Part shown: one piece after another, positions 1 to 53,481 of the stretch
How positions within the stretch are numbered: position 1 is the stretch's first letter
Layout: each line of letters opens with the position of its first letter
Assembly (NCBI GenBank): GCA_005879795.1
Contig: VBKJ01000130.1
Coordinates: 1-53,481, forward strand
Length of the DNA stretch: 53,481 nt
Source: Deltaproteobacteria bacterium
Lineage (GTDB): Bacteria > Desulfobacterota > Binatia > DP-6
Direction of reading: 5' to 3'
Translations under genes and position numbers: made by a program
The notes under the pieces: model-generated
Told to the model about the DNA's origin: nothing
Database searches by the model: none
Seen by the model: the letters and a program-made list of their open reading frames with translations, nothing else

Positions 1-40
1 GCCTTGGGGCTGCGTCGAGAACAGCTATCTGGCGTGTCCG

Positions 41-415
41 CTACTCGACGATCTCTTGCTTGAGACTCTGGACGAACGCGGCCACCTCGCGCTGCTCGGC
101 CTCGGGCACTTGCAGCTTCGCCAGGGCCGCGCCGGCATGACCTAGGAAGACGTTCCAGTCACCCTCGCTGATGCGCATGCCGCGGTGGCAGAGCAACATG
201 TCCCTGCCGCGGTAGTACACCGGTCCGCCCGCGCTCGAGCAGAGGAAGTCGATCAGAAGCTGCTTCTCGCGCTTGACACCGTCTTCGCCGCGATGCGCCC
301 AGAAGCGGCCGAGCTGCGGATCCGCCCGGAGCCGGGGCAGCAGGTCATCTGCAAAGGCCGCGATCGCGTTGTAACCACCAAGGCGTTCGTAAAGGGTCTT
401 CTTCTTGTCGCTCAT
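41..415 (-). CDS. Group 1-like truncated haemoglobin
   Basis: This is a 124-residue haem globin of the short 2-over-2 type, probably cytosolic, with a role in O2 or NO handling. It opens with the family signature LYERLGGYNAI at residues 8-18. The likely proximal (F8) histidine is His77 in the segment LLCHRGM. The helix-B position that is usually Tyr seems to be Leu (around residue 26), so ligand chemistry may differ from classical trHbN. The length is normal for the family. The ATG at 415 has a purine-rich stretch (GAGGAG) just upstream. It is a single gene, divergent from the marR gene at 650; an 8-bp hairpin lies in its leader. The call rests on the N-terminal signature and the His; the globin subgroup is not certain. 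Confidence 0.88.
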   Translation of the reverse strand: MSDKKKTLYERLGGYNAIAAFADDLLPRLRADPQLGRFWAHRGEDGVKREKQLLIDFLCSSAGGPVYYRGRDMLLCHRGMRISEGDWNVFLGHAGAALAKLQVPEAEQREVAAFVQSLKQEIVE

Positions 416-448
416 CGTCGTCTCCTCGAGCCTAAAGACGCCAGGGGA

Positions 449-470
449 CGGAGGCTCCCGTAAGCCTCCG
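449..470. promoter_or_regulatory. Hairpin in the leader of the haemoglobin gene
   Basis: A perfect inverted repeat with 8-bp arms (CGGAGGCT / AGCCTCCG) and a 6-nt loop lies 34 bp upstream of the haemoglobin start codon. On the transcribed strand it would form a stable 5' leader hairpin. The sequence alone cannot tell whether it is regulatory or incidental in GC-rich DNA. Confidence 0.35.
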
Positions 471-609
471 GGAGGGCGCGTCCCCGGGCGATCGTCCAGG
501 TGGTTGGGTGCGCCAATCTTCGCCCCAACGGTGCCGCCGCGTCAAAGGAGTCGTCCGGACGGAAGCGGACAGGCGATTCCGGAATCGGTGCGACGTTCCG
601 AGCGAGTCG

Positions 610-646
610 GTAACTTTACAGTCCTATCGTAGCACGATATAGTTAC
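610..646. promoter_or_regulatory. Palindromic MarR-type operator
   Basis: Two nested inverted repeats end four bases before the marR start. The inner one is TATCGT-AGC-ACGATA (625-639, perfect 6-bp arms). The outer arms are GTAACT (610-615) and AGTTAC (641-646). This is an AT-rich island in GC-rich surroundings and has the size and symmetry of MarR-family binding sites. Autoregulation by the MarR protein is inferred from position. Confidence 0.7.
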
Positions 647-649
647 CGT

Positions 650-1096
650 GTGCCGACTGACCGGCTCACGATGACGGACTACCGAGCGCTGGCGGAGTTC
701 CGTTATCAGTTACGGCGGTTCGATCGCTTCAGCGAACGCGCGGCCCGAGCGGTCGGTCTCGAGCCGCAGCAACACCAGCTCTTGCTCGCGGTGAAGGGCA
801 TGCCCGCGGGGGTGCACGCCACGATCGGGCTCCTCGCCGAGCGGCTGCAGGTCCAGCACCACACCGCAGTCGAGCTGGTCGACCGCATGCAGGCCCGAGG
901 CCTGGTCCGCCGGTCGCGGGCCGGGGCCGACCGGCGGCGGGTGTTCGTGCACCTCACGCGGCGCGCCGAGGCGGTACTCCCGCGGCTGTCACACACCCAT
1001 CGCACCGAGCTGCGCTCGGTGGCGCCGGGGCTCCGCCGGATGCTCGACGCCTTCGTCCCGGGCGCCACCACCGCGCGGGCGTCCGCGATCGGGTGA
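650..1096 (+). CDS. MarR-family transcriptional regulator
   Basis: This is a 148-residue winged-helix repressor or activator. The MarR core is visible: the helix-turn-helix around residues 58-85 (TIGLLAERLQVQHHTAVELVDRM, here split as residues 58-80) followed by the wing RAGADRRRVFVHLT near residues 95-108. A GTG start at 650 is used here; an in-frame ATG at 671 is possible. The stop overlaps the GTG of the downstream CLC channel (GTGA), so the two are probably co-transcribed and translationally coupled. The palindrome immediately upstream suggests autoregulation, with the channel as main target. The ligand is unknown. Confidence 0.85.
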   Translation: MPTDRLTMTDYRALAEFRYQLRRFDRFSERAARAVGLEPQQHQLLLAVKGMPAGVHATIGLLAERLQVQHHTAVELVDRMQARGLVRRSRAGADRRRVFVHLTRRAEAVLPRLSHTHRTELRSVAPGLRRMLDAFVPGATTARASAIG

Positions 1097-3030
1097 CGCC
1101 GGGCGAGCCGGCCGCGCGCGCGAGCGGGATGCGGAGCGCGGGGGTCAACGTGGTTTGGAGTGGACTCTGGCAGAAGATGACGGGGGCGCTCAGCCGGCTC
1201 GAGCACGACGGCTCGGACCACCTCGGCGACTTCACGACGAGCTGGCGGCTCGTGCCGATGTCCGCGGCGGCAATCGGGATCGGGTTCCTGAGTGCCTGGG
1301 TCGCCCTGGCGCTGCTCCGGCTGATCGGCCTGGTCACGAACCTCGCCTTCTTCCAGCGCTGGGACGTCGCGCTCGTCTCCCCGGCGGGCAACGCGCTCGG
1401 CTGGCTCGAGGTCCTGGTCCCGGTCGCCGGATCGCTCATCATCGGCTTCATGGCCCGCTACGGGTCGGAGCGCATCCGCGGCCACGGTATTCCGGAAGCC
1501 CTCGAGTCCATCCTCATCGGGGGGAGCCGCGTGGAGCCGCGGGTCGCCTTCCTGAAACCGCTCTCCGCCGCCATCTCGATCGGCACCGGCGGCCCCTTCG
1601 GGGCGGAGGGCCCGATCATCATGACCGGCGGAGCCTTCGGCTCGATGCTGGCCCAATTCTTCAAGCTCACCAGCGCCGAGCGGAAGACCCTGCTGGTCGC
1701 CGGGGCCGCCGGCGGGATGTCGGCCACCTTCGCGTCGCCCGTGGCCGCGGTCCTGCTCGCCGTCGAGCTCCTCCTCTTCGAGTGGAAGCCGCGCAGCATG
1801 ATCCCTGTGGCGCTGGCGAGCGCGACGGCCGCAGCCACGCGCCGCTACATCATCGGGCTGGGACCGCTCTTCCCCGTACCCCCGCACCCGGTGTTCATCG
1901 GACCGGCGGGGCTGGTTGGCTGCGCCGTGGTGGGATTGCTGGCGGGGGCGCTGTCGGCCCTCCTCACGCTGGCGGTGTACGCGGCGGAGGACGCCTTCCG
2001 GCTGCTCCCGATCCACTGGATGTGGTGGCCCGCGCTCGGCGGCCTGGTGGTGGGCGTGGGCGGCCTCGTCTTTCCCCAGGCGCTCGGCGTCGGGTACGAC
2101 GTCATCGGCGCGTTGCTGCAGGGCGACGTACCGGCCCGCGTGATCGTCGGCACCTTGCTCGTCAAATCCGTCATCTGGAGCGTGTCACTGGGATCCGGCA
2201 CGTCGGGTGGCGTCCTCGCCCCGCTGCTCCTGATGGGGGGTGCGCTGGGCGGCGTCGAGGCGATGTTCCTGCCGAACGAGGGGACTGGGTTCTGGCCGCT
2301 GGTCAGCATGGGGGCCATCCTGGGCGGCACGATGCGGTCGCCCTTCACCGGCGTCGTCTTTGCCCTCGAGCTGACGCACGACGTGAACGCGCTCTTGCCG
2401 CTGCTGGTCGCAGTCACCATCGCGCACGGCGTCACGGTCCTCGCGCTCCGCCGGTCGATCCTGACCGAGAAGGTGAGCCGGCGCGGGTATCACCTGACCC
2501 GCGAGTACGCGATCGATCCGCTCGAGATCCTGTTCGTGCGCGAGGTGATGCGGCGGAACATCGTGGCATTGCCGGCCGACATCGGGCTCGAGGCCCTCCG
2601 CCACTCGTTGCGGGCCGGCGGCGCGCGGCGCCACCAGCTTCTCTATCCGGTGATCGACCCCGAGAGCCGCCTGGTCGGCGTGGTGACCCGCACCGACCTC
2701 CAGCAGCTCCTCGACGGGCACCGCGCCAACGCCGACGGTCCTCCGCTCTCGCCGCTGATCGAGCCCAACCCGACCGTCGCCTACCCCGACGAGCCGCTCC
2801 GGGCGGTCGTGTACCGGATGGCAGAGACCGGCCTCACCCGGTTCCCGGTCATCGAGCGCGAGGGCGGGAAGCTGGTCGGCATGATCGCTCTCTTCGATCT
2901 CCTGGCGGCCCGCATGCGCACCCTCGAGGCCGAGCGCCGCAGAGAGCGCGTCCTCCCGGTCCGCTTCTTCCTGCCACCAGGCCGGGGCCGGGACCGAAGC
3001 GGGCCCTCCGTCTCATCGAGCTCGCGGTGA
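1093..3030 (+). CDS. CLC-family chloride channel/antiporter with CBS domains
   Basis: This is a 645-residue inner-membrane anion channel or H+/Cl- exchanger. CLC selectivity-filter motifs are present: GHGIP at 130-134, GAEGP at 170-174 with the gating glutamate at Glu172, and the GSGTSGGVLAP segment near 370. About ten hydrophobic helices span residues 55-460. Two CBS repeats follow (about 485-615), which in relatives bind adenine nucleotides and gate the channel. It overlaps the marR gene by four bases, a known type of arrangement that suggests MarR control. The start could also be the ATG at 1129 or 1177. The gating Glu suggests an exchanger, but channel versus exchanger cannot be decided by eye. 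Confidence 0.93.
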   Translation: MTPGEPAARASGMRSAGVNVVWSGLWQKMTGALSRLEHDGSDHLGDFTTSWRLVPMSAAAIGIGFLSAWVALALLRLIGLVTNLAFFQRWDVALVSPAGNALGWLEVLVPVAGSLIIGFMARYGSERIRGHGIPEALESILIGGSRVEPRVAFLKPLSAAISIGTGGPFGAEGPIIMTGGAFGSMLAQFFKLTSAERKTLLVAGAAGGMSATFASPVAAVLLAVELLLFEWKPRSMIPVALASATAAATRRYIIGLGPLFPVPPHPVFIGPAGLVGCAVVGLLAGALSALLTLAVYAAEDAFRLLPIHWMWWPALGGLVVGVGGLVFPQALGVGYDVIGALLQGDVPARVIVGTLLVKSVIWSVSLGSGTSGGVLAPLLLMGGALGGVEAMFLPNEGTGFWPLVSMGAILGGTMRSPFTGVVFALELTHDVNALLPLLVAVTIAHGVTVLALRRSILTEKVSRRGYHLTREYAIDPLEILFVREVMRRNIVALPADIGLEALRHSLRAGGARRHQLLYPVIDPESRLVGVVTRTDLQQLLDGHRANADGPPLSPLIEPNPTVAYPDEPLRAVVYRMAETGLTRFPVIEREGGKLVGMIALFDLLAARMRTLEAERRRERVLPVRFFLPPGRGRDRSGPSVSSSSR

Positions 3031-3158
3031 GAGCCCACGGCGCCGAGGGGGGACGGTAAGGCCCGCCGCCCGGTACCTTCCTCCCGGCCACCGATGGTAA
3101 GCTGGTGTTTGCCGCGCCGCGGCTGGTAAAGAGCCAGGCCCGACAAGGAGGGACCGTC

Positions 3159-5084
3159 TTGAGCGCAACCGACGCAAAGCTCACGAGCGAGCAGGAGTCT
3201 CGGAAGATCGCGGAGGAGTCCCGCGAGAAGGAGTGGGCGGGGCGGACCTTCCTCCGGGAGCTCTTCCTCGGGAACTTCCTCCTCGATCACATCCACCCGT
3301 TCCCCGTGCTGCGGGGGGAGCGGCCGGAGTTCAAGAAGTTCTACGACGACGTACAGCGGTTCCTGCGCGAGAAGGTCGACCCGGTGGCCATCGACGAGAC
3401 CGGCGAGTACCCCGAAGAGGTGGTGGACGGTCTCAGACGGCTCGGCGCCTTCGGGATCAAGATCCCCAAGGAGTACGGCGGCCTCGGCTTCAGCGTGAGC
3501 GAGTACACGACCGTCATGCAGCTGGTGGGGAGCTACGATTCGAACATCAGCGCGCTCCTCTCCGCGCACCAGTCGATCGGCGTCCCACAGCCGCTCAAGC
3601 TCTTCGGCACGCCGGAGCAGAAGAAGAAGTACCTCCCCCGGTGCGCGGCCGGCGCCATCTCGGCCTTCGCCCTGACGGAGCCGCACGTCGGCTCGGACCC
3701 GGCGAGCCTGTCGACCACGGCGGAGCTGCACGGCGACACCTTCGTTCTGAACGGCGAGAAGCTCTGGTGCACGAACGGCACGATGGCCGAGCTGCTCGTC
3801 GTGATGGCGCGCGACCCCAAGACGAAGAGGATCAGCTGCTTCATCGTCGAGACCGACTGGCCGGGCGTGAAGGTCGAGTACCGCTGCCGCTTCATGGGCC
3901 TCAAGGCGCTCGCCAACGGCATCATCAGTTTCCAGGATGTGCAGGTGCCGCGCGAGAACCTGATCGGCGAGGAGGGGAAGGGGCTCAAGATCGCGCTCGT
4001 CACCCTCAACACCGGACGGCTGACTCTGCCCGCCACCTGCGCAGGCGTCGCCAAGCAGTGTCTCGAGATCTGCCGAGGCTGGTCCAACGAGCGCAAACAA
4101 TGGGGCGTCCCGATCTGGAAGCATGAAGCCGTCGCCCACCGCATCGCGGACGTGGCCGCGACGACCTTCGCCATGGACTCGGTCTCCAAGCTGGCGAGCG
4201 CGATGTCGGATCGCGGAGGGTATGACATCCGCCTCGAGGCCGCGGCGGCGAAGGAGTGGAACACGGTCCGCGCCTGGGAGATCGTCGACGTGACCCTGCA
4301 GATCCGCGGGGGCCGCGGCTACGAGACCGAGCGCTCGCTCGAGGGGCGCGGCGAGTTCCCGATTCCCGTCGAGCGGCTCATGCGGGACGTGCGCATCAAC
4401 CTCATCTTCGAGGGTTCGAGCGAGATCATGCACCTCTTCATGGCGCGCGAGGCGGTGGACAAACACCTGCAGGTGGCGGGTGCGCTGATCGACGCGAAGA
4501 AGGGCAGGGGCGAGAAGCTCCGCGCGCTTCCGGGGATCTTCGGCTACTACGCGAAATGGTACCCGCCCCTCTGGCTGCGGGGCCTTGCCGGTCCGCTTCG
4601 CTACCGCGACTGGGGACGGCTCGCGCCGCACCTGCGCTTCGTCGAGCGGAGCTGCCGCAAGCTCGCGCGCGAGAGCTTTCACGGCATGACGGTCTACCAG
4701 GGGAAGATGGAGCGAAAGCAGGGCTTCCTCTTCCGCTGCGTGGACGTCGTCATGGAGCTCTTCGCGATGGCGGCGACCATCTCCCGGGCTCGGCAGATGG
4801 TCGATGACCGCGACCCCGATGCGGAGCGGGCGCTGGAGCTGGCCGACCTCTTCTGCCGCACGGCCCGCCGCAAGGTGCGGCGGCTGTTCCGCGATCTGTG
4901 GGCCAACGAGGACATCCGCAAGAACGGCGTGGCGGCCAGCGTGATGCAGGGCGAGCAGGTGTGGCTCGAGAGGGGCGCCATGGACATCGGGCTCACCCCG
5001 CAGGCGTTCAAGACCCGCTCCCTCGTCGAGCAGCGGGCAGCCGGCCCCGGGAGAGCGCAAAAGGCGGCGGCGGACGCGTCGTAG
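3159..5084 (+). CDS. Long acyl-CoA dehydrogenase (VLCAD/ACAD9-like layout)
   Basis: This FAD enzyme catalyses the first, alpha-beta dehydrogenation step of fatty acyl-CoA oxidation. The TTG start at 3159 is chosen because a perfect AAGGAGGG lies 6 nt upstream; an upstream GTG at 3105 has no such site. The 641-residue product has the usual N-terminal helical domain, the beta domain (FALTEPHVGSDPAS) and the C-terminal helical domain. The catalytic base is Glu418 in IFEGSSEI. About 200 residues follow that point, resembling the C-terminal extension of very-long-chain acyl-CoA dehydrogenases. The gene stands alone and converges on the MmgE/PrpD gene. Chain-length preference is an inference from architecture only. 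Confidence 0.9.
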   Translation: MSATDAKLTSEQESRKIAEESREKEWAGRTFLRELFLGNFLLDHIHPFPVLRGERPEFKKFYDDVQRFLREKVDPVAIDETGEYPEEVVDGLRRLGAFGIKIPKEYGGLGFSVSEYTTVMQLVGSYDSNISALLSAHQSIGVPQPLKLFGTPEQKKKYLPRCAAGAISAFALTEPHVGSDPASLSTTAELHGDTFVLNGEKLWCTNGTMAELLVVMARDPKTKRISCFIVETDWPGVKVEYRCRFMGLKALANGIISFQDVQVPRENLIGEEGKGLKIALVTLNTGRLTLPATCAGVAKQCLEICRGWSNERKQWGVPIWKHEAVAHRIADVAATTFAMDSVSKLASAMSDRGGYDIRLEAAAAKEWNTVRAWEIVDVTLQIRGGRGYETERSLEGRGEFPIPVERLMRDVRINLIFEGSSEIMHLFMAREAVDKHLQVAGALIDAKKGRGEKLRALPGIFGYYAKWYPPLWLRGLAGPLRYRDWGRLAPHLRFVERSCRKLARESFHGMTVYQGKMERKQGFLFRCVDVVMELFAMAATISRARQMVDDRDPDAERALELADLFCRTARRKVRRLFRDLWANEDIRKNGVAASVMQGEQVWLERGAMDIGLTPQAFKTRSLVEQRAAGPGRAQKAAADAS

Positions 5085-5200
5085 GACCTGGCCAGTTAGG
5101 CGGTAGCCCGACGAGAGAAGACCGGCGCGCAGGCCGAGACTCGCGACCGGCTCTCGATCAGCACGGAATCGCCGAACTCGTGCGTGAGATGTAGCGCAAC

Positions 5201-6544
5201 TCAGCCCGTCCGCGCCAGACGAAGAAGTTCCGCCGCGTCGCGGAGCTCGTGCGCGCCGAGGGCTGCGGCGCCGAGGGCCTCCGCCCCGGCGCGGCCGAGG
5301 ACCGGGGTCGCGAGGGCGAGGAACTTCGTCCTCAGGCGCTCGCGCTGCGCTCCGACATCGGACGCTGGAATGCCGACGTCGGCCTCGCCCTCGAGCTGCC
5401 CGCTCTCCGTGTGGACGGTCACGGTCGTGCGGGTGGCCCGCGTGCCGGCCACCGGGACCACGGTCACCCGGTCGCGGAGGCGCACCAGGCCCGGGTCGCA
5501 CATGCGCGCGTCGGTGAACGTCTCGGGATCGGCGGTGTCGGCGCCGAGGAGTGCCATTGCCGTGGTCGCGCGCAGGCTGAACTTCCCTTCGAGCCCGGTG
5601 CGCGGCTCGACGATGTTGCACACGGCGAGGAGCGAGGGATCGACACGAACCTCGACGCCGGCGATCCGTTCCGGCGCGAGGGCGTGGCGCGTACGCAGCG
5701 CGCCCGCCGCCTCGATCGCGGCGTGCGTGAGGTAGCAGGCCGCGTGGTACTTGAAGAGCGTATCGCGGACGAGGAATCGGCCCGCCCAGCGATCGAGCGC
5801 GTCGCTCCTCGGCTCCGCGCCCGCGTGGGTGGCGGCGAAGCCCTGCGGCGCTTCGAGGACGGACGGGCTGGCGGTGAAGCCACCCCGCGCGAGGAGCGTC
5901 GCGAGCAGCCCCGTCTCGGCGGCCCGGCCGGCGTGAAGCGGCTTGGCCATCGAGCCGAACGCCGACTTGAGGCCGGCCGCCTGCGTCCCGGCGATGCCGA
6001 GGGCGTGGAGCCACCGTTCCTCGTCGAGCCCGAGGAGATGCGCGCAGGCGGCCGCAGCACCGAACGCTCCGACGGTGGCGGTCGCGTGGAAGCCCGCCGC
6101 GTAGTGCCCGGGCCCGAGGAGCGCGCCCAGGCGGCACTCGAGCTCGATGCCGGCCACGAGCGCGGCGAGGAGCCGCGGGCCGTCGGCGCCCTCGCTCTCC
6201 GCGAGCGCGAGGAGCGCCGGCAGGAGCGGCACCGAGGGGTGGCCGCTCATCACCGTGTGGGTATCGTCGAAGTCGAGGGCGTGCCCCGCCGCCCCGTTGA
6301 CGAGTGCCGCGCTGAGCCGCCCGGCGCGCTCGGACCGGCCGATCAGCGTCGCCCGTGCGCCGTCCTCGGTCCGCGCGACGGACTCGACGAGAATCTCCGT
6401 CAGCGGCTCGCGCGACCCGGCGAGCGCGCAGCCGAGGAAGTCGAGCAGGCAGTGGCGGGCCACCTCGAGCGCGTCCGCGGGGATCGCGTCGTGGCGGATG
6501 CCCCGCACGGCGCGGACGAGCGCCAGGGTGGCACCTGCACTCAT
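5201..6544 (-). CDS. MmgE/PrpD family protein
   Basis: This 447-residue protein belongs to the family of 2-methylcitrate dehydratase (PrpD), MmgE, cis-aconitate decarboxylase and iminodisuccinate epimerase. Conserved stretches include LLDFLGCALAG, the segment GHALDFDDTH that contributes to the active site, and FHATATVGAFGAAA. The ATG at 6544 overlaps the TetR stop by four bases (ATGA) and fits the family start; a longer in-frame reading to 6625 would run inside the TetR gene and is rejected. No other methylcitrate-cycle genes are nearby, so the substrate is unknown. It is co-transcribed with, and probably controlled by, the adjacent TetR protein. Confidence 0.88.
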   Translation of the reverse strand: MSAGATLALVRAVRGIRHDAIPADALEVARHCLLDFLGCALAGSREPLTEILVESVARTEDGARATLIGRSERAGRLSAALVNGAAGHALDFDDTHTVMSGHPSVPLLPALLALAESEGADGPRLLAALVAGIELECRLGALLGPGHYAAGFHATATVGAFGAAAACAHLLGLDEERWLHALGIAGTQAAGLKSAFGSMAKPLHAGRAAETGLLATLLARGGFTASPSVLEAPQGFAATHAGAEPRSDALDRWAGRFLVRDTLFKYHAACYLTHAAIEAAGALRTRHALAPERIAGVEVRVDPSLLAVCNIVEPRTGLEGKFSLRATTAMALLGADTADPETFTDARMCDPGLVRLRDRVTVVPVAGTRATRTTVTVHTESGQLEGEADVGIPASDVGAQRERLRTKFLALATPVLGRAGAEALGAAALGAHELRDAAELLRLARTG

Positions 6545-7200
6545 CTCGCGAGGCTCCGTCGTATCGTCTCCTTGACGGACTCGCGCAGGGCCGCCAGGTC
6601 GACGGCCCCCGGGTCGACGAGCCACTGCATTGCCACCCCCCGCAGCAGAGCGAGGAACATGGCGGCCCCGGCTCCGGGATCGACATCGGCTCGAATCCGC
6701 CCCTCCTCGATGCCCCGGCGGATGCAGCCGCCGGCCGCCGAGCGGATGGACTCGTTCAGCTCGGCAAAGACGCTGCGCAGCTCGGGTACCGGTCCCAGCG
6801 CCTCGCCCATGAGGACGTAGAGGGCACGCAGCCGCTCCTCGCGGGCAGCGAGCTCGCGCAGGTAGGTGTCGCCCATTTCGCAGAGCGCGTCGAGCCCGGC
6901 GCGGCCCTCGATGGCCGGGATCATCTGGTCGTGTGCGAAGCGGGTCGTCATCCTCTCGACGAGGGCGCGGAGCAGGTCCTGCTTCGAGCCGAAGCGGTGG
7001 CTCACGAGCCCGCCGCTGTAGCCCGCCACCTTGCCGATCTCGGCCAGCGTGGTGCGGCTGTAGCCCTGGCGGGCGATCAGCTTGACCGCCGCGCGCAGCA
7101 TGAGCTTCTCCGAGAGCGCCGACCGCTCGGCCTGGGTGCGCCGGCGGGGCGGCTTCCCCGGGCGCCGGGTTGCGGCGGCAGTCGGGGCCGTCCGCGCCAT
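6541..7200 (-). CDS. TetR-family transcriptional regulator
   Basis: This is a 219-residue one-component regulator. A basic N-terminal tail precedes the TetR DNA-binding domain at about residues 30-76 (ARQGYSRTTLAEIGKVAGYS, then GGLVSHRFGSKQDLL). The C-terminal two thirds are helical and would form the ligand and dimer domain. It is divergent from the MaoC-ACAD-MaoC-CaiB-CitE operon and coupled to the MmgE/PrpD gene by an ATGA overlap. It therefore probably represses both directions from the shared 118-bp promoter region and responds to an acyl-CoA or related acid, as many fatty-acid TetR regulators do. The ligand is inferred only. Confidence 0.9.
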   Translation of the reverse strand: MARTAPTAAATRRPGKPPRRRTQAERSALSEKLMLRAAVKLIARQGYSRTTLAEIGKVAGYSGGLVSHRFGSKQDLLRALVERMTTRFAHDQMIPAIEGRAGLDALCEMGDTYLRELAAREERLRALYVLMGEALGPVPELRSVFAELNESIRSAAGGCIRRGIEEGRIRADVDPGAGAAMFLALLRGVAMQWLVDPGAVDLAALRESVKETIRRSLAR

Positions 7201-7272
7201 CGTCAGCCCTCGCGCGCGGTGCGGGGGCGGCCCTCGTCCGTTACCGTCATGGCCGCCCTGTAGCGGAAATTT

Positions 7273-7294
7273 ACTTATTGATCAACCCATAAGT
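7273..7294. promoter_or_regulatory. Probable TetR operator in the divergent promoter
   Basis: The inverted repeat ACTTAT (7273-7278) ... ATAAGT (7289-7294) has a 10-nt spacer and encloses a second palindrome, TTGATCAA (7278-7285). It lies in the only AT-rich patch between tetR (start 7200) and the MaoC gene (start 7319). The position suits repression of both promoters. Confidence 0.6.
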
Positions 7295-7318
7295 TTGTGC
7301 TAGCGGGAGGCCGCCTCC

Positions 7319-7804
7319 ATGGCGGACCCCGATTTCGCCGCGTTCGCACTCGTCCCCAAGGGCCACGCCTTCGAGGACTTTCACGACGGCCAGGTCTTCG
7401 AACACCACTGGGGGCGGACGCTCAACGAAGGCGACAACTCGCTGTTCGCGACCATGGCGCTGCGCTTCCTCCCGCTCTACTTCAACGCGGAGTACGCGCG
7501 CGCGCACGGCCACCCGGGCGTGGTGGTCGATCCGCTCCTCGTGCTGTGCACGGTGATCGGTCTCTCGGTGGAGGACCTCTCCGAGGCGGGCGGCCCGTTC
7601 CTCGGCGTCGAGGACGTCGCGTTCCTCCGCCCGGTCTATCCGGGAGACACGGTCACCGCCCGGAGCCGCGTCGTCGCGAAGCGCGAGTCGGAGAGTCGCC
7701 CCGCCTTCGGCGTCGTCACCTGGGAGACGCAGGGTCGAAACCAGCGGGGCGAGGTCGTCGTCAGCTGCCGGCGCACGAACCTGGTCGCGAAGCGGAGGGC
7801 GTGA
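7319..7804 (+). CDS. MaoC-type hot-dog dehydratase, first of two
   Basis: This 161-residue single hot-dog protein belongs to the MaoC/R-hydratase group, which hydrates enoyl-CoA esters. Typical elements are the entry strand FEHHWGRTLNEGDNSLFA, the core helix (residues 54-70) and the strand FLRPVYPGDTVTARSRV. At the place where relatives carry the catalytic His (P-x-H), this protein reads LPLYFN, so it may be inactive alone or act with the second MaoC protein of the operon. Its stop overlaps the ACAD start (TGATG). It is the first gene of the operon behind the TetR operator. Its nearest functional analogues may be mesaconyl- or itaconyl-CoA hydratases, by context. Confidence 0.85.
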   Translation: MADPDFAAFALVPKGHAFEDFHDGQVFEHHWGRTLNEGDNSLFATMALRFLPLYFNAEYARAHGHPGVVVDPLLVLCTVIGLSVEDLSEAGGPFLGVEDVAFLRPVYPGDTVTARSRVVAKRESESRPAFGVVTWETQGRNQRGEVVVSCRRTNLVAKRRA

Positions 7805-9009
7805 TGAGCCTGCTCACCGGCATCGTCGAGCGCGTCCCCGCGGCGTACTACAGCGACGAGCGCCAGGCGATCCTCGAGACGGCGCGCGAGTTCGCGATGA
7901 GGGAGGTCCTGCCGGTCGCGAACCGGCTCGACCCGGTGCAGGGCGAGATCCCGATGGAGCTCCGGCAGAAGATGGCCGAACTCGGCTACTTCGGCATCCT
8001 GATCCCGCAGGAGTACGGCGGCCTCGGACTCGGCATCTTCGAGTACGTGCTCGTCACCGAGGAGCTGGCGCGGGCGTGGATGAGCGTCGCGAGCATCATC
8101 GCGCGCGGCAACGGCATCGGCGCGGGCTTCAGCGAGGACAAGCGAAGGGAGATGCTTCCGAGAATGGCGCGCGGCGAGTGGCTGGGCGCCTTCGCGCTCT
8201 CCGAGCCCGGCGCGGGCTCCGACGTCGCCTCGATCCGGTGCCGCGCGGAGCTGGCCGGCGACGAGTGGGTGGTGAACGGCCAGAAGATGTGGTGCACGTT
8301 CGCCGACGGCGCCGACTTCATCATCCTGGTCGCCCGGGCCACGCCCTACGACCCGGAGAACCGTCACGCCGGCATCGCCCAGTTCCTGATCGAGAAGGAG
8401 CGCGGCAAGTTCCCGCCGGGAATCGAGGGTACGGCGATGCGGAAGATCGGCTACCACGGCTGGAAGACGTGGGAGCTCTCCTTCGACAACTTCCGCATCC
8501 CGAAGGAGAACATCCTCATCCACTCCGCGCGCAGCGGCTCCTCGGAAGGCTTCAAGCGGACGGCGATGGGGCTCTCGGTCGCACGCATCCACACCGCCGC
8601 GCGCTCGGTCGGTCTCGCCCGCGGGGCGCTCGAGGACTCGGTCGCCTACGCGCAGACGCGCGTGCAGTTCGGCCGGCCGATCGGCGACTTCCAGGCGATC
8701 CGGTTCAAGCTGGCCTGCATGGCGACCGAGATCGAGGCGGCGCGCGCGCTCACCTACGCCGCCGCCGACGACTTCGACCGCGGGCGGCGCGCCGACGTGC
8801 AGGCGTCCATGGCGAAGCTCTTCGCGAGCGAGATGACCGAGAAGGTGACCAGCGAGGGCATCCAGATCCACGGCGGCGCCGGCTACACGAGCGAGTACCC
8901 GCTCGAGCGCTACTGGCGCGACGCGCGTCTGACCAGGATCTTCGAGGGCACCTCCGAGATCCAGCAGCGGATCATTTCGGACGCCTTCCTCCCGAGGCCG
9001 AAGGGATGA
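7804..9009 (+). CDS. Acyl-CoA dehydrogenase
   Basis: This is a 401-residue acyl-CoA dehydrogenase of normal length. It carries the first signature (GAFALSEPGAGSDVAS), the substrate and FAD-contact region QKMWCTFADGADF, the QIHGGAGYTSEYP segment and the catalytic glutamate Glu381 in RIFEGTSEIQQR. The ATG overlaps the preceding MaoC stop, and its own stop overlaps the next MaoC start (ATGA). In this operon it could make an alpha-beta unsaturated branched acyl-CoA (for example from a methylsuccinyl- or 2-methyl-branched acyl-CoA) for the hydratases. That substrate is an inference from neighbours. Confidence 0.93.
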   Translation: MSLLTGIVERVPAAYYSDERQAILETAREFAMREVLPVANRLDPVQGEIPMELRQKMAELGYFGILIPQEYGGLGLGIFEYVLVTEELARAWMSVASIIARGNGIGAGFSEDKRREMLPRMARGEWLGAFALSEPGAGSDVASIRCRAELAGDEWVVNGQKMWCTFADGADFIILVARATPYDPENRHAGIAQFLIEKERGKFPPGIEGTAMRKIGYHGWKTWELSFDNFRIPKENILIHSARSGSSEGFKRTAMGLSVARIHTAARSVGLARGALEDSVAYAQTRVQFGRPIGDFQAIRFKLACMATEIEAARALTYAAADDFDRGRRADVQASMAKLFASEMTEKVTSEGIQIHGGAGYTSEYPLERYWRDARLTRIFEGTSEIQQRIISDAFLPRPKG

Positions 9010-9485
9010 GCACGGAGCGCACCTACTTCGAGGACTTCGAGGTCGGCCAGAAGATGCATCACGCGCGCGGCACGACGATCGGCGAGGTCGAGAACCAGCT
9101 CGTCACGAAGCTCGTGATGAACACCGCCGACGCGCACTACAACGAGCACAAGATGCGCGCCACGCCCTTCGGGCAGCGGCTCGTCTTCGGCCTCGTCACC
9201 GGCTCGATCGTGATCGGCCTCGCGACGCAGGATACCGCGGAGCACGCGATCGCGGAGCTGGGCCTCGACCGGCTCCGCTTCCGCGCCCCGGTGTTCCACG
9301 GTGACACCCTCACGGCCTACAGCGAGGTGATCGCGAAGCGTGACGCCGACCGCGACGATGCGGGCGTCGTCCGCTTCCGGCACTGGGGCGTGAAGCACGA
9401 CGGGACGATCGTCTTCGAGGGCGAGCGCGAGGTCCTCCTCAAGCGGCGGAGCCACTGGGCGCGGGGCGAGGCGACGCCGCGATGA
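9006..9485 (+). CDS. MaoC-type hot-dog dehydratase, second of two
   Basis: This is a 159-residue MaoC-domain protein with the family opening TYFEDFEVGQKMHHARG. Its active-site helix region reads MNTADAHYNEHKM, so the catalytic-type His is kept, unlike in the first MaoC protein of the operon. The substrate-closing strand is RFRAPVFHGDTLTAYSEV. Four-base overlaps with the ACAD upstream and the CaiB gene downstream show tight coupling. It probably hydrates the enoyl-CoA made by the ACAD or accepts the product of the CoA transferase. Two MaoC proteins in one operon could be two separate hydratases or one hetero-oligomer. Confidence 0.87.
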   Translation: MSTERTYFEDFEVGQKMHHARGTTIGEVENQLVTKLVMNTADAHYNEHKMRATPFGQRLVFGLVTGSIVIGLATQDTAEHAIAELGLDRLRFRAPVFHGDTLTAYSEVIAKRDADRDDAGVVRFRHWGVKHDGTIVFEGEREVLLKRRSHWARGEATPR

Positions 9486-10720
9486 TCGCCGCCCGCACGG
9501 GACCGCTTGCGGACGTCCGCATCCTCGACCTGACGCAGGCGCTCGCCGGGCCCTTCTGCACCATGCTGCTCGCCGACCTCGGTGCCGACGTGGTGAAGAT
9601 CGAGCCGCCACAGGGCGACATGACCCGGACCATGCCGCCCCATCCCGCCGACCGCGAGGGCTGCGACTACGGTGGCTACTTCGCGAGCATCAACCGGAAC
9701 AAGCGCTCCGTGGTCCTCGACCTGCGCGGGGCGGGCGATCGCGACATCCTCCTCCGGCTCGTCGACCGGGCCGACGCCGTGGTGGAGAACGCCCGCGTCG
9801 GCGTGATGGACCGCCTCGGGGTCGGCTGCGAGCGGCTGCGCGAGCGGAACCCGCGCCTGGTCTACGCGGCCATCCGCGGCTTCGGCGATCCCCGCACGGG
9901 GGCCAGTCCCTACGCCGAGTGGCCGGCCTTCGATATCGTCGCGCAGTGCATGGGCGGCATCGTGGGGACGACCGGGGCGGCGGGCACGGGCGGCGTCCCG
10001 TGCGGCGCGAGCATCGGCGACCTCTTTCCCGCGACGCTCGCCGCCCTGGGGATCGTCGCGGCGATCCACGCCGCACGCCGCAGCGGCGTCGGGCAGTTCC
10101 TCGACGTCGCGATGTACGACGCCCTCCTGAGCCTCTGCGAAAGCGTCATCTATTACTACTCGTACGAGCAGCGGGTGCTCGGGCCCCGGAGCACCGGGCA
10201 CCCCTCGCTCTGCCCGTTCGACGTCTTCGCGACCAGCGACGGCGCGGTCGCGATCGCCGCGCCAACCGACAAGCACTGGAAGCTCTTGTGCGAGGCGATC
10301 GGGCGGCCCGAGCTCACCGCCGACGCCCGCTACGACCATAACGACAAGCGCGTCGCCAGCGCCGACGAGGTGCGCCGCCTGATCACGGCGTGGACCGGGC
10401 GTCACACCAGGCGCGAGGTGGTGGCGGCCCTCGGCGGGAAGGTGCCCGTCGGGCCGGTGAACACCGCGAAGGACATCTTCGAGGACCCGCACGCGAGGGC
10501 TCGCGGCATGCTCGTCGAAGTCGAGCAGCCCGGAAAGAACGCGCCCGTCGTGCTCGCCGGTCCGGCGATCAAGCTCGCTGCCACACCGGCGGCGGTCTAC
10601 CGCCGCCCGCCACGCCTGGGCGAGCACACCGCCGAGGTGCTCGCCGAGGCGGGCATCGACGCCGTGCCGACGGGGGCTCCGCGCCGTCGCCCCGCCGGGC
10701 CCGGCAAGGAGGAGCCATGA
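9482..10720 (+). CDS. Class III (CaiB/BaiF family) CoA-transferase
   Basis: This 412-residue family III CoA-transferase moves CoA between carboxylic acids, or within one molecule, through an aspartyl-CoA intermediate. The N-terminal motif RILDLTQALAGPFCTMLLA and the segment GADVVKIEPPQGD are characteristic. The catalytic aspartate is Asp180 in GASIGDLF, and the C-terminal end (KLAATPAAVYRRPPRLGEHT) is typical. It overlaps the MaoC gene by four bases and the CitE-like gene by four bases. In this company an intramolecular C1-to-C4 CoA transfer, as in mesaconyl-CoA transferase, is an attractive but unproven role. Confidence 0.92.
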   Translation: MIAARTGPLADVRILDLTQALAGPFCTMLLADLGADVVKIEPPQGDMTRTMPPHPADREGCDYGGYFASINRNKRSVVLDLRGAGDRDILLRLVDRADAVVENARVGVMDRLGVGCERLRERNPRLVYAAIRGFGDPRTGASPYAEWPAFDIVAQCMGGIVGTTGAAGTGGVPCGASIGDLFPATLAALGIVAAIHAARRSGVGQFLDVAMYDALLSLCESVIYYYSYEQRVLGPRSTGHPSLCPFDVFATSDGAVAIAAPTDKHWKLLCEAIGRPELTADARYDHNDKRVASADEVRRLITAWTGRHTRREVVAALGGKVPVGPVNTAKDIFEDPHARARGMLVEVEQPGKNAPVVLAGPAIKLAATPAAVYRRPPRLGEHTAEVLAEAGIDAVPTGAPRRRPAGPGKEEP

Positions 10721-11613
10721 GTGCGAGGCTCCGACGATCCGAGCTCGCCACCCCGGCCTCGAGCCAGAAGATGATCGAAAAGGCCGCGCGGAGCGAGGCG
10801 GACCTCGTCTTCCTCGACCTCGAGGACGCGGTGGCCCCCCCGCAGAAGGAGGCCGCGCGCGACAACGTGGTGCGCGCGCTGCGCGAGCTCGACTGGGGCA
10901 GGACGCTCCGCGCCGTGCGCGTGAACGGCGCCGACACGCGCTGGGCGCACGACGACGTCATCGCCGTGGTCGAGGGAGCCGGGGCACAGCTCGACCTTCT
11001 CATCCTCCCCAAGGTGAAGGCGCCGCGCGACGTGTGGTTCTTCGAGACGCTCCTCGAGCAGCTCGAGGCCAAGCTCGGCCTCGGGAAGCGGATCGGCCTC
11101 GAAGCGCTGATCGAGGAGACGGCAGCGCTGGCTCGGGTCGAGGACATCGCCGCCTGCTCGCCCCGGCTCGAGGCGCTGATCCTCGGCTTCGGCGACCTGT
11201 CGGCGAGCCAGGGGGTGCGCCTGGCGCTCGCCTCGGGCTACCCGGGCGACCTCTGGCACTACGCCCGCGCACGCGTCGTCGTCGCGGCGCGGGCCCACGG
11301 CCTCGACGCCATCGACGGCCCGTTCGCGAACTACCACGATCCGGAGAGCTATCGCCGCGAGGCCGCCTGGGCCTCGACGCTCGGCTTCGTCGGCAAGTGG
11401 GCGATCCACCCGAGCCAGATCGAGATCGCCAACGACGTCTTCGCGCCGACGGAGCAGGAGATCGCGCTCGCGCGGCGCATGTGCGAGGCTTACGAGGGGG
11501 CCTCCCGGGGCGGCGCCGGCGCGGCGGGCACGGGCGGCATCCTGGTGGACGCCGCCTCGGTGCGTATCTTCGAGGCCGTCCTCGAGCGTGCCCGGCTCAC
11601 CGGCCGGGCCTGA
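10717..11613 (+). CDS. CitE-like CoA-ester lyase (HpcH/HpaI family)
   Basis: This 298-residue TIM-barrel Mg2+ enzyme resembles citrate lyase beta subunit, malyl-CoA/citramalyl-CoA lyase and their relatives. Family marks are the N-terminal RRSELATPASSQKMIEKA, the metal-site segment FLDLEDAVAP (residues 29-38), the EALIEETAAL stretch with its conserved Glu, and GFGDLSAS. The ATG at 10717 follows GGAGG closely and overlaps the CaiB stop. There is no citrate lyase alpha or gamma subunit gene, so it acts on a CoA thioester directly. With two MaoC hydratases and a CaiB transferase, citramalyl-CoA cleavage to acetyl-CoA and pyruvate is the favoured guess. Confidence 0.9.
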   Translation: MSARLRRSELATPASSQKMIEKAARSEADLVFLDLEDAVAPPQKEAARDNVVRALRELDWGRTLRAVRVNGADTRWAHDDVIAVVEGAGAQLDLLILPKVKAPRDVWFFETLLEQLEAKLGLGKRIGLEALIEETAALARVEDIAACSPRLEALILGFGDLSASQGVRLALASGYPGDLWHYARARVVVAARAHGLDAIDGPFANYHDPESYRREAAWASTLGFVGKWAIHPSQIEIANDVFAPTEQEIALARRMCEAYEGASRGGAGAAGTGGILVDAASVRIFEAVLERARLTGRA

Positions 11614-11711
11614 TCTGACGATCAGGATCTGAGAAGAGGTCGTATGGTTCTGGCCCGCCGCCTGTGGCAATGTCGCCGCGTGCGGCCGGGAGGGCCGCAG
11701 GAGGGGCCAAG

Positions 11712-13097
11712 TTGGCAGGGATCGTTCGCTACGGGAGCTACGTCCCCTACTTCCGCCTCTCGCGCGCCGCCATGGGGGCGGGGAAGGGGGAGCGCGCGGT
11801 CGCGAGCTACGACGAGGACTCCGTGTCGATGGCGGTCGAGGCGGCGCGGGACGCGGTCCGCGGCGACGTCGCCGTCGACACCGTGCTGTTCGCCAGCACC
11901 AGCCCCGCCTACGCCGAGAAGCTCGACACCGCGACCATCCAGGCGGCGCTCGACCTCCCGGAGACCGTGAGCTCGGTCGAGCTGGGTGGCTCGTCGCGCA
12001 TGGGCCTCGCGGCGCTGCTGCTCGGCCTCGATCTGGCCGCCGCGGGGCGGCGCACGCTCGTGTGCGCGAGCGACGTGATCGTCGGGGCGCCGGGCGGCCC
12101 ACGCGAGAGCCAGGGCGGCGACGGCGCGGTGGCGTTCGTCACCGGGAATCACCGGGAGGCGATCGCCCGGATGCTCGGCCGCGCCTCGGCGACGCTCGAG
12201 ATCCTCGACGTGTGGCGCCTTCCGGAGGAGCGCTTCCCGAAGCAGTGGGAGGAGCGCTTCACGGCCGACACGATGGCCCCGGCCATCACCGACACCGCCC
12301 GACGGGCGCTCCGGGCCGCCGGCGTCGAGGCGTCGGCCCTCGCCACGGTGATCCTCGACGGGACCAACCCGCGCAGCATGGCGGGACTCCCGAAGGCGCT
12401 CGGCCTCCGGCCCGAGCAGGTGGCCGACCCGCTGGCCGCGACGGTCGGTCGCACCGGCGTCGCCCACGCGGGCCTCCTCCTCGCGCGCGTGCTCGACCGG
12501 GCGAAGCCGGGCGACCGCATCCTGGTCGTGTGCGAGGCCGACGGCGCCGACGCCCTCGTCCTCGAAGTGACCGACGCGATCGAGGGCATGCGGCCCGTGC
12601 GCAAGGTCGACCGCTGGATCGCGTCCAAACGCAACGAGCTGGCGTACAACACCTACCTCAAGTGGCGCGGCATCCTGCCGTTCGAGCCGCCGCGACGTCC
12701 CGACCCCGAGCGGCCGGCGGCCCCTCCGATGCGCCGGCACGAGCGCTGGAAGCTCGCCTTCGTCGGCTCGCGCTGCCTCGAGTGCCAGACCGGGCACCTG
12801 CCGCCGCAGCGGGTGTGCGTGAAGTGCGGGGCGGTCGACCGGATGCGCGACGAGCGCTTCGCGGACACCTCGTGCCGGGTCGCGACCTACACGCTCGATC
12901 ACCTCGCCTACTCGCTGCAGCCGCCCGTGGTGGCGGCGTTCGTCGACTACGAGGGCGGGGGCCGTTTCTCCTGCGAACTGACCGACGTCGAACCCGCGCG
13001 GGTCGCGATCGGCGATCACCTGGAGATGACGTTCCGGCGCCTGTTCACCGCGCAGGGTGTGCACAACTACTTCTGGAAGGCCCGTCCAGGGCGCTGA
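11712..13097 (+). CDS. HMG-CoA-synthase-like protein fused to a DUF35 Zn-ribbon/OB domain
   Basis: This is a 461-residue fusion. Residues 1-330 have the thiolase-fold layout of hydroxymethylglutaryl-CoA synthase. The position of the nucleophilic Cys reads ELGGSSRMG (Ser94-Ser95), so classical synthase chemistry is doubtful. Residues 347-461 form a DUF35 unit with a zinc ribbon (CLEC at 355-358, CVKC at 369-372) and an OB-fold. The TTG start at 11712 is chosen because AGGAGG ends 7 nt upstream and the resulting N-terminus (MAGIVRYGSYVPYFRL) matches the family; a GTG at 11664 is in frame. The thiolase gene follows after 11 bp with its own AAGGAGGGG site. The pair resembles the archaeal thiolase/HMG-CoA synthase/DUF35 complex. 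Confidence 0.85.
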   Translation: MAGIVRYGSYVPYFRLSRAAMGAGKGERAVASYDEDSVSMAVEAARDAVRGDVAVDTVLFASTSPAYAEKLDTATIQAALDLPETVSSVELGGSSRMGLAALLLGLDLAAAGRRTLVCASDVIVGAPGGPRESQGGDGAVAFVTGNHREAIARMLGRASATLEILDVWRLPEERFPKQWEERFTADTMAPAITDTARRALRAAGVEASALATVILDGTNPRSMAGLPKALGLRPEQVADPLAATVGRTGVAHAGLLLARVLDRAKPGDRILVVCEADGADALVLEVTDAIEGMRPVRKVDRWIASKRNELAYNTYLKWRGILPFEPPRRPDPERPAAPPMRRHERWKLAFVGSRCLECQTGHLPPQRVCVKCGAVDRMRDERFADTSCRVATYTLDHLAYSLQPPVVAAFVDYEGGGRFSCELTDVEPARVAIGDHLEMTFRRLFTAQGVHNYFWKARPGR

Positions 13098-13108
13098 AGG
13101 AGGGGATC

Positions 13109-14287
13109 ATGGCCAGCAACGGGATCAAGGACCGCGTCGCGATCGTCGGCATGGGCTGCACGCCGTTCGGCGAGCACTGGGACAAGGGGCCCGAGGACCT
13201 CCTCGTCGACGCCGCCACGGAAACGTACCGGTCGGCGGGCATCGACCCCGCGCAGGTCGACGCCTACTGGCTCGGCACGATGGCGAGCGGCTTCTCGGGC
13301 CTGATGCTCTCCGAGGCGCTCAAGATCCCCTACAAGCCGGTGACGCGCCTCGAGAACATGTGCGCCACGGGCAGCGAGGCCATCCGCAACGCCGCCTACG
13401 CGGTCGCGTGCGGTGCCTACGATCTCGTGATGGCGATCGGCGTGGAGAAGCTCAAGGACTCGGGCTACTCGGGGCTGGTCGGCGCGAACCCGCCCAACGA
13501 CGGCACGCTCTCGAACATGACCGCGCCGGCCACGTTCTCCCTGCTCGCCCCGGCGTATGCCAAGAAGTACGGCGTCGAGGAGGACACGCTCAAGCAGGTG
13601 CTCGCCCGCATCGCGTGGAAGAACCACAAGAACGGGGCGAAGAACCCGAAGGCCCAGTTCCGGAAGGAGGTGCCGATCGAGACGATCTGCAAGTCGCCCC
13701 CGGTCGCCGGCATGCTCGGCATCTTCGACTGCTCCGGCGTGAGCGACGGCTCGGCGGCGGCGATCCTCTGCCGGGCCGAGGACGCGCACCGCTACGCGAA
13801 GCATCCGATCTTCATCAAGGCGCTCTCCTTCGCGGCGGGGCCAGCGGAGGGCTACTACAGCCAGGACTACGACTTCACGACCTTCCCCGAGGTGGTCGCC
13901 AGCTCGCGGGACGCCTACCGGCAGGCGGGCGTGAAGGACCCGCGCGCCGAGATCAGCATGGCCGAGGTGCACGACTGCTTCACGCCGACGGAGCTCGTCC
14001 TCATGGAGGACATGGGCTTCTCGCCGCGCGGCCAGGCGTGGCGGGACGTCCTCGACGGCCGCTTCGACGGCGAGGGCCCGCAGCCGGTGAACCCGGACGG
14101 CGGGCTCAAGAGCTTCGGCCACCCGATCGGGGCGAGCGGGCTCCGCATGATGTACGAGATGTGGCTCCAGCTCCGGGGCGAGGCCGGGCCGCGTCAGATC
14201 GCGCAGCCGAAGCTCGGTCTCACCCACAACCTGGGCGGGGCCCCGGGGCGGTGCGTGAGCTTCGTGTCGATCGTCGGCGCTGCGTGA
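13109..14287 (+). CDS. Thiolase (SCP2-like acetyl-CoA acetyltransferase family)
   Basis: This 392-residue condensing enzyme is of the SCP2/archaeal-type thiolase group. The nucleophile is Cys85 in ENMCATGSEAI, and the acid/base His lies in SFGHPIGASG near residue 342. The usual second Cys is replaced by the NLGGAPGRC pattern common in this subgroup. A strong AAGGAGGGG site precedes the ATG. It lies 11 bp behind the HMG-CoA-synthase-like/DUF35 fusion. DUF35 proteins commonly bind thiolases of this type and channel CoA between active sites, so a two-protein complex is likely. The direction (thiolysis or condensation) and substrate are unknown. Confidence 0.92.
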   Translation: MASNGIKDRVAIVGMGCTPFGEHWDKGPEDLLVDAATETYRSAGIDPAQVDAYWLGTMASGFSGLMLSEALKIPYKPVTRLENMCATGSEAIRNAAYAVACGAYDLVMAIGVEKLKDSGYSGLVGANPPNDGTLSNMTAPATFSLLAPAYAKKYGVEEDTLKQVLARIAWKNHKNGAKNPKAQFRKEVPIETICKSPPVAGMLGIFDCSGVSDGSAAAILCRAEDAHRYAKHPIFIKALSFAAGPAEGYYSQDYDFTTFPEVVASSRDAYRQAGVKDPRAEISMAEVHDCFTPTELVLMEDMGFSPRGQAWRDVLDGRFDGEGPQPVNPDGGLKSFGHPIGASGLRMMYEMWLQLRGEAGPRQIAQPKLGLTHNLGGAPGRCVSFVSIVGAA

Positions 14288-14300
14288 ACCCCCTCCGCGT

Positions 14301-14325
14301 CCTCGCTGCGGCGGCCTCAGCGAGG
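14301..14325 (+). terminator. Hairpin after the thiolase gene, possible terminator
   Basis: A perfect 8-bp inverted repeat (CCTCGCTG / CAGCGAGG) with a 9-nt loop starts 13 bp after the thiolase stop. There is no T-tract, so it is at best a weak intrinsic terminator or an mRNA 3' protecting hairpin. Confidence 0.4.
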
Positions 14326-14438
14326 CCGACGACCGAATCCCGCCTGTCAGACGTTGCGCGGTGCGCCTTGTCGCCGGACTCTGGTCAGATGAGCTGGCAC
14401 CCTTGCCAGAGGTGTGTGCCCGGGATAGGTGCGCTCCC

Positions 14439-15155
14439 ATGATCGACCTCTACTACTGGCCCACGCCGAACGGCTGGAAGATCAGCATTATGCTCGAGGA
14501 GTGCAGCCTCCCGTACACCGTGAAGCCGGTGAACATCGGCCGGGGCGAGCAGTTCTCGCCGGCCTTCCTGAGGCTCTCTCCGAACAACCGCATGCCGGCG
14601 ATCGTCGACCACGATCCGCCGGGCGGCGGCGATCCGGTGGCGATCTTCGAGAGCGCCGCGATTCTCCAATACCTCGCCGAGAAGGCGGGCAGGTTCATGC
14701 CGCGCGACGTCCGCGGCAGGTACGAGGTGCTCCAGTGGGTCGCCTGGCAGGTCGCGAACCTCGGCCCCGTGGCCGGGCAGCTCAACCATTTCGCGAACTA
14801 CGCGACGGAGAAGATCCCCTATGCGATCGAGCGCTTCGCGAACGAGATGAACCGCCTGCTCGGGGTCCTCGAACGGCGCCTCGCGGACCGGCCCTACCTC
14901 GCGGGCGAGTACTCGATCGCGGACATCGCGACCTGGCCGTGGGTCTTTCCCGAGTACCAGGGCAAGCGGGTTCTCGCCGACTTCCCCCACGTCGCCCGCT
15001 GGTGGGACGGTGTCGCGGGGCGGCCGGCCGTACGGAAGGGCCGGGCCGCCGGCGAGGAGCTCCGGCGCACCGCGCCCCTCGACGACGAGGCCCGCAAGAT
15101 GCTCTTCGGTCAGACCGCCGCCAGCGTGACGAAGGCGGAGGAGGAGAGAAGCTAG
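14439..15155 (+). CDS. Nu-class glutathione S-transferase (YfcG/YghU-like)
   Basis: This 238-residue two-domain GST strongly resembles E. coli YfcG, a glutathione-dependent disulfide-bond reductase. The thioredoxin-like domain begins MIDLYYWPTPNGWKISIML, with the TPN motif (Thr9-Pro10-Asn11) that binds glutathione or its disulfide in this class. LSPNNRMPAIVDHDP and FESAAILQYLAEK match the same family. The helical domain carries PYAIERFANE and the GEYSIADIATWPW N-cap box. The upstream in-frame start at 14361 is rejected because the family start is at 14439. It stands alone after the thiolase operon; a 6-bp inverted repeat (14394-14409) lies in its leader. Confidence 0.93.
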   Translation: MIDLYYWPTPNGWKISIMLEECSLPYTVKPVNIGRGEQFSPAFLRLSPNNRMPAIVDHDPPGGGDPVAIFESAAILQYLAEKAGRFMPRDVRGRYEVLQWVAWQVANLGPVAGQLNHFANYATEKIPYAIERFANEMNRLLGVLERRLADRPYLAGEYSIADIATWPWVFPEYQGKRVLADFPHVARWWDGVAGRPAVRKGRAAGEELRRTAPLDDEARKMLFGQTAASVTKAEEERS

Positions 15156-15558
15156 GAGGCCGTCGGCCTCGCGGAGGGCGCTTCGCGGGACGACCTCACG
15201 ACCGACGCGACGCGCGTTCTGCGGGTCTCGATGGCACGCGCGGGCTCCCGACGGCGGCCGCTCGACCCGCCGGGATCTCGAGCTGAGAGAGCCGACCGCT
15301 TCCCGCACCCGTTCCCGAACCATGTCGCGGATCACGGTGACCAAGCTGTGTTCCCCGAAACCCCTGACCTCGCCGGGCGACGGACTGCGGGTTCCAAGAT
15401 CGGGGGGTGGTCGATACCGGCGACGAGGAGAGGCGTCTTGCCTCTGGGCGCGAACCACCCGGTAACCCGCTGCCGCCCCGTCACAAAGATGCCGTAGCAG
15501 CCGCTGGCTCAGGGGCCTCCGCGCTCGCCTCTAGGCTGATAGCACGTTAGCGCCGCGC

Positions 15559-15572
15559 GGCACGGGTTTTGC
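15559..15572 (+). promoter_or_regulatory. Candidate sigma-54 (-24/-12) promoter
   Basis: The sequence GGCACG-GGTT-TTGC matches the -24/-12 consensus exactly at GG, CACG and TTGC with the right spacing. Transcription would start near 15584, ahead of the small frame at 15680 and the Cys-rich gene at 15814. Unlike the three other matches in the window, no TGCCGA-type inverted repeats were found upstream, so another activator would be needed. Confidence 0.5.
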
Positions 15573-15679
15573 CACCGAGGGCAGATGATCGGGTAGGCAG
15601 GCTGCTTCGGACCCACGTCGGGGCGAGTAGCTCGGACCACTCGGGGGGAGGAGCTCGCAGTCTTCGCTCGAAGCGATCG

Positions 15680-15790
15680 ATGGTTCTGAGACTCGCCCTT
15701 GCCGCCGCCTTGCCCGTTCACGCCGGCATCGCCGCCGGCGCAGGATCGCCGGCCCCGTCCACGGATGTGAGCACCACGACTCCCAGATAA
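15680..15790 (+). CDS. Tiny putative exported peptide or gene stub
   Basis: This 36-codon frame begins with MVLRLALAAALPVHAGIAAG, which looks like a signal peptide, and ends after a short Pro/Thr stretch (STDVSTTTP). It lies between the candidate -24/-12 element and the Cys-rich gene. The frame has no clear ribosome site. It may be a stub of a former Thr-linker exported protein rather than a gene. Confidence 0.25.
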   Translation: MVLRLALAAALPVHAGIAAGAGSPAPSTDVSTTTPR

Positions 15791-15813
15791 GGTGACTACA
15801 AGACACGAGGGGG

Positions 15814-16683
15814 ATGATGAAGAAGGTACTCGTCGCGTTGGCTCTGCTCCTCAGCACCACCGTTGCGCCCGCGTCGTTACGTCGGACAGTCCACCATGAG
15901 AACCACGTCCGTCGTGTCATGTGCTACACCTCGTGCCCCTTCTATAGAGACCGTTGCCGCAACGTCTTCGTAAAGGGGTGCTTGTTCAAGCGGTGCCTGA
16001 AGGAAATGGTGTATAGCTGCCTCGGCAATCCGGCTGACGCACAATGTGCCAGACCTTGTAGCCGACTGAATCCCTGCCCAGGTGGTCAGCAGTGCTCTCA
16101 AGGGCAGTGCATCATACAGCCGCCACCGGGAGTGAAGTGCCCGTTGCCTCCACTAAAGCGGCCGAAGCCACCAACAACGGAAGCTTGTGGAACCATCTTC
16201 TGTCCACGCGGGAGCCCCTACTGCGACCATGGGACATCGACGTGCGTGCCGAATCCTCCTACAACCACGACGACACTCCCACCTGCTGGATGCCCGACTG
16301 ACTTCCCCCTCGAATGTCGACAAGGGGGATTCTGTTGTCCTTCGGATGCCACATGCAATACTGCCGGGTGCTGCTCTGCGCAGCTTCCGGTGGCTTGTGA
16401 CGGATACTGCTGCACACCGGGAAGTGTCTGCGGTCAGGGGGGGTGCACTGATCCCTGTCCCGCCGACAGACCCGTAGCCTGTGGCGCCCCACTCGTCTGT
16501 TGCACCGCCGGCAGCGTATGTGGTCGGGACTGCAACGCGGGTACTACGACTACGACGATACCTGGAGGTGGAAACTGCAACTGCTTCTGTCCAGATGGCA
16601 CCGATTGCACGGGTGGGAGAAGCTGTGGAGTTGATGAAAACGGTATCCCCAACGCTTGCGGGTGCCCGGTCAACTGTCCCTGA
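15814..16683 (+). CDS. Cys-rich exported protein with poly-Thr linkers
   Basis: This 289-residue protein of unknown function starts with a signal peptide (MMKKVLVALALLLSTTVAPA). More than 35 cysteines follow in short knots of the type CPxGxxC and CC-x4-CG. The blocks are separated by Pro/Thr linkers (PPTTTTTLPP near 150, AGTTTTTIPGGG near 245). The repeats QGGFCCPSD, DGYCCTPGSVCG and PLVCCTAGSVCG are related to each other, pointing to internal duplication of a disulfide-rich module. It is probably exported and surface-bound. Third-position G/C is visibly lower than in neighbours, a possible sign of transfer. The stop is directly followed by a multicopper oxidase remnant in the same frame. Confidence 0.75.
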   Translation: MMKKVLVALALLLSTTVAPASLRRTVHHENHVRRVMCYTSCPFYRDRCRNVFVKGCLFKRCLKEMVYSCLGNPADAQCARPCSRLNPCPGGQQCSQGQCIIQPPPGVKCPLPPLKRPKPPTTEACGTIFCPRGSPYCDHGTSTCVPNPPTTTTTLPPAGCPTDFPLECRQGGFCCPSDATCNTAGCCSAQLPVACDGYCCTPGSVCGQGGCTDPCPADRPVACGAPLVCCTAGSVCGRDCNAGTTTTTIPGGGNCNCFCPDGTDCTGGRSCGVDENGIPNACGCPVNCP

Positions 16684-16858
16684 TGCAAGGACACGGTACA
16701 GTCGTTCCCGGGAGAGGTGACGCGGATAATCGCGAAGTTCGACCTGCCGTCGGGCACTCCCGTGCATCCCGGCGACAGATTCAGGTACGTCTTCCACTGC
16801 CACATCGTGGAGCATGAAGAGAACCAGATGATGCGACCCTACGACGTGGTCGGCTAGG
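16684..16858 (+). pseudogene. C-terminal remnant of a multicopper oxidase
   Basis: The 57 codons after the Cys-rich gene's stop encode the end of a CotA/bilirubin-oxidase-type multicopper oxidase. They read KDTVQSFPGEVTRIIAKFD, then the copper motif HCHIVEHEENQM, then MRPYDVV and a stop. The HCH-x3-H-x4-M signature holds ligands of the type 1 and trinuclear copper sites. Nothing of the first roughly 450 residues of such an enzyme is present and there is no start codon, so it is a 3' remnant. It begins exactly where the Cys-rich reading frame ends, which suggests a recombination junction at about 16684. Confidence 0.85.
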
Positions 16859-16908
16859 AGTCTCCTGCTCCTCGCGCGCGTCGTGCAGATCTGGCATGGT
16901 GAGACGTC

Positions 16909-17364
16909 GTGACGGGTCGCGCGCAGCAAACGACCATGATGACGGCCGGGGCCTCGCGGTCGAGCGCGCTCGAGCACCCCATCATCTTCTTCGACGGGGT
17001 ATGCGCCATGTGCAACCGGTTCGTCGATCTCATCCTGCGGGCAGACCGGCGGGAGGTCTTCCGCTTCGCCCCCTTGCAGGGAGAGACCGCTCGCGAGCTG
17101 CTGCCGCCCCTCGCCGGCGACCCGCGGCAATGGTCGATGATCTACCTGGACGAGCGGGGCGTCCACGAGGAGTCGGACGCCTCGCTCGAGGTCTATCGGC
17201 GCCTCGGTGGGGTGTGGTGGCTGCTCAGCCTGCTGCGCCTCGTGCCGCGCTTCATTCGGACCCCGGCATACCGACTCGTCGCCCGCAACCGGTACCGCTG
17301 GTTCGGGCGCCGGGACAGCTGTCGCGTGCCGTCCGCGGAGGAGAAGGCCCGGTTCCTGCCCTGA
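16909..17364 (+). CDS. DCC family (DUF393) thiol-oxidoreductase-like protein
   Basis: This 151-residue protein belongs to the YuxK/DUF393 'DCC' family, a predicted thioredoxin-like group named for the D-x2-C-x2-C motif. Here the motif is IIFFDGVCAMCNRFVD with Asp29, Cys32 and Cys35. The rest follows the family: FRFAPLQGETAREL, then SDASLEVYRRLGGVW, and the C-terminal YRLVARNRYRWFGRRDSC. The GTG at 16909 is the only start giving full length; an ATG at 16936 is possible. No partner is evident; the APC permease starts 39 bp downstream. The biochemical role of the family is not settled. Confidence 0.87.
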   Translation: MTGRAQQTTMMTAGASRSSALEHPIIFFDGVCAMCNRFVDLILRADRREVFRFAPLQGETARELLPPLAGDPRQWSMIYLDERGVHEESDASLEVYRRLGGVWWLLSLLRLVPRFIRTPAYRLVARNRYRWFGRRDSCRVPSAEEKARFLP

Positions 17365-17403
17365 GCACCGATCGGTCCGCCGGGCGACCCGTGTGAGCTT
17401 CTC

Positions 17404-19125
17404 GTGCCCGGTCGCCCGTCCTCTTCTGGCGCGGGGCTGATCTCTGTGTCGGGACGCACGCGTCAGGAGATCATCGAGGAGGACGTTCGCGACCTCGCCC
17501 GGCTCGGTTACGCGCAGCAGCTCTTCCGCGAGATGGGCGGGTTCTCCAACTTCGCGATCTCGTTCTCGATCATCTCGGTCCTCACCGGCGCCGTCCTGCT
17601 CTTCGGGTACGGGCTCAAGTTCGCCGGGCCGATCATCAACTCGGTCGGATGGCCGGTCGTCAGCCTCTTCACCCTCTGCGTCGCCGCCTCGATGGCCGAG
17701 CTGGCCTCGGCCTATCCCACGGCCGGCGGCCTCTACTTCTGGGCCTTCCGTCTCGGCGGCCGCACGTGGGCGTGGGTCACCGCCTGGCTCAACATGATCG
17801 GGCAGGTCACGATCACCGCCGGCATCAACGTCGCCGCCGCCACCTACATCATCGGCGCGGCGACCCGCATCGCCGGCGTGCCCGCCGGCGTCGCCGTCCC
17901 GGTGTTCGGCAGCGCGACCAGCTGGTACTTCCAGCTCGTGGTGATGGTCCTCATCATGATTCCCCAGGTCATCATCAACATCGTGGGCATCCGGCTGACG
18001 GCGCGACTCAACGCCCTGAGCGTGTGGTGGCACGTCGGCGGCGTCGTGCTGATCACCGCGCTCCTGACCTTCTTCGGGACCCATCACAACAGCGCCGGGT
18101 TCCTCCTCCACAGGGCGACCGTCGTGAGCCCGCTGGAGGCGGTCTCCGCCGATCTCGGCGGCGGACGGACCGGGCCCGGGCTAGTCATCGCGGACCTGAA
18201 GCTGCCGTCGCCGCTCTTCGCCTTGCTCCCCGCGCTCGCGTCGGCGTACGCCGCCGCGCCCTTCGCGCTCGTGTTCGTCCTTGGCCTGCTCCAGGCGCAG
18301 TGGACCTACACCGGGTACGACGCCTCCGCCCACGTGGCGGAGGAGACCGTCATGGCCCGCCTGAATTCCGCCTGGGGCGTGTTCCTCTCCGTCGCCGTGT
18401 CGGCGGTAGTCGGCTACGTGCTCCTGATGATCCTCACGTGGAGCATCCCCGGCGGCGACATCGCGGCGACGGCGAACGACGCGTATCCCGTGCTGCAGAT
18501 CGTCTACGGCAACCTGTCGCGCGTCTTCGCGAACGTGATCGCGATCGTCATCGGCGGGGCCATGTGGCTCTGCGGTCTGGCGTCGATCACCTCGATGGGG
18601 CGGATGTGGTGGGCGTTCGCCCGCGACGACGGGATGCCGGGCGCGGGCCTCCTGAAGCGAGTGAGTCCGCGCCACGGGACGCCGGCGGCGGCGATCGTGG
18701 CCACCAGCCTCCTCGCCGTCCTCATGACAGCCTATGCCGCGGCGTACTCCGTGGTCACGTCGATCAGCACGATCACGCTGTACCTCGCGTACGTGATCCC
18801 CATCTACCTGAACTGGCGGAACCGCCACCGGCGCCGGGGGGAGTACACCGAGCCCGCGAACGCTCCCTGGAGTCTCGGGCGCTGGGGCGTCGCGCTCAAC
18901 GTGGTCGCGATCCTCTGGGTCGTCTTCATCGTCGTCGTCTTCGCGCTACCCCCGAACGAGCTGGTGCTGTGGACGATGCTGTCCCTCGCGATCGCCCTCG
19001 CGGCGTACTGGCGAGTCTCGGCGCGGCGCCGCTTCGCCGGTCCGAAGAGCCACCCGAGCGGATCGTCTCGGGCGGCCTCTGATCGCCAGCCCAGCCGCAG
19101 CAGCAGCGGCGGTAGCGGTGGATAG
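17404..19125 (+). CDS. APC-superfamily amino acid permease
   Basis: This 573-residue integral membrane transporter has about 12 hydrophobic helices between residues 45 and 545. It opens with a cytosolic DVRDLARLGYAQQLFREMGG segment, followed by the first helix FSNFAISFSIISVLTGAVLL, as in bacterial and fungal GABA/choline-type permeases of the APC superfamily. The segment EETVMARLNSAWGVFLS is a conserved loop. The substrate is probably an amino acid, GABA or a polyamine, taken up by cation symport, but it cannot be named. The C-terminal tail is Ser/Gly-rich. A truncated DUF1624 gene on the opposite strand begins just downstream. Confidence 0.88.
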   Translation: MPGRPSSSGAGLISVSGRTRQEIIEEDVRDLARLGYAQQLFREMGGFSNFAISFSIISVLTGAVLLFGYGLKFAGPIINSVGWPVVSLFTLCVAASMAELASAYPTAGGLYFWAFRLGGRTWAWVTAWLNMIGQVTITAGINVAAATYIIGAATRIAGVPAGVAVPVFGSATSWYFQLVVMVLIMIPQVIINIVGIRLTARLNALSVWWHVGGVVLITALLTFFGTHHNSAGFLLHRATVVSPLEAVSADLGGGRTGPGLVIADLKLPSPLFALLPALASAYAAAPFALVFVLGLLQAQWTYTGYDASAHVAEETVMARLNSAWGVFLSVAVSAVVGYVLLMILTWSIPGGDIAATANDAYPVLQIVYGNLSRVFANVIAIVIGGAMWLCGLASITSMGRMWWAFARDDGMPGAGLLKRVSPRHGTPAAAIVATSLLAVLMTAYAAAYSVVTSISTITLYLAYVIPIYLNWRNRHRRRGEYTEPANAPWSLGRWGVALNVVAILWVVFIVVVFALPPNELVLWTMLSLAIALAAYWRVSARRRFAGPKSHPSGSSRAASDRQPSRSSSGGSGG

Positions 19126-19127
19126 CG

Positions 19128-19281
19128 GAAAATGGGCGTTCCCGAAGAAATCCCGCACGTGATCCAGGGCCATGATGACCATGACGAGGCCGCGGAGCAG
19201 GTCGACGGACCCGAGTCGGGGTCGGGTGCCGGTGCGTGAGCCGGCTTCGATGAGGACCGGCCTCGTTGCCGCCATCGCCAT
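19128..19281 (-). pseudogene. N-terminal remnant of a DUF1624 (HGSNAT-like) membrane protein
   Basis: On the minus strand an ATG at 19281 opens a frame reading RPRLGSVDLLRGLVMVIMAL, then DHVRDFFGNAHF. This is the unmistakable first segment of DUF1624/heparan-alpha-glucosaminide acetyltransferase-like membrane proteins (R-x-SxDxLRG...MxLDHxRDF). Family homology ends after about 52 residues, at roughly 19128, where the frame runs into the antisense of the APC permease. Intact members have about 350-400 residues, so at least 85 percent is missing. It is a 5' remnant, probably left by the event that placed the permease here. Confidence 0.8.
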
Positions 19282-19357
19282 CGCGCCGCCGAGATAGCCC
19301 CGGCGTCATGCTGTGTCGATCGTCGAGGGGGTAGACTCCGCGGCGCCGCCGGGCGTC

Positions 19358-21106
19358 CTACTCCTGCTCCAGGTCCGGGTAGTAGGGCACCTGGATACGC
19401 TCCTTCTCGGCGGAGGCCGGCGCCGGCGCCGGCCGAGGCGAGCCCACCATCGCAATCGTGATCGGGGAGATGACGCTCGGGTCGGTGAGGACGTTCACGC
19501 AGGCGGGGCGGCCGGCGGCGAGCGCCCGCGCCAGCGCCGGCGCGAGCGCGCCGGGCTCTTCCACGTGCTCCGCGTGGCAGCCGAAGCCAGCCGCCGCGAG
19601 GTCGTAGCGGGTGGGGGCGAGCTCGGTCACGACGCGCCGCCCCTCGCCATAGATGAGATCCTGGCCGTGGGCCGACATGCCCCACTGCCGGTCGTTGTTC
19701 ACGACGGTCACGATCGGGAGCCGGTGGCGCACCATGGTGTCGAACTCGGCGAAGTTGAGCCCCACGCTGCCGTCGCCGACCAGGCAGACGACGGGCCGCG
19801 CCGGGTACGCGACCTTGGCCGCGATGGCGAAGGGCATGCCCGTCCCGAGGCAGCCGAGGTAGCCGTGCGAGAGCCAGCGGCCGCCGCCCCGCACGTCGGC
19901 GGCGAGCTCCAGCCAGCTCGCGGTCTCGCCGCCGTCGGCGACCAGGATCGCCTCGGGCCCGGCGGCACGCGCCACCTCGTGGGCGAGCCGGAAGGGGTGG
20001 ATGGGAGCCGCGTCGCTCTCGAGCGCAGGCGCGAAGAGACGGCGCGGGACTTCCCGGGCCTCGCGCGCGGCGCGCTGCCACGCGGTCCGGTCCGGCCAGC
20101 GGCGTTCGCCGGCGGCGGCCTCGAGGGCCCGCAGCGCTTCGCGGCAGTCGGCCACGATACCGAGCGCGACGTCACGGTTCCGCCCGATCTCCGCGCCCTC
20201 GATGTCGACCTGGATCAGGCGGGGCGTCCGGGCGAGGAATCCCCCGCCCTGGCCGCCGGTGAAGAGACCAAGCCGCGCGCCGAGGAGGAGCACGACGTCG
20301 GGCGGCGTCCCGCCCTGGAGGAGGACCGCGAGCGTCCCGAACCCGCCGCCGCACAGGCGATGGTCCGCCGGCACGACGCCGTGGGCCTTGCCGTTCGCGA
20401 ACACGGGCACCCCGGCGCGCTCGGCGAACGCGAGGAGCGCCGGTCCGCCCCCGGAGAACCACACCCCGCCGCCGGCCATGATCGCCGGCCGCTCGGCCGC
20501 CGCGAGCCAGTCGAGCGCGCGGATCACGGCCTCAGGCGCCGGCGTGGGAGCGGCCTCGGGGCAGACGTGCTGCGGGAAGACTGCCTTCGCCTCGTCGGCG
20601 CGCCCAAAGAGCACGTCGATCGGGATCTCGAGGAAGACGGGACCGGGACGGCCCGTGGTGGCCGTGCGGAGGGCCTGAGCGACCAGGTCCGGGATGCGGT
20701 GGGTATGAGTCACGCGATGCGCCCACTTGGTGATCGGCCGCAGGAGCGCCACCTGGTCGAAGCCTCCCTGCAGCGGCAGCGTCTCGGCGTCGCGCAGCGG
20801 CGCGGCGCCGGCGATGAACAGCGTCGGGATGCAGTCGAGGTACGCGTTCGCGACCGCCGTGACGACGTCGGTCACGCCCGGCCCGGCCGTGACCATCGCG
20901 ACGCCGACGCGGCCGGTGGTGCGGGCCCAGCCGTCGGCCGCGTGGCCCGCGGCCTGCTCATGGCGGGTGTCGATCCAGCGGATGCCGCGTCCTCGCGCCG
21001 CCTGGTAGATCGCGTCGAGATGGCCTCCGTGCAGGGTGAACACCTCGCGGATGCCCTGCGCTTCGAGGACGCGGACCAGCATCTCGCCGCCGTCGATGCG
21101 CGCCAT
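19358..21106 (-). CDS. Thiamin-diphosphate enzyme, benzaldehyde-lyase-like
   Basis: This 582-residue enzyme of the acetolactate-synthase superfamily is closest, from memory, to Pseudomonas benzaldehyde lyase. The numbering even coincides: His29 in LHGGH, Glu50 in DTRHEQAAGHAADGW and Gln113 in LQGGFDQVA match its active-site His29, Glu50 and Gln113. Ala28 is Gly here and Trp163 is Ile (EIPIDVLF). The ThDP-binding motif is GDGSVGLNFAEFD...NN. The reaction would be reversible acyloin cleavage or carboligation, or 2-hydroxyacyl-CoA cleavage as in related lyases. The ATG at 21106 has GGAGGGA upstream. It is monocistronic; the upstream kinase gene ends 93 bp away. Confidence 0.85.
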   Translation of the reverse strand: MARIDGGEMLVRVLEAQGIREVFTLHGGHLDAIYQAARGRGIRWIDTRHEQAAGHAADGWARTTGRVGVAMVTAGPGVTDVVTAVANAYLDCIPTLFIAGAAPLRDAETLPLQGGFDQVALLRPITKWAHRVTHTHRIPDLVAQALRTATTGRPGPVFLEIPIDVLFGRADEAKAVFPQHVCPEAAPTPAPEAVIRALDWLAAAERPAIMAGGGVWFSGGGPALLAFAERAGVPVFANGKAHGVVPADHRLCGGGFGTLAVLLQGGTPPDVVLLLGARLGLFTGGQGGGFLARTPRLIQVDIEGAEIGRNRDVALGIVADCREALRALEAAAGERRWPDRTAWQRAAREAREVPRRLFAPALESDAAPIHPFRLAHEVARAAGPEAILVADGGETASWLELAADVRGGGRWLSHGYLGCLGTGMPFAIAAKVAYPARPVVCLVGDGSVGLNFAEFDTMVRHRLPIVTVVNNDRQWGMSAHGQDLIYGEGRRVVTELAPTRYDLAAAGFGCHAEHVEEPGALAPALARALAAGRPACVNVLTDPSVISPITIAMVGSPRPAPAPASAEKERIQVPYYPDLEQE

Positions 21107-21199
21107 GGCTCGTCCCTCCGCGCGCGATTGTAGCGCGCGGGGACGTGAGAGCGTCAACGCCCGTGGCGAGCCCGGCGGCCTTGGGCGCCCGGCGGTCGC

Positions 21200-21973
21200 T
21201 CAACCGAGCGGCACCCCGAACAGCGCGGCGACGATCCAGGTGGTGAAGCCCACGAAGAGCGGAATCGTCAAGTTGTCGTCGATGCGCAGCGGCAGCAGCT
21301 CGCATCCCGCGGCGGTGAGCGCGATCGTGCCCGATGCCCCGGCGATCGCGAGCGGCGAGGCGTCGGCGCCCAGGCCGAGCACGAGCGCCGCGATCACGAC
21401 TGTCGCCCCGAAGAAGGCGAGCGAGCCCTCGAGGCTCCGGTTGTGCGCGATGCGTCGGCGGCCATGGCGGATGCCGACGACGGCGGCGAGCGGGTCGGCG
21501 ACGGCGAGCGTGTAGATGGCGACCAGCGCGGCCGGCTTGGGGACGGTGAGAATCGTCAACAGCACGGCGATCGCATAGGGGATCATCGCCGATTCGCGCA
21601 CCCGCTCCTCGGCGCGCACGAGCAGGCGGTTCACCCACGGCGCGCGGCGCGCGACGGCCTCCGGATACGCGATCCGGACGCGATCGACGACGTAGACGAC
21701 GCACGCGATCGTCCCGAAGACGTGGATCACCTGCTCGTGCGTGAAGAAGAGGGTGTAGGCCGTGGCAGTCGACACCCCATTCACGACATGGAAGAGCCGC
21801 CGTCCGAGCTGCAGGTCGTGGCGCGTGGCTACAGGCGCGCGGTCGGCGAGAGCGGGGTCCGGCTCGTCGGGGGTCACAGCTCGGTGATGTCGGAGCGGGG
21901 CAGGGGACGCAAGCATCGCACGCCGACGCGCCACAACCGTCGAAGCCGAGCCCGCCGGGCCGCCTGCGCTCAC
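21200..21973 (-). CDS. Membrane diacylglycerol/polyprenol kinase-like protein
   Basis: This 257-residue protein has six or seven hydrophobic helices. It carries the signature of the CTP-dependent lipid kinase group (yeast DGK1, dolichol kinase SEC59, plant VTE5 and bacterial relatives): RRLFHVVNG near residue 57, VADPLAAVVGIRHG near 157 and SLEGSLAFF near 180. It may phosphorylate a lipid alcohol, or belong to the related cytidylyltransferases. The GTG at 21973 overlaps the stop of an upstream coding fragment (GTGA), which supports it as start; an ATG at 21916 is the alternative. The region before the first motif is poorly conserved in appearance. Confidence 0.78.
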   Translation of the reverse strand: MSAGGPAGSASTVVARRRAMLASPAPLRHHRAVTPDEPDPALADRAPVATRHDLQLGRRLFHVVNGVSTATAYTLFFTHEQVIHVFGTIACVVYVVDRVRIAYPEAVARRAPWVNRLLVRAEERVRESAMIPYAIAVLLTILTVPKPAALVAIYTLAVADPLAAVVGIRHGRRRIAHNRSLEGSLAFFGATVVIAALVLGLGADASPLAIAGASGTIALTAAGCELLPLRIDDNLTIPLFVGFTTWIVAALFGVPLG

Positions 21974-22167
21974 GCCTGGTCGGCGTCGCGCTCCCAGGTG
22001 GCGAAGAGGCTCCCGTCGCGATCCGACCAGGCGTAGGAGGCGCGGCCGCCGAAGGTCTTCTTGAGAGTCGTCCGGTGTGCGAGCTTCTGCGAGGTCGTGA
22101 TCACCTCGAGCCGGCCGGCGTCGCCCTCGACCTCGTGTCTCCCAGCGCGATCACGAAAGCAATCCCA
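21970..22167 (-). pseudogene. Orphan 3' coding fragment without a start
   Basis: Upstream of the lipid kinase, the minus strand has a frame with strong G/C third-position bias. It reads RHEVEGDAGRLEVITTSQKL and later KKTFGGRASYAWSDRDG and ends FATWERDADQA-stop. Its TGA overlaps the kinase GTG by four bases, as in an operon. Going upstream there is no ATG or TTG and only one late GTG (22104), which would give 44 residues, until a stop near 22319. It is either a truncated gene whose 5' part has been replaced by the oppositely oriented short-chain dehydrogenase region, or a short protein with a rare start. The family is not recognised. Confidence 0.5.
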
Positions 22168-22298
22168 CCGTCGCGGGCTCAGCCACTGACGGCCCGCATG
22201 CTCCGGACGCCGCCCGCCACGAGCACGCGGGAGCGTACTGAGCGGACGCCCGGGCGCCGTTGCCGCGACCCGCCCGGGCCGGCTACCCTCGCGCCCCC

Positions 22299-23114
22299 AT
22301 GGCGCGTACCGTCCTCACCACGGGCGCGAACTCCGGCATCGGGCTCGCCACCGCCCTCGAGCTCGCGCGGCGCGGCTTCCGCTCCGTCGGCAGCGTGCGC
22401 TCGGAGGCGAAGGCGCGCGCGCTCAAGCGGGCGGCGGCCGCCGCGGGCCTCGAGGTGGAGACGGTGCTCCTCGATGTCACCGACGCCGCGCGCTGCCAGT
22501 GGATGATCGACGACCTCCGACCCTGGGGGCTCGTCAACAACGCCGGCTACACGCTCAACGCCGCGGTCGAGGACGTGGGGGACGCGGAGGCGCGCCGGCT
22601 CCTCGAGACGATGGTCATGGCGCCGATGCGGCTCGCCCGCCTCGCGCTCCCCCACATGCGCGCGGTGGGCGGCGGGCGGATCGTCAACGTCTCCTCGATC
22701 TACGGCCGCACGACGACGCCGCTCACCGGCTGGTACCAGGGCGCCAAGCACGCCCTCGAGGGGCTCAGCGACGCGCTCCGCATGGAGGTCGCCGGCGACG
22801 GCATCGCGGTCATCCTGGTCGAGCCCGGGGGCTTCCGCACCCGCATCTGGGAGGAGGCCGAGCGCGAGGCGGAGAGCCGGCAGGGCTCGCGTTACGCCAC
22901 CGCCTACCGGCGCTCGCGCACCGGCATACGCCTCTGGCAGCCGTTCATGGGCGACCCGGCGAGCGTCGCCGCGGTGATCGGGCGGGCGCTCGGCGCCTGG
23001 TTCCCCTGCGCCCGCTACCTCGTCGGCTACGACGCGCAGGTCCTCGCGCTCGCCGATCAGCTCGTGCCGACCGTCGTGCGCGACCGCATCGCGCGCCTCA
23101 CGCTCGGGCTCTGA
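22299..23114 (+). CDS. Short-chain dehydrogenase/reductase
   Basis: This is a 271-residue classical SDR. The nucleotide-binding motif TGANSGIG is at residues 8-15, NNAG at 80-83, the catalytic Ser in NVSSIYG at 130-136 and Tyr146-x3-Lys150 in WYQGAKHAL. The VEPGGFRTRIW segment resembles SDRs that act on retinol, steroids or long-chain ketones. The ATG at 22299 fits the family start; an upstream GTG/ATG reading is rejected. The alpha/beta hydrolase gene starts two bases after the stop, so the two are co-transcribed. Substrate and cofactor preference (probably NADPH because of Arg34 after the second strand) are inferred. Confidence 0.92.
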   Translation: MARTVLTTGANSGIGLATALELARRGFRSVGSVRSEAKARALKRAAAAAGLEVETVLLDVTDAARCQWMIDDLRPWGLVNNAGYTLNAAVEDVGDAEARRLLETMVMAPMRLARLALPHMRAVGGGRIVNVSSIYGRTTTPLTGWYQGAKHALEGLSDALRMEVAGDGIAVILVEPGGFRTRIWEEAEREAESRQGSRYATAYRRSRTGIRLWQPFMGDPASVAAVIGRALGAWFPCARYLVGYDAQVLALADQLVPTVVRDRIARLTLGL

Positions 23115-23116
23115 CC

Positions 23117-24043
23117 GTGCCCCGCGCCCGCGCCAACGGCATCGAGCTCGAGTACGAGCTCTTCGGCTCCGAGGGCGGGCGGCCGCTCGTCCTGATCATG
23201 GGGCTCGGCGCGCAGATGATCCTCTGGGACGAGGAGTTCTGCGCCGCCCTCGCCGCGCGCGGCCACCGCGTGATCCGCTTCGACAACCGCGACGTCGGGC
23301 TGTCGACGAAGATCGACGGCTGGCGCGCGCTCGACCTGGCCGCGGCGATGGCGGCGGCCGCGCTCGGCCGCCCGGTGGCCGCGCCGTACACCCTCTCCGA
23401 CATGGCGGCCGACGCCGCGGGGCTGCTCGACGCGCTCGGCATCGCGGCCGCACACGTCGTCGGCGCCTCGCTCGGCGGCATGATCGCGCAGACGCTGGCG
23501 ATCGAGCGTCCGGCACGCGTGCTGTCGCTCACCTCGATCATGTCGACGACCGGCGACCGCGAGCTGCCGCGCGCGCGCCCCGAGGCGGTGGCCGCGCTCC
23601 TCGAGCCCCCGCCGCGCGATCGCGACGGTGCGATGGCACGCGCCGCCAAGGTCTTCCGCACCATCGGCAGCCCGGGCTTCCCCTTCGACGAGGCGCGCGT
23701 GCGCGAGCGCGCCGGACGCTCCTACGACCGCTGCTTTCACCCCGCCGGCGTGGCGCGCCAGATGCTCGCCATTCTCGCCGCGGGGAGCCGCGCGCCGGCG
23801 CTCCGGCACGTGCGCGTGCCGACGCTCGTGATCCACGGCACCGAGGATCCGCTCGTTCCCGTCGCGCACGGCATCGAGACCGCCGCGCTCGTCCCCGGGG
23901 CGGAGCTCCTCGTCATCGAGGGCATGGGGCACGACCTCCCGCGCGCCGTGTGGCCGCGGGTGATCGACGCGATCGACGGCGTGAGCGCCCGGGCGGCCGG
24001 CGCCCACGGAGGACGCCGGCGGCTCGTGCCCCCACGTCAGTAG
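23117..24043 (+). CDS. Alpha/beta hydrolase
   Basis: This 308-residue alpha/beta-fold hydrolase is of the epoxide-hydrolase/esterase type. It opens with ANGIELEYELFG and has the oxyanion region LIMGLGAQM. The nucleophile is Ser118 in VVGASLGGMIAQ, the acid Asp lies in VIHGTEDPLVP and the His in EGMGHDLP. The GTG at 23117 directly follows the SDR stop. The motif FDNRDVGLSTKI is typical of a large bacterial hydrolase subgroup. Together with the SDR it could process a ketone/ester substrate, but this is speculative. The 3' end overlaps the convergent small exported protein gene by seven bases. Confidence 0.92.
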   Translation: MPRARANGIELEYELFGSEGGRPLVLIMGLGAQMILWDEEFCAALAARGHRVIRFDNRDVGLSTKIDGWRALDLAAAMAAAALGRPVAAPYTLSDMAADAAGLLDALGIAAAHVVGASLGGMIAQTLAIERPARVLSLTSIMSTTGDRELPRARPEAVAALLEPPPRDRDGAMARAAKVFRTIGSPGFPFDEARVRERAGRSYDRCFHPAGVARQMLAILAAGSRAPALRHVRVPTLVIHGTEDPLVPVAHGIETAALVPGAELLVIEGMGHDLPRAVWPRVIDAIDGVSARAAGAHGGRRRLVPPRQ

Positions 24044-24339
24044 CAGTAGGTCTCGTTTCCGAACTTCCGGCAGAGCCCGGGGTCGGTGCCGACGTTCTGG
24101 AGCTCGAGCCGGAGCGGCCGGTCGGGGACGGCGCGGCCGTCGAAGAGGCCGCCGCCGAAGGGCTGGGGCCGCACGGGCGTGGCGTAGCCGGGATCCGCCG
24201 CCGTCTGCGTGCCGATCACCAGCTGGTTGCCGCCGAGGTCGCATTCGAGCTGGGTCCCGAACCAACGACAGGCCGCCGGCGCGCGGGTCGCGGCGCAGAG
24301 CAGGCCGAACGCGATCAAACCGGGCAGGAATGGCCTCAT
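24037..24339 (-). CDS. Small exported protein of unknown function
   Basis: This 100-residue product starts with a signal peptide (MRPFLPGLIAFGLLCAATRAPA). The mature part has four cysteines (ACRWF, LECDL, GLCRKF, TYCY) arranged for two disulfides at its two ends. The ATG at 24339 is preceded by GAGGAGG at good spacing; an upstream start at 24384 is rejected. It is divergent from the cupredoxin-like gene and shares its 292-bp intergenic region, which contains the sigma-54 module pointing the other way. The family is not recognised. Confidence 0.7.
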   Translation of the reverse strand: MRPFLPGLIAFGLLCAATRAPAACRWFGTQLECDLGGNQLVIGTQTAADPGYATPVRPQPFGGGLFDGRAVPDRPLRLELQNVGTDPGLCRKFGNETYCY

Positions 24340-24447
24340 GAGCGTGACCTCCTCGTGGCCGCTCTGGTGCATGATCTGCGCCATCGTCCGTCGCGCGTTC
24401 CCGCCTCGACGAAGGGCTTCGTCGAAGAGCGCAAGCGCAGCTCATCC

Positions 24448-24482
24448 TGCCGAGCAGTCGGCACCGTGCCGAAATGTCGGCG
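24448..24482. promoter_or_regulatory. Tandem enhancer repeats (TGCCGA-N4-TCGGCA), module 1
   Basis: Two 16-bp inverted repeats stand in tandem: TGCCGA-GCAG-TCGGCA (24448-24463) and TGCCGA-AATG-TCGGCG (24467-24482), start-to-start 19 bp. The -24 element begins 87 bp downstream of the second. The position is that of an upstream activating sequence for a sigma-54 activator. The same pair recurs at 27397 and 33093. Confidence 0.75.
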
Positions 24483-24569
24483 AGCAGCTCGCGGAGCCAC
24501 ATCGTCGAGCACGCCGTGAGCCCGCGGGTTTCCCTGGTTTTGCGGGCGACGTCGTCCCTGCGCGGGCGC

Positions 24570-24583
24570 GGCACGGCAGTTGC
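24570..24583 (+). promoter_or_regulatory. Sigma-54 promoter of the cupredoxin-like gene
   Basis: GGCACG-GCAG-TTGC matches the -24/-12 consensus with the GG and GC dinucleotides correctly spaced. Transcription should start near 24595, 37 bp before the ATG at 24632. The element is nearly identical to those at 27520 and 33222. Confidence 0.8.
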
Positions 24584-24631
24584 GAATGGCGGCCAACGGC
24601 CATTGTGAAGGTCGCAAGGAGGGAGTCGCAC

Positions 24632-25153
24632 ATGGAACAAGAACGTCGTGAGGACAGCACCGAGATGCGTGCGCGGGCGGTCTCCATGATCAGAGGGAGC
24701 GGCATCGTGACCCTGGCACTGGCCCTGGCGCTCGCGGCCGGGGTCGCGTCCGCAGCGGAGGACACGCGCAACCGCACTGGCACCGCACACAAGATCATCG
24801 TGGTCGACAGCGAGCTGATCCGCCCCGCGGCACTGATGATGAGCAAGGACGATGTGCTGGAGTTCGAGAACAACTCCGGCCACGCGATGACGCTCGCCTT
24901 CGTCGAGCCGCGGGATCAGGTCGACAAGATCCGCTGCCACCCGGCCGATCCCGGGCCCGCAGGCCCGGACCAGGCGCGCTGGCCGCTCTACGACTGGGGT
25001 CTGGACAACCAGCTGACGGCGACCATTCCACCGGGAAGGTTCGCGAGCGTCTGCTCGCTCATCCCCGGGGAGTACACTTTCGTTGTCAGGCAGGTCGGCT
25101 TCCCCGGGGCGGACGATGCCCTCGGCACGAAGGGCACGATCACGGTGCAGTGA
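24632..25153 (+). CDS. Exported cupredoxin-like protein
   Basis: This 173-residue protein has an N-terminal export segment (about residues 20-42, with ALALALAAGVASA before the likely cleavage site). Its mature domain looks like a cupredoxin-like beta sandwich: KIIVVDSELIRPAALMMSKD, then LEFENNSGHAMTLAF with a possible His ligand, and SVCSLIPGEYTFVVRQVGF with a possible Cys ligand. The usual second His and Met were not identified, so copper binding is uncertain. The start follows AAGGAGGG at good distance. It is the first gene behind sigma-54 module 1, and the activator gene follows 122 bp later on the same strand. A periplasmic electron-transfer or metal role is inferred. Confidence 0.7.
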   Translation: MEQERREDSTEMRARAVSMIRGSGIVTLALALALAAGVASAAEDTRNRTGTAHKIIVVDSELIRPAALMMSKDDVLEFENNSGHAMTLAFVEPRDQVDKIRCHPADPGPAGPDQARWPLYDWGLDNQLTATIPPGRFASVCSLIPGEYTFVVRQVGFPGADDALGTKGTITVQ

Positions 25154-25275
25154 GCAGGGCCGACACGGCATCGAGCGTCGACGCACGTGGTCCCGCGCCG
25201 GCCCGGCGAGCGCACGTACGGCGCCGAGGGCCATGGATTCAGCGTGAAGGCCACGCTACATGGGGCGACACCTGC

Positions 25276-27390
25276 ATGGCGGACGAACTCCCGACGATCG
25301 CAGACGCGACGGCGAGGGCAGCGCGCGCTCCTCACCGTGCCTGCGCAGGCGCCCCGGGCGATGTCCACCGGATCCTGCTCGATGTCTCGCGCGCCACCGC
25401 CTCGCACCGGGACCTGCCGAGCCTGCTCCGCGATCTGGTGGGACTCCTGGGCCGCGTCGCCCGCTTCGACCGTCTCGGGCTCGTGCTGCACGATCCGGAG
25501 CGCGATCTCATGCGCCTTCACACCCTGGCCTCCCTCGCGCCCACCGCCATCGCGGAAATCGAGCTGCCCGTCCCGGAGTCGCCCGCGGGTATAGCGTGGG
25601 AGACGCAACGGCCCCTCGTCGTGCCGAGCATCGACCGCGAGACGCGGTTTGCCGAGGTCAGACGGATCCTGCGCGCCGAGGGAATGCGGTCGCTCTGCGT
25701 CCTTCCCCTCACGACGCCGCTCCGCCGTCTCGGCGGGCTCACCTTCTCGAGCCGGGACGAAGATGCCTTCTCCGCGGCCGACGTCGAGATCCTGCAGCAG
25801 GTCACCAGCCAGGTGGCGCTGGCCGTCGACAACACGCTTCATCACGAAGCCGCACAGCGGGCGCGGCAGGAGCTGGCCCGGGAACGGGATCGGCTCCAGC
25901 TCCTGCTCGACGTGAACAACGCGCTCATCTCCAACCTCGAACCTCGGGCGCTGTTCAGCGCCATCGCGGCGTGCCTGCGGCGCGTCGTGGCGCACGACTA
26001 CACGAGCCTCGCGGTCTACGACGGCGCGCAGAACGCGTTCGACCTGTGGGCGATCGAGTTCGCCGGCCGGGGCCTCGTGCGAGAGCACATGTCCGTCCCC
26101 GTGGAGGGGTCGCCTGCAGGCGCCGCCTTCACGGCCGGCGCGCCCGTGCGGCTCGAGCGAGCGGACCTCGCGCAGCTCTCGGCCGACGCCGCCGGCCTGC
26201 TGCTCGCCGAGGGCATCCAGTCGATGTGCTGCGTGCCCCTGACGCTCCACGGCCGGCGGCTGGGGACGCTCAACATCGGCCGGCTCGGCAGCGAGCCCTT
26301 CACCGCCGAGCACGCGGAGGTGCTCGCCGCGGTCGCCAATCAGGTCGCCTTCTCCGTCGAGAACGCGCGCGCGTTCCAGGAGATCGCCGCGCTCAAGGAC
26401 AGGCTCGCGGCCGAGAAGGTCTACCTCGAGGACGAGATCCGCACCGACTACAACTTCGAGGAGATCATCGGCGACTCGCCGGCGCTCAAGCAGCTGCTGC
26501 GCCAGGTGGAGACGGTCGCGCCGACCGACTCGGCGGTGCTGATCGGCGGCGAGACCGGCACGGGCAAGGAGCTGATCGCCCGCGCCATCCACGACCTGAG
26601 CGCGCGCCGGGGGAGGACGTTCGTCAAGATCAACTGCGCCGCCATCCCGACGGGCCTCCTCGAGAGCGAGCTGTTCGGCCACGAGCGCGGCGCCTTCACC
26701 GGCGCCATCGCGCAGCGGATCGGCCGCTTCGAGCTGGCGGACCGCGGGACGCTCTTCCTCGACGAGGTCGGCGACATCCCGCTCGAGCTGCAGCCGAAGC
26801 TGCTCCGCGTGCTCCAGGAGCAGGAGTTCGAGCGTCTGGGTGGCACGCACACGAAGCGGGTCGACGTGCGCGTGGTGGCGGCGACGAACCGGGAGCTGGA
26901 GGAGATGGTCGCCGCCGGGACGTTCCGGAACGACCTGTACTATCGCCTGAACGTCTTCCCGATCCTGCTCCCGCCGCTGCGCGAGCGGCCGGAGGACATC
27001 CCGTCCCTCGTCCGCTACTTCGTGCAGAAGTTCGCGCGCCGCATGAAGAAGCCGATCGAGACCATCCCGGCGGAGGCGATGGCGGCGCTCTGCCGCTATG
27101 CGTGGCCGGGGAACGTGCGCGAGCTCGAGAACGCCATCGAGCGCGCCGTCATCCTGACCAGCGGGCCCGTCCTGCGCGTGCCCGTAGCGGAGTTCCGCCG
27201 CGGCGCGGTCGTGCCCTCGCGCGGCGACGCGACGCTCGAGGCGACGGAGCGCGAGGCCATCCTCCGCGCGCTGCGCGAGACCGACTGGGTGCTCGGCGGT
27301 CCACACGGGGCCGCCGCCCGGCTGGGGCTCAAGCGAACGACCCTCCAGTCACGGATGACCAGGATCGGCATCCGCCGCCCCGACGCGTGA
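25276..27390 (+). CDS. Sigma-54-dependent activator with two GAF domains (FhlA/NorR-like)
   Basis: This 704-residue bacterial enhancer-binding protein has two GAF sensor domains at about residues 25-170 and 200-355. They are followed by the AAA+ domain with Walker A GETGTGKE (425-432), the sigma-54 contact loop GAFTGA (472-477) and Walker B LFLDEVGD. A C-terminal Fis-type helix-turn-helix ends in GAAARLGLKRTTLQSRM. The ATG at 25276 is chosen because codon usage before it is not coding-like, although a GTG at 25150 overlaps the preceding stop. GAF domains may sense a small molecule, gas or redox cue. It is the likely binder of the three tandem repeats, one pair of which starts 7 bp after its own stop. 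Confidence 0.93.
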   Translation: MADELPTIADATARAARAPHRACAGAPGDVHRILLDVSRATASHRDLPSLLRDLVGLLGRVARFDRLGLVLHDPERDLMRLHTLASLAPTAIAEIELPVPESPAGIAWETQRPLVVPSIDRETRFAEVRRILRAEGMRSLCVLPLTTPLRRLGGLTFSSRDEDAFSAADVEILQQVTSQVALAVDNTLHHEAAQRARQELARERDRLQLLLDVNNALISNLEPRALFSAIAACLRRVVAHDYTSLAVYDGAQNAFDLWAIEFAGRGLVREHMSVPVEGSPAGAAFTAGAPVRLERADLAQLSADAAGLLLAEGIQSMCCVPLTLHGRRLGTLNIGRLGSEPFTAEHAEVLAAVANQVAFSVENARAFQEIAALKDRLAAEKVYLEDEIRTDYNFEEIIGDSPALKQLLRQVETVAPTDSAVLIGGETGTGKELIARAIHDLSARRGRTFVKINCAAIPTGLLESELFGHERGAFTGAIAQRIGRFELADRGTLFLDEVGDIPLELQPKLLRVLQEQEFERLGGTHTKRVDVRVVAATNRELEEMVAAGTFRNDLYYRLNVFPILLPPLRERPEDIPSLVRYFVQKFARRMKKPIETIPAEAMAALCRYAWPGNVRELENAIERAVILTSGPVLRVPVAEFRRGAVVPSRGDATLEATEREAILRALRETDWVLGGPHGAAARLGLKRTTLQSRMTRIGIRRPDA

Positions 27391-27396
27391 GCTGGC

Positions 27397-27430
27397 CGCC
27401 GACATCTCGGCGCGTGCCGAGATGCCGGCA
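27397..27430. promoter_or_regulatory. Tandem enhancer repeats, module 2
   Basis: CGCCGA-CATC-TCGGCG (27397-27412, perfect arms) and TGCCGA-GATG-CCGGCA (27415-27430, one mismatch) stand 18 bp start-to-start. A partial further half-site TCGGCA is at 27439. The -24 element lies 89 bp downstream, the same geometry as modules 1 and 3. Confidence 0.72.
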
Positions 27431-27519
27431 CCGGCGTTTCGGCATTGCCCCACGGGCTCGACGCCCGACCCGCGATCCGACGGGTAGACTTCGGCGGTCC
27501 TGACGCCCCCCGCGGCACG

Positions 27520-27533
27520 GGCACGGAAGTTGC
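27520..27533 (+). promoter_or_regulatory. Sigma-54 promoter of the STAS/aldo-keto reductase operon
   Basis: GGCACG-GAAG-TTGC matches the -24/-12 consensus. The start of transcription is expected near 27545, only a few bases before the ATG at 27548. The first gene would therefore be nearly leaderless, or its start lies further in. Confidence 0.78.
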
Positions 27534-27547
27534 CTTCACGGAGAGGC

Positions 27548-27871
27548 ATGCTGCCGATCACCGCCACGACACCGCCTCGGCCAGGCCGGGCTCGAATCCG
27601 GGCGGCGCTGCTCGGCGTCGTTGCGTGTGCCGCCGTCCTCGCCGCCGGCCGTGGCTCGCTCGCAGCGGGAGCGAGCGAGGACGATTGCCGGAAGTTTCAC
27701 GAGGAATGCACGGAGGCGAGGGCGCTCGGGTATCGCGACGTCGGCATCTGCAACGTCGAACGGCTCGAGTGCAAGAGCGGGCCGGCGAACGCCCCCGACG
27801 CCGGCGTCGGGAGGAGGCCGCGCGGCGCGCCTGGTCCGCGGCAGGACCCCGAAAGCTCCATCGGCCCATGA
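27548..27871 (+). CDS. Small exported protein, first gene of the sigma-54 operon
   Basis: This 107-residue product has an N-terminal export segment (IRAALLGVVACAAVLAAG) and a mature part with three Cys (DDCRKFHEECTEAR, then GICNVERLECKSG) in the spacing of a small helical Cys-hairpin. The C-terminus is Gly/Pro/Arg-rich and looks disordered. It starts within a few bases of the predicted sigma-54 transcription start and its stop overlaps the next start (ATGA). No family is recognised; short Cys-hairpin exported proteins can act as metal or redox binders, which would suit the cupredoxin-like gene under the same control. Confidence 0.6.
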   Translation: MLPITATTPPRPGRARIRAALLGVVACAAVLAAGRGSLAAGASEDDCRKFHEECTEARALGYRDVGICNVERLECKSGPANAPDAGVGRRPRGAPGPRQDPESSIGP

Positions 27872-28308
27872 CGATGCCGAGTCCCATGCGGGTCCCCGCC
27901 GATCGACCGGATGGCGAGCTCGAGCCGGAGACCGTGCTCCCCTGCCAGCTCGGCGACGCGCTCTTCGACACGGCCCGGCTCCAGCCCGAGAAGCGCCTGC
28001 AGCTCGCCGTGCTCCAGGATGCCGTCCTCACCTTGCACCGATGCGTGGGCAACGATGGCTCCCGCGCGCGGCGTCTCGTCGCGGAAGTGGACGCCTGGTT
28101 CGCGTCGGACGCCACGGACTGGCCCTTCGCGTTCGTGAGCATCTGCCACACGCTCAATCTCGACCCCGCCTACGTCCGCACCGGCCTGCCGCGCTGGCGC
28201 GCGCGGCTCGAGGCCGAGGCCGATCGAAGGCTTCCCTTTCGTCGCGACCAGAACGGGACACGCCACCAGGTGCGGCTCTACGATACGGAGCTGAAGCGCA
28301 CCGCGTGA
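27868..28308 (+). CDS. Conserved-looking protein of unknown function
   Basis: This 146-residue soluble protein has no signal peptide. Its centre reads QLAVLQDAVLTLHRCVGND, then VDAWFASDATDWPFAFVSIC and LNLDPAYVRTGLPRWR. This W-P-F-x-F-x2-IC...LxLDPxYxRxGL pattern looks familiar from uncharacterised proteins of deltaproteobacterial type, but I cannot name a family. The helical, tryptophan-containing core suggests a protein-interaction domain. The ATGA overlap with the preceding gene and the 16-bp gap to the STAS gene place it in the operon. A regulatory partner role to the STAS protein is only a guess. Confidence 0.65.
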   Translation: MTMPSPMRVPADRPDGELEPETVLPCQLGDALFDTARLQPEKRLQLAVLQDAVLTLHRCVGNDGSRARRLVAEVDAWFASDATDWPFAFVSICHTLNLDPAYVRTGLPRWRARLEAEADRRLPFRRDQNGTRHQVRLYDTELKRTA

Positions 28309-28324
28309 CGTGGGAGGCAGGGCG

Positions 28325-28642
28325 ATGCTGCGAATCACCGTGACGACACGCCCCGACGGGGCGACGGTCGCGCTCGAGGGACGACTCGCCGGGCCCTGGG
28401 TGGACGAGCTCCGGGCGTGCTGGCGAAGCCTGGTGGCCGCCCCGGGCGCCCGCTCGATCCGCATCGACCTCCACGCCGTGACGTTCATCGACACTGCCGG
28501 CAAGGCCCTGCTCTGGGCGATGCACGAGCAGGGGGCGGTGCTCGCGGCCTCCGGCTGCATGACGCGGGCGATCCTGGAGGAGATCGGCACGAAGTCACGC
28601 GAGCGCGGCGGCCCGAACGGCGCTGCGAAGGGAGACGATTGA
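28325..28642 (+). CDS. STAS-domain protein
   Basis: This 105-residue single-domain protein has the STAS fold of anti-sigma-factor antagonists and MlaB-like proteins. Visible elements are ALEGRLAGPWVDELRACW, the central strand SIRIDLHAVTFIDTAGKALL and the helix MHEQGAVLAASGCM. At the phospho-acceptor position (D-[ST]) it has IDTAG, with Thr as candidate acceptor. The stop overlaps the next ATG (TGATG). Within the sigma-54 operon it may work as a switch protein or as a ligand-binding adaptor. No cognate kinase is nearby. Confidence 0.82.
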   Translation: MLRITVTTRPDGATVALEGRLAGPWVDELRACWRSLVAAPGARSIRIDLHAVTFIDTAGKALLWAMHEQGAVLAASGCMTRAILEEIGTKSRERGGPNGAAKGDD

Positions 28643-29697
28643 TGGAATACGTGAAGATTCCGGGCACGGGTCTCTCGCCGTCCCGCATCGGGCTCGGCAC
28701 CTGGGCGATCGGGGGCTGGATGTGGGGCGGAACCGACACGGAGCGCTCGATCCAGACCATCTGCGCGGCCCTCGAGCGCGGCATCTCGCTGATCGACACG
28801 GCCCCCGCGTACGGCCAGGGTCAGTCCGAGGAGATCGTGGGCAAGGCGCTGGCGCGCTGGGGACGCCGCGATCGCGTCGTCCTCGCCACCAAGGTCGGGC
28901 TCGAGTGGCGGAGCGATGGCGCGGTGGCCCGAAACGCGAGCCGCGGGCGCATCATGCAGGAGATCGCCGCGTCCTTGCGGCGCCTGCGCACCGACTACAT
29001 CGACATCTACCAGGTCCACTGGCCCGATCCGCTGGTTCCCATCGAGGAGACGGCGGAAGCGCTCCACCGGCTGTACAGGGACGGGCGCATCCGCGCCATC
29101 GGCGTCAGCAACCACTCGCCGGAGCAGATGGACGCGTTCCGGCAGGTGGCACCGCTCCATACCGCACAGCCGCCCTACAACCTGTTCGAGCGGGAGGCCG
29201 AGGAGGAGGTGCTCCCCTACTGCCAGTGGCACGGCATCACCACGCTGACCTACGGCGCGCTCTGCCGCGGGCTCCTTTCCGGGCGCATGGGGCCGGACAC
29301 CCGCTTCGGCGGCGACGACCTGCGCCAGACCGACCCGAAGTTCCGCCCCCCGCGCTACGCGCAGTACCTGCGCGCCGTTGCCGCGCTCGAGCGCGTCGCG
29401 CGCCAGTGGTACGCGCGAAGCGTCCTCGCCCTCGCCGTGCGCTGGGTGCTGGACCAGCCCGGCGTCCAGGTTGCGCTGTGGGGTGCCCGCAGTCCGGAGC
29501 AGCTCGAGCCGCTCGACGAGGTGTTGGGCTGGTCGCTCGACGCGGACGCGAAGCGGGCGATCGACGCGCTCCTGCGCGAGACCGTGACCGCTCCCGTGGG
29601 CGCCGAGTTCATGGCGCCGCCGGCCCGCGCGGCGCGGCCGCCGCACGAGGCGATGCGGGGGACGGACGGCTTCCCGATCAACGCGCCCGCACGCTGA
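28642..29697 (+). CDS. Aldo/keto reductase
   Basis: This 351-residue NADPH-dependent aldo/keto reductase has the complete catalytic tetrad: Asp52 and Tyr57 in IDTAPAYGQG, Lys84 in LATKVGLEW and His126 in YQVHWPDP. The (beta/alpha)8 barrel elements SLRRLRTDYIDIYQVH and IGVSNHS, and the late SVLALAVRWVLDQPGVQVAL segment, are typical of the YajO/YccK-like group. Residues beyond 320 are Ala/Pro-rich. It is the last gene of the sigma-54 operon and overlaps tail-to-tail with the Mla lipoprotein gene by 20 bp. It would draw NADPH, which the zwf/gnd operon under the same control can supply. Confidence 0.92.
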   Translation: MEYVKIPGTGLSPSRIGLGTWAIGGWMWGGTDTERSIQTICAALERGISLIDTAPAYGQGQSEEIVGKALARWGRRDRVVLATKVGLEWRSDGAVARNASRGRIMQEIAASLRRLRTDYIDIYQVHWPDPLVPIEETAEALHRLYRDGRIRAIGVSNHSPEQMDAFRQVAPLHTAQPPYNLFEREAEEEVLPYCQWHGITTLTYGALCRGLLSGRMGPDTRFGGDDLRQTDPKFRPPRYAQYLRAVAALERVARQWYARSVLALAVRWVLDQPGVQVALWGARSPEQLEPLDEVLGWSLDADAKRAIDALLRETVTAPVGAEFMAPPARAARPPHEAMRGTDGFPINAPAR

Positions 29698-30268
29698 TCA
29701 CCACGGCGTCCGCCACCCGCGCGACGACGTCGTCCAGGGCCAGGCCCATCGCCCGCGCCATCGACGCCGGCTCATCGTCGGCGATGCCGACTCGCGCGCT
29801 GAACGTCCGGTTGAGGAGGCCCCCGCGCTCCGGGTCCCACAGCGAGACGGCGAGGGTGACATCGGCCGCGTGCGCCGGCGCGAACACCTCGTCGAATGCG
29901 AGCAGGTCGACGCGCAGCGCTGCTGCGCGGGGGTCCTCCGTCAGCCGCAGTCCGGCCGTCTCGCCGAGCCGCGTCCTGAGCGCGCGTTCCGCGTAGTGCG
30001 CCGGCAGGTCGATCCACTGTCGCTGCTCGTAGAGGCCGTACTCCACCTCCGAGACGCGCCAGACGATGCGGTGACGGAGGAAAGGCGCGCCCCGGACCGC
30101 GCGGAGGCGGATCGCCACCCCACCGGCGGCCGGAGGCGACGCGCCGACCTCGCCGGTCGCATCCAGCGCCACCGAGCCGGGCTGGAAGAAGCGTGGCGGG
30201 TCGGCATTGCGCAGGAGGCAGGCGCCGAGGAGCGCCGTTCCCGCCAGGAGCCACGGACGGCTCCTCAT
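29678..30268 (-). CDS. ABC-transport auxiliary lipoprotein (PqiC/YmbA-like)
   Basis: This 196-residue outer-membrane or periplasmic lipoprotein carries the lipobox LLGAC within the first 20 residues (LLAGTALLGACLLR). The mature domain follows the PF03886-type 'ABC_trans_aux' pattern: AIRLRAVRGAPFLRHRIVWR, YGLYEQRQWIDLPAHYAE and RVDLLAFDEVFAPAHA. It overlaps the MlaD gene by four bases. It is the last gene of the order permease, ATPase, MCE protein, lipoprotein, a layout of phospholipid/MCE transporters in which this lipoprotein takes the outer-membrane end of the path. Some of the 3' end overlaps the convergent reductase gene. Confidence 0.85.
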   Translation of the reverse strand: MRSRPWLLAGTALLGACLLRNADPPRFFQPGSVALDATGEVGASPPAAGGVAIRLRAVRGAPFLRHRIVWRVSEVEYGLYEQRQWIDLPAHYAERALRTRLGETAGLRLTEDPRAAALRVDLLAFDEVFAPAHAADVTLAVSLWDPERGGLLNRTFSARVGIADDEPASMARAMGLALDDVVARVADAVVISVRAR

Positions 30269-31170
30269 CGACTTTTTGCCGGGACCGCGCCGTCGGCCCG
30301 CGGACCCCGCAGGAGCATGCTCGGATCGCGCTCCAGGGAGTCTGCCAGCGTGCGCACTGACTCGAGCGCCTCGCCCACCGCCCGCAGGCTCGCCTGCAGC
30401 TCCTCGCGCGCGTCGCTCACGCTGGCCGCCGCCTGGCCGACGGACGCCGACGCGTCCCGGATCGACGCCGCGGTGGCGCCGAGCTTCGCTTCGTCGAGCG
30501 CCTTGTCGACGCGCGCCGCCGCCGTACGCAGCTCTTGCAGCGCCTGCTTGAAGGACCCGTCCTCTCCCGCCAGGTCGGCGGCCAGGCGGTCGATCGACGC
30601 GAGCGTCTTCTTCACGTCGGCCAACGCGTCCTTCGCGCGGTCCGCGAGCACCGGCAGGCGGTTCATGATCTCGACGGCCGCCTCCTCCACGTTCTTCAGG
30701 GTCGACGGCGCCGAGGGCACGTAGTTCCACGGCGGCTCGAAGGGCAGGCGCGGGGGCGGATAGCGCTCGGGGTCGAAGAAGTCCGTCTGGATGAAGCGGA
30801 CGCCGGTGATGCCGGCCGAGGCGAGCTGGACACGCAATCTCGGATCGATGAACTCCTCGCCGGACCTGGGTGCCCGGGTCCGAAGCCCCAGGCGGGCGAG
30901 CGCGTCGACGTATATATCGGAAGTGACCTGGACGTGGCGGTGATCGGGCGCGATCGTGATGTCGGCGACGGTGCCGACGGTCACGCCGCGGAACTTGACC
31001 GGTGAGCCCACGTCGAGCCCCTGCACCGACTCGTCGAAGTAGCTGATCGCCGGGAACGACTCGCGACGGAACCGCCGCGCCCCGAGCCAGAAGAGCGTGC
31101 CCAGCGTCGCGCCGACGGCGAGCAACACGAACAGGCCGAGCTTCCAGTGGTTGGTGGCGGTGGTCGCCAT
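30265..31170 (-). CDS. MCE-domain (MlaD-like) substrate-binding protein
   Basis: This 301-residue protein has one N-terminal transmembrane helix (residues 9-30, LGLFVLLAVGATLGTLFWLG). The MCE domain follows at about 38-118 (YFDESVQGLDVGSPVKFRGV) and then a long helical, coiled-coil-like C-terminal part (170-285). MCE proteins form hexameric rings or needles that carry lipids across the periplasm. The long helix suggests a tube-forming member such as PqiB or LetB relatives rather than short MlaD. It starts one base after the ATPase stop. Together with the ATPase and permease it would form an inner-membrane lipid importer/exporter. Confidence 0.92.
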   Translation of the reverse strand: MATTATNHWKLGLFVLLAVGATLGTLFWLGARRFRRESFPAISYFDESVQGLDVGSPVKFRGVTVGTVADITIAPDHRHVQVTSDIYVDALARLGLRTRAPRSGEEFIDPRLRVQLASAGITGVRFIQTDFFDPERYPPPRLPFEPPWNYVPSAPSTLKNVEEAAVEIMNRLPVLADRAKDALADVKKTLASIDRLAADLAGEDGSFKQALQELRTAAARVDKALDEAKLGATAASIRDASASVGQAAASVSDAREELQASLRAVGEALESVRTLADSLERDPSMLLRGPRADGAVPAKSR

Positions 31171-31171
31171 C

Positions 31172-31894
31172 TCAAGCGGCCCGCGACCGGGGATTGAAGA
31201 AGGCGCGGACCTGCGGATCGGCGCTCCCGTCGCGGAGCGCCGCGGGCTCACCCCGCGCGATGATACCGTGCGTCTGGCCGTCCAGCATGATGCAGTGCCT
31301 GGCAATTGCGAAGATGCTCCGCAGCTCGTGCGTGACCGCGATCGTCGTCATGCCGAGGCTCGCATTCAGCGTCGCGATGAGGTCGTCGAGCTCCGCGGAG
31401 GTGACTGGATCGAGGCCCGCCGATGGCTCGTCGAGGAACAGCAGGGGCGGGTCGAGCGCCAGCGCGCGCGCGATCCCTGCACGTTTCTTCATGCCACCCG
31501 AGATCTCCGCCGGGAGGTGGTTCTCGAAGCCCTCGAGTCCCACCAGGCGGAGCTTCGACCGGACGATCGTGTCCATCGCGGTGCGGTCGAGATTGGTCCA
31601 TTTCGCGAGCGGCAAGGTGACGTTCTCCGCGAGGGTCATCGAGCCGAAGAGCGCCCCCGACTGGAAGAGCACGCCGTAGCACGGGGGTCCCTCGCGGGGC
31701 GGGGGCGCGCCCGCGATGCGGATCGTGCCGCGCAGGGGCTCCTCGAGGCCGATCAGCGCGCGGAGCAAGGTCGACTTCCCGCTCCCGCTCCCGCCCAGGA
31801 TGGCGAACACGTCGCCGCGGGGCACGGTGAAGTCGAGGTTCTCGAGCACGACCGTGTCGCCGTAGCCGAGCGTCAGGCGCTCGACCTCGATCAT
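31172..31894 (-). CDS. MlaF-like ABC ATPase
   Basis: This ATPase of an MCE lipid transporter has about 240 residues. Walker A is GGSGSGKST, the signature EISGGMKKRAGIARAL is the variant typical of Mla-type ATPases, and Walker B is LLFLDEPSAGLDP. The H-loop is in VTHEL. The ATG at 31894 gives the standard start (MIEVERLTLGYGD); a start at 31918 would overlap the permease end by 17 bp. The C-terminal end (DPQVRAFFNPRS) resembles the MlaF tail. The gene order permease-ATPase-MCE-lipoprotein is conserved. Confidence 0.93.
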   Translation of the reverse strand: MIEVERLTLGYGDTVVLENLDFTVPRGDVFAILGGSGSGKSTLLRALIGLEEPLRGTIRIAGAPPPREGPPCYGVLFQSGALFGSMTLAENVTLPLAKWTNLDRTAMDTIVRSKLRLVGLEGFENHLPAEISGGMKKRAGIARALALDPPLLFLDEPSAGLDPVTSAELDDLIATLNASLGMTTIAVTHELRSIFAIARHCIMLDGQTHGIIARGEPAALRDGSADPQVRAFFNPRSRAA

Positions 31895-31901
31895 GGGTGG
31901 G

Positions 31902-33038
31902 TCAGCGGCCGAAGGCATTGAAGAGCACGGTGAAGATCGCGTCGACGACCACGATGGCGAAGAGACTCGTCACCACTGCCGAGGTCGTCGCCCGGCCCAC
32001 GCCCTCGGCGCCGCCGCGCGCGGCGAGGCCGCGCTGGCACGCGATGAGCGCGATGCCGAGCCCGAAGAACACGGTCTTGAGGCACCCCGAGAAGACGTCC
32101 CAGAGCCCCAGGGCCTTCTGCGTCTCGATGAGGTACGCGTTGGACGTGATGTCGAGGCCGAGCATCGCGACCAGGAGCCCGCCAGCGATTCCTATCACGT
32201 CCGCGAGGATCGTGAGCAGCGGCAGCACGAGCACGAGGGTGACGACGCGCGGGAAGACGAGGAAACCGTACGGGTCGAGGCCGAGCGTCCGCAGCGCATC
32301 GATCTCCTCGGAGACCCGCATCGTGCCGAGCTCGGCCGAGAACGCTGCGCCCGAGCGGCCGGCCACGATGATCGCCGTCATGAGCGGCGCCAGCTCCCGC
32401 GTGACCGAGAGCCCCACCAGGTCGGCCACGAAGATGTTGGCCCCGAACTGCTTGAGCTGCACGGCGGCCTGGAAGGCCGTCACGAGACCGACCAGGAAGT
32501 TGATCACGAGGACGATCGGGAGGCTGTCGGCCCCGGCGCGCTCCACGAGCCGCGGGACGTCGCCCCAGTTGATGGAGAACGGCGCGCGGACCGCCCTTGC
32601 GCCAGCCACCGCCACGTCGCCGATGAAGTCGAGCCCATGGCTTTCGCTGAGCATCGTGAGGGTCTCGCGGCCGATCTCGTCGAGGATGCCGAGCCGGGCC
32701 GGCGGCCGGTGTAGGCTCGGTCGGGGTGGGTGCAACCCGTAGAGATCGAGCATGGCGCGGACGCGGCCGTGCGCGCCGACGATCTCGGCCTCGCCGCCGG
32801 CCGCGGCGACCTCGTCGCGAAGCGCGAGCAGGAGCGCGGTGGCGGCGCCGTCGAGCGTGTCCACGCCGGAGAGGTCGAGCGCCAGGCGCGCGGCCGGAGG
32901 ACGAGCCAGGCGGCGCACGCTCTGCCACGAGGCGAAGCACTGCCGGAAGCGAAGCTGCCCCCCGAAGCGCAGCTCGGACCGGCCGTCCTGCAGGTCGACC
33001 CGCTCGACGCGGAACCCGGGGTCGTGGGGGTCGCTCAC
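31902..33038 (-). CDS. MlaE-family permease fused to a STAS domain
   Basis: This is a 378-residue fusion. Residues 1-105 form a STAS domain (RLALDLSGVDTLDGAATALL), the role played by separate MlaB in E. coli. Residues 120-378 are the MlaE permease with five or six helices and the conserved segments VLVINFLVGLVTAFQAAVQL, AELGTMRVSEEIDALRTLG and the C-terminal VVTSLFAIVVVDAIFTVLF. The GTG at 33038 is the only start that includes the STAS domain. It is the first gene of the lipid-transport operon; the divergent sugar operon with sigma-54 module 3 lies upstream. No MlaC homologue is seen here. Confidence 0.9.
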   Translation of the reverse strand: MSDPHDPGFRVERVDLQDGRSELRFGGQLRFRQCFASWQSVRRLARPPAARLALDLSGVDTLDGAATALLLALRDEVAAAGGEAEIVGAHGRVRAMLDLYGLHPPRPSLHRPPARLGILDEIGRETLTMLSESHGLDFIGDVAVAGARAVRAPFSINWGDVPRLVERAGADSLPIVLVINFLVGLVTAFQAAVQLKQFGANIFVADLVGLSVTRELAPLMTAIIVAGRSGAAFSAELGTMRVSEEIDALRTLGLDPYGFLVFPRVVTLVLVLPLLTILADVIGIAGGLLVAMLGLDITSNAYLIETQKALGLWDVFSGCLKTVFFGLGIALIACQRGLAARGGAEGVGRATTSAVVTSLFAIVVVDAIFTVLFNAFGR

Positions 33039-33092
33039 CGGTGGGCGAGTATCGGTGGGGTGGGGACCTTGGTCAACGAGGGTCTCTGACGC

Positions 33093-33128
33093 TGCCGACG
33101 GCGCGGCACCGGTGCCGGGCCGTCGGCA
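33093..33128. promoter_or_regulatory. Tandem enhancer repeats, module 3
   Basis: TGCCGA-CGGC-GCGGCA (33093-33108) and TGCCGG-GCCG-TCGGCA (33113-33128) stand 20 bp start-to-start, each with one mismatch. The whole segment is also a large dyad: outer arms TGCCGACGGC / GCCGTCGGCA around the perfect palindrome CGGCACCGGTGCCG. The -24 element lies 93 bp downstream. Confidence 0.75.
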
Positions 33129-33221
33129 CGCAGCCCCTCGCGCGTCGTTGGCAGCCGCGCCAAGAGCCCGAGATCTCGCCATTTCTGCGTCGATGGTCTC
33201 GGTGCCGGTGGCCCTCCGTGC

Positions 33222-33235
33222 GGCACGGAGGTTGC
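33222..33235 (+). promoter_or_regulatory. Sigma-54 promoter of the gnd-zwf-glk operon
   Basis: GGCACG-GAGG-TTGC matches the -24/-12 consensus and differs only in the spacer from the elements at 24570 and 27520. Transcription should start near 33247, about 130 bp before the gnd ATG. Confidence 0.8.
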
Positions 33236-33377
33236 GGAGCCCAGGAGCAGCGGCACGCGGACTGGCGTGAAGGAAGGGCGTGAGCCTAAGTGGAGTTGGG
33301 GATTGGGTTGAGGTACGCAGGGCGAGCAGGGCGTTCACGTCGGGGCGCACGGGGAACGTCGTCGAGAGGAGGATCGG

Positions 33378-34385
33378 ATGCAAGTCGGCATGATCGGTCT
33401 CGGTCGGATGGGCGCCAACATGGTGCGACGTCTCCTGCGCGGCGGCCACGAGTGCGTGGTGCACGACGTCTCGCCCGAGGCCGTCCAGGCGCTGGCGCGC
33501 GAGGGCGCGGTCGGGGCGGTCTCGCTGGACGACCTCGCGGCGCGCCTCGCGAAGCCGCGGGTCGTCTGGCTGATGGTGCCCGCCGCGGTGGTGGATGCCA
33601 CGCTCCGCGACCTCGTCTCGCGCCTCGCGGGGGGCGACGTCGTCGTCGACGGCGGGAACTCGTACTACCGGGACGACATCGAGCGCGCGAAGCAGCTCGC
33701 GACCCGAGGCCTCCGCTACGTCGACTGCGGCACGAGCGGCGGCGTGTGGGGCGTGGAGCGGGGCTACTGCCTCATGATCGGCGGGGAGCCGGAGGTCGTG
33801 CAGCGGCTCGACCCGCTCTTCGCGACGCTCGCGCCCGGCGCCGGTTCGATCGGCCTCACCCGGGCGGCCGGCACGGCGGAGCGGGGCTATCTCCATTGCG
33901 GCCCGCACGGGGCCGGCCACTTCGTGAAGATGGTGCACAACGGCATCGAGTACGGGCTCATGGCGGCCTACGCCGAGGGCCTCAACATCCTGCGGCACGC
34001 GAACGTCGGAAAGCGGGCCCGCGCCGCCGACGCCGAGACGACGCCGCTCCGCAACCCGGAGTACTACCAGTACGACTTCGACCTCGTCCGCATCGCCGAG
34101 GTCTGGCGGCACGGCAGCGTGATCGCCTCGTGGCTGCTGGACCTGACGGCCGCGGCGCTGGCGAGCGACCAGACGCTCGCGCGCTTCACCGGACGGGTGT
34201 CGGACTCGGGCGAGGGGCGCTGGACGCTGGATGCGGCCATCGACGAAGCCGTGCCCGCGCACGTCCTCGCCGCCGCGCTGCTCGAGCGCTTCGCCTCGCG
34301 CGGCGAGGCCGACTTCCAGGACCGGCTGCTGTCCGCCATGCGCTTCGAGTTCGGCGGCCACGTGGAGAAGGGCCCGCGGACATGA
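33378..34385 (+). CDS. gnd: 6-phosphogluconate dehydrogenase, decarboxylating, short form
   Basis: This 335-residue enzyme oxidises and decarboxylates 6-phosphogluconate to ribulose 5-phosphate in the oxidative pentose phosphate pathway. The dinucleotide motif is GLGRMG (residues 7-12), substrate contacts are in [11 protein letters not shown] and CGTSGGVWG, and the catalytic Lys/Asn region is [16 protein letters not shown]. The length matches the short GntZ/YqeC-like class, often NAD-preferring, rather than the 470-residue class. It heads the operon gnd-zwf-glk-phosphatase, with four-base overlaps throughout, behind sigma-54 module 3. Confidence 0.95.
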
Positions 34386-35767
34386 GCGCGCCCCCCTCCG
34401 ACGCGCTCGTCTTCTTCGGGGCGACCGGCGACCTCGCCGCCAAGAAGATCTTCCCGGCGCTGCACGCGATGGCCCGCCGCGGCCACCTCGACGTGCCCCT
34501 CGTCGGGGTGGCGCGGGGCGGCTGGACGCTCGAGCGCCTGCGGGCGCGCGCCCGTGAGAGCATCGAGCGTCACGGCGGGGGCGTGGACGAGACCGCCTTC
34601 GCGCGGCTCGCGAGCCGGCTCCGCTTCGTCGGGGGCGACTACGACGCCGCGACCACCTACACGGCCCTCCGCCAGGCGCTGGGCGACACGGTGCGGCCGC
34701 TCCACTACCTCGCCATCCCGCCGAGCCTCTTCCCGACCGTCGTCCAGGGGCTGGCCAGCTCGGACTGCGCGCGCGGCGCGCGCGTGGTCCTGGAGAAACC
34801 GTTCGGCCGCGACCTGCCCTCGGCGCAGGCCCTCAACGCGACGCTCCACCGGGTGTTCGACGAGGCGTCGATCTTCCGCATCGACCACTACCTGGGCAAG
34901 GAGCCGGTGCAGAACCTCCTCCTCGTCCGCTTCGCCAACACCTTCCTCGAGCCGATCTGGAACCGCAACTACGTCGAGAGCGTGCAGATCACGATGGCCG
35001 AGCGCTTCGGCGTCGAGGGGCGGGGGCGGCTCTACGAGGAGGTGGGCGCGATCCGCGACGTGATCCAGAACCACATGCTCCAGGTGGTCGGCTTCCTCGC
35101 CATGGAGCCGCCGGCGACCACCTACCACGAGTCGATCCGGGACGAGCAGGTGAAGGTCTTCCGGATGATCCGCCCGCTCAGCGCCGCCGACCTGGTACGG
35201 GGGCAGTTCCGTGGCTACCGGAAAGAGGTGGGCGTCGCGCCCGACTCGACCGTGGAGACGTTCGCCGCCGTCCGCCTGCACGTCGACTCCTGGCGCTGGG
35301 ACGGCGTGCCGTTCTTCATCCGGGCGGGCAAGTGCCTCGCCGCCACCACCACCGAGGTGCTGGTCACGCTGCGGCGGCCCCCGCTCAGCAAGCTCTGCCC
35401 GCACGAGACGAACTACGTGCGCTTCCGCCTGAGCCCCGAGGTGACGATCGCGATCGGCGCGCGCGTGAAGCGGCCGGGCGAGCAGATGACCACCGACCCG
35501 ACCGAGCTCCGCTTCGTCCACCAGCCCGATGGCGAGGAGATGGACGCCTACGAGCGCCTGCTCGGCGACGCCATGCACGGCGACGCGACGCTCTTCGCGC
35601 GCGAGGACGGCGTCGAGGCGGCGTGGGCGATCGTGCAGCCCATCCTCGGCGGCACGACGCCGATCCACATCTACGAGCCCGGCAGCTGGGGGCCGGACGA
35701 GGCCGCGCGCTTGACGGCCGGGGTCGGCGGCTGGCACTCGCCGGCGCAAGGGCCGGAGGCATCGTGA
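34382..35767 (+). CDS. zwf: Glucose-6-phosphate 1-dehydrogenase
   Basis: This 461-residue enzyme forms 6-phosphogluconolactone and reduced NAD(P). The cofactor motif [15 protein letters not shown] is at residues 13-27, and the active-site signature RIDHYLGKE contains the catalytic His. EKPFGRDL and the [15 protein letters not shown] stretch are also typical. The length is slightly below the usual 480-510. Overlaps of four bases with gnd and of one base with glk show operon coupling. No separate 6-phosphogluconolactonase was found, so hydrolysis of the lactone must come from elsewhere or be spontaneous. Confidence 0.96.
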
Positions 35768-36747
35768 TGCTGCTCCTCGCCGGGGACGTCGGCGCCACCA
35801 AGACGAACCTCGCGCTCTTCACGGCCGCGGGCGGCGTCCTCACGCCGGTCGCCGAGGCGCACTTCGTGAACGAGGGCTACGCGGGCCTCGACGGCGTCGT
35901 GCGCACCTTCCTCGCGCGGGGCGCGTACGTGCCGGCGGCGGCCTGCTTCGGCGTCGCCGGGCCGGTCGCGGACGGCCGCGCGCGAATGCCGAACCTCGGC
36001 TGGTTGATCGACGCGCTCGACCTCGGGCGGCGGCTCGCACTGGAGCGGGTAGTGCTCCTGAACGACCTCGAGGCGACGGCGTACGGGATTGCCGTGCTCC
36101 CTCCCGACCAGGTCACGGTCCTCAACCCCGGCGCCCCACGGGCCACCGGCAATGCCGCCCTCATCGCCGCCGGCACCGGGCTCGGCGAGGCGGTCCTCTA
36201 CTGGGACGGGATGCGCCACCGCGTCAGCGCGTCGGAGGGTGGCCACGCCGACTTCGCGCCGCGCGACGCCGAGCAGATCCGGATCCTCACCCGACTGATC
36301 GACCGCTTCGGGCACGTGAGCTGGGAGCGCGTCGTCTCGGGGCCGGGGCTGCACAGCATCTACGGCGCGCTCGACGCGCCCGAGGCGCCGGAGGTCGCCG
36401 CCCGCATCGCGGCGGCCGAGGACGCGAGCGCGACCATCGCGGAGCTGGCGCTCGCGGGAGCGTCGGCGCGCTGCGTGCGCGCGCTCGACATCTTCGTGTC
36501 GGCCTTCGGCGCCGAGGCGGGTAACCTCGCCCTGAAGGCGCTCGCCACGGGCGGCGTCTACGTGGGCGGCGGCATCGCGCCGAAGATCCTGCCGAAGCTC
36601 GCCGACGGCACGTTCATGCGGGCGTTCACCGACAAGGGCCGCTTCGCCGACTTGCTCGGCCGCATGCCGGTGAAGGTCATCCTCGACCCGAAGACGGCGC
36701 TCCGCGGCGCCGCCGCCTACCTCGCCGGCGCGGAGACACGCTCATGA
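35767..36747 (+). CDS. glk: Glucokinase
   Basis: This 326-residue ROK-unrelated glucokinase of the E. coli Glk type phosphorylates glucose with ATP. The ATP phosphate motif is GDVGATKTNLAL (residues 6-17), the sugar-binding parts are VLLNDLEATAYG and ASEGGHADFAPRD, and the adenosine site AGTGLGEA is near 140. GGVYVGGGIAPKIL closes the fold. The ATG at 35767 overlaps the zwf stop, and its own end overlaps the next ATG. It supplies glucose 6-phosphate to Zwf, which makes the operon a glucose-to-pentose-phosphate unit. Confidence 0.95.
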   Translation: MLLLAGDVGATKTNLALFTAAGGVLTPVAEAHFVNEGYAGLDGVVRTFLARGAYVPAAACFGVAGPVADGRARMPNLGWLIDALDLGRRLALERVVLLNDLEATAYGIAVLPPDQVTVLNPGAPRATGNAALIAAGTGLGEAVLYWDGMRHRVSASEGGHADFAPRDAEQIRILTRLIDRFGHVSWERVVSGPGLHSIYGALDAPEAPEVAARIAAAEDASATIAELALAGASARCVRALDIFVSAFGAEAGNLALKALATGGVYVGGGIAPKILPKLADGTFMRAFTDKGRFADLLGRMPVKVILDPKTALRGAAAYLAGAETRS

Positions 36748-37433
36748 CCGAGGACACGATGGAGACGACCCGGATCCTTCTGGTTCGCCACGGGATGACG
36801 GTCCTCGGCGCGGAGGACCGCTTCGCCGGCTCGACCGACGTGCCGCTGTCGGACGAGGGGCGCGAGCAGGCAAGGCGGCTCGCACGGCGTCTCGCGGACG
36901 AGCCGCTCGTGGCCGCGTACGCGAGCCCGATGCAGCGCGCGATGGAGACGGCGGCGATCGTCGCCGATCCGCACGACCTCGACCCGATCGCCCGCGACGG
37001 CCTGAGGGAGATCGGCCACGGCCGCTGGGAAGGGCTGCGTCGCCAGGAGGTGGAGGAGCGCCTCCCCGACGAGTACGCGGCGTGGGAGATGGACCCCCTC
37101 ACCTGCGCGCCGGCGGGAGGTGAGACCGGTCTCAGCGTCATGGCGCGCTCGCTGCCCGTGCTCCACGAGATCGTGCGCCGGCACGCCGGTGCCGAGGTGC
37201 TCGTCGTCTCGCACAAGGCGACGATCCGCCTGCTGGTCAGCAGCCTGCTCGGCTTCGATGCGCGGGGCTACCGCGATCGGCTCGACCAGCTCCCGTGCTG
37301 TCTCAACATCCTCGAGTTCAAGGACCCCGTGCGCGCGCGCCTGATGCTGTTCAACGACGTCTCCCATTACGCGGGCTCGCCGGGGCCGCCCCGCAGCCGC
37401 CTCTCGCGGTGGTGGGACCCGCGCTCGGCCTGA
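36744..37433 (+). CDS. Histidine phosphatase (phosphoglycerate-mutase-like)
   Basis: This 229-residue protein has the phosphoglycerate mutase/phosphatase fold. The catalytic motif RHG is at residues 15-17 (LLVRHGMTV), the second Arg lies in YASPMQRAMETA, and the late His in VLVVSHKATIR. The acceptor Glu region is LREIGHGRWEGL. It is more like GpmB/CobC-type broad phosphatases than like glycolytic mutase. As the last gene of the sugar operon it may dephosphorylate a sugar phosphate or phosphoglycerate, but the substrate is unknown. Confidence 0.88.
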   Translation: MTEDTMETTRILLVRHGMTVLGAEDRFAGSTDVPLSDEGREQARRLARRLADEPLVAAYASPMQRAMETAAIVADPHDLDPIARDGLREIGHGRWEGLRRQEVEERLPDEYAAWEMDPLTCAPAGGETGLSVMARSLPVLHEIVRRHAGAEVLVVSHKATIRLLVSSLLGFDARGYRDRLDQLPCCLNILEFKDPVRARLMLFNDVSHYAGSPGPPRSRLSRWWDPRSA

Positions 37434-37474
37434 GAGTCTGAGCCCGGCTTGCGGGGCCGTTCCCGGAAGACAGC

Positions 37475-38140
37475 TCAGCGCCGCGGCGCGAGCATGAACA
37501 CCTCCGCCCCGCGCCGCACGTACACGCCGTCCGGCTGGATCAGCTGCACCTCGATGCCGTGCGCGGACTCGTGCTCGCGCAGCGTGACCACGCTGGCGCC
37601 GTTCAGCCGGAGAGTCACGGCGCGCCGGGCGGCGTCGGGTGAGTAGTCGATCGTGGCGACCTCGAGCTGCCCCGGTGCGGAGGCCGGAGTCTCGGCGTCG
37701 CTCGCGGGCGGCTCGGCCATGACCCGGTCCTGCCGCCCGGCCAGGCTCCGCGCCGGCCGCTCGGGTGCCGCCGGTGCTCCCCGGTCGATGCGCGCCCGTG
37801 GCGGGTCCACCTTGTCGAGCCACGCGAGGTGCGAGGGCGCGGGCGCCTGCGCGTCGTCCGCGGGCGCCTGGGTGGGAGGCGCGGGCGCCTGGGTGGGAGG
37901 TGCGGGCGCCTGGGCGGGAGGCGCGGGCGCGAGCGGGAGCGCGGGCGCGCGCACCAGGCTCGAGATCCAGATGGAGAGGAGGAGCACCAGGGCGCCGACG
38001 ACGAGGCCGATCGCGCCGATCCCGAGCGTTGCGACCGCACGATTGACGTTGCTCGGCGGCTCGGCGGCGGCGGCCGCGCTCTGCGTGGCCGGCGGGCGGC
38101 GACGCTCGAGCTCGCGCAGGGCCTCGAGAATCGAGCTCAT
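37475..38140 (-). CDS. gspB: Type II secretion accessory protein GspB-like
   Basis: This 221-residue membrane protein starts MSSILEALRELERRRPP, the usual cytosolic start of GspB. One transmembrane helix is at about 37-58 (IGAIGLVVGALVLLLSIWIS), followed by a Pro/Ala-rich periplasmic linker with three perfect APAPPTQ-type repeats. The C-terminal domain (150-221) has the fold signature LNGASVVTLREHESAHGIEV and IQPDGVYVRRGAEVFML. With GspA it would span the periplasm and help place the GspD secretin in the outer membrane. Its ATG overlaps the gspA stop by four bases. No other gsp genes are in the window. Confidence 0.88.
   Translation of the reverse strand: MSSILEALRELERRRPPATQSAAAAAEPPSNVNRAVATLGIGAIGLVVGALVLLLSIWISSLVRAPALPLAPAPPAQAPAPPTQAPAPPTQAPADDAQAPAPSHLAWLDKVDPPRARIDRGAPAAPERPARSLAGRQDRVMAEPPASDAETPASAPGQLEVATIDYSPDAARRAVTLRLNGASVVTLREHESAHGIEVQLIQPDGVYVRRGAEVFMLAPRR
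37861..37923 (-). repeat. Three 21-bp tandem repeats in gspB
   Basis: Three 21-bp units (starting 37861, 37882 and 37903, differing at one or two bases) code for the heptad APAPPTQ in the periplasmic linker of GspB. Slippage here would change linker length without breaking the frame. Confidence 0.85.
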
Positions 38141-39825
38141 GACGCGCCTCCGCCGACGGCCGCGAGCGTCGGCCGCTGGTAGCCGCCCGCCGCCGCGTAG
38201 AGGACGATACGCGTCAGGCGCCCGACGCGGCAGTCGGGCACCAGGAGACGCGAGCGCTGGAAGCCGAGGACCGCGGCCTCGGTCGCGCCGTCGAACATGC
38301 CCGTCGTCGCCCCCTGGTAGGCGCCGGCCCGGGCGAGGAGACGCTGCATGCGGGCGACCTGCGGGCCGCGGGCCTCGTTGCCGAAGGTTCGCCCGAGCCC
38401 CTCGAAGTCGCGCCAGAAGACGTGGGCCTCCCCGAACCACAGGCGTTCGAGGAGGGTCGGGTCGACCGCCAGCGCCTCGCCGTCGACCGCGAGGACCACC
38501 CGCTCGTCGTCCGTGCCGGTGAGGGCGACGTAGCGCGGCCCGCTCGTGCCGGGGAGGCGCAACGCGAGCAGCGCCGGGAGGTCGAGCAGGCGGAGCATGC
38601 TCAGGTTGCTGGTCAGAACCAGGTCCTCCAGACCACGCTCCCAGGCGATCGGCTCGAGCCGATCGGGGGAGAGCGTCTCGTCGGGACGGAGCGACGCGAC
38701 CTTCCACGCGGAGAGCATCGCGTCCACGGCCGCCCTGGCGCTCCGCTGGGGGTCGACCTGCGCGAGGCGTCGCTCGAGCTCCGCCGTGGGGACGACCGGC
38801 GCCGCGCCTCGGGTCCGCTGCGCCGGTGCGTCCGCCGGCTCGGCGGCCGTCGTCCCGGGGGCCGGCGCCTCCGTCGGCGCCGGCACGCTCGCGGCGTCCT
38901 GGACCGCCATCTGGAGCCGGCGCTCGAGCCGCGGCACGCCGAGCGTCACGACCAGGGCGATGGCGGCGGCCGCCACCGCCCACCTGGCGCGCCGCGCCGG
39001 CGCCCTCGTATGCAGCGGCACGGCGCGGATCTCGCGGTAGGCACGCAGGACGGAGCCCGCCGTCACGCGGCGGCGGCGGCGCACGAAGGCCGCGAGCAGC
39101 GCCCGGTGTCCGATCATGTTCACGAGGCGCGGCACGCCCTTCGAGAACCGGTGCACCAGGACGAGTGCGGGTCCGGTCAGCAGGCCCTTCGCCCTTCCCC
39201 CGCTCGCCACGCCGAGGCGGTGGCGGACGTAGGCGACGGTCTCGGCGTAGGTGAGCGGTCCCAGGTGCCAGCGGAGCGTGATGCGCTGGTTCAGCTGGGC
39301 GAGGGCCGGGTCGAGGAGGACGGCCGCGAGCTGGGGCTGGCCGACCAGCATGAGGCGGAGGAGCTTCTCCGTGCTGGTCTCGAGATTCGAGAGCAGCCGG
39401 AGCTGCTCGAGCACGTCGATGGGGATGGCCTGTGCCTCGTCGATCACGACCACGGACAGACGCCCCGCCTTGCACTGCGCGAGGAGATGCGCGTTCAGGG
39501 CATCCATGACGTCGATCTGGCTCTCGCCGGCCGTCGGCACCCCGAGCTCGCGCGTGATCCGCTGCAGCAGGTCCTGCCAGGACAGCGTCGGGTTGAAGAC
39601 GTAGGCCGTCGCCACCTCGGGGCCGAGGTCGGCGAGGAAGGCGCGCAGCAGCGTCGTCTTGCCGGTGCCGATGTCGCCGCTGATGCAGACGAACCCGCCC
39701 GGCTCGATGAGCCCGGCGCGCAGGTGCGCGAGGGCCTCCGCGTGCTTGGGGGAGAGGTAGAGGTAGCGCGGGTCGGGTGTCAGCCGAAACGGCGCATCGG
39801 CGAGCCCGAAGAACGCTTCGTACAC
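38137..39825 (-). CDS. gspA: GspA/ExeA-like ATPase with peptidoglycan-binding domain
   Basis: This is a 562-residue inner-membrane ATPase. It starts MYEAFFGLADAPFRLTPDP, the classical ExeA start. Walker A is GDIGTGKT (50-57) and Walker B VVVIDEAQ (126-132). A transmembrane helix is near 283-303 and a C-terminal peptidoglycan-binding domain near 485-550 (LLARAGAYQGATTGMFDGAT). The GTG at 39825 is chosen: GGGGGAGG lies 8 nt upstream and a predicted -10 box makes the in-frame ATG at 39852 lie upstream of the transcription start. It acts with GspB in secretin assembly. Confidence 0.92.
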   Translation of the reverse strand: MYEAFFGLADAPFRLTPDPRYLYLSPKHAEALAHLRAGLIEPGGFVCISGDIGTGKTTLLRAFLADLGPEVATAYVFNPTLSWQDLLQRITRELGVPTAGESQIDVMDALNAHLLAQCKAGRLSVVVIDEAQAIPIDVLEQLRLLSNLETSTEKLLRLMLVGQPQLAAVLLDPALAQLNQRITLRWHLGPLTYAETVAYVRHRLGVASGGRAKGLLTGPALVLVHRFSKGVPRLVNMIGHRALLAAFVRRRRRVTAGSVLRAYREIRAVPLHTRAPARRARWAVAAAAIALVVTLGVPRLERRLQMAVQDAASVPAPTEAPAPGTTAAEPADAPAQRTRGAAPVVPTAELERRLAQVDPQRSARAAVDAMLSAWKVASLRPDETLSPDRLEPIAWERGLEDLVLTSNLSMLRLLDLPALLALRLPGTSGPRYVALTGTDDERVVLAVDGEALAVDPTLLERLWFGEAHVFWRDFEGLGRTFGNEARGPQVARMQRLLARAGAYQGATTGMFDGATEAAVLGFQRSRLLVPDCRVGRLTRIVLYAAAGGYQRPTLAAVGGGAS

Positions 39826-39856
39826 CCCGCCGTCCTCCCCCTTACCACCCATGTAT

Positions 39857-39886
39857 CTTATAGACGAAAAGGGCAGGGCGATCCAA
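39857..39886 (-). promoter_or_regulatory. Sigma-70-type promoter of gspAB
   Basis: On the minus strand TTGGAT (39886-39881) and TATAAG (39862-39857) are 18 bp apart, in a rare AT-rich patch between the two ATPase genes. The predicted transcript start near 39850 leaves a leader of about 25 nt with a strong ribosome site before the GTG at 39825. Confidence 0.6.
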
Positions 39887-39926
39887 CCGGCGCGGGGCGC
39901 TCGCGGAGGATGGCGGCCCACGTCCC

Positions 39927-41378
39927 TCAGGACCGGTCGTCCGGGAGCGCGGAGCCCGGGGCCAGCTCGCGCGCCAGGCCGACGATGCGCGCCGCCCCGT
40001 CCCGGCGGGCGACCTGCCACACGGCCGTGCCGCGCAGCTCCCCCGTGTGGCCCTCCAGGTCCCGGTAGCGGATCACGAAGGGCGCGCGCACCTCCACGGC
40101 CGGGCCTCGCGGCTCCACCTCCGCCGCCGGCTGCACGTAGGCGACCTCCGCGAGGCGGTCGAGAGCACGCACGTCGGGCGCGACCGCGGCGAGGCGGGCG
40201 GCGGCATCGACGGCGAGGAGCCGCTCGAGCGCCTCCGTGTCCCTCGCTTCGTAGGCACGCCGGAAGGCGTCGACGACGTCGAGGGCCTCGGCGGCCGACG
40301 GCAGCGGCTCGCGGGCGGGCTCGGGCTGGGGAAGCGCCGGCGTCGCCGCGGACGGGCCGCCCCGCTGCCACGACGGCGGGCGCGCGAGGATGATCCCGAG
40401 GAGGAGCGCTGCAGCGAGCGCGCCCGCGGAAAGGGCGAGCGCCCGGGCGGGACGGTGCTCGCGTGGACCTGCGGTCCGGGTGGGCAGGGCGCGGGGGGGC
40501 TCGTGGAGCGCCCTCGTCCGGCTCGTCGGCGGAGGGAGCGCCATCGATTCCTCGCGCAGGGCCCGCGGCGCGGGCGTCGCTCGGAGGAGCGAGGAACGCT
40601 TCCACGCGGCCCTCACGTGCTGCTCGGTGACGGCGCGCGCGCGGGCCCTGAAGGCCATCAGCAGGCTGGCGTCGGCGATTGCGCTCACGAGCCGCGGCAC
40701 ACCCCGGGTCAGCAGGGCGACCGTCGTCACGGCACCCGGCGTGAAGAGCTCTCGCCGGGCACCGGCGCGCGCGAGCTGGTAGTGGATGTAGGCGGCGACC
40801 TCGTTGCGGGCGAGCGGCCGGAGGTGCGCGAGGACCCCGATGCGGTCCAGGAGCCCGGCCGCCGCTAGAGCGGTCGAGAGCGGCGGCTGTCCCGCCAGCA
40901 GCACCTGCACGGCGCTCCTGGCCGAGCTGGTGAGGGGCAGGACCAGCTCGGGCAACGCGGCGAGCGTACCCGACGGAAGCGCCTCCGCTTCGTCGACGAG
41001 CAGGACCACGCTGCGCCCGGCGTCGGCCTCTGCCGCGAGCGCCGTCCGCAGGGCAGCGAGCCCCGTCTCGGCTGGACGGTCGAGCTGCCGGAGGAGGAAC
41101 TCGATCAGCTCCTCGAAGTCGATGCGCGGCTTCAGCAGCATGACGGGTCGGACGCCCGGCGGCGGCGCCTCGAGGAGCTCGCGCAGCAGCAGCGTCTTGC
41201 CGGTGCCCGGTTCGCCCAGCAGGCAGAGCAGGCCGCGCCGCTCGGTGATCCCGCGCATCAGCGCCGCGCGGACGGCGGCGTACGACGGCGCGGGGAAGAC
41301 GCGCCCGGGATCCGCCGTCGTCGGGAACGGCGCCTCCCCGAGCCCGAAGAACTCGACGTACGGTGTGCGGGTCCTCAG
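39927..41378 (-). CDS. Second ExeA-like ATPase with NTF2-like C-terminal domain
   Basis: This protein of about 483 residues opens (L)RTRTPYVEFFGLGEAPFPTT, the ExeA-type start. Walker A is GEPGTGKTLLL and Walker B VVLLVDEAEALP. A transmembrane helix (LALSAGALAAALLLGIILA) is near 320. Instead of a peptidoglycan-binding domain, the C-terminus (about 370-475) looks like an NTF2/SnoaL-type fold (VDAFRRAYEARDTEALERLL ... FVIRYRDLEGHTGELRG). No ATG, GTG or TTG lies at the family start. A CTG at 41378 with GAGGGA upstream is proposed; an ATG at 41504 would add 42 unusual residues. It precedes gspA and is probably part of the same envelope system. Confidence 0.78.
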   Translation of the reverse strand: MRTRTPYVEFFGLGEAPFPTTADPGRVFPAPSYAAVRAALMRGITERRGLLCLLGEPGTGKTLLLRELLEAPPPGVRPVMLLKPRIDFEELIEFLLRQLDRPAETGLAALRTALAAEADAGRSVVLLVDEAEALPSGTLAALPELVLPLTSSARSAVQVLLAGQPPLSTALAAAGLLDRIGVLAHLRPLARNEVAAYIHYQLARAGARRELFTPGAVTTVALLTRGVPRLVSAIADASLLMAFRARARAVTEQHVRAAWKRSSLLRATPAPRALREESMALPPPTSRTRALHEPPRALPTRTAGPREHRPARALALSAGALAAALLLGIILARPPSWQRGGPSAATPALPQPEPAREPLPSAAEALDVVDAFRRAYEARDTEALERLLAVDAAARLAAVAPDVRALDRLAEVAYVQPAAEVEPRGPAVEVRAPFVIRYRDLEGHTGELRGTAVWQVARRDGAARIVGLARELAPGSALPDDRS

Positions 41379-41558
41379 AAGGTTCCCTCGGCGGCGAGAG
41401 CGACGGCGAGCCGCCGGGCACGCCGCCCGACTATAGTCGACTTGCGAGCGGGCTGCGCAACGGGGGGCCGACCCACGTGCGGCTCGCGACCGTCGGTGCG
41501 ACATCCGCGCTCCCACGTGCGCCGTTGCGTGGGAGCACCCGAGCGGGCTACCCTCCGC

Positions 41559-42596
41559 GTGTCTCTGACGTCGCTGCTGCTCGCCGCCCTCGTGGCGGTT
41601 GCCCTCCTGCCGGCGCGAGTGCACGCCGAAGCCCCGTCGCTGGCCGACGCGAGCCCGCGCGCGCGGAAGGTGCGTCTCCACGTCGGCGAGCGCCAGCGCT
41701 TCGCGGCGCCGCCGATGGGCGGACAGTGCTGCACCTGGCGGCTGGACGGCCACACCACTCCGGCCACGGCGCTCGAGTGGGATTTCGTCCCGACCTCCGC
41801 GCAAGTGGGCACGCACCGCGTGACGCTGCGGATCGAGGGACGTGCCGGTGCCACCGAGCGCTGGTGGGCCGTGCGCGTCGAGCCCCCGCGGCCGCCCGCC
41901 GTCGTGGTCGCCAGTCCTGCCGCCCCGGCGCTCGAGGTCGCGCCGGACGAGACCGTGGAGCTGGTCTTGCGTACGCGACCGTCGGCCGGCGGCGAGACGG
42001 TGCGCACCTCCTGGACGGTCAACGGCGTGCCGGCGGGTGAGGGGGAGACGCTGCGCGTGGCGGCCTCGCGCGTGGGTAGGGTCCGGGCGCGTGCGCTCGC
42101 GATCGGCAGCCTGGGATCCGCGACCGCGCGCGAGTGGGAGATCGACGTTCGCCCCGCCGCGATCGCGGCGGCCCCCCCGACGACTGCCGAGCTGCCACCG
42201 ACGCTGCCGCCATCGCCTCCGACGACGGTCCCGGCGCCGCCGACGCCGTCACTGCGAGCCGGCGCGGAGATCACGAACCCGGAGGTCGAGGCCCTGCTCC
42301 AGCGCTACGCCCTGGCCTGGCGCCGGCACGACGTGGACGAGCTGCGCGGCATGGGGCAAGTGGCCAGCGAGGCTCAGGCCCGGGCCCTGCGCCACTACTT
42401 CGCCACGGTCCGGGACCTCGACGTGGAGGTGCAGCTCCTCGAGGTGCGCTCGCGGGGCCATCATCGCCGGGTCCGCTTCATCCGCCGCGATCGGTTCCGC
42501 GACCCGCGAGGCCGCGTCGTCACCCGGGAGACGCCGATCGAGAAGGAGGTCGCCCGCACCGCAAGCGGGCTCCGCTTCGTGCGGCCGGGACCGTAG
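41559..42596 (+). CDS. Exported protein with two Ig/PKD-like domains and an NTF2-like domain
   Basis: This 345-residue protein starts with a signal peptide ([23 protein letters not shown]). Two beta-sandwich-like domains follow (about 30-110 with [17 protein letters not shown], and 115-205 with [16 protein letters not shown]). A Pro/Thr linker covers 208-240 ([17 protein letters not shown]). The C-terminal domain (245-345) reads [20 protein letters not shown] and [20 protein letters not shown], which resembles the NTF2-like domain of the divergent ATPase. The GTG at 41559 is chosen because it begins the signal peptide. It is probably a periplasmic partner of the ExeA-like ATPases. No named family is recognised. 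Confidence 0.7.
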
Positions 42597-42597
42597 C

Positions 42598-43890
42598 TCA
42601 GGGCGCCGCGGCCCGCAGCGATTCGCGAAAGTCGGGATGCGCCAGCGCGATCAGCGCGGGCGGACGCTCGGTGTCGCTCAGCACGGACAGGTCGACCGCG
42701 CCGTGCTCGGTGACCACCCACTGCACGTGATGGCGGGGCGTGGTGACGCGCGTGCCCGCGCTGAACGCGGGAACGATGGTCGACACGCGCTGGCCGCCGA
42801 CCTTCGCCGTCGACTTGAGGCAGAGGAAGCTCCGCCCCTCGGGCGCCTCCGCGGCGCCGCTGACGAACGATTCGTGGCCACCCGTGCCGGAGTACTGCCG
42901 GCCGCCGACCGAGTCGGCGGCGACCTGTCCCGCGAGGTCGATCGACAGCGCCCCGTTGATGCTGGTCAGGCGGGGGAGCCGGCAGAGCACCCGCGACTCG
43001 TTCACGTCGGTCACCGGCAGGATGCGCACGGACGGATTGCCGTCGAGCCAGCGGTAGAGCGTCTGGCTGCCGAGCGCGAAGGTGGCGACCGTGAAGCCGT
43101 CGTAGACGGGCTTGCGGTTCGTCACCTTGCCCGCCTCGTGCAGGCGCATCACGCCGTCCGAGATCATCTCGGTGTGGATGCCGAAACCGCCCGCGGGCCG
43201 CTCGGCGAGGATGCGTGCGATCTCGTCGGGAATGGCGCCGATGCCGAACTGGAGGATCGCTCCGGGCTGGATCAGGTCGCACACCTGGCGGGCGATCGCG
43301 AGCTCCTCCGGCGACGGCTGCTCCTCGGGGAGCGTCACCAGCTCGGTCTCGTGCTCGACCCACGCGTCGACCTGGGAGAGGTGCACGCGGTTGCCGCCGA
43401 GCTCGGGGAACCCGTCGATGCGGGGCATCTTCGGATTCACCTCGGCGATCGCCAGCCGCTCGGGGTCGCTCGCGGCCTGGAGGAACGGCCGGTAGCTCGC
43501 CCCGGCCTGCACGCCGAAGCTGAGCCACCCCTCGCGATCGGGCGGCGAGGTGACGGCGAGCGCCACGCGCGGCTTCATGGCGAGCGCCCGGCGCTCGAGA
43601 CCGTTGAAATCGGCGGGCAGGTAGCTGACCCGGGCGCCGGCGGCGCGGGCCATGCGCTCGATCGGTCCGAAGAAGCCGCTCACCACCCGCACTCCCGGGT
43701 TCTGCAGCAGCGTGAACGGCCGGACGAGCAGCCCCGTGTAGAGCGCGACGTCCTCGAGGTCGGTCCGTGCGCCGAGCGCGTCGAGGAAACCCACCGGCTG
43801 GCCCGCGACGAACCCGCAGAGCAGCGAATCGCGTGGCTGCACGAGCCGTGCGGCTGCCTCGAGATCGAGCTTGCGCGACTTGGGCTTCAT
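42598..43890 (-). CDS. Acetyl-CoA hydrolase/transferase family CoA-transferase
   Basis: This 430-residue class I CoA-transferase resembles 4-hydroxybutyrate/acetate CoA-transferases. The oxyanion and glycine-rich segment is [19 protein letters not shown], the catalytic glutamate is in [14 protein letters not shown], and [20 protein letters not shown] with [19 protein letters not shown] forms the C-terminal half. The reaction is CoA transfer through a glutamyl-CoA intermediate. It begins 12 bp after the stop of a truncated thiolase gene and ends one base from the convergent exported-protein gene. The physiological CoA donor and acceptor are unknown. Confidence 0.92.
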
Positions 43891-43902
43891 GCGCTCACCT
43901 CG

Positions 43903-44340
43903 TCAGTTCTCGAGGTCACGCGCCTGCACCAGGCGGCGCAGCCAGTCCGAGAGGTTCTGCCCGATGCCCACCTGTACCCGGCTCATGCTCTCGACGCCGC
44001 CGGCCAGCGCGAGCGCCCCGCCGCCGTGTTCGAGCATGCCGGCCGCCTGGAAGACCCCGACCATGCTGGTGCTGCACTGCATGATGGTCGTGAAGGTCGG
44101 GACGTGCGGATCGAGACCGGCCTCGATCCACACCTCGCGCGCGAGGTTGTTGTAGGCGAGGTTCAGCACCACCGCCCCCCACACCGCGAAGTCGACCGGC
44201 CCGCTCGCCCGCTGGGCCATCGCCTGCACCACCGGCACCGACAGGGCGAGCGAATCGCGATGCGCGAGGGGCCCGTCGACGTGCACGAACGGCGTGCGCA
44301 CGCCCGCGGCCAGCCACACGGTGCGGTCGTCGGTGCTCAT
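43903..44340 (-). CDS. Truncated thiolase, N-terminal third only
   Basis: The 145-residue product begins like FadA/FadI-type thiolases ([20 protein letters not shown]). It keeps the nucleophilic-Cys region ([19 protein letters not shown]) and [20 protein letters not shown], then stops after LVQARDLEN. Complete members continue for another 250-290 residues, including the His and second Cys of the active site, so it cannot be an ordinary thiolase. The ATG at 44340 has a near-perfect AAAGGAGG at good spacing and codon usage is normal, so it may still be translated. It is upstream of, and coupled to, the CoA-transferase gene. Confidence 0.8.
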
Positions 44341-44466
44341 CGCGTGCCTCCTTTCGCCCCCCCGCCGCCCTATAGCCAAAACCCCGTGCGCTGCGCGAGG
44401 CGCCGACCCGATGGATCACGGGAGCACGGTTGCATCGACCCACTCCGATGGGCCATCGTCGGGTCG

Positions 44467-45381
44467 ATGAGCTGGCAGCCCGTCCCGGAGCCCGTCGCGG
44501 ACGCCGGCACCTGCCGCGGTCTGGAAACCGTCATCTCGCCGCGCACGCGCGACCTGGGCGGCTTCGAGGTGCGTCGGGCGCTCCCCTCGACACGGCGGCG
44601 TGCGGTCGGCCCCTTCGTCTTCTGGGACCAGATGGGGCCGGCCACGTTCGCGCCGGGTCGCGGCGTGGATGTCCGACCGCATCCGCACATCGGCCTCGCC
44701 ACTGTCACCTATCTCTTCGCGGGCGAAATCGTGCACCGCGATAGCCTCGGCTCGGTACAGACGATCCGTCCGGGCGCGGTCAACTGGATGACGGCGGGAC
44801 GAGGCATCGTGCACTCGGAGCGGACGCCGCCCGAGGCTCGCGCTGCGAGCTCGCCGATCTTCGGGATCCAGGCGTGGGTCGCGCTGCCGCGGGCGCACGA
44901 GGAGCGCGAGCCGGGCTTCAGCCAGCACGGGCCCGACGCGCTTCCGCTGGTCGAGGGCGAAGGCGCGCGGGTGCACGTCGTCGCCGGGGCGCTGTACGGC
45001 CGGCGCTCCCCCGTGCCCGCCCTCTCGCCGATGTTCTACGCGGACGCGGTCCTCGACGCCGGTGCGCGGCTGTCGCTTCCCGCCGACTACGAGGAGCGTG
45101 CCATTCACGTGGCCGAGGGACGGCTCGACGTCGCGGGAGAATCGTTCGACGCAGGGCAGCTTCTCGTCTTCCGCGCCGGCGACGAGATTTCCGTGACGGC
45201 GCCGGTGCGCGCCCGTCTTCTCCTTTTCGGCGGCGAGCCGTTGGACGGGCCGCGCCACGTCTGGTGGAACTTCGTCTCGAGCTCGCGCGAGCGCATCGAG
45301 CAGGCCAAGGCAGATTGGAAGGCCCGTCGCTTCGCGGCGATCCCGGGTGAGACAGAGTCCATCCCCCTGCCAGAGGCATAA
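44467..45381 (+). CDS. Pirin-family protein
   Basis: This 304-residue bicupin has the pirin signatures [39 protein letters not shown] with the metal-binding histidines (His76, His78), and [14 protein letters not shown] with the third His and the Glu. The second cupin (about 190-280) includes [16 protein letters not shown]. Bacterial pirins can act as quercetin-2,3-dioxygenase-like enzymes or as redox-sensing partners; which applies here is unknown. It stands divergent from the truncated thiolase gene and is separated by 72 bp from the nucleotidyltransferase gene on the same strand. Confidence 0.92.
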
Positions 45382-45453
45382 GCCCTTTCTCGTGGGCCCG
45401 ACAGCGACGGCTCGGCGAAACGCCGGCACCGCTACCTGCATCGAAGCGGCAGG

Positions 45454-46365
45454 ATGGCGCCGACGGAGCACCTCTGGGCCCTCGTCCTCGCGGGCGGCGA
45501 CGGCACCCGCCTCCAGGCGCTCACGCGGCTCATCGCCGGCGCGCCCATCCCCAAGCAGTACTGCCGGATCCTCGGCGACCGCTCCCTCCTCGAGACGACC
45601 CTGGCGCGCATCGCGCCGCTCGTGCCGCAGGAGCGGACGCTCGCGATCGTGAACCGGGGGCATTTCCCGCTGGCGGGGCCGCAGCTCGCCGCCATTCCCG
45701 CATCGAACGTGGTCGTGCAGCCGCGGAACCTGGACACCGGGCCCGGTCTCCTCGTGAGCCTCCTGGCGCTCGCGCGCCGCGATGCGGCGGCCACGGTCGC
45801 CGTCTTCCCGAGCGATCACGACTTCCGCGACGAGGCCGCCTTCCGCCGGCACGTGGCCCGCATGGCGTTCCTCGTCGCGGCGCATCCCGAGCGGATCGCG
45901 CTCCTCGGCGCGCGTCCCGACTGCCCCGAGTCGGGCTACGGCTACATCGCGCCCGGGCGTCCGCTCGTCGGCCCCGGCGAGGCCTTCCGCGTCGTGGCCT
46001 TCCACGAGAAGCCGGCTCCGGCCCAGGCGGCGCGGATCATGGGGCGCGGGGGGCTCTGGAACTCGTTCGTGATGGTCGGCCGGGTGGCGCGCATGCTCGA
46101 GCTGGTACGCGAGGTTCGTCCCGCCGACGTCGCGGCCCTCGCGGCGATACCCGCAGAGCCGGACGCGCTCGGCGCCGCGTACGAGCGGCTCGCCTCGTGG
46201 AATTTCTCGCGCGACTTCCTGGCGCGCGTCCCGGAGCACCTGATGGTCGCGCGCGCCGACGACCTCGGCTGGAGCGACTGGGGCACCCCCGAGGCCATCG
46301 AGCGCACCCTGGCCGCGCTGCGCGTCGTCCCGCCGTGGCGTGTGCCGCTCGCGGCGACGGCGTAG
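45454..46365 (+). CDS. Mannose-1-phosphate guanylyltransferase-like nucleotidyltransferase
   Basis: This 303-residue sugar-1-phosphate nucleotidyltransferase has the N-terminal motif LVLAGGDGTRLQAL, then PKQYCRILGDRSLLE as in GDP-mannose pyrophosphorylases. VFPSDHDFRDEAAFRRHV carries the metal-binding Asp region, SGYGYIAPG the sugar site and WNSFVMVGR the late conserved Asn. No cupin-type isomerase domain is attached. It would produce GDP-mannose or a related nucleotide sugar for glycans. It lies just upstream of the glucose dehydrogenase and debranching enzyme genes but without overlap. Confidence 0.85.
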   Translation: MAPTEHLWALVLAGGDGTRLQALTRLIAGAPIPKQYCRILGDRSLLETTLARIAPLVPQERTLAIVNRGHFPLAGPQLAAIPASNVVVQPRNLDTGPGLLVSLLALARRDAAATVAVFPSDHDFRDEAAFRRHVARMAFLVAAHPERIALLGARPDCPESGYGYIAPGRPLVGPGEAFRVVAFHEKPAPAQAARIMGRGGLWNSFVMVGRVARMLELVREVRPADVAALAAIPAEPDALGAAYERLASWNFSRDFLARVPEHLMVARADDLGWSDWGTPEAIERTLAALRVVPPWRVPLAATA

Positions 46366-46446
46366 GATCGGCGGGCCGAAACCCGTGCCCGCGCCGTCGC
46401 ATCGAACCCGCATGAACGTGGTGGTGTGCCCCGAAAGGAGCTCCGC

Positions 46447-47559
46447 ATGAAAGCCGTCGCCGTCGTCCCCGGCAAGCGTCAAGTCCAGCTGATCGACCAG
46501 GAGCCTCCGCGCCTCACCTCGCCCACCCAGGTCAAACTCCGCATGCTCGAGGTCGGCGTGTGCGGCACCGACCGCGAGATCTGCGCCTTCCAGTACGGCA
46601 CCCCGCCGGCCGGCTCCGAGCACCTCGTGATCGGCCACGAGTCGCTGGGGCAGGTGGTCGAGGTCGGGCCGGAGGTGACGCGCCTCGAGGGGGGCGACCT
46701 CGTCATCACGATGGTGCGCCGTCCCTGCCCGCACGCCGAGTGCGTGGCCTGCCGCGCGGGGCGGCAGGACTTCTGCTTCACCGGGGACTTCTCCGAGCGC
46801 GGCATCAAGAACCTGCACGGCTTCATGACCGAGACGGTGGTCGATGAGGAGCGCTACATGCACCTCGTCCCGCCGTCGCTGCGCGACGTGGCGGTCCTCG
46901 TCGAGCCGCTCACGATCGCCGAGAAGGCGCTCATCCAGGTGGACCAGGTGCAGCAGCGGCTCCCGTGGGCCTGCGCGGTCGAGCCGGGCAGGCCGCGGAC
47001 GGCCTGCCACCGCGCGGTCGTCCTCGGCGCCGGGCCTGTCGGCCTGCTCGGCGCCATGGCGCTCGCCGCGGCCGGCTACGACACCTCCGTCTACTCGCGC
47101 GAGCGGGCGCCCAACCCGAAGGCCGAGCTGGTCGCGGCGATCGGCGGGCACTACTACTCGGCCGAGGAGACCTCGATCGAGCGGCTCGCCGAGCAGGTCG
47201 GCAACATCGACCTCGTGTACGAGGCGACCGGCGCCTCATCCATCGCCTTCCAGATGATGGAGGTGATCGGCACGAACGGCGTCTTCGTGTTCACCGGCGT
47301 GCCGGGGCGGAAGGCGCCGATCGAGGTCGACACCGACGTCATCATGCGGAACCTCGTGCTGAAGAACCAGGTCGTGTTCGGGACCGTGAACGCGGGGCAC
47401 GAGGCGTTCGAGGCCGCGATCCGCGACCTGACGCTCTTCCAGCAGCGCTGGCCGGCCGCCGTCCGCTCGCTGATCACCGGCCGCTACCCGGTGGAAGCGT
47501 ACCGCGACCTGCTGCTCGGCCCGGCGCGCGGGATAAAGAACGTCCTCACCTTCGCATAG
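46447..47559 (+). CDS. Zinc-dependent glucose 1-dehydrogenase (medium-chain type)
   Basis: This 370-residue medium-chain dehydrogenase is closest in layout to archaeal glucose dehydrogenases. Catalytic zinc ligands are Cys39 (GVCGTDRE) and His64-Glu65 (GHE). Four cysteines (94, 99, 102, 110) bind the structural zinc. The NAD(P) motif is VVLGAGPVGLLGAMAL near 197. The C-terminal part keeps FGTVNAGHEAFEAAI, typical of this group. It oxidises glucose (or another aldose) to the lactone. AAAGGAG precedes the ATG. The debranching-enzyme frame overlaps its 3' end, so the two form an operon of glucan/glucose use. Confidence 0.9.
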   Translation: MKAVAVVPGKRQVQLIDQEPPRLTSPTQVKLRMLEVGVCGTDREICAFQYGTPPAGSEHLVIGHESLGQVVEVGPEVTRLEGGDLVITMVRRPCPHAECVACRAGRQDFCFTGDFSERGIKNLHGFMTETVVDEERYMHLVPPSLRDVAVLVEPLTIAEKALIQVDQVQQRLPWACAVEPGRPRTACHRAVVLGAGPVGLLGAMALAAAGYDTSVYSRERAPNPKAELVAAIGGHYYSAEETSIERLAEQVGNIDLVYEATGASSIAFQMMEVIGTNGVFVFTGVPGRKAPIEVDTDVIMRNLVLKNQVVFGTVNAGHEAFEAAIRDLTLFQQRWPAAVRSLITGRYPVEAYRDLLLGPARGIKNVLTFA

Positions 47560-49429
47560 CCGCGCGGAGTGGCTCGAGGCCGACGGCCTCGGCGGGTTCG
47601 CTTCCGGCACCGCGAGCGGCGTCCGGACGCGGCGCTACCACGCGCTCCTCCTCGCCGCGACGGCCCCGCCCGCGGGCCGCGTCGTGCTGGTGAACGGGCT
47701 CGAGGCGTGGGTCGAGACCCCGGGCGGGGCAGTCGCGCTCTCCTCGCAGCGCTACGCGCCGGACGTCATTCACCCCGACGGCGCCGAGCGCATCGAGAGC
47801 TTCGCGGCCGAGCCGTGGCCACGGTGGACGTTCCGTCTGCCCGACGGCACCCTGATCGAGCACGGGCTCTTCGTCGCGCCCGGGCGGGCGGCGGTGGCCC
47901 TCTACTGGCGGCTCCACGAGAGACCTGGCGGGACGCTCGCCGTGCGGCCGCTCGTCTCGGGGCGCGACTATCACGCCCTCCACCACGAGAACCCGGCGTT
48001 CCGCTTCGACGCCGAGGTCGCCGACGGGCGCGTGCTCTGGCGGCCGTATCCCGGACTGCCCGCCATCGTCGCGCGCACGAACGGCACGTACGTGCACCAG
48101 CCGGACTGGTACCGCAACTTCCTCTACACCGAGGAGCGCGACCGCGGCCTCGACCACGTCGAGGACCTGGCCTCGCCGGGCATCTTCCGCTGGGACCTCA
48201 ACAGGGGCGAGGCGGTCCTGGTCTTCGCCGCGGAAGGGCACGAGCCCGCGGAGGACCTCGCCACCGTGCGCGCCGCGGAGGAGCGGCGCCGGCGGCGCTT
48301 CCCCTCGCGCCTTCACCGGGCGGCGGACGCGTACCTCGTGCGGCGCGGGAGCGGGAAGACGATCGTCGCCGGCTATCCGTGGTTCACCGACTGGGGACGG
48401 GACACGTTCATCGCCATGCGCGGCCTCTGCCTCGCCACGGGCCGCCTCGACGACGCGCGCGCGATCCTCGTCGAGTGGGCGGGTGCCGTCTCCGAGGGCA
48501 TGCTGCCGAACCGCTTTCCCGACCGCGGCGAGGCGCCCGAGTTCAACGCGGTCGACGCCGCGCTCTGGTACGTGGTCGCCGTGCACGAGTTCCTGGAGCT
48601 CACCGGGGATGTTGCGGCGCGCGAGCGGCAGACGCTCGTCGGCGCGGTGGAGGCGATCCTCGCGGGCTACGCGGCCGGGACCCGCTACCGCATCCACGTC
48701 GATGACGACGGCCTCCTCGCCGCGGGCGAGCCCGGCGTCCAGCTCACCTGGATGGACGCCAAGGTGGGTGACTGGGTGGTCACGCCGCGCATCGGCAAGC
48801 CGGTCGAGGTCGAGGCGCTCTGGCTGAACGCGCTCCGCATCGGGAGCGGCTTCTCCGAGCGCTGGGCCGATCTCCACGAGCGGGCGCGGCGCGCCTTCGT
48901 GGCGCGCTTCTGGGACGAGACGCGCGGCCATCTCGCCGACGTCGTCGACGTCGACCACCGGCCGGGCACGGTCGACGCGACGTTCCGGCCGAACCAGATC
49001 CTGGCCGTCGGCGGCCTGCCGTTCGCGGTCCTCGAAGGGGAGCGGGCCCGCCGCGTCGTCGACGCGGTCGAGGCGCGGCTCGTGACCCCGCTCGGCCTCC
49101 GCTCGCTCGCGCCCGGCGAGCCCGGCTACACGCCGCGCTACGCGGGCGGTCCGCGCGAGCGCGACGGCGCGTACCACCAGGGGACGGTCTGGCCGTGGCT
49201 CATGGGCGGGTTCGTCGAGGCCTGGGTGCGCGTCCGGGGCGGCACGCCGGCGGCGCGCGCCGAGGCGCGCGGGCGCTTCCTCGAGCCGCTGCTCGCGCAC
49301 CTCGACGACGCGGGCCTCGGGCATCTCCCGGAGATCGCCGACGGCGACCCGCCGCACACGCCGCGCGGCTGCCCGTTCCAGGCGTGGTCGGTGGGCGAGG
49401 CGCTGCGGCTGACGCGTCTCCTCGCCTGA
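47540..49429 (+). CDS. Amylo-alpha-1,6-glucosidase (glycogen debranching, GDE type)
   Basis: This protein of about 629 residues has the N-terminal GDE domain (AEWLEADGLGGFASGTASGV, then RTRRYHALLLAA) and a C-terminal (alpha/alpha)6 catalytic domain with YPWFTDWGRDTFIAMRGL, VQLTWMDAKVGDW and YHQGTVWPWLMGGF. It removes 1,6-linked glucose from glycogen or limit dextrins. The conserved N-terminus is in a frame with no ATG, GTG or TTG before it. The nearest in-frame standard start (about 47684) would delete the first 40 conserved residues. An ACG at 47540, overlapping the dehydrogenase stop by 20 bp, is a tentative start; a frameshift from the upstream gene is the alternative. Confidence 0.85.
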   Translation, partial: TSSPSHSRAEWLEADGLGGFASGTASGVRTRRYHALLLAATAPPAGRVVLVNGLEAWVETPGGAVALSSQRYAPDVIHPDGAERIESFAAEPWPRWTFRLPDGTLIEHGLFVAPGRAAVALYWRLHERPGGTLAVRPLVSGRDYHALHHENPAFRFDAEVADGRVLWRPYPGLPAIVARTNGTYVHQPDWYRNFLYTEERDRGLDHVEDLASPGIFRWDLNRGEAVLVFAAEGHEPAEDLATVRAAEERRRRRFPSRLHRAADAYLVRRGSGKTIVAGYPWFTDWGRDTFIAMRGLCLATGRLDDARAILVEWAGAVSEGMLPNRFPDRGEAPEFNAVDAALWYVVAVHEFLELTGDVAARERQTLVGAVEAILAGYAAGTRYRIHVDDDGLLAAGEPGVQLTWMDAKVGDWVVTPRIGKPVEVEALWLNALRIGSGFSERWADLHERARRAFVARFWDETRGHLADVVDVDHRPGTVDATFRPNQILAVGGLPFAVLEGERARRVVDAVEARLVTPLGLRSLAPGEPGYTPRYAGGPRERDGAYHQGTVWPWLMGGFVEAWVRVRGGTPAARAEARGRFLEPLLAHLDDAGLGHLPEIADGDPPHTPRGCPFQAWSVGEALRLTRLLA

Positions 49430-49677
49430 CGGCATCGACCGCGCGAGGATGGGGATCGCTGCCCTGCCATTGCTGCGCTGCCACCTCCCCGGCTCCCCGC
49501 CCGTATGATACAGGTTTACGGGGCACGCGGTCGGGCCCGGACGAACTCATGCAGTGGGGCTGGCTCCAGGCGCTGGCGGCGAGCTTCCCAAGAGGGCGCC
49601 GCCACGGGGCGATCTCGTGGGGCTCGACGCCCTTCGGGCCGCCTGGGTCGGCGCGCTCCCACGCGCGGAGGGACCGG

Positions 49678-51147
49678 ATGAGAGCCGCGGTGGCCGCCCT
49701 GGCGTTGTCCGCCGTGATCGCGGCGGAGTCCGTCCGGGCGCAGTCCGCCGCGCCGCCGGTCGACTTCACCATCGCCTTCATCGGCGACCAGGGCCTGGGC
49801 TCGAACGCGCAGGCGGTGCTCACCCTGATCCGGAGCGAAGGGGCCGACGTCGTGCTTCATAGCGGCGACTTCGACTACCAGGACGACCCGAAGGCCTGGG
49901 ACGACCAGATCAGCGGCATCCTCGGCCGCGACTTCCCGTACTTCGCATCGGCGGGCAATCACGACGCGGCCCGGTTCTATGGGCCGGGCGGCTACCAGGA
50001 GTTCCTGGCGGCCCGCATGAACCGGCTGGGGATCGCGTGGCGTGGTGATCTGGGTGTCCAGTCCTCGTTCACGTACCGCGGTATCTTCTTCGTGCTGACG
50101 GCTCCTGACGTCTTCGGCGACGGCGACGGGCTCTACGACCTCTTCATCGCCCGCGAGCTCGCGGCGGACGATTCGACCTGGCGCATCAGTAGCTGGCACG
50201 AGGACATGCAGTTGATGCAGGTCGGCGGAAAGGACGACCAGACGGGCTGGGGCGTCTACGAGCAGTCGCGGCGGGGGGGCGCGATCATCGCGACCGCCCA
50301 CGAGCACTCTTATTCCCGCACCTACCTCCTCAGCAGCTGCCGCGATCAGACGGTGGCGAGCACCGCCAGCACGCTCATCCTCTCCCGGGACGACCCGAGC
50401 ACCCCGGCCGACGAGGGGCGGAGCTTCGTCTTCGTCTCGGGGCTCGGAGGCAAGAGCATCCGCTCGCAGCTGCTCGACGGACCCTGGTGGGCGAGCGTCG
50501 ACACGTCGACCCAGGGCGCGAACTACGGTGCCCTGTTCGGGGTCTTCGACTATCAGGGAGATCCCGCTGTCGCGCACTTCTACTTCAAGGAGATCGGCGG
50601 GCGTGTCGTGGACGACTTCTTCGTCCGGAGCGCCGCGGCCGGGGGGCCGCGCCCGTGCACCACCGCGGTGTGCGACTGTCCCGAGGCGACCCCCTGTGAC
50701 GACGGCGACGCGTGCACGGTGGACGACGCCTGCGATGCCGGCGGCGTCTGTCGCGCCGGCGCCCCGCGGAGCTGCGAGGACTTTGACGCCTGCACGGTCG
50801 ACACGTGCAGCCCCAGGAGCGGATGCGATCACCGGCCGATCGTCCTCGCCGACGTGCGGCGCGTGCTGACGCGGGGCTCCAGGGTCGAGGCGTGCGCGGG
50901 CCAGCGGTTGCCGAAGTCCGTTGCCAGGCGCCTCGGCCGCGCCCGCCGCCTGCTGGGGCGCGCGAGCCGGACGGGTAACGGCGCCGGGCGCGCGATCACG
51001 CGCGCCCTCCACCTCCTGGGGCAGGCGGAGGCGGCCCTCGGGTCCGCTCAGCAACACCTCTCGCCGGGCTGTGCGGCGGCACTCCGGGGGCAGCTCGATG
51101 ATGCGTCGACGAAGATGTCCTGCCTGCGACCGGGGAGCCGAGCATGA
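49678..51147 (+). CDS. Exported metallophosphoesterase with Cys-rich tail
   Basis: This 489-residue protein has a signal peptide (MRAAVAALALSAVIAAESVRAQ). Residues 28-315 are a calcineurin-type phosphoesterase: FIGDQGLGSNA, LHSGDFDYQDDPKAWDDQI, SAGNHD and ATAHEHSYSRTYL hold the metal ligands. The tail (325-385) contains Cys-rich repeats of the type CDDGDACTVDDACDAGGVC, known from exported proteins of deltaproteobacterial type. The last 90 residues are basic and helical. It is probably a periplasmic or surface phosphatase or nucleotidase. The ATG at 49678 follows GGAGGGA. Confidence 0.85.
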   Translation: MRAAVAALALSAVIAAESVRAQSAAPPVDFTIAFIGDQGLGSNAQAVLTLIRSEGADVVLHSGDFDYQDDPKAWDDQISGILGRDFPYFASAGNHDAARFYGPGGYQEFLAARMNRLGIAWRGDLGVQSSFTYRGIFFVLTAPDVFGDGDGLYDLFIARELAADDSTWRISSWHEDMQLMQVGGKDDQTGWGVYEQSRRGGAIIATAHEHSYSRTYLLSSCRDQTVASTASTLILSRDDPSTPADEGRSFVFVSGLGGKSIRSQLLDGPWWASVDTSTQGANYGALFGVFDYQGDPAVAHFYFKEIGGRVVDDFFVRSAAAGGPRPCTTAVCDCPEATPCDDGDACTVDDACDAGGVCRAGAPRSCEDFDACTVDTCSPRSGCDHRPIVLADVRRVLTRGSRVEACAGQRLPKSVARRLGRARRLLGRASRTGNGAGRAITRALHLLGQAEAALGSAQQHLSPGCAAALRGQLDDASTKMSCLRPGSRA

Positions 51148-51273
51148 TGGGACGGGAACTCGAAGTTCGGCGCGGTTCAGTGCGTCCGCGGGGTGATCTC
51201 TGCCCCGCCCTTTTGGCGCCGTTCCGGACATGCTAGCCTGAGTCGTGGAAGTTGGGGTAGTGGTGGCGGCCGC

Positions 51274-52980
51274 ATGACGGGCCCGGTGCAGCGCGTTCTC
51301 GTCCTGGCGAGCGTGGTGGCGGCCGTCGGCGCGGCGCCGGTGCCTCGGGCGTGGCCGCAGGGCAGGCAAGCGGGGGCAGGGTCCGTCTCCCCCCTCGTCG
51401 CGGAAGCAGTCGATCTCGGCCGCGCCGCATCCACCGCGGAGCATCGGGTGGTGGTCGGCCTCGCGCTGCGCGACCGCGACGCGCTCGAGGCCTTCCTGGC
51501 CGACGTGCAGGACCCCGCGTCGCCGCGGTACGCGCAATTCATCACCCAGGAGGAGTTCGACGCGCTCTACGGGCCGACGGAGGTGGCCGAGGCGGCCGTC
51601 GTCTCGCACCTCGAGCGGAGCGGGCTCCGCATCACGGACCGCGCCCCGAACCGCCTCATCGTCGGTGCGCGGGGCAGCGTTGCGGCCATCGAACGGGCGT
51701 TCGGCGTGGCGATCCACGACGTGTCGTTTCGCGGCGCCCGGCACTACGCGGCCCTCGAGGAGCCGACGTTCCCCGCGGACATCGCCGACGCTGTCGTCGG
51801 CGTGATCGGGCTCGACGACCTCGTCGAGCGGCAGCCGCGGGTCCGCGCGAGCGGTCCTGTTCCTGCGCCGCACGCCGCCCTCGGCTCGAACTGCTGCCAC
51901 CTGAGTCCGAACGACCTGGCTACCTTCTACGACAACACGACCGCGTACACTGGGACCGGACAGACGATCGTCATCGCGGGCGCCTACGCGTGGATGGACA
52001 GCGACAACACGACCTTCAACGCGCAGTGGGGACTCCCGGCGCTGCCGGCAGGCAGCGGCCAGGTCTGCACGGGCTCGGGGAACCCGTCGGGCTGCAGGTT
52101 CAACAGCCAGAACTCCATCGAGATCGCGCTCGACGTCGAGTACGCGCACGGCTCCGCCCGCGGCGCCCGCATCCTCAACTACATGGCCGCCTCCACGTCG
52201 CTCGCCGATTTCACGGTGGCGTACAACCGCATCGTCAGCGACAATCCGGGCCACGTCGTCTCGACGAGCTGGGGCGTGTGCGAGGCGGGCGTGTCGACGG
52301 CTACGCAGCACACCGACGACAACATCTTCGCGAACGGCAACGCGAAGGGGCAGTCCTGGTTCGCTGCCTCCGGGGACAACGGGAGCCGCGACTGCAGCAA
52401 CGTCCTCACGGTCGACAACCCCGCCAACTCGCCGCACGTGACCGGCGTCGGCGGGACGACGCCGACCTGCAGCGCCGGGATGACGCCGTCGAGCCCGGCC
52501 TGCGCGGGCTACCGCTCCGAGACGGGATGGAGCGGGTCGGGCGGCGGGGTGAGCCAGGTGTTCGCGCGCCCGGCCTTCCAGACGGCCTGCCGCGTGCCCG
52601 CCGGCACGCAGCGGCTCGTCCCCGACGTGGCGCTCGCGGCCAACCCCTCGCCGGGCAACTACGTCCGCAAGGGCGGCTTCTGGTACATCGTCGGCGGCAC
52701 CTCTGTCGCCGCGCCGCAGTGGGCCGGCTTCGTCGCGCTGCTGAACCAGAAGCTCGGGGGCAGCGGAGTCGGGAACCCGGGCGCCCGGCTCTACGGGCTC
52801 TGCGGCACGTCGGCGTTCCACGACGTGACGTCGGGCGAGAACGGCGACTACATGGCGGGGGCGGGGTTCGACATGGTGACCGGGCTCGGCACGCCCGAGG
52901 TGAAGAACTTCCTCGCGCCGCCGAGCACGACGACCACGACGTCGAGCACGACGAGTACGACCAAGCCCTGCGGGGGTTGA
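51274..52980 (+). CDS. Exported S53 (kumamolisin/sedolisin) serine-carboxyl peptidase
   Basis: This 568-residue acid protease has a signal peptide, a propeptide (about 30-190, LRDRDALEAFLADVQDPASP ... YGPTEVAEAAVVSHLERSG) and the sedolisin catalytic domain. Active-site residues are Glu283 and Asp287 (NSIEIALDVEYAHG), the oxyanion Asp368 (AASGDNG) and Ser477 (VGGTSVAAPQWAGF). The C-terminal calcium site is AFHDVTSGENGDYMAGAGFD. The last 20 residues are a Ser/Thr linker (TTTTTSSTTSTT) ending KPCGG, perhaps for anchoring or sorting. The ATG at 51274 begins the signal peptide. It would degrade proteins outside the cell. Confidence 0.95.
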   Translation: MTGPVQRVLVLASVVAAVGAAPVPRAWPQGRQAGAGSVSPLVAEAVDLGRAASTAEHRVVVGLALRDRDALEAFLADVQDPASPRYAQFITQEEFDALYGPTEVAEAAVVSHLERSGLRITDRAPNRLIVGARGSVAAIERAFGVAIHDVSFRGARHYAALEEPTFPADIADAVVGVIGLDDLVERQPRVRASGPVPAPHAALGSNCCHLSPNDLATFYDNTTAYTGTGQTIVIAGAYAWMDSDNTTFNAQWGLPALPAGSGQVCTGSGNPSGCRFNSQNSIEIALDVEYAHGSARGARILNYMAASTSLADFTVAYNRIVSDNPGHVVSTSWGVCEAGVSTATQHTDDNIFANGNAKGQSWFAASGDNGSRDCSNVLTVDNPANSPHVTGVGGTTPTCSAGMTPSSPACAGYRSETGWSGSGGGVSQVFARPAFQTACRVPAGTQRLVPDVALAANPSPGNYVRKGGFWYIVGGTSVAAPQWAGFVALLNQKLGGSGVGNPGARLYGLCGTSAFHDVTSGENGDYMAGAGFDMVTGLGTPEVKNFLAPPSTTTTTSSTTSTTKPCGG

Positions 52981-53157
52981 TCCGAGGGCGCTGGCGCACC
53001 CGCGCTCGCACTTCCGGAAGTTCCGGGCGGAGGAGCGAGTGGGTCCGCTTCCGAGGCGGCGCGCCGGCCGAGGGTCTCCCGGGATTTACCGCCGACGTTG
53101 CCCCCTGTTATGACCGATCGGGCGCTCGGCCGGTTGCCGCCCGACGAAGGAGGCTCT

Positions 53158-53481
53158 ATGCGCTTGTGCGTCCTCTTCCTCGCTGTCCTGCTGACTATCG
53201 CCCTCACCGACCCCCCTTCCATCAAGGCCCAGGGCTGTAACGCCCCGGTCTGCGGCAACGGGATTGTGGAAGGCACCGAGGAGTGTGACGACGGCAACAC
53301 CAACAGCGGCGACGGCTGCTCGGCCACCTGCCAGCTCGAGAACTCGTCGGCCCTCTGCGCCGGCGTGCCGACCGTCGCAGGCACGGCGCTCGACTCGGTC
53401 CGCGTCGCCTCGGGGCTCGTCCATCCCGTGCACGTCACCGCCCCGCGGCTCGATCCCAACCGGGTCTTCGTGGTGGAGCAG
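53158..53481 (+). CDS. Exported glucose/sorbosone dehydrogenase with DUF4215 repeat (partial)
   Basis: This gene runs off the window end; 108 codons are visible. It starts at an ATG preceded by AAGGAGG. A signal peptide (LCVLFLAVLLTIALTDPPSI) is followed by a DUF4215-type Cys-rich repeat (CGNGIVEGTEECDDGNTNSG, then DGCSATCQLE). The segment VASGLVHPVHVTAPRLDPNR-VFVVEQ is the start of a PQQ-dependent glucose/sorbosone dehydrogenase beta-propeller. The product is therefore probably a surface or periplasmic sugar dehydrogenase. Everything after the first blade is outside the window. Confidence 0.8.
   Translation, partial: MRLCVLFLAVLLTIALTDPPSIKAQGCNAPVCGNGIVEGTEECDDGNTNSGDGCSATCQLENSSALCAGVPTVAGTALDSVRVASGLVHPVHVTAPRLDPNRVFVVEQ

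Follow-up and report, generated by a model that had tools for sequence, protein, structure and literature searches.

Sigma-54 enhancer-binding activators of the FhlA type combine a GAF-GAF-AAA+-Fis domain order with upstream dyad sites and sigma-54 target promoters. FhlA-like activators have been linked to carboxylate metabolism, and control of the bacterial exterior by sigma-54 has been described before (PMC3162934). Small STAS domain proteins are known both as anti-sigma antagonists (SpoIIAA, TM1442) and as MlaB, which binds MlaF (PMC7367683). In the open-access literature searched, we found no paper connecting STAS proteins to sigma-54 activators, none connecting Binatota to sigma-54, and no description of the gene combination reported here, in line with the sequence-only reading, which had not recognised it as a described system. 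The window analysed here is the whole contig of 53,481 bp (G000:C130), part of a 4.1 Mb assembly of 280 contigs from an uncultured soil bacterium. It contains an operon of four genes behind an FhlA-like activator. The operon is among the outputs of a wider regulon that has not been described before, and our confidence in this regulon is high. The reading we prefer, with a probability of roughly 0.6, is that Candidatus Binatia have a one-component sigma-54 regulon with envelope and redox outputs, in which STAS and a second protein, WPF, form a regulatory pair.

The activator gene (25150-27390, plus strand) starts at 25150 or 25276, with the ATG at 25276 the likely start. Its product has two GAF domains, an AAA+ domain (Sigma54_activat, PF00158, 246 bits, cut-off 20.2) with the GAFTGA motif in the translation, and a Fis-type helix-turn-helix (HTH) whose HTH_8 match is slightly under the Pfam cut-off. 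With the NCBIfam FhlA model it scores 587.7 bits, under the equivalog cut-off of 830. It resembles FhlA-type activators in domain order, in upstream dyad sites and in the sigma-54 promoters of its candidate targets, but it differs from FhlA in its operator, a TGCCGA-N4-TCGGCA dyad, and in its putative targets, which are envelope and redox genes instead of formate hydrogenlyase genes. The hallmarks of a sigma-54 enhancer-binding regulon are all present: the AAA+ domain, RpoN encoded in the genome (TIGR02395, 428 bits) and GG-N10-GC sites below repeated activator sites. A second activator copy, 74% identical, is found behind an exact dyad on source contig C168 (L172:5110-6066), where it is cut by the contig end; it is a paralog or stems from a contaminating strain.

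Four open reading frames follow the activator gene on the plus strand, as first reported, and make up one operon: CYS (27548-27871), the WPF protein (27868-28308), STAS, a stand-alone STAS_2 protein (28325-28642), and AKR, an aldo/keto reductase (28642-29697). The overlaps described earlier are present, ATGA for CYS/WPF and TGATG for STAS/AKR, and WPF and STAS are separated by a 16 nt gap containing GGGAGG. CYS had been described as an exported Cys-hairpin protein. Its N-terminus looks like a signal peptide when read by eye, and the mature part carries C-x6-C-x13-C-x6-C (C47, C54, C68, C75). It may form a CHCH-like hairpin, a fold of two helices joined by two disulfides; a low-confidence single-sequence structure prediction shows one helix in the mature part. 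AKR was correctly named a reductase (Aldo_ket_red, PF00248, 253.5 bits), and the tetrad residues D52, Y57, K84 and H126 are present. Its closest solved relative is general stress protein 69 of B. subtilis (YhdN, PDB 1pz1), a full-length match with an E value of 1.6e-140. The B. subtilis protein is under sigma-B control, whereas AKR is found behind a sigma-54 promoter.

The -24/-12 site of the operon, GGGCACGGAAGTTGCC (27519-27534, plus strand), is located 88 bp below tandem dyad 2, CGCCGACATCTCGGCGCGTGCCGAGATGCCGGCA (27397-27430; no strand is assigned to the dyads), which holds the candidate activator sites for the operon. The upstream inverted repeat resolves into two TGCCGA-N4-TCGGCA dyads, 18-20 bp apart. 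Tandem dyad 1 (24448-24482, exact at 24448-24463 and with one mismatch at 24467-24482) is placed between two divergent promoters, of which CGGCACGGCAGTTGCG (24569-24584, plus strand) serves a small exported protein and the activator, and the sigma-54-like site TGGCGCAGATCATGCA (24368-24383, minus strand) serves a small protein containing the sequence CRWFGTQ. Tandem dyad 3 (33093-33128) and the sigma-54 site CGGCACGGAGGTTGCG (33221-33236, plus strand) are upstream of gnd-zwf. A sigma-54 site alone occurs at chance level in the window (7 sites versus 5.9 expected) and was for this reason dropped as evidence by itself; it is the promoter together with the upstream tandem dyad that supports the earlier proposal of a sigma-54 operon with its activator next door. 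The predicted transcript start at approximately 27545 leaves a leader of only about 3 nt ahead of the CYS start codon, an oddity that counts against the preferred reading. The distance is equally short before a WPF gene in a related locus (L058), and both mRNAs may be near-leaderless.

Dyad pairs (dyads 17-20 bp apart) followed by a promoter were scanned for in 1.49 Mb of fetched related loci, with the identical sequences read backwards as control and with plain match counts as promoter scores. The combination occurs 38 times versus none in the reversed control, a count that overstates the genome-wide density, given that dyad-bearing loci are partly in the fetched set by selection; the second dyad and the promoter were never selection criteria, and the contrast with the control is unaffected by dyad-based fetching. 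The GG-N10-GC site follows the dyad pair at a distance of approximately 40-100 bp, once at 144. When seven genomes of this family are scanned in full, the exact single dyad has 29 matches and the backward pattern 4; an excess is also seen for the sigma-54 core. Across ten aligned promoters there is hardly any variation in the dyad arms or in the GGCAC...TTGC core, while the spacer is variable. Looser dyad matches elsewhere in the source genome come without a second dyad or promoter.

The activator had been taken to be private to the four-gene operon. Instead, tandem dyads and sigma-54 sites mark a regulon, with members in the window and in relatives. In the window these are the four-gene operon; the small exported protein encoded immediately before the activator gene (24632-25150, plus strand; cupredoxin-like by eye only, no Pfam match), conserved near the activator in G004, G005 and G006, together with the activator itself; the CRWFGTQ protein (24040-24339, minus strand), a small exported Cys-containing protein conserved beside the dyad in G002, G004 and G005 and with no match in a Pfam search; and the gnd-zwf pair, encoding 6-phosphogluconate dehydrogenase (33378-34385, plus strand; NCBIfam PRK09599, 460 bits, cut-off 271) and glucose-6-phosphate dehydrogenase (34382-35767, plus strand; TIGR00871, 480 bits, cut-off 400). 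Given that dyad 3 and a sigma-54 site directly precede gnd-zwf, the oxidative pentose phosphate pathway falls in the same regulon. Nearly all relatives found by protein searches are either Candidatus Binatia/Binatota or bins of soil 'Deltaproteobacteria'; many are fragmented assemblies, with genes called by a simple script and Pfam checks on selected genes. Their dyad-promoter genes encode MlaA, MlaC/HpnM, a nucleotidyltransferase, glycine-zipper lipoproteins, CopM/DUF305, an AcrB-type pump, gnd, small exported proteins, CYS homologs, and WPF with an alpha/beta hydrolase and pirin. The regulon matches the published theme of sigma-54 control directed at envelope components (PMC3162934), and goes beyond it in its specific activator, its specific dyad, its undescribed small proteins and its oxidative pentose phosphate genes.

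The sugar genes also allow for an explanation from carbon metabolism, in which a small carboxylate or sugar intermediate is the signal for the activator, the oxidative pentose phosphate pathway is induced together with glycogen turnover, and AKR is a metabolic aldehyde reductase. Oxidative pentose phosphate and glycogen debranching genes fit carbon metabolism as well as stress, and in G005 a single stretch reads activator-STAS-AKR-epimerase (ribulose-phosphate)-debranching enzyme-gnd. The presence of gnd-zwf in the window regulon and the carboxylate link of FhlA-like activators count in the same direction. However, the other members (MlaA, MlaC, the AcrB-type pump, glycine-zipper lipoproteins, the CopM-like protein and exported Cys proteins) are not carbon genes, and we consider this explanation unlikely. 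In the envelope and redox regulon that we favour, the FhlA-like activator would bind the tandem dyads 40-100 bp above the sigma-54 promoters and switch on its own gene together with scattered envelope and redox genes, and its GAF domains would respond to an envelope or redox cue. AKR, an enzyme of general-stress type, could draw NADPH from the co-regulated gnd and zwf, and CYS and the other small Cys proteins may act outside the cytoplasm. The regulon probably protects the cell envelope and redox balance; that stress is the trigger we infer from gene content, with moderate confidence.

A Mla-type lipid ABC operon (29681-33035, minus strand; STAS-MlaE, MlaF-like ATPase, MlaD and auxiliary lipoprotein) adjoins the four genes, and STAS could accordingly be a MlaB-like partner of this transporter, with the operon serving outer-membrane lipid asymmetry. 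The binding of MlaB to MlaF (PMC7367683), an activator-STAS-MlaA arrangement in G418 and the position of MlaA and MlaC genes below dyads in G005 speak for such a role. However, the local MlaE already has its own STAS domain, fused at the N-terminus, and most STAS loci have no Mla gene in reach. The stand-alone protein scores only 17.1 bits with the MlaB equivalog (cut-off 90), and its profile matches the anti-sigma antagonists TM1442 and SpoIIAA in the PDB, not MlaB, which makes a role in the Mla system improbable. Dyad 3 is just upstream of the Mla operon, where no minus-strand sigma-54 site was identified. The earlier identification of the stand-alone protein as a STAS protein holds by a narrow pass (Pfam STAS_2, 29.8 bits, cut-off 29.2), and with the anti-sigma factor antagonist family TIGR00377 it reaches 18.1 bits, below the cut-off of 53.45. 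The phospho-acceptor position varies among orthologs (T, S, D or A), and this variation speaks against phosphorylation as a conserved switch. STAS has the same small domain as SpoIIAA/TM1442 and MlaB but, unlike these, adjoins a sigma-54 activator and WPF.

An even sample of the phylum gave the source genome as the sole STAS match, and the search was therefore run again at class level (Binatia), in which 27 STAS loci were counted. Neither STAS nor WPF was found in plasmid records, and no STAS was found in viral contigs. The gene-neighbourhood search, set beforehand as the test able to refute the claim that the four genes are one system, shows that they do not stay together. Clear CYS homologs exist in only 3 of 58 genomes (source, G002 and G005), and in G002 and G005 they are elsewhere in the genome, yet also below dyad and sigma-54 sites. 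The place of AKR is taken elsewhere by thioredoxin, pirin, an alpha/beta hydrolase or an ABC efflux set. The four genes are thus no fixed unit, and the view that they form one system is not supported. In G005, the one relative that keeps the STAS-reductase pair, AKR (89% identical) follows STAS without CYS or WPF, and the order in G002 and G006 is activator-STAS-WPF-hydrolase or pirin. Family f2 (L239, L238, L242 and L243) has STAS-thioredoxin-WPF, once followed by a pirin-like gene, and no sigma-54 site was found directly before its STAS. G003 has three STAS copies, each heading an ABC efflux-like set (gene roles by eye) behind CGGCACG-N4-TTGCG.

What is conserved are two pairs, activator-STAS and STAS-WPF, whereas the enzymes and the exported protein vary. 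An activator AAA domain accompanies STAS at 12 of the 27 loci and WPF is within 1.5 kb on the same strand at 10 of them, so the earlier link between STAS and the then-unknown WPF protein extends across Binatia families. The differences in gene order and partners between genera would also fit mere co-regulation, that is, unrelated stress genes sharing one type of promoter, with STAS and WPF as hitch-hikers. This is very improbable, given that STAS and WPF are adjacent in both family f1 and family f2 and nearly so in f7, far above chance for approximately 15 WPF copies per genome.

WPF was reported as a protein of no recognised family, and it indeed has no Pfam match, but it is not unique: there are 18 copies in the source genome, and each of the 58 genomes searched has between 1 and 18. 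Judged by its sequences, WPF is a large undescribed family, almost confined to the Candidatus Binatia group, with the common core E-KRLMLAVLEDA...WPFSFENICEAL-LDP-YLRRGL. AlphaFold2 predicts residues ~40-119 with high confidence as four helices, the last two of which (89-95 and 100-119) are spaced like a helix-turn-helix. Comparison with solved structures (Foldseek, VIA-align) gave no significant relative and low Z-scores, and profile searches of PHROGs, Pfam and PDB gave only weak, scattered HTH-type matches. An alignment of all paralogs is too diverse for a collection scan, which was run with a narrower one. The helix pattern and the weak matches suggest that WPF may be a small HTH-like, probably DNA-binding, auxiliary factor. 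A sigma-54-like site is found within 120 bp of 35 of 124 WPF genes, whereas 33 of 809 other genes have one (odds ratio 9.2; p 2e-15 with no correction for relatedness). When the genes are clustered at 60-70% identity, such a site is still present in about a quarter of the clusters, so the excess does not come from one ortholog group alone. One paralog (L024:6118-6729) has a C-terminal extension that by eye resembles two more helix-turn-helix segments, with no Pfam match. Another copy (L011:6200-6649) is located beside parB-like, dnaA-like and ATP synthase genes and has its own sigma-54-like site, TGGCACGCTGCATGCT. Binatia-type WPF loci also appear in public bins titled Klebsiella pneumoniae (L089, L118 and L121), and these titles look wrong.

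For the uncultured phylum, these results provide a concrete and testable regulon with a defined operator, and a family absent from Pfam whose expansion reaches 18 copies in a single genome. On contig C57 of the source genome (loci L234/L223), a sister module consists of an activator related to that of the window (56% over the aligned part), the dyad CCGCGA-N4-TCGCGG, a sigma-54 site and STAS, directly followed by an ECF sigma factor gene. Within the regulon, STAS may be the switch partner of the activator and, in the sister branch, of the ECF sigma factor, with WPF as an auxiliary factor, the two together tuning the response; our confidence in these roles is low. Still more speculative, and in our view doubtful, is that WPF proteins are Binatia-specific, sigma-54-tied small auxiliary transcription factors that form a new partner-switch with STAS, coupling sigma-54 activators, and ECF sigma factors in the sister branch, to the redox and envelope state. 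Should STAS and WPF act together with the activator, sigma-54 would be gated in a new manner, and sigma-54 and ECF control would be connected through the STAS-ECF arrangement. In G051 (L232:4166-5044) STAS domain and ECF sigma factor form a fusion protein, and the STAS-ECF genes of G051 and C57 are both found behind a sigma-54 site and the dyad CCGCGA-N4-TCGCGG.
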